Positions 1 to 31,955 of a DNA stretch of 31,955 nt are shown here, piece after piece (position 1 is the first letter of the stretch; each line of letters begins with the position of its first letter). Both the position numbers and the translations under genes were made by a program. The DNA is taken from positions 1-31,955 of IMG/VR virus record IMGVR_UViG_3300034356_001137. One strand, given 5' to 3'. Under the pieces are notes generated by a model. That model searched no databases, was not told the origin of the DNA, and saw only the letters and a list, made by a program, of their open reading frames with translations. The DNA is from a virus.

Positions 1-257
1 GCGGTGGGCTGAATGAAGCTGGCCGTCGCAGCTACGAGCGCGAGAACCCCGGCTCGGATCTCAAGGCCCCTGTCAAATCCGGCGACAATCCGCGCCGCGC
101 ATCCTTCTTGGCTCGCATGGGTGGGATGCCCGGTCCAGAGCGCGATGAGAAGGGCCGACCGACGCGGCTGCTGAAATCCCTGATGGCATGGGGTGCGTCG
201 TCGAAGGCGGATGCGAAGCGCAAGGCGGCGGCGATCAGCAAACGCAACGAGGATTGA
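1..257 (+). CDS. DUF6321-like phage protein, 3' part only
   Basis: Reading starts inside the gene (first full codon at base 3) and gives 84 residues before TGA at 255-257. The motif GLNEAGRRSYERENPGSDLK at the visible N-terminus, then a GDNPRRASFLARMG stretch and a lysine/alanine-rich end (KADAKRKAAAISKRNED), match what I know of the DUF6321 family. These are small basic phage and bacterial proteins of unknown function. No catalytic motif is visible; the basic C-terminus could bind nucleic acid, which is inference. The start lies outside the window. The gene ends one base before the next start, so the two are co-transcribed. Confidence 0.8.
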   Translation, partial: GGLNEAGRRSYERENPGSDLKAPVKSGDNPRRASFLARMGGMPGPERDEKGRPTRLLKSLMAWGASSKADAKRKAAAISKRNED

Positions 258-258
258 G

Positions 259-411
259 ATGCCAGAGAAACTCAAGAAGAGCCTGATGTCTCGGGCTAGA
301 GAGATGGGCCTCAAGGGCGAGCGCCGTGACGCATATGTTTACGGGACACTTGCCAAGGTCGAGCAGATGCGCAAAGATAAGTCGTCAGCGTCCGTCTCTC
401 CCCGGCGTTGA
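259..411 (+). CDS. Small basic protein paired with the DUF6321-like gene
   Basis: A 50-residue ORF starting with ATG at 259, one base after the upstream stop. A start further upstream in this frame is possible but would overlap the neighbour. The sequence MPEKLKKSLMSRAREMGLKG followed by ERRDAYVYGTLAKVEQMRK belongs to a short basic type (K/R-rich helix, then 'GERxDAYVYGTL') that I associate with phages, often beside DUF6321-like genes. Function is unknown. It is the last gene before the terminator at 444-466. In a circular genome it would lie downstream of the tail-fibre genes and could close the late operon (inference). Confidence 0.7.
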   Translation: MPEKLKKSLMSRAREMGLKGERRDAYVYGTLAKVEQMRKDKSSASVSPRR

Positions 412-443
412 TGCATGTGTGTTCTCCTCCCTGTGCAAACTAA

Positions 444-466
444 AACCCCCGCCATTGGCGGGGGTT
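444..466. terminator. Bidirectional intrinsic terminator between convergent genes
   Basis: A perfect 10-bp stem (AACCCCCGCC, loop ATT, GGCGGGGGTT) is followed by CTTTT on the + strand. On the - strand it is followed by TTAG after the stem's own TT. It lies 33 bases after the + gene ending at 411 and 5 bases beyond the stop of the - gene at 471, so it can end both converging transcripts. This is the clearest rho-independent terminator in the window. Confidence 0.9.
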
Positions 467-470
467 CTTT

Positions 471-659
471 TCACTGACGCAGGGCTTCGACATCGGCGCG
501 TGGGATCATCCAGTGCCCGGTTTCTCCGATGCGGAACGCTCTTGGCAGGATCTTCTCTCGGCACATCCACCACACCTTGCGGCGCGTAGATACGTTAGCC
601 TTGCCGAATAGGATCTCAGCCGCTTCCTGCACGTTCACAAGGGCTGTGTCGTCATTCAT
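471..659 (-). CDS. Excisionase/MerR-like helix-turn-helix protein
   Basis: A 62-residue protein starting at ATG 659 behind AGGAGT on the - strand. The pattern LVNVQEAAEILFGKANVSTRRKVWW and ending GHWMIPRADVEALRQ is that of single-domain winged-helix 'excisionase family' proteins: an N-terminal helix-turn-helix, then a short wing, then the 'IPRxDVEA' end. Such proteins bind DNA as excisionases or local regulators. It is the last gene of the leftward recombination operon. No integrase lies in the window, so a Xis role cannot be supported. An early-operon regulator is equally possible. Confidence 0.65.
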   Translation of the reverse strand: MNDDTALVNVQEAAEILFGKANVSTRRKVWWMCREKILPRAFRIGETGHWMIPRADVEALRQ

Positions 660-721
660 TGGCTACTCCTGTTTCGTGATTAGACCGCGCAAGCTGGCTT
701 TCGCCTTAGTCCTGTGCGGCC

Positions 722-1072
722 TCAATCAAAAGGGATCTCGTCCTCGAAGGCTTGTCGCAGGGACGGCGGCGGCGGAACATACGGAGCGTGTGCCTTCTGC
801 GGCATGGCTGCGTATCCTTCCTTGGGACGGTTCGGATAGAGATAGAACTTGCCTACCTTGGGCCAGTCGCGGGCGCTCTCCCCGCTCATCTCCGATACCT
901 GCACGCTGATCGAGATGTTGTATTCGAGGATCGCCTTGCGGATCTTCTCGATGATCTCGTTCGTCTTGGGGTCGTCCTGCTTTTCGCGCGGTGCCGAGAG
1001 CCAGCACGATGCCCGGAGTTGGGACTGGTTTCCGTCGAGGGTGAACTTGCCACCGAGATCAGGCTGCGGCAT
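722..1072 (-). CDS. Hypothetical protein with SSB-like acidic C-terminal tip
   Basis: A 116-residue protein that starts 14 bases inside the preceding annealing-protein gene. The body has a predicted beta-strand/helix mix (KFTLDGNQSQLRASCWLS, then KIRKAILEYNISISVQV, then WPKVGKFYLYPN), followed by a proline-rich linker (APYVPPPPSLRQ) and the ending AFEDEIPFD. A flexible linker plus an acidic, IPF-containing tip is how single-stranded DNA-binding proteins recruit partners. Its position directly after a nuclease/annealase pair fits an SSB-like or recombination-accessory role. I see no convincing OB-fold signature, so function remains inferred. Confidence 0.55.
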   Translation of the reverse strand: MPQPDLGGKFTLDGNQSQLRASCWLSAPREKQDDPKTNEIIEKIRKAILEYNISISVQVSEMSGESARDWPKVGKFYLYPNRPKEGYAAMPQKAHAPYVPPPPSLRQAFEDEIPFD

Positions 1073-1709
1073 TTAGGCTTCCTTCCTTGAGTGAGTAGTG
1101 GTTCAACAGGTCATTGAAGAGGTCGGGGTATCCAGCGCGGAGACGCTCCACGGCTGCATCGTTCTTGCCATCCCAAGCGCGCATAGCTGGGATCGACGTG
1201 CAATCGCTGATCTCGGCCATCGCCTTGGCTACCCAAGCTCGGGCGCGCACCTTGTTACCTTCCTCGGTAACGACATGGGCTGGCGCGGGTGTTCTCTGCG
1301 GTTCTTCTAGCGCGCTTTCCTTTCTCGGTATGGCCGCGATCTCGTTCGCAGATGCATAGCTACCGCCGTGCAGACCGATGCTGGCGAGTGCTCGTCCAAT
1401 GGCCGACGTTTCCGCGTTCTCGATGGCGCTGGTCTTGTTCACGTTGCTGCTGCCACGGAACTCTTCTGCGTGTCCTGAGCCGATGATCCTGCCGGTCACC
1501 GCATCTGTGATCTGCGCCTTGATGACGACGCGCTCGGGCGTGTCAACGAGGATGTGCGTCTCGATCCCGGCTTGCAGGCCGAGGTGTTTGCGAAAGGCTT
1601 CGAGGCGGACCGATACCTCTGTGTATTTCTTGCCGCCGCGCTGGACGATGCCGTGCGATCTGTTGAGGTCGTTCACCTCAGACATCGCCTTGTGTAGCTC
1701 ATTGCTCAT
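1059..1709 (-). CDS. Rad52/ERF-like single-strand annealing protein
   Basis: A 216-residue protein. Residues 89-125 carry NVNKTSAIENAETSAIGRAL followed by ASIGLHGGSYASANEI, a signature typical of phage ERF/Rad52-superfamily annealing proteins. The N-terminal half (KKYTEVSVRLEAFRKHLG, VDTPERVVIKAQI) supplies the expected beta-strand core. The C-terminal third is a more variable helical region. Such proteins coat single-stranded DNA and anneal complementary strands in phage recombination. The start at 1709 overlaps the upstream exonuclease stop by 11 bases, giving the classic exonuclease plus annealase pair. The superfamily is fairly secure; the exact family (ERF, Sak or other) is not. Confidence 0.75.
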   Translation of the reverse strand: MSNELHKAMSEVNDLNRSHGIVQRGGKKYTEVSVRLEAFRKHLGLQAGIETHILVDTPERVVIKAQITDAVTGRIIGSGHAEEFRGSSNVNKTSAIENAETSAIGRALASIGLHGGSYASANEIAAIPRKESALEEPQRTPAPAHVVTEEGNKVRARAWVAKAMAEISDCTSIPAMRAWDGKNDAAVERLRAGYPDLFNDLLNHYSLKEGSLNAAA

Positions 1710-2694
1710 TGGTCACTCCCCATAGTGTCCTCGCTGCCTCCATGATGGACGGGTGTCTGTCGCGCCAGTCGAGTGCATCCCCGAATGACGGATCGGTAAG
1801 CCGGAGCAAGTCCTCTGTCGTCTCGGCCACCATCAGTAGCCTCTCCCTGCGTTTGCAAGCAAGGGTGATTGCGGTGAGGGCGTAGTGCAGTTGCTCCTCG
1901 GTCGGTTCGAGCACGACGTAGCTCAGGCGGTTCGAGTAAACGATCTTGGGCACGATGCCGCTCAGATGCCAGTATCCCGCAAGCTGTGTGATGTGGCCCG
2001 ACTTGATCTCCTTGGGCAAGCTGTTCGCTCGCGGAGAGCCTGACGCCACGCTGGTGTCCCATTGGGTCTTCAACTCGATCCGTCCGAGGCCGTAGTCGGG
2101 CTTGCCGTAGTATGGTATCTCGCAGCCGGGCAATGGGCCGAAGAGTTCGCACTCCCCTTCCAGATCTTCGTTGTCGCCATTCGCAGCCATGAGGCCAGCC
2201 CATGCGTTCGCGCAGACCAGACCAAACTCGCACTCGACGCCTTCGCCTTCCTTGGCAACACGTCCCTCCTCGTCATAGCGCATCTCGAAGCGGTGATTGA
2301 TGACCCTATTCTCCGCATCGACATCCCGCCACGGCGCAGGCTGGTAACTCTTGAGCAGGGCGCAGGCGTCCGCATAGGCTTCGTAGGGCTTGCGTCGCTT
2401 GACGAACACCTCGTCGGTGTAGAACTGAACAGCGCGGCCAGACGCCATCGCCGGGTTGTCGCCGTAGATGCTGTTCCCCTGCGCGTCCTTGTAGTAGCCA
2501 GACTGCTCGATGATCTGCTGCGCAAGCTGCTTGTCGCCCTCGGCTTCACCCATAATCACAGCCCACGCCCATTGCCGCCTTGGACGCATGAACGCCTTCT
2601 CGAAGAAGACGGTGCCATCCGGGCCAGATGGGTTCGAGTGCCAGAAGTAGCCGTGTCGCTCCGCCCATGCCGGTGGTTTAGCAGCTAGTCCCAT
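1699..2694 (-). CDS. PD-(D/E)XK exonuclease (YqaJ/RecE-type phage recombination nuclease)
   Basis: With a start at ATG 2694 (GGAGAT six bases upstream) the protein has 331 residues. Longer in-frame starts (2742, 2754) would lie upstream of the predicted transcription start and inside the operator. Motifs fit a PD-(D/E)XK nuclease: KPD at 198-200, IELK at 206-209 and ITQLAGYW at 235-242, the usual D...ExK...Q-Y order. The early segment RHGYFWHSNPSGPDGTVFFE may lie near the active site. It would resect double-stranded ends for the downstream annealing protein. It is the first gene of the leftward operon. Exact family is inferred from motifs and context. Confidence 0.72.
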   Translation of the reverse strand: MGLAAKPPAWAERHGYFWHSNPSGPDGTVFFEKAFMRPRRQWAWAVIMGEAEGDKQLAQQIIEQSGYYKDAQGNSIYGDNPAMASGRAVQFYTDEVFVKRRKPYEAYADACALLKSYQPAPWRDVDAENRVINHRFEMRYDEEGRVAKEGEGVECEFGLVCANAWAGLMAANGDNEDLEGECELFGPLPGCEIPYYGKPDYGLGRIELKTQWDTSVASGSPRANSLPKEIKSGHITQLAGYWHLSGIVPKIVYSNRLSYVVLEPTEEQLHYALTAITLACKRRERLLMVAETTEDLLRLTDPSFGDALDWRDRHPSIMEAARTLWGVTNEQ

Positions 2695-2721
2695 GCCATC
2701 TCCATGCGCTTTCGATGCTCG

Positions 2722-2751
2722 TTCATAACCCTCTTGACACATCGCGTCAAG
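2722..2751 (-). promoter_or_regulatory. Leftward promoter with overlapping palindromic operator
   Basis: Read on the - strand: a -35 TTGACG at 2750-2745, a 17-base spacer, then a -10 TATGAA at 2727-2722, about 30 bases ahead of the exonuclease start. The -35 lies inside the perfect inverted repeat CTTGAC-N7-GTCAAG (2733-2751), which also holds a TTGACA on the + strand facing the Cro-like gene. A repressor bound here would control the leftward operon and possibly the rightward one. The rightward -10 is weak. Confidence 0.6.
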
Positions 2752-2781
2752 CATGGGAGAGCATTGCACAAGGAGGACGAC

Positions 2782-2994
2782 ATGACACTGAACGACTACA
2801 GGATCGAGAAGAAGCTGACTTACGGGAAGCTGGCGAAGCTGCTCGGTGCGGCTCATGCTACGATAGTGCGGCGTTGGTGCTTGCCTGTCGGACACCCCCA
2901 AAGGATGATCCCTTCGCCTCGCTACATGTCTCGCATCAAGACGCTGACGATGGGCGCGGTGCGGGCTGACTCTTTCTACATGGGGATGCAATGA
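2782..2994 (+). CDS. Cro/CI-like helix-turn-helix regulator
   Basis: The start at ATG 2782 has AGGAGG at 2771-2776; the ORF is open further upstream but that part lies in the control region. The 70-residue protein begins MTLNDYRIEKKLTYGKLAKL and continues LGAAHATIVRRWCLP, a typical Cro/XRE helix-turn-helix. The end, IPSPRYMSRIKTLTMGAVRADSFY, is shared by small phage regulators that recognise operators as dimers. It faces the exonuclease operon across the palindrome at 2733-2751, the usual place for a Cro-like repressor. It probably represses its own and the leftward promoter (inference). It overlaps the next gene by 4 bases. Confidence 0.8.
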   Translation: MTLNDYRIEKKLTYGKLAKLLGAAHATIVRRWCLPVGHPQRMIPSPRYMSRIKTLTMGAVRADSFYMGMQ

Positions 2995-3323
2995 GCGGTA
3001 GGTCGTCCAAAGTGAAGGGCGCTGTCTATGAGCGCGAGATCGTCAACGGGCTGCGTCAGATCGGCTGCGAGGCTGAGAGGATACCACTGAGCGGTGCGCT
3101 CAAGGGCAATTACTCTGGCGATCTGCGGATCGGGCCGTCGCTCGGGTGGATCGCAGAGTGCAAGCGCCGCAAGCAATCCTTCACCACGCTCTATGCCGCG
3201 CTCGCGCAAGATAACGCCGATTGCTTGTTTGTCCGCGACGACAACCAGAAGACGCTGGTGGTGATCCCGATGGATCGCTTCGAGGTGATGCTTGAGCAGA
3301 TGGGGTGGGTCCGTGGCGTATAG
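2991..3323 (+). CDS. Hjc-like Holliday junction resolvase / PDDEXK nuclease
   Basis: A 110-residue protein. It has the layout of small archaeal-type Hjc resolvases and related phage PD-(D/E)XK nucleases: a basic start SSKVKGAVYEREIVNGLRQ with E14, then AERIPLSGALKGNYSGDLRI with D44, then IAECKRRK with E56 and K58. Length and motif order fit single-domain resolvases. The role would be cutting branched DNA during replication or before packaging. It overlaps the Cro-like gene by ATGA, so the two are translationally coupled. Cleavage specificity cannot be told from sequence. Confidence 0.72.
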   Translation: MSGRSSKVKGAVYEREIVNGLRQIGCEAERIPLSGALKGNYSGDLRIGPSLGWIAECKRRKQSFTTLYAALAQDNADCLFVRDDNQKTLVVIPMDRFEVMLEQMGWVRGV

Positions 3324-3540
3324 GTATGACGGCATGAGCGTGGACCCGCACGGCGGCAAGGTGATGCTGGCGAACGGGATCGGCTACCCTGCCAAGGTCT
3401 GCACGCATTGCAACGGGGAAGGGATGATCTTTCTCGGCGGCGATCCGATCACGAACACAGAGGAAGGCTGGGAGGACTGCGGCCAGTGCGAGGGCTGGGG
3501 CTTCTACGCGCCGGATCTTGAGAACGATGGGCAAGCGTAA
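3313..3540 (+). CDS. Small zinc-ribbon protein (DnaJ-type CxxCxGxG)
   Basis: About 75 residues from a GTG at 3313. An ATG at 3334 (68 residues) is an alternative. It carries VCTHCNGEGMIF and then DCGQCEGWGF, two CxxCxGxG repeats like half of a DnaJ zinc-finger domain. These would bind one zinc ion. Nothing else is recognisable. Such short rubredoxin/DnaJ-like phage proteins have no assigned function. It overlaps both neighbours in the early operon. Confidence 0.6.
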   Translation: MAYRYDGMSVDPHGGKVMLANGIGYPAKVCTHCNGEGMIFLGGDPITNTEEGWEDCGQCEGWGFYAPDLENDGQA

Positions 3541-3760
3541 GGCAAGCCACGTCTACTGCGCTCACTGCGGAGAGGTCTACGACCAGTTCGGGGTGGGGTG
3601 GGGCATCACAGCCGCGAGGCAAGTGGTGTGTGTTGGGAACGATGAATGCTGGAGGAAACTTGTTGAAACTTACAGACTTACACGACGAACTCAAGGCGAT
3701 CATAGCGGACCGGGCGACGACGCACGGGGACTTGCGAAATACGTTCAGCGTAATGGCTGA
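3527..3760 (+). CDS. Hypothetical cysteine-rich protein
   Basis: A 77-residue ORF starting at ATG 3527, inside the end of the zinc-ribbon gene. The first 45 residues (HVYCAHCGEVYDQFG, then VVCVGNDECWRKLV) contain CxxC and C-x(5)-C pairs and look like a small zinc-binding protein. The last 32 residues read through the start of the next gene in another frame and are polar and less protein-like. The stop at 3760 gives an overlap of over 100 bases, unusual here, so a frameshift or a shorter ancestral gene is possible. Confidence 0.5.
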   Translation: MGKRKASHVYCAHCGEVYDQFGVGWGITAARQVVCVGNDECWRKLVETYRLTRRTQGDHSGPGDDARGLAKYVQRNG

Positions 3761-3941
3761 AAGGTTCCGTCATGTAACCATGTTCGATGTCCAGCCTTGG
3801 GAAGCATCTCTGCTGATGGCAGAGGCGAAGCTGGCGCGCATGGAGAGTGGCGGATACCACAAGGACCATCTCATGGACGCGGCGAACTACATCATCATTG
3901 CAGTGTATCTGCTTGAAATGGAAAAGAAAGGGGAAGAGTAA
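3642..3941 (+). CDS. DUF6378-like protein
   Basis: About 99 residues from ATG 3642. A TTG at 3663, six bases after GGAGGA, gives 92 residues and is a good alternative start. The pattern LKAIIADRATTHGDLRNTF, then EASLLMAEAKLARM and HKDHLMDAANYIIIAVYLLE, is that of DUF6378 phage proteins: 'DR...HGD', 'KLAR' and 'D..DAANY' positions on an all-helical fold. The family resembles small MazG-type folds, so a nucleotide-related role is conceivable but unproven. It runs straight into the next gene. Confidence 0.65.
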   Translation: MNAGGNLLKLTDLHDELKAIIADRATTHGDLRNTFSVMAERFRHVTMFDVQPWEASLLMAEAKLARMESGGYHKDHLMDAANYIIIAVYLLEMEKKGEE

Positions 3942-3942
3942 C

Positions 3943-4215
3943 ATGGAATACACGGTCGAGATCAAGAAGGGCATCCCGTTCGAGAAGAAGAAGCGTAGCA
4001 GTGGCAGGTCAGTTGGGCGTCCGCGCGTGCATGTGTGGGCCGAGACCATGAAGGTCGGTGAGTGCGCCATATTCAAGTCTAGCCCGGATACCTTTAACAG
4101 GCTGGTCATCAATATTCGTGCAAGTGCGATGGTATTGGCCAAGAGGCTCAAGCGCAAGTTCGCAACGCGAACCAACAAAAGCAAAGCTGAACTCCGAGTT
4201 TGGAGAATCGAATGA
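3943..4215 (+). CDS. Hypothetical basic protein
   Basis: A 90-residue protein from ATG 3943, behind AAAGGGGAAG that ends the previous gene. It begins MEYTVEIKKGIPFEKKKRSS and has a basic linker, then KVGECAIFKSSPDTFNRLV and a very basic helix AMVLAKRLKRKFATRTNKSK. The pattern (a small beta-strand unit, then a charged helix) is seen in many phage early proteins of unknown function that may bind nucleic acid. I do not recognise a named family. It overlaps the next gene by ATGA. Confidence 0.6.
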   Translation: MEYTVEIKKGIPFEKKKRSSGRSVGRPRVHVWAETMKVGECAIFKSSPDTFNRLVINIRASAMVLAKRLKRKFATRTNKSKAELRVWRIE

Positions 4216-4379
4216 CCGACGAAGATGCCGCCATGCGGTCGAAGCTGGCGAAGCAGCGTAACGAACTGGCGAGGCTCACAAGCCTCGTCAAGGAACTGAG
4301 CGAAGACAAGCGTCAACTCACGTTGGATCTGGAGAGACTGCGGATGCTGTTGCAACAGAGGGATGGATTCAGTGGCTAA
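4212..4379 (+). CDS. Small coiled-coil protein
   Basis: A 55-residue ORF from ATG 4212 overlapping the preceding stop (ATGA). Nearly the whole sequence is a charged heptad-like helix (KQRNELARLTSLVKELSEDK, then RQLTLDLERLRMLLQQR), suggesting a coiled coil or dimerising helix. Function unknown. It fits without gaps between its neighbours. Confidence 0.55.
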   Translation: MTDEDAAMRSKLAKQRNELARLTSLVKELSEDKRQLTLDLERLRMLLQQRDGFSG

Positions 4380-4554
4380 GTGGAGCGAGGACGTGCTGCC
4401 GGTTCTGATGCGGATCGAGCGGGTGGCTGAGATCATACGGAACGACGCGACGAGCGGCCATCGTTGGAACATGGAGCGTGCCGGTGAGATCATCAATCTC
4501 GTGCGTATAGCTCAGAGCAAGGCGCAGGAGCCTTTGGACAATGGCGACGTATGA
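4363..4554 (+). CDS. Hypothetical helical protein
   Basis: A 63-residue ORF from ATG 4363 that overlaps the coiled-coil gene by 17 bases; a GTG at 4372 is possible. It is predicted mostly helical (WSEDVLPVLMRIERVAEIIR, then RAGEIINLVRIAQSKAQEP). No family is recognised. It sits in frame with the dense early operon and overlaps the next start by 14 bases. Confidence 0.5.
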   Translation: MDSVAKWSEDVLPVLMRIERVAEIIRNDATSGHRWNMERAGEIINLVRIAQSKAQEPLDNGDV

Positions 4555-4684
4555 AGAGCCGCTGCCCGCGTGGCTGGAGCAGGAGATGAAGGAGCAGGGG
4601 CTGACGCAACCGCCAAAGCCGAAGCCTCCGAAGCGAGAGATGTCGAAGCCTGCATATGAGAGGGGAGAGGAATGTCCATATTGA
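4541..4684 (+). CDS. Small proline/lysine-rich protein
   Basis: A 47-residue ORF from ATG 4541: a short acidic helix (LPAWLEQEMKEQGL), then TQPPKPKPPKRE and a C-terminal ECPY. It is flexible and probably unstructured in the second half. It overlaps both neighbours by 13-14 bases, as is usual in this operon. No function is suggested. Confidence 0.4.
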   Translation: MATYEEPLPAWLEQEMKEQGLTQPPKPKPPKREMSKPAYERGEECPY

Positions 4685-4923
4685 CCGTGACCATTCTCAG
4701 CGTGGCGATGTCGCCATCTTGGGATGGGTATGTTGGAATGTACGCCGAGATGTCTCACTGCCGGGCAGCGATGGACATCATCGCCGATGAAGACCCCGGC
4801 GCTGTGGTTCGCTGTGAGAATGTGGTGCTGCACGAGCCTGTGCCCGTGCCGCCGCCGAGACCTGACAACCTGAAACCGCGCTACGTTCCCGTGCCGGTGC
4901 CACCGATGAGGCCGATGAAATGA
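4672..4923 (+). CDS. Hypothetical protein with hydrophobic N-terminus and proline-rich tail
   Basis: An 83-residue ORF from ATG 4672 with GAGGGGAGAGG directly upstream. The N-terminus MSILTVTILSVAMSPSW is hydrophobic but lacks an early positive charge, so it is a poor signal peptide. The middle (YAEMSHCRAAMDIIADED, CENVVLHEP) has two cysteines that could pair. The C-terminus is PVPVPPPRP...VPVPVPPMRPMK. A periplasmic or secreted role is possible but unproven. Confidence 0.5.
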   Translation: MSILTVTILSVAMSPSWDGYVGMYAEMSHCRAAMDIIADEDPGAVVRCENVVLHEPVPVPPPRPDNLKPRYVPVPVPPMRPMK

Positions 4924-5123
4924 CAAAGAAGAAAGACCCAAAGCCGCGCTTGGCGTTTGTCGAGACGCCGTTGACTGCGGAAGAGGAAGCCGAGCGCGTG
5001 GAGTTGATGCGCGAGTTGGGTTTCGACACGAGCCCGCTTGCTGGAAACAGGAACTGGCTGCGGCAGTTCCGGCTGTTCAAGGAGTTACGTGATCGGATCG
5101 CGGCGCTGGAGGGGAAGTCATGA
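4920..5123 (+). CDS. Hypothetical small charged protein
   Basis: A 67-residue ORF from ATG 4920 overlapping the previous stop. The pattern is KKKDPKPRLAFVETPLTAEE, then EAERVELMRELGFDTSPLAG and a helix LRQFRLFKELRDRIAALEG. It is helical and charged with no recognised family. The gene keeps the ATGA overlap with the next start at 5120. Confidence 0.5.
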   Translation: MTKKKDPKPRLAFVETPLTAEEEAERVELMRELGFDTSPLAGNRNWLRQFRLFKELRDRIAALEGKS

Positions 5124-5203
5124 TCACCGAAGAAGAAGTCGAGCGCGCCGTGACCGAGGCTTTCAAGATCGTGTTCAGGAAGTGGAAGAGGGAGGAGAAG
5201 TGA
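5120..5203 (+). CDS. Very small charged peptide (27 aa)
   Basis: ATG 5120 to TGA 5203 encodes a single amphipathic helix (EEEVERAVTEAFKIVF, then RKWKREEK). It overlaps both neighbours by four bases or fewer, and its 3' end provides the ribosome site (GGGAGGAGAAG) for the next gene. It may be a genuine mini-protein or only a translational coupler. Confidence 0.35.
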   Translation: MITEEEVERAVTEAFKIVFRKWKREEK

Positions 5204-5565
5204 TGACCGACGACCCAGTGGAGCAGGCTCTGGCAGAACTTCAAGACCTTGTGAAATGCCGTTGCCATCCAGCCTACACAGGCAGAGGTCTGCGCGATCC
5301 TGACTGCGAGTGTGACAGTGCCGAAGCCCTGAAGGTATTAGCCGACCGCATTGAAGCCCAAGCCGCGGAGATCGAGAGGCTGGAGAAAGCGTGCGCCGAG
5401 TGGGCCGAAGTGTCGCAGTCGAATTATCAGCGAGCAAAGTCGGCAGAGGCCAAGCTGGCGATGGCGTTGGAGGCGGGAAAAACGATGGATGACGGGTGCG
5501 ACTGTGAACGGTGCAACAAAGCCCGCGCCACCCTCGCAGAACTGAAAGGACAGGACGATGACTGA
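5203..5565 (+). CDS. Coiled-coil protein with Cys pairs, cassette copy 1
   Basis: The start at ATG 5203 overlaps the preceding stop (TGATG) behind GGGAGGAGAAG; the ORF is open further upstream but that would swallow other genes. The 120-residue product has a Cys-rich head (CRCHPAYTGRGLRDPDCECD), the coiled-coil module ADRIEAQAAEIERLEKA and a tail with DDGCDCERCNKARATLAELK. The two C-rich patches could bind a metal. The coiled-coil and 'ARATLAEL' modules recur in the next two genes, pointing to recombination between cassettes. Function unknown. Confidence 0.6.
   Translation: MTDDPVEQALAELQDLVKCRCHPAYTGRGLRDPDCECDSAEALKVLADRIEAQAAEIERLEKACAEWAEVSQSNYQRAKSAEAKLAMALEAGKTMDDGCDCERCNKARATLAELKGQDDD
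5354..5382 (+). repeat. Coiled-coil coding repeat, copy 1 (EAQAAEIERL)
   Basis: This 29-base stretch differs from copies 2 (5766) and 3 (6163) at a single base (GCGGAG instead of GCCGAG) and codes EAQAAEIERL in the same frame of its gene. Confidence 0.85.
5521..5543 (+). repeat. Direct repeat at gene 3' ends, copy 1 (ARATLAEL)
   Basis: A 23-base identical segment coding ARATLAEL near the C-terminus of the 5203 gene. It is repeated exactly at 5984-6006 near the C-terminus of the 5558 gene. Confidence 0.9.
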
Positions 5566-6028
5566 CATTACACACGAAGCGCCTGAGCGGATATGGGCTT
5601 GGGGTTGGCTGGCCGACAGTGTTTGGCAAGAGCAGACTTGGCAGCATGAAGATGAGCCGATGAGCACAGTGGAATACGTCCGAGCCGATCTGGTGCAGGC
5701 AGCGGAACAGCGGGGCTACGCCAATGCAATGGAAGCGGAGCGCAAACTGCACGAAGACCTGATCAAAGCCCAAGCCGCCGAGATCGAGAGGCTGCGGGGT
5801 GCGCTGACCACCTGCGAGAAATACCGTGACGCCTACGACGAGATGGGCAGGATCGGGACGCAGGCAGTGCGTGATCTTGAGGACAAGCTGGCGAAGGCGG
5901 TAAATGTCATTGATTGGGCTTTGATTTGTTGGGATGACCACAACAAGCATGGATACAACATGCAAGGCGATTGGGTTTCTGATGCCCGCGCCACCCTCGC
6001 AGAACTTACAGGAGGCAAGGATGAGTGA
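5558..6028 (+). CDS. Hypothetical coiled-coil protein, cassette copy 2
   Basis: A 156-residue protein from ATG 5558, overlapping the previous stop by 8 bases. The head (APERIWAWGWLADSVWQEQT, then STVEYVRADLVQAAE) is a pattern I associate with many phage proteins that start 'PERIWA' and contain 'EYVRADL'. Then come the shared coiled coil KAQAAEIERLRGAL, a second helix, and the shared tail ARATLAELTGG. Function unknown. It carries copy 2 of the coiled-coil repeat and copy 2 of the tail repeat. Confidence 0.65.
   Translation: MTDITHEAPERIWAWGWLADSVWQEQTWQHEDEPMSTVEYVRADLVQAAEQRGYANAMEAERKLHEDLIKAQAAEIERLRGALTTCEKYRDAYDEMGRIGTQAVRDLEDKLAKAVNVIDWALICWDDHNKHGYNMQGDWVSDARATLAELTGGKDE
5766..5801 (+). 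repeat. Coiled-coil coding repeat, copy 2
   Basis: A 36-base segment identical to 6163-6198, coding KAQAAEIERLRG in frame. It is near-identical to copy 1 over its first 29 bases. Confidence 0.9.
5984..6006 (+). repeat. Direct repeat at gene 3' ends, copy 2 (ARATLAEL)
   Basis: The same 23 bases as 5521-5543, here in the 3' end of the 5558 gene. The flanking stop/next-start region is also alike (a GGA-rich ribosome site just after). Confidence 0.9.
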
Positions 6029-6332
6029 TAACGACCTGATCCGCAGGGGCGATGCGATTAATGCCTGTCGCCAGTCCGTGCATCGTTATGAAGCGCACGA
6101 CGCCATCGACGCTCTGCCCGCCGTAAAGCCGCCTGCGCTGGATGCAGCTTCCGACAGCATCGAAGCCCAAGCCGCCGAGATCGAGAGGCTGCGGGGTGAT
6201 CTTGAACGCGTCCTTTCGGTGGCGAAAGAGATTGAGAAGGCGTGTCGCGGACTGCGAGATGAAGCCCAGCCGATGACTGCCAAGGATGCTGCGCGCTTGA
6301 TAATCGCAGCCCTGACAGGAGCCAAGCCATGA
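6021..6332 (+). CDS. Hypothetical coiled-coil protein, cassette copy 3
   Basis: The start at ATG 6021 has GGAGG at 6011-6015. The 103-residue protein begins MSDNDLIRRGDAINACRQSV, then AHDAIDALPAVKPPALDAAS, a pattern seen in phage proteins with 'IRRGDA...I..LPA'. It continues into the shared coiled coil SIEAQAAEIERLRGDL and ends with DAARLIIAALTGAKP. The head is different from that of the neighbours while the coiled coil is the same. This suggests new N-terminal domains were joined to a common dimerising helix. Function unknown. Confidence 0.65.
   Translation: MSDNDLIRRGDAINACRQSVHRYEAHDAIDALPAVKPPALDAASDSIEAQAAEIERLRGDLERVLSVAKEIEKACRGLRDEAQPMTAKDAARLIIAALTGAKP
6163..6198 (+). repeat. Coiled-coil coding repeat, copy 3
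   Basis: Identical over 36 bases to 5766-5801, again in the coding frame of its gene. Confidence 0.9.
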
Positions 6333-6553
6333 CCGACGACCTCCGCATCCAGCTTCAAGAGCAGGCGCGGCAGGCGCAATTCTGGAAGGATGAGGCTCGC
6401 AAATGGCAGCGATTGTGGGAGCGAGCGGCGAACAGACTGATGGCTGTGGATCCTGAGTTCAACCAGACGGCCTTCATCACAACGGCAGACCGGGTTCGCA
6501 AGCTGGGTGAAGTCCTCGGCGATACCGCATGGAACCCGTGGGAGGACATATGA
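6329..6553 (+). CDS. Hypothetical helical protein
   Basis: A 74-residue ORF from ATG 6329 (ATGA overlap). A charged helix (IQLQEQARQAQFWKDEARKW, then QRLWERAANRLM) is followed by NQTAFITTADRVRKLGEVLG and ends NPWEDI. No family is recognised. Its 3' end holds the GGAGG ribosome site of the next gene. Confidence 0.55.
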   Translation: MTDDLRIQLQEQARQAQFWKDEARKWQRLWERAANRLMAVDPEFNQTAFITTADRVRKLGEVLGDTAWNPWEDI

Positions 6554-6888
6554 CACCAGAGCAGGAGGAGATGCTCGGTCGGCTGATGCTGGCTCGGGCA
6601 GTCAAGGAAGGGCATATCGCCCGGATACCTGACATGAGCAAGATGGTCGAGCTACAGGAGCGCGCGGTCAAGATATTCACCAAGCCGGGGCAGAGGCCAG
6701 ACGATACATGCCTTGAATATCTGCGATCCATCGCCCCGGAAGAGGTGCGATACGAGCAAGTGGCAATCGCTACAGGCATGGGCAGGGAGACAGCGCGACA
6801 CGCGCTTCACAGGCTCGCAGGATTGGGGTTGGTCAGCACGCGCCTCGGCGCAAAGAAAGCGGTGATAAGGCTATGGAAAGCGATCTGA
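6550..6888 (+). CDS. Winged-helix DNA-binding protein
   Basis: A 112-residue protein from ATG 6550, with GGAGG at 6541-6545. The N-terminal half is helical (EEMLGRLMLARAVKEGHIAR). The C-terminal half (YLRSIAPEEVRYEQVAIATG, then MGRETARHALHRLAGLGLVS) is a winged helix-turn-helix of the MarR/replication-protein type, ending in a likely wing (TRLGAKKAVIRLWKAI). It sits just before the replication genes and may act as a regulator or origin-binding protein (inference). Confidence 0.65.
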   Translation: MTPEQEEMLGRLMLARAVKEGHIARIPDMSKMVELQERAVKIFTKPGQRPDDTCLEYLRSIAPEEVRYEQVAIATGMGRETARHALHRLAGLGLVSTRLGAKKAVIRLWKAI

Positions 6889-7031
6889 AAGAGCGGGACA
6901 TCGCGGAGCTGGAGGCACGGCTCAAGGCTTTTTACTGGTGGATGACGATCATAGCGCAACGGACGAACGAGAAGGCGGTGAAGGACATCGCGGAGAAGGC
7001 GCTGGCACGGGACAAGGAGCTGAGAGGATGA
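6873..7031 (+). CDS. Small charged helical protein
   Basis: A 52-residue ORF, ATG 6873 to TGA 7031, overlapping both neighbours. The sequence (DLKERDIAELEARLKAFYWW, then MTIIAQRTNEKAVKDIAEKA) is one long amphipathic helix with a small aromatic/hydrophobic patch in the middle. No function is known. Its 3' end overlaps the next ATG (ATGA). Confidence 0.5.
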   Translation: MESDLKERDIAELEARLKAFYWWMTIIAQRTNEKAVKDIAEKALARDKELRG

Positions 7032-7249
7032 CACTGGAGGAGATGCTGGCACAGATCGAAGCAGACGCAGGGCTGCGGATCAGAGGGACAGGCAGACGGG
7101 AGTACGCGGTCACGGTGTGGCGGCAACGCTTCATCAAGCGGGCCATGAAGGAGGGGCACGGCAGAGGCGACATCACACGCATCATGCAGTGGGACCACAG
7201 CAACACCTATCGCCTGTCGGTGCGGCCAGACCTGCCAGAGCAGCCATGA
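7028..7249 (+). CDS. DnaA domain IV-like DNA-binding protein
   Basis: A 73-residue protein from ATG 7028. The segment REYAVTVWRQRFIKRAMKEG, then HGRGDITRIMQWDHSNTYRL, resembles the C-terminal DNA-binding domain of DnaA: basic helices followed by a 'DHSTV'-like motif (here DHSNT). Small phage proteins with this lone domain occur next to replication genes. It lacks the AAA+ domain, so it would only bind DNA. It directly precedes the DUF1376 gene. The match is by eye and modest. Confidence 0.5.
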   Translation: MTLEEMLAQIEADAGLRIRGTGRREYAVTVWRQRFIKRAMKEGHGRGDITRIMQWDHSNTYRLSVRPDLPEQP

Positions 7250-8010
7250 GTATGCCGTTCCTGCCGCTCTACGTCACAGACTACGAAGCCGACACAGCCC
7301 ACCTCACCATCGAAGAGGACGGGATCTACATGCGGCTTCTGCGCCTCTGCTGGCGGACTCCGGGGTGCTCCATCCCGGCTGATCCGGCATGGATCGCGCG
7401 AATGCTACGCATCACCGAGGACCAGTTCGAGCGTCACGCAAAGCCCGTGCTGGGGGAGTTCTTCATCGCCAAAGGAGGGCGCTACACACAGCCGAGACTG
7501 CTGCGCGAACACGACAAGGCAACGCGGACCTGTCACGCTCGGAAAGAGAGCGGTTCGAGGGGTGGTAAGGCTAAGGCATTGAAAGCACGCGAAATCGACC
7601 CTAGCAAACCTAGTAGCAAAACGGTAGCAAAGCTCTACCATCTAGAACCAGATATAGAGCTAGATATTCCGATCACTAACGTGATCGGCAGCGAGGCTGC
7701 GGTCGAGCCGGTTTCGGTGGCTGTCGAGGAGGTGGTGGAGGAGCCGGTCGAGGACTTGTCGCGCATCCTGTGGGGGCGGTGGGTCAAGTGGATGATCGAG
7801 TGCGGCGTAGCGGAGCGGGCGGCTCGGAGCATGATCGGGAAGTGGCGCAAGGTCACGGACGACATGACGATCTGCCGGGCATTCGAGGACGCGCAGCGCG
7901 AGGGCGTGGTGGATCCGATCCCGTGGATGCGGGTACGGCTGGAGAAGCCGGTGGTGGATCTGGACAAGATAGCAAGGGAGCTGGGGAATGAGTGGACTAC
8001 ATCAAGCTGA
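7246..8010 (+). CDS. DUF1376 replication protein
   Basis: The start at ATG 7246 overlaps the previous stop (ATGA); MPFLPLYVTDYEADTAHLTI then begins at once. The first ~95 residues (EEDGIYMRLLRLCWRTPGCS, ADPAWIARMLRI, FFIAKGGRYTQPRLLRE) match DUF1376, a winged-helix domain common in phage replication-initiation or replisome-organiser proteins. A basic, Lys/Ser-rich linker (~110-135) and an acidic linker (VAVEEVVEEPVEDL) follow. A C-terminal domain (WGRWVKWMIECGVAERAARS, then IGKWRKVTDDMTICRAFEDA) may load the host helicase. The length of 254 residues is usual. It is probably the origin-binding protein of this phage. Confidence 0.72.
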   Translation: MSMPFLPLYVTDYEADTAHLTIEEDGIYMRLLRLCWRTPGCSIPADPAWIARMLRITEDQFERHAKPVLGEFFIAKGGRYTQPRLLREHDKATRTCHARKESGSRGGKAKALKAREIDPSKPSSKTVAKLYHLEPDIELDIPITNVIGSEAAVEPVSVAVEEVVEEPVEDLSRILWGRWVKWMIECGVAERAARSMIGKWRKVTDDMTICRAFEDAQREGVVDPIPWMRVRLEKPVVDLDKIARELGNEWTTSS

Positions 8011-8584
8011 TCTGCTGCGGCGGATGATGGGCATCCTGTCGAGGCGGAGTCCGTCACGGGCAATCGCAAGCAGCGAGGAAGCGCAGAAAGCGGAGGTTGC
8101 TGCACTCGTCAGGGCGGTGGCGAAATACGCGCCGAGGGATCGGCTGGAGGAGTGGTGGCAGCAATTCGAGGATGCGCTGCTCTCGCGGATGAAAACACAT
8201 AGCTGGCCGATACAGAGCGAAATCGAAGCGGCGGCGAAAAGCATCGCTGGCAATCGTGCGGCGATTGGCAATGCGGTGGAGAACGTCATCGAATTGGCGG
8301 CGCAGTGGTATGCCGAGCATCGGACGCCATTCCCAAGCAGCAATACGCCGGAGACGACAAGGGCATTGATCGAGCGGGGCGTGATCGGATCGCTGCGGGA
8401 AGCGCGGTGGCGCGGTTTCGCTACTGGAGCGGAGGATACCAGAAAGGCGCTGGTGGAGCCGATGTTCGCGGCGGAGTTCGAGCATCACGTCGAGGTGCTG
8501 GCGAGGCTCAAGAGGGTTGAGCCGGGCGACATCTGGGCGGATGAAGCGAGTGCGCTGGGATACGATGCCTCTCAGAGGCGCTAG
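7988..8584 (+). CDS. Hypothetical protein, possible replication partner
   Basis: A 198-residue protein from ATG 7988, overlapping the DUF1376 gene by 23 bases and ending the early operon. It is largely helical: EEAQKAEVAALVRAVAKYAP, RDRLEEWWQQFEDALLSRMK, then WPIQSEIEAAAKSIAGNRAA. I do not recognise a named family. A helicase-loader (lambda P-like) role would fit its position after the initiator, but no AAA+ or other diagnostic motif is visible, so this is only a positional guess. Confidence 0.55.
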   Translation: MSGLHQADLLRRMMGILSRRSPSRAIASSEEAQKAEVAALVRAVAKYAPRDRLEEWWQQFEDALLSRMKTHSWPIQSEIEAAAKSIAGNRAAIGNAVENVIELAAQWYAEHRTPFPSSNTPETTRALIERGVIGSLREARWRGFATGAEDTRKALVEPMFAAEFEHHVEVLARLKRVEPGDIWADEASALGYDASQRR

Positions 8585-8640
8585 GAGCGCCGGAGCAGGC
8601 CGGGGTCGGGGTGGTGCGCTAGGGTGGGTGCGGGAATGAA

Positions 8641-8663
8641 AGAGGGGCCTCAGCGGCCCCTCT
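8641..8663 (-). terminator. Likely terminator of the leftward accessory operon
   Basis: A perfect 9-bp stem (AGAGGGGCC, loop TCAGC, GGCCCCTCT) lies between convergent gene ends. On the - strand it is followed by TTCATT, a short T-rich run, so it best serves leftward transcripts from 8771. The + strand side has no T-run. A weaker hairpin (GGCGCT-AGG-AGCGCC, 8577-8591) overlaps the stop of the rightward gene and may help on that strand. Confidence 0.65.
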
Positions 8664-8687
8664 CAGCGAGTGTGGTGCGGTGGTGCG

Positions 8688-8771
8688 TCAGAGCGGGTAG
8701 ATCACGCCGAAGACGATCACGCAGAAGAGCAGGAACAGAGCAGCCTCGATGGCATCGTGGACGTGGTGCAT
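8688..8771 (-). CDS. 27-residue single-pass membrane mini-protein
   Basis: ATG 8771 to TGA 8688 behind a strong AAGGAGACACACC ribosome site. The peptide has a short polar start (MHHVHDAIEAA) and then a continuous hydrophobic helix (LFLLFCVIVFGVIYPL) long enough to cross a membrane. It is too short for normal gene calling but has a good ribosome site, a predicted structure, and sits before a terminator. It could be a holin-like, superinfection-related or regulatory mini-protein. Nothing in the sequence decides among these. Confidence 0.5.
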   Translation of the reverse strand: MHHVHDAIEAALFLLFCVIVFGVIYPL

Positions 8772-8784
8772 GGTGTGTCTCCTT

Positions 8785-9009
8785 CTAGGCGGTGAGAGGG
8801 AATTGACCGGCGGGAGAACCGGATTCGGCCCATTCGTCTAAGGCGAACGATTCTATGGCAGAAACAGGAATTGCGGTCATGCCGTCAGTGCCGATATCAC
8901 CAGTCCCTACATCCTCAACGGCGGATTTCATTGCCTCGGCTATGCTTTCTCCGGGCCATTTCCCCCAATAGGTGCCGTTGGCGAAGATTGCGTAGTGCTG
9001 CGTGTGCAT
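8785..9009 (-). CDS. Hypothetical small protein
   Basis: A 74-residue ORF from ATG 9009 behind TAGGAGACACGCC. The start HTQHYAIFANGTYWGKWPGE is followed by SIAEAMKSAVEDVGTGDIGT and an acidic end. The first part (beta-strand, 'GTYWG' turn, then 'A...A...A' helix) looks like a small folded alpha/beta protein of the 'ASSEAEA' type common in phages. Function unknown. It shares a repeated leader with its neighbours. Confidence 0.6.
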   Translation of the reverse strand: MHTQHYAIFANGTYWGKWPGESIAEAMKSAVEDVGTGDIGTDGMTAIPVSAIESFALDEWAESGSPAGQFPLTA

Positions 9010-9050
9010 GGCGTGTCTCCTATGTGTGGTGGCTATGTCGGCAGTGGTTG

Positions 9051-9218
9051 TTATGGCTTCAGCAATCTTTTGAGGCGCGCCCTCGCGTTGGCAAGGCGAA
9101 GCTGGCCGTATTCGTATCGCTTAAAGTCTTTGGCGACCTCGGCACGGTATACATAATCTGACCAAGCACCAACGCGCGATTCAGCATTGGCTAACGCGAT
9201 TTGTCTTGCGCTGAACAT
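9051..9218 (-). CDS. Hypothetical small basic protein
   Basis: A 55-residue ORF from ATG 9218 behind ACAGGAGACACACA. An in-frame upstream extension exists but is low-complexity and skips this ribosome site. The product is one basic alanine-rich helix-turn-helix-like hairpin (ARQIALANAESRVGAWSDYV, then RRYEYGQLRLANARARLKRL-type content with YEYGQLRLANARARLKRLLK). No family is recognised. Confidence 0.55.
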   Translation of the reverse strand: MFSARQIALANAESRVGAWSDYVYRAEVAKDFKRYEYGQLRLANARARLKRLLKP

Positions 9219-9352
9219 TGTGTGTCTCCTGTGTGTGTGGTGGTTATGCCGCTTCTGCGGCGTCTTCTGTGGTGTCGGATTGCAGCGAGTCGAGATAATC
9301 GCACGCCTTGGATGCTGCGCTCGCGGCGGTGAATATTGCTTTCTTGTCAGCA

Positions 9353-10723
9353 TCACATCACGCTACTGATGAAGGTCGCCGCGACTTGCGGGACGATGGC
9401 ATTGCCGTAACCCCGCAGTCGTCCCACGCGGGCGGCAGCACTATTCGCGAGCGGCCCTGCCGTATAGCTTGCCAAAAAATTCATAAGTTCTTGGTGTTGT
9501 GCGCTATCTTGTGACAACTTGGACAAAGCGTCTCCAAGTTCTCGGATAAGTTGTTCTGAACATTCTGATCTTTGTGGTGAACATGAAGCCGACGGTGTGC
9601 TTCGCCGCAGCGTTCGCAAAAAGACTTCGCCATTTTGTGCGCTGCTCGTCTTTTTGCCGTCTTCGACGATCCCCAATTCCCGCGAGTATTCGCACAGGAT
9701 AGCGAGCAAAAACGTCGCTTGCGGAAAACCGATGCGTCCTCCAACCGAGAGCCAAAACGCTTCCGGGCCATTTGATTCCCGCAGCACTCGCAAGGCTTTA
9801 CGCCCAAGTCCAACGCGCCCCTCGACACTTAGCACCTCTTCTTTTTCGTCAGCACGCGCTCTGCGGACTGATCCCAAACACAAGGATAACCCATTAGCCA
9901 TGCGCTGTGAAGCGGGTTCAACTGGCCGCCACTTTCCATCCCGGCAGAAGAGCCAGTCAGCAGCTGCCCACTGGCCGTCAGTCGGGCGGGGCCATGCGGC
10001 GGCAGGTGCGGCTTGTCCCCCAGCGCGTTGACCACGATTGTCGTCATGCTCTCCTGCGATCCCTTCTTGCCGTTGTTGCGGTTCTGATAGCCCCTGCGTG
10101 CTTCCTCTGCTTCCGGCGTCGGCCATCCCGCCATCAGCGAGAAGTCGTTCAGATTGTTCGACCGATCTGGGTTCGACACCCGATCCTCCCCGCCTGACCT
10201 GAAGTCCCGCATCTGCGGCGTCGGCCAGCCCAACAAACCAGAGCCGCTGTCTGATATGCGGCGCGCCGATGCCCGCAGCGCACAGATCAGCCGCCCCGAC
10301 GGCGTAGCCCGATCCTTCCATGTCAGCGCATACAAGGTCGAGCCACCCGAGGCCGTCCTTTGACGCAACCTGCTCGCCAAAGACGACTGGAGGTCGGCAG
10401 ACGCTGATGAGATGGTGCCAGTGCGGCCAAAGGTGCCGCTCGTCAGCTTGCCCTGCTCTTCGGCCTGCCGCGCTGAAAGGCTGGCAAGGGCAGGATCCCG
10501 TCCAGACGTGGCGGTCGTCGGGCCAACCGGCAAGCCGCAGCGCGTGGCTCCAGCCTCCGATGCCTGCGAAGAAGTGGCACTGAGTGTATCGACCCAATCT
10601 ATCTGGGTCCACGTCTCGGATGTCCGTCTCATCTACGTCTCCTGCGGCGATGTGGCCGCCCTTGATTAACTCACGCAGCCACGCAGCCGCCTTCGGGTCG
10701 ATCTCGTTGTAATAGGCGGTCAT
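9353..10723 (-). CDS. C5-cytosine DNA methyltransferase (overlapped in another frame)
   Basis: A 456-residue protein from ATG 10723, overlapping the previous stop (ATGA). Motifs of DNA (cytosine-5) methyltransferases are in order: FFAGIGG (I, ~51-57), SCPCQPFS (IV, catalytic C80), GEQV (VI variant of ENV, ~116-119), RQRLWFVG (VIII, ~158-165) and RVGRLRGYGNAIVPQVA (X, ~432-448). The middle (residues ~168-430) is polar and variable, as expected for a target-recognition region. It includes DWLFCRDGKWRPVEP, which I have seen in related phage methylases. It would modify phage DNA against host restriction. Two other ORFs share most of its length in the same alternative frame (see 9481 and 9829). 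The catalytic motifs argue that this frame is real. Confidence 0.85.
   Translation of the reverse strand: MTAYYNEIDPKAAAWLRELIKGGHIAAGDVDETDIRDVDPDRLGRYTQCHFFAGIGGWSHALRLAGWPDDRHVWTGSCPCQPFSAAGRRAGQADERHLWPHWHHLISVCRPPVVFGEQVASKDGLGWLDLVCADMEGSGYAVGAADLCAAGIGAPHIRQRLWFVGLADAADAGLQVRRGGSGVEPRSVEQSERLLADGGMADAGSRGSTQGLSEPQQRQEGIAGEHDDNRGQRAGGQAAPAAAWPRPTDGQWAAADWLFCRDGKWRPVEPASQRMANGLSLCLGSVRRARADEKEEVLSVEGRVGLGRKALRVLRESNGPEAFWLSVGGRIGFPQATFLLAILCEYSRELGIVEDGKKTSSAQNGEVFLRTLRRSTPSASCSPQRSECSEQLIRELGDALSKLSQDSAQHQELMNFLASYTAGPLANSAAARVGRLRGYGNAIVPQVAATFISSVM
9481..9828 (-). CDS. HNH endonuclease nested inside the methyltransferase gene
   Basis: A 115-residue protein from GTG 9828, which directly follows the TAA of the 9829 ORF and has AGAGG upstream. 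It has a zinc-knuckle start (CECC, residues 13-16, then RRFCSLSCANTRG with C41 and C45). It then has CERC (71-74), the HNH core LHVHHKDQNVQNNLSENLET and the ending LCPSCHKIAH. This is the full beta-beta-alpha-metal (HNH) pattern of small phage and homing endonucleases. It lies entirely within the methyltransferase ORF (residues ~299-414), on the same strand but shifted by one base. Confidence 0.75.
   Translation of the reverse strand: MSRGALDLGVKPCECCGNQMARKRFGSRLEDASVFRKRRFCSLSCANTRGNWGSSKTAKRRAAHKMAKSFCERCGEAHRRLHVHHKDQNVQNNLSENLETLCPSCHKIAHNTKNL
9829..10632 (-). CDS. Overlapping ORF within methyltransferase, 'WLMGxP' type
   Basis: A 267-codon ORF (ATG 10632, stop TAA 9829-9831), same strand as the methyltransferase and shifted by one base. 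The product is not random-looking: ALASLSARQAEEQGKLTSGT, then TLYALTWKDRATPSGRLICA, repeated GWPTP (twice), TASGQLLTGSSAGMESGGQL and NPLHSAWLMGYPCVWDQSA. I recall similar sequences in phage hypothetical proteins near C5 methylases, and 'WLMGxP' occurs in true methylases. It may be an overprinted gene or a conserved shadow of the methylase frame. The start could be downstream, near 10446. No function is known. Confidence 0.4.
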   Translation of the reverse strand: MRRTSETWTQIDWVDTLSATSSQASEAGATRCGLPVGPTTATSGRDPALASLSARQAEEQGKLTSGTFGRTGTISSASADLQSSLASRLRQRTASGGSTLYALTWKDRATPSGRLICALRASARRISDSGSGLLGWPTPQMRDFRSGGEDRVSNPDRSNNLNDFSLMAGWPTPEAEEARRGYQNRNNGKKGSQESMTTIVVNALGDKPHLPPHGPARLTASGQLLTGSSAGMESGGQLNPLHSAWLMGYPCVWDQSAERVLTKKKRC

Positions 10724-10923
10724 GCCACCAACCCCAACTCTGCGGCCTTGCGGCCCCGCAGGTACCAGCCGTAGCCCAGCGGCTCAAACTCGCCATGCCG
10801 CATGTAGCTGGGCACGCTCCTGCAATTGCCCTCGCGCTGGTCACGAACCCCGTCGCGATACGCGCACTCGGTGTAGAAGCAGGGGAAGGTCAGGCTGTCG
10901 ATCTTGGTCATGTCCACCCCCAT
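10720..10923 (-). CDS. Hypothetical small protein (Rmf/Crp-like start pattern)
   Basis: A 67-residue ORF from ATG 10923 (TGATG overlap with the gene before it). The central part (FYTECAYRDGVRDQREGNCR, then YGWYLRGRKAAELGLVA) resembles short 'aYrdG..A...G......P......W..G...' proteins such as ribosome modulation factor and its many phage look-alikes: an aromatic/Gly repeat pattern plus two cysteines. That similarity is weak. Otherwise unknown. It feeds directly into the methyltransferase. Confidence 0.55.
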   Translation of the reverse strand: MGVDMTKIDSLTFPCFYTECAYRDGVRDQREGNCRSVPSYMRHGEFEPLGYGWYLRGRKAAELGLVA

Positions 10924-11099
10924 CACGCGTCAAGAAGTTCAACAGCGTCGCAGTAGTCTGCAAAGGAAGGAGCCTTGGTCACATCCGCGTGGGCCGCCCC
11001 GCCGACTTCGGCGGTAATGAGGGCGAAGATGTTGTGGGCGGCAGCGTTGGCGTCGTAGCCGTTGGCAAAGTGGATGCCGTAGAAGTCCTTGAAGCTCAT
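10923..11099 (-). CDS. Hypothetical small protein, first gene of leftward operon
   Basis: A 58-residue ORF from ATG 11099, with GAGGAGAGACAGAG upstream. A longer in-frame version to 11195 would begin beyond the likely promoter. The sequence is MSFKDFYGIHFANGYDANAA, then AHNIFALITAEVGGAAHADV and PSFADYCDAVELLDA: helical, no recognised family. It is the first gene behind the promoter at 11140-11169. Confidence 0.6.
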   Translation of the reverse strand: MSFKDFYGIHFANGYDANAAAHNIFALITAEVGGAAHADVTKAPSFADYCDAVELLDA

Positions 11100-11139
11100 C
11101 TCTGTCTCTCCTCTGTGGGCCGTTGTAGCCTCGGTCCTA

Positions 11140-11169
11140 GATATGCAATGTGTGACAGTAGGTGTCAAG
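11140..11169 (-). promoter_or_regulatory. Leftward promoter with operator-like inverted repeat
   Basis: On the - strand: a perfect -35 TTGACA (11168-11163), then a 16-17-base spacer and a weak -10 (GCATAT or CATATC, 11146-11140), about 40 bases before the first gene of the accessory operon. The -35 lies in the site CTTGACAC-N5-GTCA (11169-11153), which includes the inverted repeat TGACA-cctac-TGTCA. The same 17-base pattern occurs at 2733-2749. Confidence 0.5.
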
Positions 11170-11254
11170 GCATATCGAGAGGCAGGGCCGATCACGAATT
11201 GTTACAGTGGCTGAAACATTGCGTGAGGCCAGGTTGTTGCGGGATGGGTGGGCA

Positions 11255-11298
11255 GGGAGATGAAGGGGAGGTGAACGGGAGATGCAGGGGAGATGAAG
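11255..11298 (+). repeat. Four tandem 11-bp repeats (iteron-like)
   Basis: Four head-to-tail units: GGGAGATGAAG, GGGAGGTGAAC, GGGAGATGCAG, GGGAGATGAAG, at 11255, 11266, 11277 and 11288. Units 1 and 4 are identical; the others differ at one or two bases. The 11-bp period puts successive sites on one face of the helix. They lie in the gap between the leftward accessory operon and the late operon, about 390 bases before the small terminase gene. This fits a protein-binding array such as a terminase (cos/pac) site or an origin. Confidence 0.8.
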
Positions 11299-11314
11299 TC
11301 GCAGGGGTGGGGGA

Positions 11315-11449
11315 ATGGCGTCCGGCAAAACACGCAGCCGCTACCCTTCCGCGCGCGAGGCCCGGACCGATGCACTGCCTGCATTGCTCGCCCGTCATCT
11401 GCGGTATCCGGCTACCTCTCCGGCCATGCGCTGCCCGCATATCGCGTAA
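11315..11449 (+). CDS. Possible small ORF before the terminase genes
   Basis: ATG 11315 (preceded by GGGGTGGGGGA) to TAA 11449, 44 codons. The basic product (MASGKTRSRYPSAREARTDA, then LPALLARHLRYPATSP) has no recognised family. It lies in otherwise non-coding DNA of the 585-base gap (11100-11684) that also holds the tandem repeats and the palindrome at 11473-11490. Chance ORFs of this size are common in GC-rich DNA, so support is weak. Confidence 0.2.
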   Translation: MASGKTRSRYPSAREARTDALPALLARHLRYPATSPAMRCPHIA

Positions 11450-11472
11450 CCCATTGTTATTGCTAGGGCCGG

Positions 11473-11490
11473 ACGTAACATAATGTACGT
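11473..11490. promoter_or_regulatory. Palindrome ACGTA-N8-TACGT in an AT-rich patch
   Basis: An inverted repeat with an AT-rich centre (ACATAATG), in the only AT-rich patch of the gap, about 195 bases before the small terminase. TTGTTA at 11454 and TAACAT at 11476 (16-base spacing) could be a rightward late promoter. It may be an operator or activator site for the late operon. The hexamers are poor matches, so this is tentative. Confidence 0.3.
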
Positions 11491-11684
11491 TATCGGATTC
11501 CAGCGCGGATCGGCCCCGATTTTCGGCACCCCGCCACCCCCACCCCCCGCGAAACACCCGTGCGGCTGTAGCTGCGTAATATACCCTCGTGGGAGAGTGT
11601 CTGCCTCACAGCCTGTCCCTGTCCTGTCCCGTCCCGCTTCCATTGCGACCCGACTTCCCCTATCTTGCTCGCAGGAGGTGCCCC

Positions 11685-12191
11685 ATGCCCACAAAGCGTG
11701 TTTCGCAAGGCAAGGCTGCTGGTCCCGATTATTCGCTGCCTGCGATGCGTCCTCGCAAGGGCGTGCGGATGACGGTGCAGTTGATGCGCTACATCTCGGA
11801 TGAGATGGCGATTGGCCGCAACTTGCTTGAGATCCTCGGCGAGCCTGAGATGCCGGACTACAGCACGGTGATGCGTGCGGTTGGCTCGAGCGAGGAGATG
11901 TACGAGATCTACCGGCACGGGCGTGTTCGGCAGGCTGAGTATCTTGCTGACCGCGCTACGATGCTGGCGAGTGCTCCGTTGCCGACGCATGATGCGGATG
12001 GCAAGCCGATGGATGCGCGATGGCTCAATGCTGAGATGCAGCGTCGCAAGCTGGAGATTGACACGATCCGCTGGACGAAGGGCGTTCTGTCGCCCAATGG
12101 GATACGGGATCGTCAGAGTGACAAGCCGCAGCATCAGGCTATGACGATCAGCTGGGCTGGTGGCGAGGTTGAGGTAAGGGCTGCGGAGTGA
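11685..12191 (+). CDS. terS: Terminase small subunit
   Basis: The start at ATG 11685 has AGGAGG at 11673-11678; an upstream in-frame extension to 11589 lacks a ribosome site. The 168-residue protein has a DNA-binding N-terminal part (PDYSTVMRAVGSSEEMYEIY, with the following RHGRVRQAEYLADRATMLAS helix). The ending MDARWLNAEMQRRKLEIDTI, then RWTKGVLSP, is typical of phage small terminases: the 'A..R.kl.idtrkW....l.P' pattern. It recognises the packaging site and directs the large subunit. It is the first gene of the late operon, 387 bases after the 11-bp tandem repeats, which may be its binding site. Confidence 0.8.
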   Translation: MPTKRVSQGKAAGPDYSLPAMRPRKGVRMTVQLMRYISDEMAIGRNLLEILGEPEMPDYSTVMRAVGSSEEMYEIYRHGRVRQAEYLADRATMLASAPLPTHDADGKPMDARWLNAEMQRRKLEIDTIRWTKGVLSPNGIRDRQSDKPQHQAMTISWAGGEVEVRAAE

Positions 12192-12355
12192 GCTTGAGCG
12201 AGCAGTTGCAGGCGATGCAGGGCGATCTTGAGGACGCCATTGAGCGCGATGATTTCGACGAGGCGCTGGAGATTGCGCTGCTCATCTTGGACATCTACGA
12301 GACGCTTCTGGAGCAGATGGGCGTGATGAAGGTGGTCAACCGGGTGATTCACTGA
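12188..12355 (+). CDS. Small acidic protein between the terminase genes
   Basis: A 55-residue ORF from GTG 12188 (overlapping the terS stop) to TGA 12355 (overlapping the terL ATG). The product is acidic and helical (LSEQLQAMQGDLEDAIERDD, then FDEALEIALLILDIYETLLE), ending MKVVNRVIH. The overlaps on both sides make it a real gene of the operon. It is too short for default ORF cut-offs. No function is known; contact with terminase subunits is possible. Confidence 0.7.
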   Translation: MSLSEQLQAMQGDLEDAIERDDFDEALEIALLILDIYETLLEQMGVMKVVNRVIH

Positions 12356-13629
12356 TGCAGGTTGTGATCCCGTATGCTCCGCGTCCGTTGCAGTTGCGGC
12401 TGCACAACGAGATGGCGAAGCGGCGCTGGGGCGTGGTTGTTTGTCATCGGCGGTTCGGCAAGACGGTGTGGGCGATCAACCACATTCTGCGCGATGCGTT
12501 CATGTGCGCCAAGAGCAATCCCCGGTTTGCGTATATGGCCCCGACGTATCGGCAGGCGAAGAACGTGGCGTGGGACTATCTCAAGCAGTTCGCGGGTGCG
12601 GTGCCGGGTGTGAAGTTCCACGAGACGGAGTTGCGCTGTGATTTGCCGAACGGGGCGCGGATCAGCCTGCTGGGTGCGGAGAACCCGGATAGCTTGCGGG
12701 GTATCTATCTCGATGGCTGCGTGATGGACGAGGTGGCGGACATGCCGGAGAGTGTGTTCCCTGAGGTCATCCGGCCTGCTCTGTCGGATCGCGGCGGTTG
12801 GTGCATTTTCGTGGGCACGCCGAAGGGTCAGAACATGTTCTACGACCTGTATGAGCAGGCCACGGGGGACGAGGACTGGCTGGCGGCGGTTTACCGGGCG
12901 AGCGAGACGGGGATCTTGCCGGAGGAGGAACTGGAGGCTGCGCGTCGGATGATGACGCCGGACCAGTATGCGCAGGAGTTCGAGTGTTCGTGGGCGGCGA
13001 ATATACCGGGTGCGATCTACGGCAAGGAGTTGGAGACGCTGACGGCGTCTGGGCGCGTGACGAAGGTTCCGTATGACCCGAGCTTCCGGGTGGACACATG
13101 GTGGGATCTTGGTGTCGGCGACAGCACGGCGATCTGGTTTACGCAGAGCGTGGGCCGTTCGCTGCATGTGATCGACTTCTACGAGGCCCGTGGCGAGGGG
13201 TTGCCGCATTACTGCAAGGTGCTGACGGAGCGGCGGTATCTCTACGGGACGCACAACGCGCCGCATGACATCGAGGTTCGTGAGTTGGGGTCGGGCAAGA
13301 GTCGGCGCGAGGTTGCGTGGGACTTGGGCCTGAACTTCCGCGTGGTGCCGAACCTGCCGTTGGAGGACGGGATACACGCGGCGCAGATGCTGTTGCCTCG
13401 GATCTGGATTGACCGTGAGGCGTGCAAGGCGGGGCTGGAGGCGTTGCGGCAGTATCACCGGGCGTACAACGAGCGGACGCGCAGCTTCCGTGCCAGCCCG
13501 GTACATGACTGGTCGAGCCATGCGGCGGATGCGTTTCGGTATCTGGCGGTGGGTTTGAGAGAGGGTGGCGGTGCGGGCAAGGTTCCCCAGCAGAAGGCGA
13601 TCATGGACTATGATCCGTTCGCGGCATGA
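12355..13629 (+). CDS. terL: Terminase large subunit
   Basis: A 424-residue protein. The Walker A-type motif CHRRFGKT (30-37) and Walker B VMDE (123-126) form the packaging ATPase. IFVGTPKG (~155) is the coupling motif. The C-terminal nuclease half has DTWWDLGVGDSTAIWF (around 244) and HDWSSHAADAFRYL near the end, the acidic positions of the RNase H-like fold. Length is usual. It cuts concatemers and pumps DNA into the prohead through the portal. The start overlaps the upstream stop (TGATG). Confidence 0.93.
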   Translation: MQVVIPYAPRPLQLRLHNEMAKRRWGVVVCHRRFGKTVWAINHILRDAFMCAKSNPRFAYMAPTYRQAKNVAWDYLKQFAGAVPGVKFHETELRCDLPNGARISLLGAENPDSLRGIYLDGCVMDEVADMPESVFPEVIRPALSDRGGWCIFVGTPKGQNMFYDLYEQATGDEDWLAAVYRASETGILPEEELEAARRMMTPDQYAQEFECSWAANIPGAIYGKELETLTASGRVTKVPYDPSFRVDTWWDLGVGDSTAIWFTQSVGRSLHVIDFYEARGEGLPHYCKVLTERRYLYGTHNAPHDIEVRELGSGKSRREVAWDLGLNFRVVPNLPLEDGIHAAQMLLPRIWIDREACKAGLEALRQYHRAYNERTRSFRASPVHDWSSHAADAFRYLAVGLREGGGAGKVPQQKAIMDYDPFAA

Positions 13630-14075
13630 TACGTCGCTTTGAGGCTACAGATCGCCCGGTTGTCTTGGGCATGTTGCGGGATCTGCACCGTGAGGGTGTG
13701 TATTCGCGTGTTGAGTTGTGCTGGGACAAGATTGAGCGGCAGGTAGACAGTCACTGCGCCGGGTTGTGGAACCTGACAGGTTTTGTCGGGGAGGTCGGCG
13801 GCGAGGTGGCTGGTGTGTTGCTGGTTGCGTGCGCCGAGAACTGGTTTTCGCGGGAGTTGTTCGGTTTCGACGTGGTGTTCTATGTCAAGCCGGACCGGCG
13901 CGGGATGTTGCTGGGTCGTGGGCTGCTGCGCGCGTATGAGGCGTGGGGCAGGGAAATGGGCTGCTGTCAAGTATCTGTTGGGGTTTCGTCCGGGATTATG
14001 GTAGAGAGGACGGGAAGGATGTTGCGCCGCCTAGGCTTTGCCCATGATGGCGGGATCTACAGGAGGAATGTCTGA
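13626..14075 (+). CDS. GNAT-like N-acetyltransferase
   Basis: A 149-residue protein, ATG 13626 overlapping the terL stop. The N-terminus MIRRFEATDRPVVLGMLRDL, the central strands TGFVGEVGGEVAGVLLVA, FDVVFYVKPDRRGMLLGRGL (the 'V.P..rG.GiG..Ll' acetyl-CoA loop) and the end LRRLGFAHDGGIYRRNV follow the GNAT order. The acetyl-CoA loop reads RRGMLLGRGL, a variant of the classical Q/RxxGxG/A. The substrate is unknown. Similar genes lie in packaging modules of other podoviruses, so modification of a phage or host protein is plausible but unproven. Confidence 0.75.
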   Translation: MIRRFEATDRPVVLGMLRDLHREGVYSRVELCWDKIERQVDSHCAGLWNLTGFVGEVGGEVAGVLLVACAENWFSRELFGFDVVFYVKPDRRGMLLGRGLLRAYEAWGREMGCCQVSVGVSSGIMVERTGRMLRRLGFAHDGGIYRRNV

Positions 14076-14815
14076 TGGGTATGTTCTGCGACCGTGTGGT
14101 TGAGAGCTTCACCGGCGGTGGTGGCGGCGGTGGTGGCGGCGGTTCTGCTGCTGCTTCGTCTGGTGGCGGCGGCGGGAGGACGAGCACACAGGTAGCATCC
14201 CCCGACACTGTTACCAAGGGTGGCCGGACTCAGCGCGAGTTGCAACGTGCCGCCACGGGATTGCAGAATCAGCCCAGCGACAAGCCGTTTGTCGAGCGTG
14301 CGACGGACACGTTCCTGATGGACATCGGTGTGAAGCCGAAGACCACGGAATATTACGCCACGCTCGAATCCCGTCAGCAGCAGGCTCTTGCGGCGGCGAG
14401 GGAGGCCACCTCGAACAGGAGCAGGGACAACGAGCAGCCCGCCACCCAGCCTGAGAAACCCGTCGAGACCGGCCCTCGTCCCGAGCCTGTTATCGAGAAC
14501 AAGCCGACACCGCAGACCCCCGTCGAAGAGGCGCAGGAGGAGCTTGAAGAGCGTGTCGAAGATCTGGTCATGGACCCGGCTGAACGTGCTGCTGCCGAGC
14601 GTGATCGCGGCACTCCTGCGATGGATGTCGGCACGGCGGCTGGTGCGCGGGCGGAGCGAGCGGCGGTCATCGCCAAGACGCAGGCCGAGCAAGAGGCTGC
14701 TGACGCATTGCTGAAAGGGCGGCGCGCGACGATCCTGACCACCCCCGGTGGTCTTCTGACGCCTGCTGAGGAAGAGGGCAAAACGACCCGCCGCCGGTCT
14801 TTGCTGGGTGGCTGA
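14075..14815 (+). CDS. Glycine-run, low-complexity phage protein
   Basis: A 246-residue protein, ATG 14075 with AGGAGG at 14061-14066. After MGMFCDRVVESFT comes a run of glycines and a Ser/Ala/Gly linker (~14-35). An acidic, proline-rich middle (~115-180) and a helix-rich end (AERAAVIAKTQAEQEAADAL) follow. The ending ILTTPGGLLTPAEEEGKTTR, then RRSLLGG, is a tail I recall in small phage proteins encoded between terL and the portal. Function unknown; a disordered head-assembly factor is possible. Confidence 0.6.
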   Translation: MGMFCDRVVESFTGGGGGGGGGGSAAASSGGGGGRTSTQVASPDTVTKGGRTQRELQRAATGLQNQPSDKPFVERATDTFLMDIGVKPKTTEYYATLESRQQQALAAAREATSNRSRDNEQPATQPEKPVETGPRPEPVIENKPTPQTPVEEAQEELEERVEDLVMDPAERAAAERDRGTPAMDVGTAAGARAERAAVIAKTQAEQEAADALLKGRRATILTTPGGLLTPAEEEGKTTRRRSLLGG

Positions 14816-14816
14816 C

Positions 14817-14993
14817 ATGAAGCGTGAGCCGTCGAACATCGCTGGCAAGATGGGCAAGATCTCGATCCAGCCTGCGAAGATGACGATGACGGTGGACCCG
14901 CTTGAACGGATGCAGCAACGGATGGCGGGCCGTACGCATGGCGGTGTGCTGGCTGGCTTGAAGCCGGGCAGTCTGATGACAAGGAAGGTGTGA
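14817..14993 (+). CDS. Hypothetical small protein upstream of portal
   Basis: A 58-residue ORF from ATG 14817; a GTG at 14808 is a possible earlier start. It is basic and methionine-rich (GKMGKISIQPAKMTMTVDPL, then ERMQQRMAGRTHGGVLAGLK). It ends one base before the portal start. No family is recognised. Confidence 0.55.
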   Translation: MKREPSNIAGKMGKISIQPAKMTMTVDPLERMQQRMAGRTHGGVLAGLKPGSLMTRKV

Positions 14994-14994
14994 G

Positions 14995-16584
14995 ATGGTG
15001 GTTCCCGAGATCGTTGCGAAGCTGGATCGGCGGTATCAGACACTGCGCACGCAGCGGTCGAACTGGGAGAGCCATTGGCAGGAACTGGCTGACTACATGC
15101 TGCCTCGCAAGGCGGACATCACGAAGAAGCGCACCGAGGGCGACAAGCGGACGGAATTGATCTTTGACGGCACGGCGATCCACGCGGTCGAGCTGCTTGC
15201 GTCTTCGCTGCATGGGATGCTGACCAGCCCGAGTACGCCTTGGTTCTCGTTGCAGTATCGCAACCGCGCGCTGCAATCCGACGATCTGGCGAACGAGTGG
15301 CTGCTGGCCTGTCAGGACCAACTCTACAAGGCGTTCAACCGTTCGAATTTCCAGCAGGAGATCCACGAGCTTTACTACGATCTGGTCGTGTTCGGCACGG
15401 GCGCGCTGTATTGCGAGGAAGATCAACAGGTTGGCGTGCGTTTCTCATGCAGGCACATCGCCGAGATCTGCATCTCCGAGGATGCCGAGGGGCGGGTTGA
15501 TACAGTCTATCGGCGGTTCAAGATGTCGGCGCGGGCTGCGGCGATGCGGTTCGGCGAGGACAACTTGCCGCAGGCGATGGCGAAGGATTTGAAGAACGAC
15601 CCGTATAACGAGCATGAGATCATCCATGTTGTGGTCCCGCGTGAGGGGCGGACTGGTCGTTCGGCGCGCAACAAGCCGTTTGCCTCGATCTACTACCATG
15701 CGGCCACGAAGGCGCTCTTGAGCGAGGGCGGGTATGACGAGTTCCCGTTTCAGGTGCCGCGTTTCGTGAAGGATAGCGTATCGACCTACGGGCGTTCACC
15801 GGCGATGACGGCGCTGCCTGACGTGAAGATGGTCAACAAGATGTCGGAGGTGACGATCCGTGCTGCGCAGAAGCAGATCGACCCGCCGCTGATGGTGCCG
15901 GATGACGGGTTCATCCTGCCGATCAGGACGACGCCGGGTTCGCTGAACTTCTATCGGGCTGGCACGCGGGATCGGATGGAGCCGCTGAACATCGGCGCGA
16001 ACAATGCGCTCGGGCTGAACATGGAAGAACAGCGTCGGGCCGCGATCCGGCAGGCGTTCTATGTCGATCAGCTCTTGCTTTCGACCGGGCCTGCGATGAC
16101 GGCGACGGAGGTTCTCCAGCGGAATGAAGAGAAGATGCGTCTGCTCGGGCCTGTGCTGGGCCGCTTGCAGGCGGAACTATTGCAGCCGGTGATTGCGCGG
16201 GTCTTCGCGCTGATGCTGCGTCAGAACCTGTTGCCGCCCGCGCCGGAAGAGTTGCAGGGTCAGGACATCGACATCGAGTATGTGTCGCCCCTTGCCAAGG
16301 CGCAGAAGCTAACCGACTTGCAGTCCGTGATGCGTGGCATGGAGGTGATGCTGCAAGTTGGTCAGGTTGCCCCGGTGACGGACTTCATCGACCCGGATGG
16401 TCTGGTGCGCTACATCGCTGAGACGACAGGTATCCCGGCCACGGTTCTCCGCAGCGACGATCAGGTAGCGGACCTCCGTCGGCAACAAGCTGAGGCGCAG
16501 GCCCAGCAAGCTCAGATGCAACAAGCGATGCAGACGGCGGAAGCTGCGGGTAGTGTTGCGCCCCTTATCAAGGCGGTTCGATGA
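14995..16584 (+). CDS. Portal (head-to-tail connector) protein
   Basis: A 529-residue protein. The opening KLDRRYQTLRTQRSNWESHW, QELADYMLPRKADITKKRTE, then LIFDGTAIHAVELLASSLHG and TSPSTPWFSLQYRN matches the podovirus head-to-tail connector family. Length is usual for the T7-like class. Later TATEVLQRNEEKMRLLGPVL fits the long channel helix, and the end is Gln/Ala-rich (QAEAQAQQAQMQQAMQTAEA). Twelve copies would form the DNA gateway for packaging and ejection. It overlaps the next gene by ATGA. Confidence 0.92.
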   Translation: MVVPEIVAKLDRRYQTLRTQRSNWESHWQELADYMLPRKADITKKRTEGDKRTELIFDGTAIHAVELLASSLHGMLTSPSTPWFSLQYRNRALQSDDLANEWLLACQDQLYKAFNRSNFQQEIHELYYDLVVFGTGALYCEEDQQVGVRFSCRHIAEICISEDAEGRVDTVYRRFKMSARAAAMRFGEDNLPQAMAKDLKNDPYNEHEIIHVVVPREGRTGRSARNKPFASIYYHAATKALLSEGGYDEFPFQVPRFVKDSVSTYGRSPAMTALPDVKMVNKMSEVTIRAAQKQIDPPLMVPDDGFILPIRTTPGSLNFYRAGTRDRMEPLNIGANNALGLNMEEQRRAAIRQAFYVDQLLLSTGPAMTATEVLQRNEEKMRLLGPVLGRLQAELLQPVIARVFALMLRQNLLPPAPEELQGQDIDIEYVSPLAKAQKLTDLQSVMRGMEVMLQVGQVAPVTDFIDPDGLVRYIAETTGIPATVLRSDDQVADLRRQQAEAQAQQAQMQQAMQTAEAAGSVAPLIKAVR

Positions 16585-16805
16585 CAGAAATTGAGGCACT
16601 GAAACTGGCGTATCGCCGCACGTTCGGCACTGATGACGGACAGCGTGTGATCGCGGATCTGCGGAAGCGGCTTCGCTTTGAGCAGACAACCCACGTCCCC
16701 GGCGATCCAAATGAATCAGCGTTTCTCGAAGGGCAGCGTTATGCGTACCTTCTCATTGCCGGGATGCTCGTCGAGGAGCGCGAAAAGGTTAGGACAACCA
16801 GATGA
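16581..16805 (+). CDS. Bbp19-like small protein
   Basis: A 74-residue protein, ATG 16581 overlapping the portal stop. The signature YRRTFGTDDGQRVIADLRKR, then LRFEQTTHVPGDPNESAFLE and EGQRYAYLLIAGML, fits the Bbp19-like phage domain ('tFgt.dG..VL.DL', 'G.r..yl.i...l') named from Bordetella phage BPP-1. Its function is unknown. The position between portal and scaffold agrees with that family. Confidence 0.75.
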   Translation: MTEIEALKLAYRRTFGTDDGQRVIADLRKRLRFEQTTHVPGDPNESAFLEGQRYAYLLIAGMLVEEREKVRTTR

Positions 16806-17611
16806 GTGAAGAGGCAACCCCGGTTGACGCGGGGTCTCAGGGCGCAGTAGCGACCTCAGCCCCGGTCAGCTTTCTCGACAGCCTGCCGGAAGATCTGCGT
16901 GCGGAGCCGTCGCTGCGGAACTTTACGGACCATGCGTCACTGGCGAAGAGCTATGTGCACGCTCAACGGATGATCGGTGCGGAGAAGATCCCGCTTCCCG
17001 GCAAGTCGGCGACGGATGACGAGTGGCGTTCCGTGTTCCAGCGGCTGGGTGCTCCGACAGATCCGAACGCATACCAGATCAATGCTCCGGCGTTGCAAAA
17101 AGAGCACATCGAAGCCCTGCGCAAACGTGGTGTCGAGGCCGGGCTGAACAACAAACAGTTGCAGGCGGTGGCATCGCTCTACGACGAGACGGTGGCGGCG
17201 GGGCAACAACGGTTCCGCGAGCAATCTGAGCAGGCGCGGTTCGACGCGGAGCAGTCGCTGCGGCAGGAGTTCGGGCTTGCGTTCGAGCAGAAGCTGGAGC
17301 GTGCGCAGCGTGCTGCGATTACGTTGCTCGGCGGTACCGAGATCTTCGATGAGATCCAACTCGCTGACGGGCGCATGTTGGGCGATCACCCCGAAGTCGT
17401 GAAGATGTTCGCGAAGCTGGCGGACAACATTGCTGAGGATCAGCTAGAGGGCGCGACGACGGAAACCGTTATGACGCCAGCCGAGGCTTCTGCGCAGATC
17501 AACATCCTGATGCGGGAACCGGCCTACATGGACAAGTATCACCCGGCCCACGACAAAATTGTTGCTGAAGTCGCTCGGCTTTGGGAGTATAAGACACCAA
17601 GTGCGGGATAA
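16802..17611 (+). CDS. Capsid scaffolding (assembly) protein
   Basis: A 269-residue protein, ATG 16802 overlapping the previous stop. SFLDSLPEDLRAEPSLRNFT, SLAKSYVHAQRMIGAEKIPL and WRSVFQRLGAPTDPNAYQI form a segment widely seen in podovirus scaffold proteins. The middle is a charged helix (LYDETVAAGQQRFREQSEQA, ARFDAEQSLRQEFGLAFEQK), and the end has IMREPAYMDKYHPAHDKI-like repeats before a short basic tail. It precedes the capsid gene directly, as scaffolds usually do. It would guide prohead assembly and then leave. Confidence 0.8.
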   Translation: MSEEATPVDAGSQGAVATSAPVSFLDSLPEDLRAEPSLRNFTDHASLAKSYVHAQRMIGAEKIPLPGKSATDDEWRSVFQRLGAPTDPNAYQINAPALQKEHIEALRKRGVEAGLNNKQLQAVASLYDETVAAGQQRFREQSEQARFDAEQSLRQEFGLAFEQKLERAQRAAITLLGGTEIFDEIQLADGRMLGDHPEVVKMFAKLADNIAEDQLEGATTETVMTPAEASAQINILMREPAYMDKYHPAHDKIVAEVARLWEYKTPSAG

Positions 17612-17636
17612 GCGTCAGCGCCCTCGTTCTTGTCAA

Positions 17637-17651
17637 ACCTGTGTGACAGGT
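17637..17651 (+). other. Small hairpin in the 123-base leader of the capsid gene
   Basis: ACCTGT-GTG-ACAGGT forms a 6-bp stem in the 17612-17734 gap, the longest non-coding stretch in the late operon. No T-run follows, so it is not a terminator. It could be an RNA-processing or stabilising element raising capsid mRNA. The TTGTCA at 17630 has no good -10 partner. Confidence 0.3.
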
Positions 17652-17734
17652 GGAGTAACGGCCCTAAGCCGCAGCCACGGCCCGGTCTCGGATAACCACG
17701 GCGAGTAACCCTGAAACCTCTGTAGGAGACTGAA

Positions 17735-18601
17735 ATGTCAACGCAAATCACTACCGCGTTTGTCAATCAGTTCTCGGCCAACGTGCAGATGCTTTCTCAG
17801 CAGATGGGTTCTCTGCTGCGCAATGCTGTTGATGTCGAGACTGTGAATGGCGAGAAAGCGTTCTTCGATCAAGTTGGGTCGGCGGCTGCCGTGCTGCGGA
17901 CATCGCGTCATGCGGATACTCCGATTGTCGATACGCCCCACTCGCGCCGCATGGTCACGCTGTCGGACTATGAGTACGCCGATCTGATCGACGATCAGGA
18001 CAAGGTGCGGATGCTCATCGACCCGACCTCGACCTATTCGCGTGCGGCTGCCGCTGCTATGGGGCGCGCTATGGATGATGTCATCATCTCGGCGGCTCTC
18101 GGCTCGGCGAAGACCGGCAAGGACGGTTCGACCACGACCTCGTTCCTCGCTGCCAACCAGATCGCCGTCGGCGGTACTGGCCTCACGCTGGCGAAGCTGA
18201 TCCAAGCCAAGGAGAAGCTCGATGCCGGTGACGTTGACCCGTCGATCCCCCGCTACATCGCGGTTTCGCCCAAGCAGATCACTGATCTTCTTGGCGACAC
18301 CGAGGTTACGTCGGCGGACTACAACACGGTGCGCGCCCTCGTGAAGGGCGAGATTGATACCTACGTCGGCTTCAAGTTCATCACGACCAACCGCCTGCCG
18401 CTCACCACGGACGGTGGCAATGATCGTCGTGTGATTGCTTGGGCGATGGACGGTCTCAAGCTGGCTGTCGGCAAAGAGCCGGTCGCCCGTATCGACGAGC
18501 GTGCGGACAAGTCCTATGCAACGCAGGTCTACTACTGCATGAGCATTGGCGCGACCCGCATGGAAGAAGCCAAAGTCGTCGAAATCGCTTGCAACGAGTA
18601 A
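17735..18601 (+). CDS. Major capsid protein
   Basis: A 288-residue protein, ATG 17735 with TAGGAGAC upstream. FVNQFSANVQMLSQQMGSLL, FDQVGSAAAVLRTSRHADTP, RMVTLSDYEYADLIDDQDKV, then IDPTSTYSRAAAAAMGRAMD and later YIAVSPKQITDLLGD are typical of the HK97-fold capsid group that includes BPP-1-type phages. The acidic/aromatic 'YEYADLIDDQDKVRMLIDPTS' region is characteristic. No delta domain is present; the scaffold is a separate gene. It would form the icosahedral shell together with the next gene's product. Confidence 0.88.
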   Translation: MSTQITTAFVNQFSANVQMLSQQMGSLLRNAVDVETVNGEKAFFDQVGSAAAVLRTSRHADTPIVDTPHSRRMVTLSDYEYADLIDDQDKVRMLIDPTSTYSRAAAAAMGRAMDDVIISAALGSAKTGKDGSTTTSFLAANQIAVGGTGLTLAKLIQAKEKLDAGDVDPSIPRYIAVSPKQITDLLGDTEVTSADYNTVRALVKGEIDTYVGFKFITTNRLPLTTDGGNDRRVIAWAMDGLKLAVGKEPVARIDERADKSYATQVYYCMSIGATRMEEAKVVEIACNE

Positions 18602-18613
18602 GGAGTAGAGATC

Positions 18614-19111
18614 ATGGGCACCAAGAATAGCACCCTTGTCTCGAACTTCGAGGCTTCCCCGCAGGAGATGAGTCCGGCGCATCAGCTTCACGGCGTTCTG
18701 CGTATCGCGCAGGGCACTGTGGCGCTGGCAACCGGCGATCTGGACGCTGCTGACATTGTCATGCTCGCCCCGATCCCGACCAATGCGTCCATCACTGCGA
18801 TCCGTCTCGCATCTGACGACCTCGACAGCACGACCTCGCTGACTTGGCACGTTGGCCTGCACACCACGGCTGGTGTTGCGGTTGATGCGGACTGCTACGC
18901 GACCTCGATCACGCTCGGTCAGGCGGCGACCGTCTTCACCGACTATGCGTTCGAGCAGCGCAACATCGACAAGACCGGCCAGCGCGTCTGGCAGGATGGC
19001 GGCGTCTCGGCTGATCCGAAGGGTCTCTACTCCGTCTCGTGCACCGTTGCGACGGCTGGCACGGCTGTGGCTGGCGACATTTCGTTCATCATCGAGTACG
19101 TTGTGAACTGA
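18614..19111 (+). CDS. Capsid cement/decoration-like protein
   Basis: A 165-residue protein, ATG 18614 behind AAGGAGTAG. It is rich in Thr, Ala and beta-strands (GVLRIAQGTVALATGDLDAA, DIVMLAPIPTNASITAIRLA, STTSLTWHVGLHTTAGVAVD), which suits a beta-sandwich. Placement directly after the capsid gene and before the tail genes matches the cement protein Bbp16 of BPP-1-like phages. The end (VAGDISFIIEYVVN) looks like a final strand. Structural role is inferred mainly from position and fold type. Confidence 0.7.
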   Translation: MGTKNSTLVSNFEASPQEMSPAHQLHGVLRIAQGTVALATGDLDAADIVMLAPIPTNASITAIRLASDDLDSTTSLTWHVGLHTTAGVAVDADCYATSITLGQAATVFTDYAFEQRNIDKTGQRVWQDGGVSADPKGLYSVSCTVATAGTAVAGDISFIIEYVVN

Positions 19112-19118
19112 TCTGTGA

Positions 19119-19138
19119 GGGGCGGGGAAACCCGCCCC
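19119..19138 (+). terminator. GAAA-capped hairpin after the capsid genes (partial terminator or stabiliser)
   Basis: A perfect GGGGCGGG stem with a GAAA tetraloop and CCCGCCCC, 8 bases after the cement gene. No T-run follows, so it likely acts as a weak terminator or a 3'-end block that keeps the capsid and cement mRNA abundant relative to tail genes. It lies just before the GGAGG ribosome site of the next gene. Confidence 0.5.
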
Positions 19139-19159
19139 CACACCACCCGGAGGTGAGTG

Positions 19160-19768
19160 ATGGCGCGCAGCACTGTGAGCATCGTCAACAACGCGCTCAA
19201 CATCATCGGGGCGTCTAACATCGTCAGCTTGGACGAGAACTCCAAGGCCGCGCGGGTGATGAACCAGCTCTTCGAGAGCGTGCGCGAGGATGTGTTCTCG
19301 AACCACCCGTGGAACTGCCTGATCCGCCGCGCTGAGTTGGCGCAGGAAACGTCCACGCCGCTGTTCGGCTATAGCTACCAGTATCCCCTGCCGACGGACC
19401 CGTATTGCCTGCGCGTGCTGGAGTTCGACAACGGCTCGATGGCCTATCCTTGGGACAACATGATTGGCGACGGTGGCCTGCCCGTGTTCGTTGTCGAGGG
19501 GCGCAAGATTCTGACGAACAGCGCGCGTGTGAGGCTCAAATATGTGGCGCTCATCACCGACCCGAATGAATACAGCCCCGGTCTGATTAGCGTGTTGGCT
19601 GCGCGTCTGGCGACGGAAGCTGCCTATGCTATCACCGGCTCAACGAGCGTGGTGCAGATCGCGGCATCGCTCTACGCTGAGAAGCTGAAAGAGGCCCGCT
19701 TCATCGACGCGACGGAGGGTGCGACGGTCAGGCTGGAGGCCAGCGACTTCATCGAATCGAGGTTCTGA
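19160..19768 (+). CDS. Tail tubular protein A-like head-tail adaptor
   Basis: A 202-residue protein from ATG 19160 (GGAGG upstream; a GTG three bases earlier is unlikely). TVSIVNNALNIIGASNIVSL, DENSKAARVMNQLFESVRED and VFSNHPWNCLIRRAELAQET are typical of podovirus gp11/tail-tube-A type adaptors. The C-terminal half (LAARLATEAAYAITGSTSVV, ASLYAEKLKEARFID) also fits. It would form a ring below the portal. It overlaps the next gene by ATGG/TGA. Confidence 0.85.
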   Translation: MARSTVSIVNNALNIIGASNIVSLDENSKAARVMNQLFESVREDVFSNHPWNCLIRRAELAQETSTPLFGYSYQYPLPTDPYCLRVLEFDNGSMAYPWDNMIGDGGLPVFVVEGRKILTNSARVRLKYVALITDPNEYSPGLISVLAARLATEAAYAITGSTSVVQIAASLYAEKLKEARFIDATEGATVRLEASDFIESRF

Positions 19769-21771
19769 TGGCGCGCTCTGCACCCGCACTATCGTCCTTC
19801 ACCGCAGGCGAGATCAGCCCCCGGCTTGAAGGGCGGGTCAATCTTGAGAAATACCGTGAGGGGCTTGCTGACCTGACGAATATGGTCGTGCATCCTCATG
19901 GCGGTGTGGCGCGTCGTCCGGGCACCGAGTTTCTCGGCGAGGTCAAGTCGAGTGCGAATTACACGCGGCTGATCCCGTTCCAGTTCAAGACGAGCGACAC
20001 CTACATCCTAGAGTTCGGCAACGAATACATGCGGGTGTATCGCAACGGCTTGCAGGTTCTGACCGGCGCTCCGAAGACGATCACGGCGATCACGAAGGCG
20101 AACCCCGGTGTCATCACGTCCAACAGCCACGGCTTTGCCAATGGGGACGAGATCTACATCATCGGCGTCGGCGGCATGACCCAGTTGAACGGGCGCAACT
20201 TCCGCGTTGCCAACGTCACGACGAACACGTTCACACTGACCGATCTATTCGGCAATGCCATCGACACGACCAACTTCACGACGTTCACGAGCGGCGGCAC
20301 GGCTGACAAGATCTACGAGATCACGACGCCTTACACGACGGCCAACCTGCCCGCGCTGAACTTCGCCCAGAGTGCGGACGTGATGTATCTGGTGCATCCG
20401 ACCTACGACATCCGCACGCTTTCGCGCACTGACCACAATGCCTGGACGCTGGCGACAGCCACCATCACGGGAAGCCCGACACCGAGCCTGAGCGGCAGCA
20501 ACAACCGTCCGAGCGTGGTGACGTTCTTCGAGCAGCGGCTGGTGTTCGCAGGCACCAACAACAACCCGCAGACGATCTGGTTCTCGAAGAGTGCGGACTA
20601 TCTCAACTTCACGGTCGGAACGCTGGCTGATGACGCGCTGATCTACACGATTGCGTCGAGCCAAGTGAACGCCATCCGCTTTCTCTCTGCGACGCGCGTT
20701 CTGATGATCGGGACATCTGGCGGCGAGTATGTGCTGACCACTACGAACGATGGGCCTGTGACGCCAACGACGACGCAGATCCGCAAATACTCGAACTATG
20801 GCACTGCGACTGTGCAGCCCGTCCAAGTGGCCGATGTGACGCTATTTCTCCAGCGCGGGAACAGGAAGGTGCGTGAGTTCCGCTATGTCGGCGAGGTCGA
20901 TGTGGCGGGCTATCAGGCCCCGGACATGACGATCTTGGCCGAGCACATCACTGAGGGCGGGATTACCACGCTGGTCTATCAGCAAGAGCCTGACAGCATT
21001 GTCTGGTGCATCCGGGAAGACGGCACGCTTCTAGGCATGACGTATCGCCGCGACGAGCAGGTGGTAGCATGGCACAAGCACGTCATCGGGGGCGAGTTCA
21101 GTAGTGGGCAATCCGTTGTCGAGAGCATCGCCACGTTGCCGACTGACAGCGGCGAAGACGAGTTGTACATGATCGTGAAGCGCACGATTGACGGGCAGAC
21201 GAAGCGATACATCGAGATACTCGGCGACTTTGAGTTCGGCGATCAGACGACCGATGCTTACTTTGTGGACAGCGGCTTGCTGTACTCCGGCTCATCGGTG
21301 AGCACTCTGAGCGGGTTGTGGCATATTCCGGGAGAGGAGGTCAGCATCCTTGGGAATGGCGCGTCGCACCCTGATCGCACTGTCTCGAATGGCTCTGTCT
21401 CTATGGCGTTCAACGTGACGACGGCGGCTATCGGTTATGGCTTCACAAGCGAGATGGAAACACTGCGTCTAGAGGCGGGGTCGAGTGATGGAACGAGCCA
21501 AGGCAAACCAAAGCGCATCCATGCGATCACGCTCAGGCTTTATCAGACGGTTGGCTTGGAGGTCGGGCCTGCGAGTGCGGACGTGGATCGCGTGTACTTC
21601 CGTGACAGCTCGATGTCTATGGATACGGCTGTGCCGCTGTATACGGGCGATAAGACGGTGGAGTTCCCCGGCGGCTTTGAAGATGATGATCGGATCTATG
21701 TTCGCCAAACTCAGCCGCTTCCGCTGACCGTGCTTGCGCTGTATCCGCGCCTCAACACGTTTGACTTGTAG
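19768..21771 (+). CDS. Tail tubular protein B-like (nozzle) protein
   Basis: A 667-residue protein, ATG 19768 overlapping the previous stop. SFTAGEISPRLEGRVNLEKY, REGLADLTNMVVHPHGGVAR and RPGTEFLGEVK match the large podovirus gp12/tail-stabilising nozzle family. Beta-rich repeats continue (YILEFGNEYMRVYRNGLQV, NGDEIYIIGVGGMTQLNGR). It would form the distal tail tube and carry fibre attachment. Length is usual for this class. Confidence 0.85.
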   Translation: MARSAPALSSFTAGEISPRLEGRVNLEKYREGLADLTNMVVHPHGGVARRPGTEFLGEVKSSANYTRLIPFQFKTSDTYILEFGNEYMRVYRNGLQVLTGAPKTITAITKANPGVITSNSHGFANGDEIYIIGVGGMTQLNGRNFRVANVTTNTFTLTDLFGNAIDTTNFTTFTSGGTADKIYEITTPYTTANLPALNFAQSADVMYLVHPTYDIRTLSRTDHNAWTLATATITGSPTPSLSGSNNRPSVVTFFEQRLVFAGTNNNPQTIWFSKSADYLNFTVGTLADDALIYTIASSQVNAIRFLSATRVLMIGTSGGEYVLTTTNDGPVTPTTTQIRKYSNYGTATVQPVQVADVTLFLQRGNRKVREFRYVGEVDVAGYQAPDMTILAEHITEGGITTLVYQQEPDSIVWCIREDGTLLGMTYRRDEQVVAWHKHVIGGEFSSGQSVVESIATLPTDSGEDELYMIVKRTIDGQTKRYIEILGDFEFGDQTTDAYFVDSGLLYSGSSVSTLSGLWHIPGEEVSILGNGASHPDRTVSNGSVSMAFNVTTAAIGYGFTSEMETLRLEAGSSDGTSQGKPKRIHAITLRLYQTVGLEVGPASADVDRVYFRDSSMSMDTAVPLYTGDKTVEFPGGFEDDDRIYVRQTQPLPLTVLALYPRLNTFDL

Positions 21772-21779
21772 GTGACGCG

Positions 21780-22328
21780 ATGTGCGATCCGTTGACAGTA
21801 ATGACGATGATAGGGATCGGCACTAGCGTAGCTGGTGGGGTCGCGCAAAAAAATGCTGCTGACAAAGCCGCAGAGGCGGCTCAGAAGGTTGGCGAGTTCA
21901 ACGCTAAACTCATCGAGCGTGATATCGGCCTGCTGGAGAAACAGCGCCAGATCATTAACTCGAACCTCGCTATCAGCAACAAGCTCAAGCGCAAAGAGTT
22001 CAAGGCCGTTCAGGGCGAAGTCGTAGCCGGGTTTGGCTACGCTGGCATCGACATTGCGCAGGGCACGCCCGTGCAGGTTCTGCGAGAGAACGCGCGACAG
22101 TTCGAGTACGAGTTGTCGGTTGACAAGTTCAACAACGCTATAACGAACCAACAGATCACGGATGCCCAAGAAGGGGCTAGGCTGGATGCCGAGATGTCTA
22201 GGATGGAGGCGGGCGCTACGGCTGCTTCTCTGCGGTCACAAGGTAGGGCCAGCTTGATATCCAGCATCGGGCAGGCAGCACAATTTGGCTATCAGAGTGG
22301 CATGTTCGGTTCACCGAGGGTTAGATAA
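21780..22328 (+). CDS. Internal virion protein B-like
   Basis: A 182-residue protein from ATG 21780 (TAGGTGACG upstream). It opens MCDPLTVMTMIGIGTSVAGG, an early glycine-rich hydrophobic segment. Coiled-coil helices follow (AQKVGEFNAKLIERDIGLLE, KQRQIINSNLAISNKLKRKE), then FGYAGIDIAQGTPVQVLREN and more helices. This layout is usual for the first small ejection protein of T7-type phages, which lies beside the nozzle gene. It would leave the capsid before DNA. Confidence 0.75.
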   Translation: MCDPLTVMTMIGIGTSVAGGVAQKNAADKAAEAAQKVGEFNAKLIERDIGLLEKQRQIINSNLAISNKLKRKEFKAVQGEVVAGFGYAGIDIAQGTPVQVLRENARQFEYELSVDKFNNAITNQQITDAQEGARLDAEMSRMEAGATAASLRSQGRASLISSIGQAAQFGYQSGMFGSPRVR

Positions 22329-24583
22329 TGAGAATCCCGCTCTATCGCACACAGGCTGCGCCGACGAACGAGGCACCGGGCCAACCGATCCGCGCTCGCA
22401 TGAGCATGGAGCCATTCGTCAATGAAGCTCTGAGCAAGGGCGCGGTTGCTGGCGAAGTTCTAAAGCAAATGGGCGATTTCGCTCGGATGCGCTACGAGAT
22501 GGCGACACAGGAGAAACTCGACAACGCACTGCTTCGCGCAGAGGAAGAACTGCGCACGACCGCCCGCGAGATGGAAAGCCGCAACATGGTTGGCAATGTT
22601 CTGGACGGCGACAAGCCGCTCTGGAACCAGTCTGTCGGCGACATGCGCAATCGTCTCCAGTCCGAGCTTGGGCGCGACCGCAAGGCTAATGCCATCTTCA
22701 ATGAGCGGTTTGGCCAGATGGAACTGACGCAGCGGTTTGCGTTGCGCGGGGCCATTGATGCGAAGATGGAGCGTCAGATTGCCGCAGCCCGTGAGCAGAG
22801 ACTGACGCAGGCCGAGAACGACATCGCCAACGGAACCGACATTGCGACGCTGAACTTGGCGCTGGGTCAGGTCGGGGTCGATTCAGCTCGGCTTGGGCAG
22901 CTTGGCCTTGGCAATCCTGATGCTCTGACGCGGCAGGAGTATGAGCTTCTAAGGCGGGGCACTGCTCGTGCTGCAATGAGTTGGATCGACACGCAAGACA
23001 TGCCGTTGAGTGCGGCGAGCAAGCTGCAAGAAGCGGTTGCCGAGAAAGACCCGTCCAAGGTTACTGATACTCGCAGTCTCTACGTCTACAATCTAATGGA
23101 GAAACTGAGCGTAGAGGACAGGGTAGCCATTCTCAGCAAGATCAATGGCATCTCTGAGTTTCTTGACGGGCCGACTCTAGAGCAGGAGAGAATCGCGGTA
23201 CAATCGCGTCAGGCTGCAACCGATGTTGGCAAGGCTATCTCTTCTAACATTGATTTGCTCGCTGATGGCGGTGATGTGCCGGACGAGCAGATCGCTCAAA
23301 TTGGCGCAACGATTGAGTCTGTGAGTGGCACTATCACGCCAGAGGCGGCTCAATCTCTTTCGCAGTCCTACTCTTCACTGGTCGAACTGAGGGCTTTGAC
23401 TAAAGAGGTTCGCCCCCTCAATCAAAGCCAGCTAGATAGCGTCATCCAGAGCATCGGCCAGCCGGAGAATGAAAGCCAGAAGACGGCCCTAGAGTTCCTC
23501 ACCAGATATCGTGACAACAGGAACCGTGGGCTGAAAGAAGACCCGATGGGTTGGGCGTTCGAGTCTGGCTACACGAAGCAATCAACCATCGACCTTTCCC
23601 CGGATGCGATCAACAACGGCACAACCAATGTCGAGCAGCGCATCGCTACTGGGCAAAACCTGCGCGCACAGTTCAACTTGGACTATGTGCCGGTCTTGAC
23701 CAATGCAGAGGTTGCAGATGTCAGCGGGCGGCTTCTCAGCGAAGATCCTATGCGGGCCGTCACGTCGCTCACGGACTTCCGCGCGATCATGGGGCCGGGT
23801 GGCAACCACGCTGTGGAGCAACTCCGTAGAGCTGGGCTACCTCTTGAGTATGTCATTGCGATGGACATCCAAGATCCCGCACTGAGGCAGAATGTTGCAA
23901 CGCTGGCGAGCACCAGCTTCAAGGAACTATCGGATCAGGTCGAGCAAACGTCTGTTCGGGACATGGACGCTAAGGTGCGTGAAATGCTTGCCCCTTACAT
24001 GTCAGCCTATCTTGAGGGTGGCGACGGACAGGCCGTTAAGATGCTCAACGAAGAGGTTGAAATCGCTCGGAAAATAGCTGTGTCACAAGTCGCGCGGCGC
24101 GGCATGGACCCGCTCAAGGCTGCTGAATACGCGGTAGAGAACTTCTTCCCAGAATACGACCGGGTGGTGCAAAACAGCCACGGTAACTTTATCGTTCCGC
24201 AGCAGTTTGATGTTGACGATGTTGATAGCCTGACCGAGCAACTGCTCGACCCGGACTCTTTGCGCGCCGCTGGTATCGAACCGCTGTCAGGGGCAAGTTT
24301 CTTCCTGCCGGGTGAAGCCGCGACTGAAATATCGGAAGAAATCGCAGAAGATATCACTTCGTCAATCGAGATGGGCGTATCTCTCGCGGCACTGTCTGAC
24401 AACGGTGTATGGCTCAACAACGGGCAGGGCGATGGCGTAGTTTTGCACTACAATCTCAACGGCCAGTATCTTCCCGTGCGCCTCAAAACTGGCGGCTTCT
24501 ACGATGTCAAGTTCTCCGAGATTGGCGCGTTGGCAAGTAGGCTGGCCCCGGTCGAGGAACAGGTCGAGGTTATCGCGCCATGA
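22328..24583 (+). CDS. Internal virion (ejection) protein
   Basis: A 751-residue, largely helical protein, ATG 22328 overlapping the previous stop (TAATG). Long heptad-rich stretches (EMESRNMVGNVLDGDKPLWN, AIDAKMERQIAAAREQRLTQ) and repeated helix pairs suit the inner core or ejection-channel proteins. I see no peptidoglycan hydrolase motif. Position between the small internal protein and two larger ones matches gp14-gp16 type gene order. Exact counterpart unknown. Confidence 0.7.
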   Translation: MRIPLYRTQAAPTNEAPGQPIRARMSMEPFVNEALSKGAVAGEVLKQMGDFARMRYEMATQEKLDNALLRAEEELRTTAREMESRNMVGNVLDGDKPLWNQSVGDMRNRLQSELGRDRKANAIFNERFGQMELTQRFALRGAIDAKMERQIAAAREQRLTQAENDIANGTDIATLNLALGQVGVDSARLGQLGLGNPDALTRQEYELLRRGTARAAMSWIDTQDMPLSAASKLQEAVAEKDPSKVTDTRSLYVYNLMEKLSVEDRVAILSKINGISEFLDGPTLEQERIAVQSRQAATDVGKAISSNIDLLADGGDVPDEQIAQIGATIESVSGTITPEAAQSLSQSYSSLVELRALTKEVRPLNQSQLDSVIQSIGQPENESQKTALEFLTRYRDNRNRGLKEDPMGWAFESGYTKQSTIDLSPDAINNGTTNVEQRIATGQNLRAQFNLDYVPVLTNAEVADVSGRLLSEDPMRAVTSLTDFRAIMGPGGNHAVEQLRRAGLPLEYVIAMDIQDPALRQNVATLASTSFKELSDQVEQTSVRDMDAKVREMLAPYMSAYLEGGDGQAVKMLNEEVEIARKIAVSQVARRGMDPLKAAEYAVENFFPEYDRVVQNSHGNFIVPQQFDVDDVDSLTEQLLDPDSLRAAGIEPLSGASFFLPGEAATEISEEIAEDITSSIEMGVSLAALSDNGVWLNNGQGDGVVLHYNLNGQYLPVRLKTGGFYDVKFSEIGALASRLAPVEEQVEVIAP

Positions 24584-26445
24584 GGCCAAGACCGCTCGCA
24601 ACAGACAACGAACCTCTCCGCGCTGATGCGTTTGCTAGGCAGGCGGTCAGTGCAACTCGCGCGTTCGCTGAGACGATCAAAACGCCGGGTACTGGTGGGC
24701 TGATCCTTGAGGCGGTCGAGGTCGGTCAGGCGCAGGTCGGTGCGATCACAAATGAACAGATGCAGTCGTTCAAGGAGGCGCAGCGCGAGCGCAAACTCAG
24801 ACAGCGTTATCTTGAAGACCTGTTGATGAACTCGACAGATGAGCGCCGCAAGCAGGAATACCGTGACGAACTCGCCAGCATGGCTGGACAGGACAATGTA
24901 GCCTTCCAAGCCATGACACAGGAAGCCATCGACGATGGCCGTCTGGTTTCTGTCGAGGAACTCAACAAGAAGTATGCAGGGTTCCTTGAGTTTGAGCGCC
25001 CGACTACGGAACTCGCTGCTCGCCTGTTGTACGAGAACAAGAAGGAACAGATCGTCAGAGAATCAATTATCGAGTCTGGCCCGGGTGGGTTGAGTGGCAT
25101 TGGCGTCGCTGTTCTTGGCGGCGTTGTCGTTGCTGCGACTGATCCTATCGACTTGGCCTCATCGTTCATCCCTGTTGTCGGGCAGGCGGGCCGTGTGGCT
25201 GCGACAGCGAGATTCGGTCGTATTACGGGGCGCGCGGCTGTCGGGGCTGTAGAGGGCACGGTCGGCGCTGCGATTACGGAGACTGCGTACTACGGCCTCT
25301 CGCGGCAGTTGCAACTCGATTACACGATGGGTGATGCTCTGCTCAATGTCGGCGCGGGCACGCTTCTCGGTGGAGGCCTTGGCGCGGCGGCGGGGGTTAT
25401 TACTCGGCGTGGCGTGGATGCTGGTGAGGTTCGCAAGCTAACTGAGCCTGAGACGGTTCTCCGCACTGATCTTGGTCCTCAACCGCCGCAAGTTGCCGCT
25501 CCTGTCGCTGCGACCAAAACCCCGCAAGACATCTCTGCGCAGGCATCTAGGGCGGCAGCGTTCTATGAACAGATGAATGGGCGGAAGACGGCAGAGTTGG
25601 CTGTGCGCCAGATGGTGCTCGATCAGGGCGTAGATGTATCTGTCGTGGTGCCGAAAGTGGTGAAGCGGCCACAGACACTGGTCGAGTTCGTGCGTTCTCG
25701 CGGCGGTATTTCCGACACTCTGCCCGGATCAGAAGGGAAACTCGCAGGGATCGGTTTTGCCCCGGAACCGTTTGTCCCGGCCCCCGGTAAGCGCACTGCG
25801 ATAGCCAACGTCAACAACCCCGGTGCGCGCGACACGCTTGAGACGATGGCAGTTCAGGCACAGAAGGCCGGGTTCATCAAGACAACGAAGATCAGCGAAC
25901 TTGTTGACAAGTTGACACTGGAGTTCGGCGGTGAACCCGTGTTTTCGGCGCGCAATGCTAGACGTTCCAAAGCATGGGTCAAGTACAGTGCTGCGAAAGA
26001 TGCGGCTGAGGCCGAGGTTCGTAGGCGGGATGACATCAAGCGTGGTGCGCGCGAACTAGGCTTTGAGGAAATCACCGACGGCGAGGTTGCTGTCGTCTCA
26101 AGCATCATGGCGCGGAACGGCTCGGATCTGGAGACGGCCATCGAAGGGCTTTACACGCAGACAGGGCGGCTCACGACAAGGGCTGTGCAGGATGTGGCGC
26201 GTAAGGCCAGCCTTGATCCGCTTGCGAACACCCGCGCTTCTGAGGCGGCGAGCAGGGTCAGGGATGAGTTGGACTATGACAGCTACATTGAGCGCAGCAT
26301 GGCTGCGATTGACCAGATGCGGTTTGCCGGTGAGATGACACCAGAATACGAGGCCGTGCTCGCAGATCTTGCTAGGCTTGATGCGCGTGTCGAGGCTTAC
26401 GGCGAAGTGATGACTGCCGCCACCATTTGCACTGCGAGGTCGTGA
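24580..26445 (+). CDS. Internal virion protein with glycine-rich membrane-like segment
   Basis: A 621-residue protein, ATG 24580 overlapping the previous stop. Residues ~170-275 form an Ala/Gly/Val-rich segment (SGIGVAVLGGVVVAATDPID, VVGQAGRVAATARFGRITGR, NVGAGTLLGGGLGAAAGVIT) that could insert in a membrane during DNA ejection. The rest is helical and charged. It ends EAYGEVMTAATICTARS; the short Cys-Arg end recalls other ejection proteins that finish with a 'C..RG' motif. It would form part of the trans-envelope channel (inference). Confidence 0.7.
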   Translation: MRPRPLATDNEPLRADAFARQAVSATRAFAETIKTPGTGGLILEAVEVGQAQVGAITNEQMQSFKEAQRERKLRQRYLEDLLMNSTDERRKQEYRDELASMAGQDNVAFQAMTQEAIDDGRLVSVEELNKKYAGFLEFERPTTELAARLLYENKKEQIVRESIIESGPGGLSGIGVAVLGGVVVAATDPIDLASSFIPVVGQAGRVAATARFGRITGRAAVGAVEGTVGAAITETAYYGLSRQLQLDYTMGDALLNVGAGTLLGGGLGAAAGVITRRGVDAGEVRKLTEPETVLRTDLGPQPPQVAAPVAATKTPQDISAQASRAAAFYEQMNGRKTAELAVRQMVLDQGVDVSVVVPKVVKRPQTLVEFVRSRGGISDTLPGSEGKLAGIGFAPEPFVPAPGKRTAIANVNNPGARDTLETMAVQAQKAGFIKTTKISELVDKLTLEFGGEPVFSARNARRSKAWVKYSAAKDAAEAEVRRRDDIKRGARELGFEEITDGEVAVVSSIMARNGSDLETAIEGLYTQTGRLTTRAVQDVARKASLDPLANTRASEAASRVRDELDYDSYIERSMAAIDQMRFAGEMTPEYEAVLADLARLDARVEAYGEVMTAATICTARS

Positions 26446-28910
26446 TGGCTGATTGCCTCAAGATACTGGACCAAATCAACGCAGGCAGGCTGGATGACGG
26501 CGAGCTTGAAGAGATACTTGAGGTCTTGCAGCGCGAGAAGCGCGCGCGGATTGCGGCTGGTGCTCTTGAGGGGCTTGAGGAAGCTCTGTTTGAGAAGGGC
26601 ACTAAGTTCGTGCGCGATCTCAACCAAGCAGCAAAGATCAAGAAGCGCAATGAACTCATCAACATCATCAAAGAGAACTACCTTCTGACGCAGGCAGAGC
26701 GCGCCGATCAGGCTGTTGGCGATCCGTCTCTCGGCATCGAGGCTGCGCTTGTTGGCGTCAATGCTCCGTTCGAGAACGCGCGGCGGTCCGTGGATGCCAT
26801 CTCTGGCGGGTTGCTCGGTGAGTATCTCGGCGGGATGGTGGCTGATCTCAAAGCGGCTAACATGCTGTCTCGGTTCAACACCATGTCTGGCGATTTTGAG
26901 AGAGAGGTTGCCCGCGCGCTGTCGGATCTGAACTCTCCTGTTCGTAATCCGAATGTGGACGCGAGCACTGACGCCAAGAAGATCGCCGAAGTCATGTTCA
27001 AGTACCAGCGCGCCGCACTCCAGCGTGAGAACGCAGCCGGGTCTAACATCATGCTCAAGACTGGGCGTGTTGTGAAATCTGTGCATAGCCCCGCGCGCAT
27101 GACGAAGGTCGGTTTCGAGGCGTGGAAACAAGACATCAAGGGCAGGCTCGACTACGACAAGATGGACATCCCGCCGGAGCGTGTGGATGGTTTCCTTGAG
27201 AGCGCCTATGATGCGATTATCAGCGGTGTGCGGAAAGACGGAGACCGTTCCGAGGGCATGTTCGAGTTCACCGGGCCGCAGAACCTAGCCAAACTACGGA
27301 GCAGATCGTCGCTGTTCATCTTCAAGAGTGCGGATGACTGGTTTGACTACGATCAGAAGTTTGGGCGCGCTTCCCTACGAGAGGCGTTCCTTGAGGATTT
27401 GCGTGGCTCTGCGCAGGCTACAGCGATGATGCAGAACTTCGGCACCAACCCGCGCGCGATGCTCGACAGGGTTGTCAACAAGCTCAAGGAAAAGCACCGC
27501 ACAGATCCGAAGAAGCTGGCCCGTCTGGAACGGTCTGTGTCCGCTGTGACTCTTGATGCCGCATTCGCCGAAGCAAGTGGAGAGGTTGATTTCGGCATTG
27601 ATACGCCTTTTGCTCGCTGGATGGCTGGCTTCCGTGTGGTGCAAACCATGTCCAAATTGGGTGGCGCGTGGATTTCGTCGCTCACTGACATAGCTTTCAA
27701 CGCAGCAAACAGGCAGTATCAGGGGCGTTCCATGCTGGATGCGTGGGGCGATGCCGTGATGACCCCGTTCCGTGGCCTCAACCGTGGGCAGATGCGTGAA
27801 CTCGCGGATCGGATGGGTGTCGGCTTGGAGGGCGTGCTTGGCGATTTCCATTCCCGCTTCAACCCTGCTGATGACGCACCGGGCAAGCTGGCAAAACTGC
27901 AACAACTATTCTTCAAGCTGAACCTGCTCGGGCCGTGGTCTGATGCGAACAAGCGCGGCGCTACGCTCATCATCGCCAATGATCTTGGGAGAGAATCAGG
28001 CAAGGCTTTCGATGCTCTGGCCCCTGACTTGCAGCGGGTTTTGCGCATCTACGGGATCGACTCGGCGGCATGGGACATCGCTCGTAAGAATGCTCAGAAG
28101 GGGCCTGATGGTCGTGATTATTTGGTTCCGGGCGGCATCGAGGACGTGAATGTGCGGGAGAGCGTGTTTGCTCTGCTGACATCCGAGGCTGATTTCGCGG
28201 TTCCGACTGCCGGTGCGCGTGAACGGGCGATTATGAAGCGTGGCTATCGTGCGGACACTCTCGCGGGTCAGGCTCTACGCTCTGTCTTCCAGTTCAAGTC
28301 GTTTGGCGTCACGGCTCTGAGCAAGGCGCTCGGGCGGCAGGTGTATGGCTACGGGGCTAAGTCGTTCAGAGAGCAGATTATGCGCGGTGCTGGGGCAAAT
28401 GCTGGACTCATCACGTCCATCGTCGGCACTACAGTGCTCGGCTACTTTGTGCTGCAACTCAAGGAACTATCCAAGGGCCGTGACATGCGCGAGCCGTCGG
28501 CAGAGTTGTTCATGGCCTCGATGCTGCAAGGCGGTGGGCTTGGCATCTATGGCGATTACCTGTTCGGTGAGGCGAATAGGTTCGGCGGTGGCCCTCTGGA
28601 AACGCTCGCTGGCCCTATGGCTGGCACCGTATCCGATCTGGTTACGCTGCTTCAACGCGCGCGAGATGTTGCGACTGGCGAGGATGAGGATGTATCGGGT
28701 GATGTGATCCGGCTGCTCAAGTCCAACACCCCGTTTGCCAACTTGTTCTACACGCAAGAAGCGTTCAACTATCTGCTCTGGTATCAACTGCAAGAGACGG
28801 CCAACCCCGGTTATCTGCGCAGAATGGAGCGGCGCATCCAACGCGAGAACGACCAGACGTATTGGCTGCCCCCGTCAGACATCGTGTCCATCGGCGGCGG
28901 GTTCAGATAA
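26445..28910 (+). CDS. Large internal virion / DNA-ejection protein (gp16-like)
   Basis: An 821-residue protein from ATG 26445 (TGATG overlap); earlier in-frame starts at 26427 or 26442 are non-ATG. The first ~90 residues are charged helices. The middle has WMAGFRVVQTMSKLGGAWIS, SLTDIAFNAANRQYQGRSML and LNLLGPWSDANKRGATLIIA, then VLRIYGIDSAAWDIAR, a pattern I associate with large podovirus ejection proteins. Near the end is a hydrophobic segment (ANAGLITSIVGTTVLGYFVL). No lytic transglycosylase motif was found. Confidence 0.72.
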   Translation: MADCLKILDQINAGRLDDGELEEILEVLQREKRARIAAGALEGLEEALFEKGTKFVRDLNQAAKIKKRNELINIIKENYLLTQAERADQAVGDPSLGIEAALVGVNAPFENARRSVDAISGGLLGEYLGGMVADLKAANMLSRFNTMSGDFEREVARALSDLNSPVRNPNVDASTDAKKIAEVMFKYQRAALQRENAAGSNIMLKTGRVVKSVHSPARMTKVGFEAWKQDIKGRLDYDKMDIPPERVDGFLESAYDAIISGVRKDGDRSEGMFEFTGPQNLAKLRSRSSLFIFKSADDWFDYDQKFGRASLREAFLEDLRGSAQATAMMQNFGTNPRAMLDRVVNKLKEKHRTDPKKLARLERSVSAVTLDAAFAEASGEVDFGIDTPFARWMAGFRVVQTMSKLGGAWISSLTDIAFNAANRQYQGRSMLDAWGDAVMTPFRGLNRGQMRELADRMGVGLEGVLGDFHSRFNPADDAPGKLAKLQQLFFKLNLLGPWSDANKRGATLIIANDLGRESGKAFDALAPDLQRVLRIYGIDSAAWDIARKNAQKGPDGRDYLVPGGIEDVNVRESVFALLTSEADFAVPTAGARERAIMKRGYRADTLAGQALRSVFQFKSFGVTALSKALGRQVYGYGAKSFREQIMRGAGANAGLITSIVGTTVLGYFVLQLKELSKGRDMREPSAELFMASMLQGGGLGIYGDYLFGEANRFGGGPLETLAGPMAGTVSDLVTLLQRARDVATGEDEDVSGDVIRLLKSNTPFANLFYTQEAFNYLLWYQLQETANPGYLRRMERRIQRENDQTYWLPPSDIVSIGGGFR

Positions 28911-28969
28911 TGTCTCAACACACTATGCAGACTATGCTAATGTGCCGCGCAAAGCGAGGTGAGCTATGA
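28910..28969 (+). CDS. Possible 19-codon coupling peptide before the tail fibre
   Basis: ATG 28910 overlaps the ejection-protein stop (TAATG) and its own TGA (28967-28969) overlaps the fibre ATG at 28966. It would keep ribosomes moving to the fibre start across the only gap there. The peptide (MSQHTMQTMLMCRAKRGEL) has no recognisable feature. It is supported only by the overlaps. Confidence 0.25.
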   Translation: MSQHTMQTMLMCRAKRGEL

Positions 28970-30372
28970 CCGTATCGTCCGCAACCAACCGCGTCAGCTA
29001 CAACGGGAACGGCAGCACGACCGTGTTCGCCTACACGTTCAAGATCTTCGACGAGGACGATCTCACAGTCATCATCCGGGCCGCGAACGGCACCGAGACG
29101 ACGAAGACGATCACGACGCACTACACGGTGAGCGGGGTTGGCAACTCCGGCGGCGGCAACGTCACCATGCTCACAGCTCCTGCGAGCGGCGAGACGCTGG
29201 TCATCATCCGCGAACTGGATCTTGTGCAGGAACTGGACATCGTTCCCAACGACCCGTTCCCGGCTTCGTCCGTGGAGGACGCGCTCGACAAGCTGACCTT
29301 CATGGTGCAGCAGCACGAGGAAACGCTGGGCCGCACGATCAAGGCGTCCAAGACGAACACGATCACGGGGTCGGAGTTCACGATCTCGGCGGCTGACCGC
29401 GCCAACAAGGTGTTCGCTTTCGACAGCTCGGGCAACGTCAGCATCGCGCAGGAGCTTGGCACCTATCGCGGCAACTGGGCTGCATCGACGGCCTACTATC
29501 AGCGCGATCTGGTCAAGGACACATCGACCAACAACATCTTCATCTGCATCACGGCCCACACGTCGAGCGGCGTGCAGCCTCTCACGACGAACACAGACAG
29601 CGCCAAGTGGGTTCTGATTGTCGATGCTGCGTCGGCTACGACATCGGCCTCCAACGCGGCTTCCAGCGCCTCTGCGGCGGCAACGAGCGCCAGCAATGCG
29701 GCAACCTCCGCATCAAACGCTGCAACCTCCGCATCGAACGCGGCGACATCCGAAAGCAATGCGTCATCGTCGGCATCCGCAGCCGCAACGAGCGCGAACA
29801 ACGCAGCCGCCAGCTATGACAGCTTCGACGACCGCTATCTCGGGGCGAAGAGCAGCGACCCGACGCTCGACAATGACGGCAACGCCCTGCTGACGGGCGC
29901 GCTCTATTTCAACACCACGGCCAATGAGATGCGGGTTTATAGCGGTTCAGCATGGGTGGCTGCCTACCTGCCCGCATCCGGCTACGCCACGCTGACCGGC
30001 ACCGAAACGCTGACGAACAAGACGCTGACCGACCCTGCCATCATCGGCACGATCCTTGAGGATGTCTACACCATCTCTGACGGCGCGGCCTTCGAGATAG
30101 ACCCCGGAAACGGCTCGGTGCAACTCATCACGCTCGGGGCCAACCGCACGCCCAAGGCGACCAACTTTGCCAACGGCGAGTCGGTCACGCTGATGGTGGA
30201 CGACGGCACGGCTTACACGCTGACATGGACGGACGCGACGTTTGGCGGCTCTGGCGTGGTGTGGAAGACGGACGGCGGGGTTGCGCCTACGCTGAACACG
30301 ACAGGCTACACGGTCATGGTGCTGTTCAAGGTGGGTGGGCAGGTCTACGGCGCTCGCGTGGGGGATGCGTGA
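28966..30372 (+). CDS. Tail fibre with T7-fibre-like N-terminal domain
   Basis: A 468-residue protein, ATG 28966 with GAGGTGAG upstream. The N-terminal ~150 residues (SATNRVSYNGNGSTTVFAYT, FKIFDEDDLTVIIRAANGTE, VQELDIVPNDPFPASSVEDA, LDKLTFMVQQHEETLGRTIK) match the T7 tail-fibre N-terminal domain that docks on the tail. A Ser/Ala/Asn repeat shaft (221-282) follows. The C-terminal part is beta-rich (TLTNKTLTDPAIIGTILEDV, LGANRTPKATNFANGESVTL), like many fibre/receptor modules. It overlaps the next gene by 1 base. Confidence 0.85.
   Translation: MTVSSATNRVSYNGNGSTTVFAYTFKIFDEDDLTVIIRAANGTETTKTITTHYTVSGVGNSGGGNVTMLTAPASGETLVIIRELDLVQELDIVPNDPFPASSVEDALDKLTFMVQQHEETLGRTIKASKTNTITGSEFTISAADRANKVFAFDSSGNVSIAQELGTYRGNWAASTAYYQRDLVKDTSTNNIFICITAHTSSGVQPLTTNTDSAKWVLIVDAASATTSASNAASSASAAATSASNAATSASNAATSASNAATSESNASSSASAAATSANNAAASYDSFDDRYLGAKSSDPTLDNDGNALLTGALYFNTTANEMRVYSGSAWVAAYLPASGYATLTGTETLTNKTLTDPAIIGTILEDVYTISDGAAFEIDPGNGSVQLITLGANRTPKATNFANGESVTLMVDDGTAYTLTWTDATFGGSGVVWKTDGGVAPTLNTTGYTVMVLFKVGGQVYGARVGDA
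29626..29811 (+). repeat. Ser/Ala/Asn-rich shaft repeat in the tail fibre
   Basis: Residues 221-282 consist of repeated 'SASNAAT' units with DNA-level repetition (for example the near-identical CAACCTCCGCATC blocks at 29701 and 29722). Seven-residue periodicity suggests a trimeric coiled shaft. Confidence 0.85.
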
Positions 30373-31955
30373 TGCTTAAAGCAAAGCTGCTCGGGGCGAC
30401 GGCTGCCGCAGAAGATATTGATATCTCAGACTATTTTTCCACCTACCTCTACACGGGCAACGGCTCCACGCAGACGATCACCAACGGGATTGACCTTGCT
30501 GGTGAGGGTGGGCTGGTTTGGATTAAGTCTCGCACTGTGGCCCGTAGCCACAATATTTTTGACAGTGAGCGTGTCGGCGTTGGCTATAAAGTCCTTTCGT
30601 CTGACACAACTGGTGCAGAGAGTGACCCGGGCAACAGAGTTACGGCATTTAACTCGGACGGGTTTACTATGTCGTCTTCAACCGCCGTAAATGGCTCTGC
30701 TGAAAACTACGCCTCATGGACCTTCCGCAAGGCCCCGCGCTTTTTTGATGTGGTGACGTATACGGGGAATGCTGCAGCCAACCAAACGATCAACCATAAC
30801 TTAGGTAGCGCACCCGGTTTTATGATTCTCAAGGCAACAAACGCAGTAGGGTATTGGTATTGCTACCACAGAAGTCTTGGCGCAACAAAAGCAATGTCGT
30901 TAAATACGACTGATGCCGAAACAACACTTACAAACTTCTGGTTTAACACCGCTCCAACGGCAACCCAATTTACAGTTGGCACTGTTCACAACGACTCTGG
31001 CGTCACCTACGTCGCCTACCTCTTCGCCCACGATCCGCTGGGGCCGTCCGGTGATGGCAGCGATGGGCTGATTGCGTGTGGGTTGCATACGCAAGCGGTT
31101 ACTGGCGCTAACGAGTTGATTAACCTTGGGTGGGAACCTCAATGGGTTCTTACTAAAATGGCAAATTTGTCTGACGACTGGATACTTGTTGACAATATGC
31201 GTGGCTTTCTGGCGACAGCAAACTCAACCATGTTGCGACCGAATCTTGCCAACTCAGATGGCCTGACCAATAGTCCAAGACTTGCCAGCAACGGTTTTGT
31301 TTTCAATACTACTGCTGGTCAGCAGCATATCTACATCGCCATCCGCCGTGGCCCCATGCGCGAGCCGACGAGTGGGACGCAGGTGTTTGCAGTTGATAAC
31401 GGAGACGGCTCGTCTGTGCCAGCTTGGACCTCTGGCTTCCCTGTTGACATGGCCATTGAAAGAAGCACTGCCGCAGATGACGGACGTGTCGCGAGTAGAC
31501 TTACGTCTGGAACATACCTGATTACAAACAGCACTGCGGCAGAAACTGCAAACTCCGCTCGTGTTTTTGACTACATGAACGGTTGGTTGAATGTCGCAAG
31601 ATCAACGTCCAACTACTCTTGGATGTTCCGCCGCGCCCCCGGCTTCTTCGACGTGGTGGCTTATACGGGGAATGGCGTAGCGGGTCGCACTGTGTCGCAT
31701 AACTTGGGCGTTGCGCCTGAAATGCTTATATTTAAGCGGAGAGATGCTTTAAGAAGCTGGGCTATTGTCCACCATGAAGCAGTTAATAGGACAGTTAGCC
31801 AGCCACCAGTTCTTACCGGCTATAATGTTAGTTTTGGTTTCACTGTTAGTGGGGGGCTTGGTGGCGTCTTAAACGGCACAGCGCCAACAAACAGTATTAT
31901 TACGCTATCAAGCAGTTCAGATGTAAACGTTAATGCGGGGACTTACATCGCCTAC
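30372..31955 (+). CDS. Receptor-binding/tail-fibre-like protein with duplicated modules, partial
   Basis: An open frame from ATG 30372 to the window end, 528 codons without stop. It contains at least three related beta-rich modules: YTGNGSTQTITNGIDLAGEG, then FFDVVTYTGNAAANQTINHN...SAPGFMILK, and FFDVVAYTGNGVAGRTVSHN...VAPEMLIFK near the end. 'ASWTFRKAPRFFDVVTYTGN' and 'SWMFRRAPGFFDVVAYTGN' are direct homologues. This is the pattern of phage DUF7483-type adhesin repeats. From about 30700 the base composition is clearly poorer in G/C than upstream genes. It likely binds the host surface. Confidence 0.75.
   Translation, partial: MLKAKLLGATAAAEDIDISDYFSTYLYTGNGSTQTITNGIDLAGEGGLVWIKSRTVARSHNIFDSERVGVGYKVLSSDTTGAESDPGNRVTAFNSDGFTMSSSTAVNGSAENYASWTFRKAPRFFDVVTYTGNAAANQTINHNLGSAPGFMILKATNAVGYWYCYHRSLGATKAMSLNTTDAETTLTNFWFNTAPTATQFTVGTVHNDSGVTYVAYLFAHDPLGPSGDGSDGLIACGLHTQAVTGANELINLGWEPQWVLTKMANLSDDWILVDNMRGFLATANSTMLRPNLANSDGLTNSPRLASNGFVFNTTAGQQHIYIAIRRGPMREPTSGTQVFAVDNGDGSSVPAWTSGFPVDMAIERSTAADDGRVASRLTSGTYLITNSTAAETANSARVFDYMNGWLNVARSTSNYSWMFRRAPGFFDVVAYTGNGVAGRTVSHNLGVAPEMLIFKRRDALRSWAIVHHEAVNRTVSQPPVLTGYNVSFGFTVSGGLGGVLNGTAPTNSIITLSSSSDVNVNAGTYIAY

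Follow-up and report, generated by a model that had tools for sequence, protein, structure and literature searches.

An overprinted gene within phage C5 cytosine methyltransferase genes probably encodes the second chain of a two-chain enzyme

The window, i.e., the whole stretch of DNA that was analysed, is a virus record of 31,955 bases from IMG/VR that contains terminase, head-tail adaptor, major head and tail genes. Its minus strand carries a gene for a C5 cytosine methyltransferase, here called alpha (Table 1), which matched PF00145 (E 1.8e-12) and phrog_363 (E 6.5e-80) in profile searches. Motifs I (FAGIGG), IV (PCQPFS), VIII (GAPHIRQRLWFVG) and X (GYGNAIVP) are read in frame, and the initial annotation was right in regarding this methyltransferase frame as real. 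The start of alpha is joined to the preceding gene by an ATGA overlap. Two small genes located upstream on the same strand (10720-10926 and 10923-11195) show 4-nt start/stop overlaps and have no match in PHROGs; together with the methylase gene they probably form one operon.

Within the methylase gene, and on the same strand, a second ORF (beta) covers alpha residues 31-298 in frame +1. It had been pointed out before as a long ORF that reads like a protein of its own, and its 267 open codons as well as all peptides quoted from it (SARQAEEQGKLTSGTFG, ESGGQLNPLHSAWLMGYPCV and two copies of GWPTP) were found at the locus. Beta proteins are built from a core, a varying count of (G)WPTP/LLPTP repeats and the C-terminal sequence GGQLNPxHSRWLMGLPPEWDxCA; residues 1-49 are open and weakly conserved. 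None of the catalytic methyltransferase motifs is present in beta. The segment GGQLNPLHSAWLMGYP near the end of window beta agrees by eye with the pattern R.LTP....RLMGFP. A 450-bp insertion with an HNH endonuclease ORF that interrupts the methylase gene had escaped the initial annotation.

Table 1. Features of the methyltransferase locus (positions refer to the window).
Feature	Position	Strand	Remarks
alpha, C5 cytosine methyltransferase ORF	9353..10723	-	456 aa including HNH insertion; motifs I-VIII and X
alpha motif VIII, GAPHIRQRLWFVG	10229..10267	-	
alpha motif X, GNAIVP	9389..9406	-	
beta ORF	9829..10632	-	ATG, 267 codons, TAA; +1 frame of alpha
Shine-Dalgarno (SD) AGGAG	10639..10643	-	6 nt ahead of beta ATG
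Conserved core of beta, residues 50-136	10225..10485	-	helix and beta-hairpin in AF2 model; over methyltransferase motifs IV-VIII; methylase synonymous sites almost invariant
First GWPTP repeat of beta	10216..10230	-	
Second GWPTP repeat of beta	10114..10128	-	repeat number differs between relatives
Motif IX-like segment of beta, GGQLNPLHSAWLMGYP (cf. Dcm RRLTPRECARLMGF)	9883..9930	-	
Inserted element, 450 bp = 150 codons	about 9434..9883	-	alpha frame kept; absent from relative L004
HNH endonuclease ORF, 115 aa, GTG start, beta frame	9481..9828	-	PF01844 E 1.3e-5
Stranded remnant of native beta C-terminus (..LPPAWDDCGVTAMPSSRKSRRPSSVA)	9361..9480	-	downstream of HNH ORF

The openness and conservation of such an ORF may merely reflect the conserved methylase protein and GC-rich DNA, in which case beta would be a shadow. 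Taken by itself, the open run of the window is only mildly unusual. When codons of the overlapped region were shuffled synonymously, so that protein sequence and codon usage of the methylase were preserved, 2.7 stops appeared on average (P for zero stops, 0.023), and a +1 run of at least 267 codons anywhere in the alpha gene had a P of 0.08. The length of the ORF in a single window is thus merely suggestive and cannot decide alone; with chance probabilities of 0.02 to 0.08, homologues are needed for a decision. A tblastn search with beta retrieved 218 phage records, every one of them at less than 60% identity, and IMG/VR loci recovered with an alpha query, i.e., not picked for beta, likewise carry a long beta-like +1 ORF. 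Across 81 distinct loci of family 1 and its relatives, a mixture of beta-query and alpha-query loci which, being related, are not independent, frame +1 contains 25 stops as compared to 208 expected from synonymous shuffles, and 74 loci have none at all. Fifteen of the 25 come from L025, where the tested region crosses an intein, and four from L034, whose gene is frame-shifted. The -1 frame of the same set is not depleted (903 stops versus 815 expected). In a second, distant family that was collected by its own methyltransferase query only (76 loci, again related to each other; GC content 37-68%), 8 stops were counted versus 309 expected, and the -1 frame was likewise free of depletion. Within family 1 the depletion is confined in position: methylase codons 1-30, which lie ahead of beta, have 113 stops (90 expected), and codons 39-80 have 0 (19.8 expected). 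E. coli dcm, used as a control, has 14 stops versus 19.4 expected. The free alternative-frame stops that the initial annotation had named as the mark of a shadow are therefore lacking in the homologues (25/208 and 8/309, an 8-fold and a 39-fold depletion), and the pattern persists at the 37% GC of a Microcystis phage.

Each wobble base of alpha takes up the second position of a beta codon; hence, nearly every change that is silent in alpha alters beta. At fourfold-degenerate sites of alpha, wobble is free up to about residue 80, many sites are near-invariant at 82-160, 198-268 and 424-437, and wobble becomes freer again past the end of beta. In relatives that lack the HNH insertion, beta extends over residues 424-437. 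Frozen synonymous sites of the methylase are limited to stretches in which the ORF is conserved. An Rfam search over 9000-11200 gave no match, so no described RNA element stands behind the frozen wobble sites. Alpha-silent, beta-changing divergence among loci retrieved with the alpha query, to which the selection set was restricted, amounted to 2.28 before beta, 1.68 over beta residues 1-49, 0.53 at motifs IV-VIII, 0.21 at the motif IX segment and 1.29 after beta, as judged by a simplified OLGenie-like count in which pairs are non-independent and the target region is often saturated. Beta dNN/dNS in this set, subject to the same limits, was 0.99 before beta, 1.20 at beta residues 1-49, 0.63 (0.39-0.94) at motifs IV-VIII, 0.43 (0.22-0.72) at the motif IX segment, 0.32 (0.19-0.84) at alpha 424-437 and 0.67 after the end of beta. 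In the second family, the ratios for three conserved regions were 0.72, 0.43 (0.30-0.54; target region) and 0.36 (motif IX). The -1 frame gave no comparable signal. Purifying selection on the alternative frame, which the initial annotation had suggested measuring, is visible as ratios of 0.2-0.7 in the conserved regions, with ratios of about 1 or more in the controls and the -1 frame; beta is selected as a protein.

The balance between the two frames is particularly clear in the target region. Six ungapped pairs of equal length were available in family 1 (there were too few in family 2), and in these beta-silent changes were 5.0 (3.1-7.4) times as frequent as alpha-silent ones, with alpha lacking constraint. 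Hence it is beta, and not alpha, that is the conserved protein in this region. Comparison of the products leads in the same direction: alternative-frame proteins score 232 bits against each other but only 82 bits after synonymous shuffling of the methylase (182 versus 74 bits in family 2), and 99.7-99.8% of the pairs exceed the 95th percentile of the shuffles. We conclude that beta is almost certainly a genuine overprinted gene, and that a shadow ORF, which would account neither for the frozen wobble sites nor for these scores, has a negligible chance of being the right explanation.

Beta also has a conserved start. The combination of a Shine-Dalgarno sequence and an ATG in frame +1 at alpha codons 25-45 is present in 51 of 56 loci, with 12.4 expected. 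Of 47 non-redundant loci of family 2, nearly all have the beta ATG 4 nt past that of alpha (alpha MNEL.., beta MSW..). With start codons only 4 nt apart, the two frames of this family (L295-L374) may share one ribosome-binding site. Some loci deviate from the common organization. An intein is inserted in alpha at the catalytic PC|QPF motif of L025 and L136; there, the start of the beta ORF lies within the 3' end of the DNA that encodes the intein, and the beta core is retained from ASLSARQ on. This point of resumption coincides with the boundary that was used in the selection test. In Pseudomonas phage PMG1 (L134), L030 and L034, the methylase or the beta frame is broken by an apparent frameshift, i.e., by natural defects or sequencing errors.

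As judged by comparison of the window with L004, the HNH element was inserted right after the motif IX-like segment of beta. Beta stop and HNH start are contiguous (GAGG..TAA|GTG), and alpha remains open across the HNH ORF (0 stops versus 4.85 expected, P 0.002). The same design is seen in four HNH-bearing lineages, the window type included, where the element closes beta with a WDxxA...K/R-rich tail and a stop, similar to the native WDDCAxTAMxSxxKxRK; the tails read WDQSAERVLTKKKRC in the window type, WDQCAERALANKRNR in L014, WDECAIAALKVSRRK in L058 and WDECAPAPLKKSKEK in L097. In all four the beta stop is directly followed by the HNH start codon (TAA|GTG, TAA|ATG or TGA|ATG), and GAGG, AAGGAGG or AAGGAG is found just ahead of the latter. 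The HNH protein of the window recurs unchanged in L001, L002 and L007, and more diverged ones are present in L014, L058 and L097. Based on this arrangement we propose that a homing-type HNH element entered at the end of the motif IX-like segment, where it would have restored the C-terminus of beta before stopping it, and that it starts the HNH protein on the codon following the beta stop while leaving the alpha frame open. The HNH protein is then probably translated by termination-reinitiation from beta. A selfish element that is fitted to the beta frame provides independent evidence for translation of beta.

Hidden, out-of-frame HNH endonucleases in phage methylases are known under the name of ShiLan domain (Arsenault et al. 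2025; PMC11855218). The element of the window resembles it in being an HNH ORF with a GTG start inside a phage methylase whose frame stays open, and no described intron RNA was found with Rfam. The ShiLan HNH, however, is reported to be located in the third frame and to have no detectable ribosome-binding site, and its translation was left as an open question (PMC11855218), whereas the HNH ORF of the window is in frame +1, has a Shine-Dalgarno sequence and abuts the beta stop. The re-initiation account may thus not extend to ShiLan's own third-frame HNH.

Beta is always paired with alpha: all full-length matches in about 295 loci sit in frame +1 of a C5 methyltransferase ORF. A search for stand-alone homologues of the alternative product, as the initial annotation had recommended, yielded none among these loci, where the only non-overlapping matches are short C-terminal remnants past HNH insertions. 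With a distant beta as query, tblastn reached phages of Vibrio, Microcystis, Synechococcus, Lacticaseibacillus, Streptomyces, Gordonia and Mycobacterium, and in those of these loci that were read beta was again found in frame +1 of the methyltransferase. Beta of Streptomyces phage Heather retrieved 565 records, mainly from actinophages, many of which are annotated as two adjacent DNA methylases. Three beta families are connected by hhalign (E 9e-19, 4e-27 and 9e-8). In Xanthomonas phage PhiXhv-28 both frames are annotated as DNA methyltransferase, and Pseudomonas phage PMG1 bears the label 'Mte8-like'.

The partition of motifs between the two frames differs among lineages. In the actinophages Heather, Koko and Smooch, alpha ends just past motif VIII, and beta contains the core, LLPTP repeats and motifs IX (RLAARFSEWMMGW in Koko) and X (GNGVCTQQA), i.e., methyltransferase motifs that are missing from alpha. 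Motif IX was found in frame +1 in 37, in frame +2 in none and in the alpha frame in 4 of the 41 classifiable loci of the actinophage type, whereas the patterns used left a further 50 unassigned. In all 41, motif VIII is overlapped by a +1 ORF. By contrast to split-type alphas, which end about 12 codons past motif VIII, fused forms (Gudmit, Babsiella, Aggie, B22 and Rabbitrun) have motifs IX and X after motif VIII in the alpha frame; LPTP repeats accompany them in most cases, and a +1 ORF that contains the beta core persists in these forms. L381, L417, L418, L419 and L421 are fused-type actinophage methylases of this sort. In each form seen, the methyltransferase motif set is thus complete across both chains and only its partition differs, with motifs IX and X in alpha or in beta depending on the lineage. 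The persistence of the +1 ORF in fused forms whose alpha has both motifs implies that beta must do more than supply motif IX.

The organization of the split type raises the question of whether beta is made as the C-terminal part of an alpha-beta fusion by ribosomal frameshifting, since a +1 shift past motif VIII, where alpha soon ends and beta runs on to motifs IX and X, would yield a classical methylase. This does not fit the conserved Shine-Dalgarno sequence and ATG far upstream, nor the family 2 ATG located 4 nt past that of the methylase. It also leaves unexplained why methylase codons 39-80 are stop-free in frame +1 and why constraint on beta begins by motif IV. Two shifts would be required for the window type, whose motif X is read in the alpha frame. 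We therefore regard frameshifting as very unlikely, and initiation of beta at its own start as the preferred reading.

Beta matched phrog_1008 (E 4.8e-29) and phrog_31772 (E 8.8e-29), both of which are labelled 'DNA methyltransferase' and appear to represent the beta chain named after the overlapped gene. No match was obtained with beta in sequence searches of Pfam, NCBIfam and PDB, and literature searches of open-licence papers found no paper describing this ORF. The AlphaFold model of window beta, computed from 132 sequences, had a mean pLDDT of 61 and was confident only at residues 79-123 and around 211-226. Foldseek found nothing for this model in the PDB and only relatives in the viral search. 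A split-type beta was modelled poorly (mean pLDDT 48); among its top PDB matches in Foldseek are several DNMT3 catalytic domains at E values of 0.8 and above, which is suggestive at most. When the same type of beta was aligned with E. coli Dcm by hhalign, motifs IX and X were in register, yet the alignment was not significant.

An alternative is that the beta protein is genuine but serves a purpose other than methylation, for example in anti-restriction or host takeover, and happens to be overprinted on a methylase. Such a function is compatible with the lack of significant methyltransferase similarity of window beta by profile or fold and with the retention of the +1 ORF in fused-type methylases. 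However, beta was never seen apart from a methyltransferase in about 295 loci, actinophage beta has motifs IX and X which its alpha lacks, and actinophage annotators label both chains DNA methylase. We thus consider an unrelated function improbable. A role as target-recognition partner, which had been guessed at in the initial annotation, is the best-supported function as judged from the motifs, given that the product of the relatives carries the motifs IX and X absent from the methylase frame.

C5 methyltransferases made of two polypeptides are known. In M.EcoHK31I, the gene of the small chain is nested in that of the large one in another frame. This enzyme, which recognizes YGGCCR and has been termed naturally split (PMC3439449), was reported by Lee, Kam and Shaw in 1995. 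According to PMC3404938, its small polypeptide holds motif IX only, and its large chain has motifs I-VIII and X, with the predicted target-recognition domain (TRD) placed there. The window resembles M.EcoHK31I in that motifs I-VIII and X are in alpha and a putative motif IX is on beta, a likeness that is drawn from descriptions of the motif partition. It differs from it in that beta has 267 aa with PTP repeats, is phage-encoded and is associated with an HNH insertion; moreover, beta is the conserved frame in the overlapped target region here, in contrast to the prediction of the TRD in the large chain. M.AquI (CYCGRG) is split in another manner: one of its chains comprises motifs I-VIII and a portion of the variable region, and the remainder of this region is joined to motifs IX-X in the second chain (PMC3404938). 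Koko, Smooch and Heather show a similar division, since one chain has motifs I-VIII and the other has the target region together with IX and X. Unlike in M.AquI, motif X of the window remains in alpha, and the whole of beta overlaps alpha.

Taking into account the motif content of both frames, we consider it highly probable that beta is the second chain, i.e., the target-recognition and motif IX partner, of a two-chain C5-cytosine DNA methyltransferase. Motifs I-VIII, which serve AdoMet binding and catalysis, would come from alpha, as would motif X at its C-terminus. Beta, initiated at its own Shine-Dalgarno sequence and ATG inside the alpha gene, would contribute motif IX and a PTP-repeat region that replaces the target-recognition domain. 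By analogy with M.EcoHK31I, the two chains may assemble into one enzyme. We infer that beta is translated, binds alpha, recognizes the target and is needed for methylation.

As a two-polypeptide C5 methyltransferase the proposed enzyme is of a known kind; what makes it remarkable is its wide spread, its absence from the curated libraries searched and the HNH element riding on it. We lean towards a picture of coding in three layers, in which an overprinted methylase subunit carries a selfish HNH element that respects two host frames and is re-initiated from beta, the alpha/beta pair ranks among the most widespread long same-strand overlaps in tailed phages, and the split point as well as motifs IX and X shift frames by lineage.

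The alpha/beta arrangement recurs in phages of many bacterial phyla, and beta is undescribed in the curated family libraries that were searched. Most gene finders reject long overlaps on the same strand. For this reason a possibly essential subunit of an enzyme that is very common in phages is left out of annotations or bears the wrong label. Should the enzyme depend on beta, any phage methylase cloned in the form of a single codon-optimized ORF would be dead because recoding of alpha destroys beta. The occurrence of motifs IX and X in either frame makes these loci a natural test bed for the evolution of overlapping genes. Finally, the fitting of the HNH start to the beta stop offers a testable answer, for this HNH type at least, to the published question of how hidden HNH proteins in methylases are translated.
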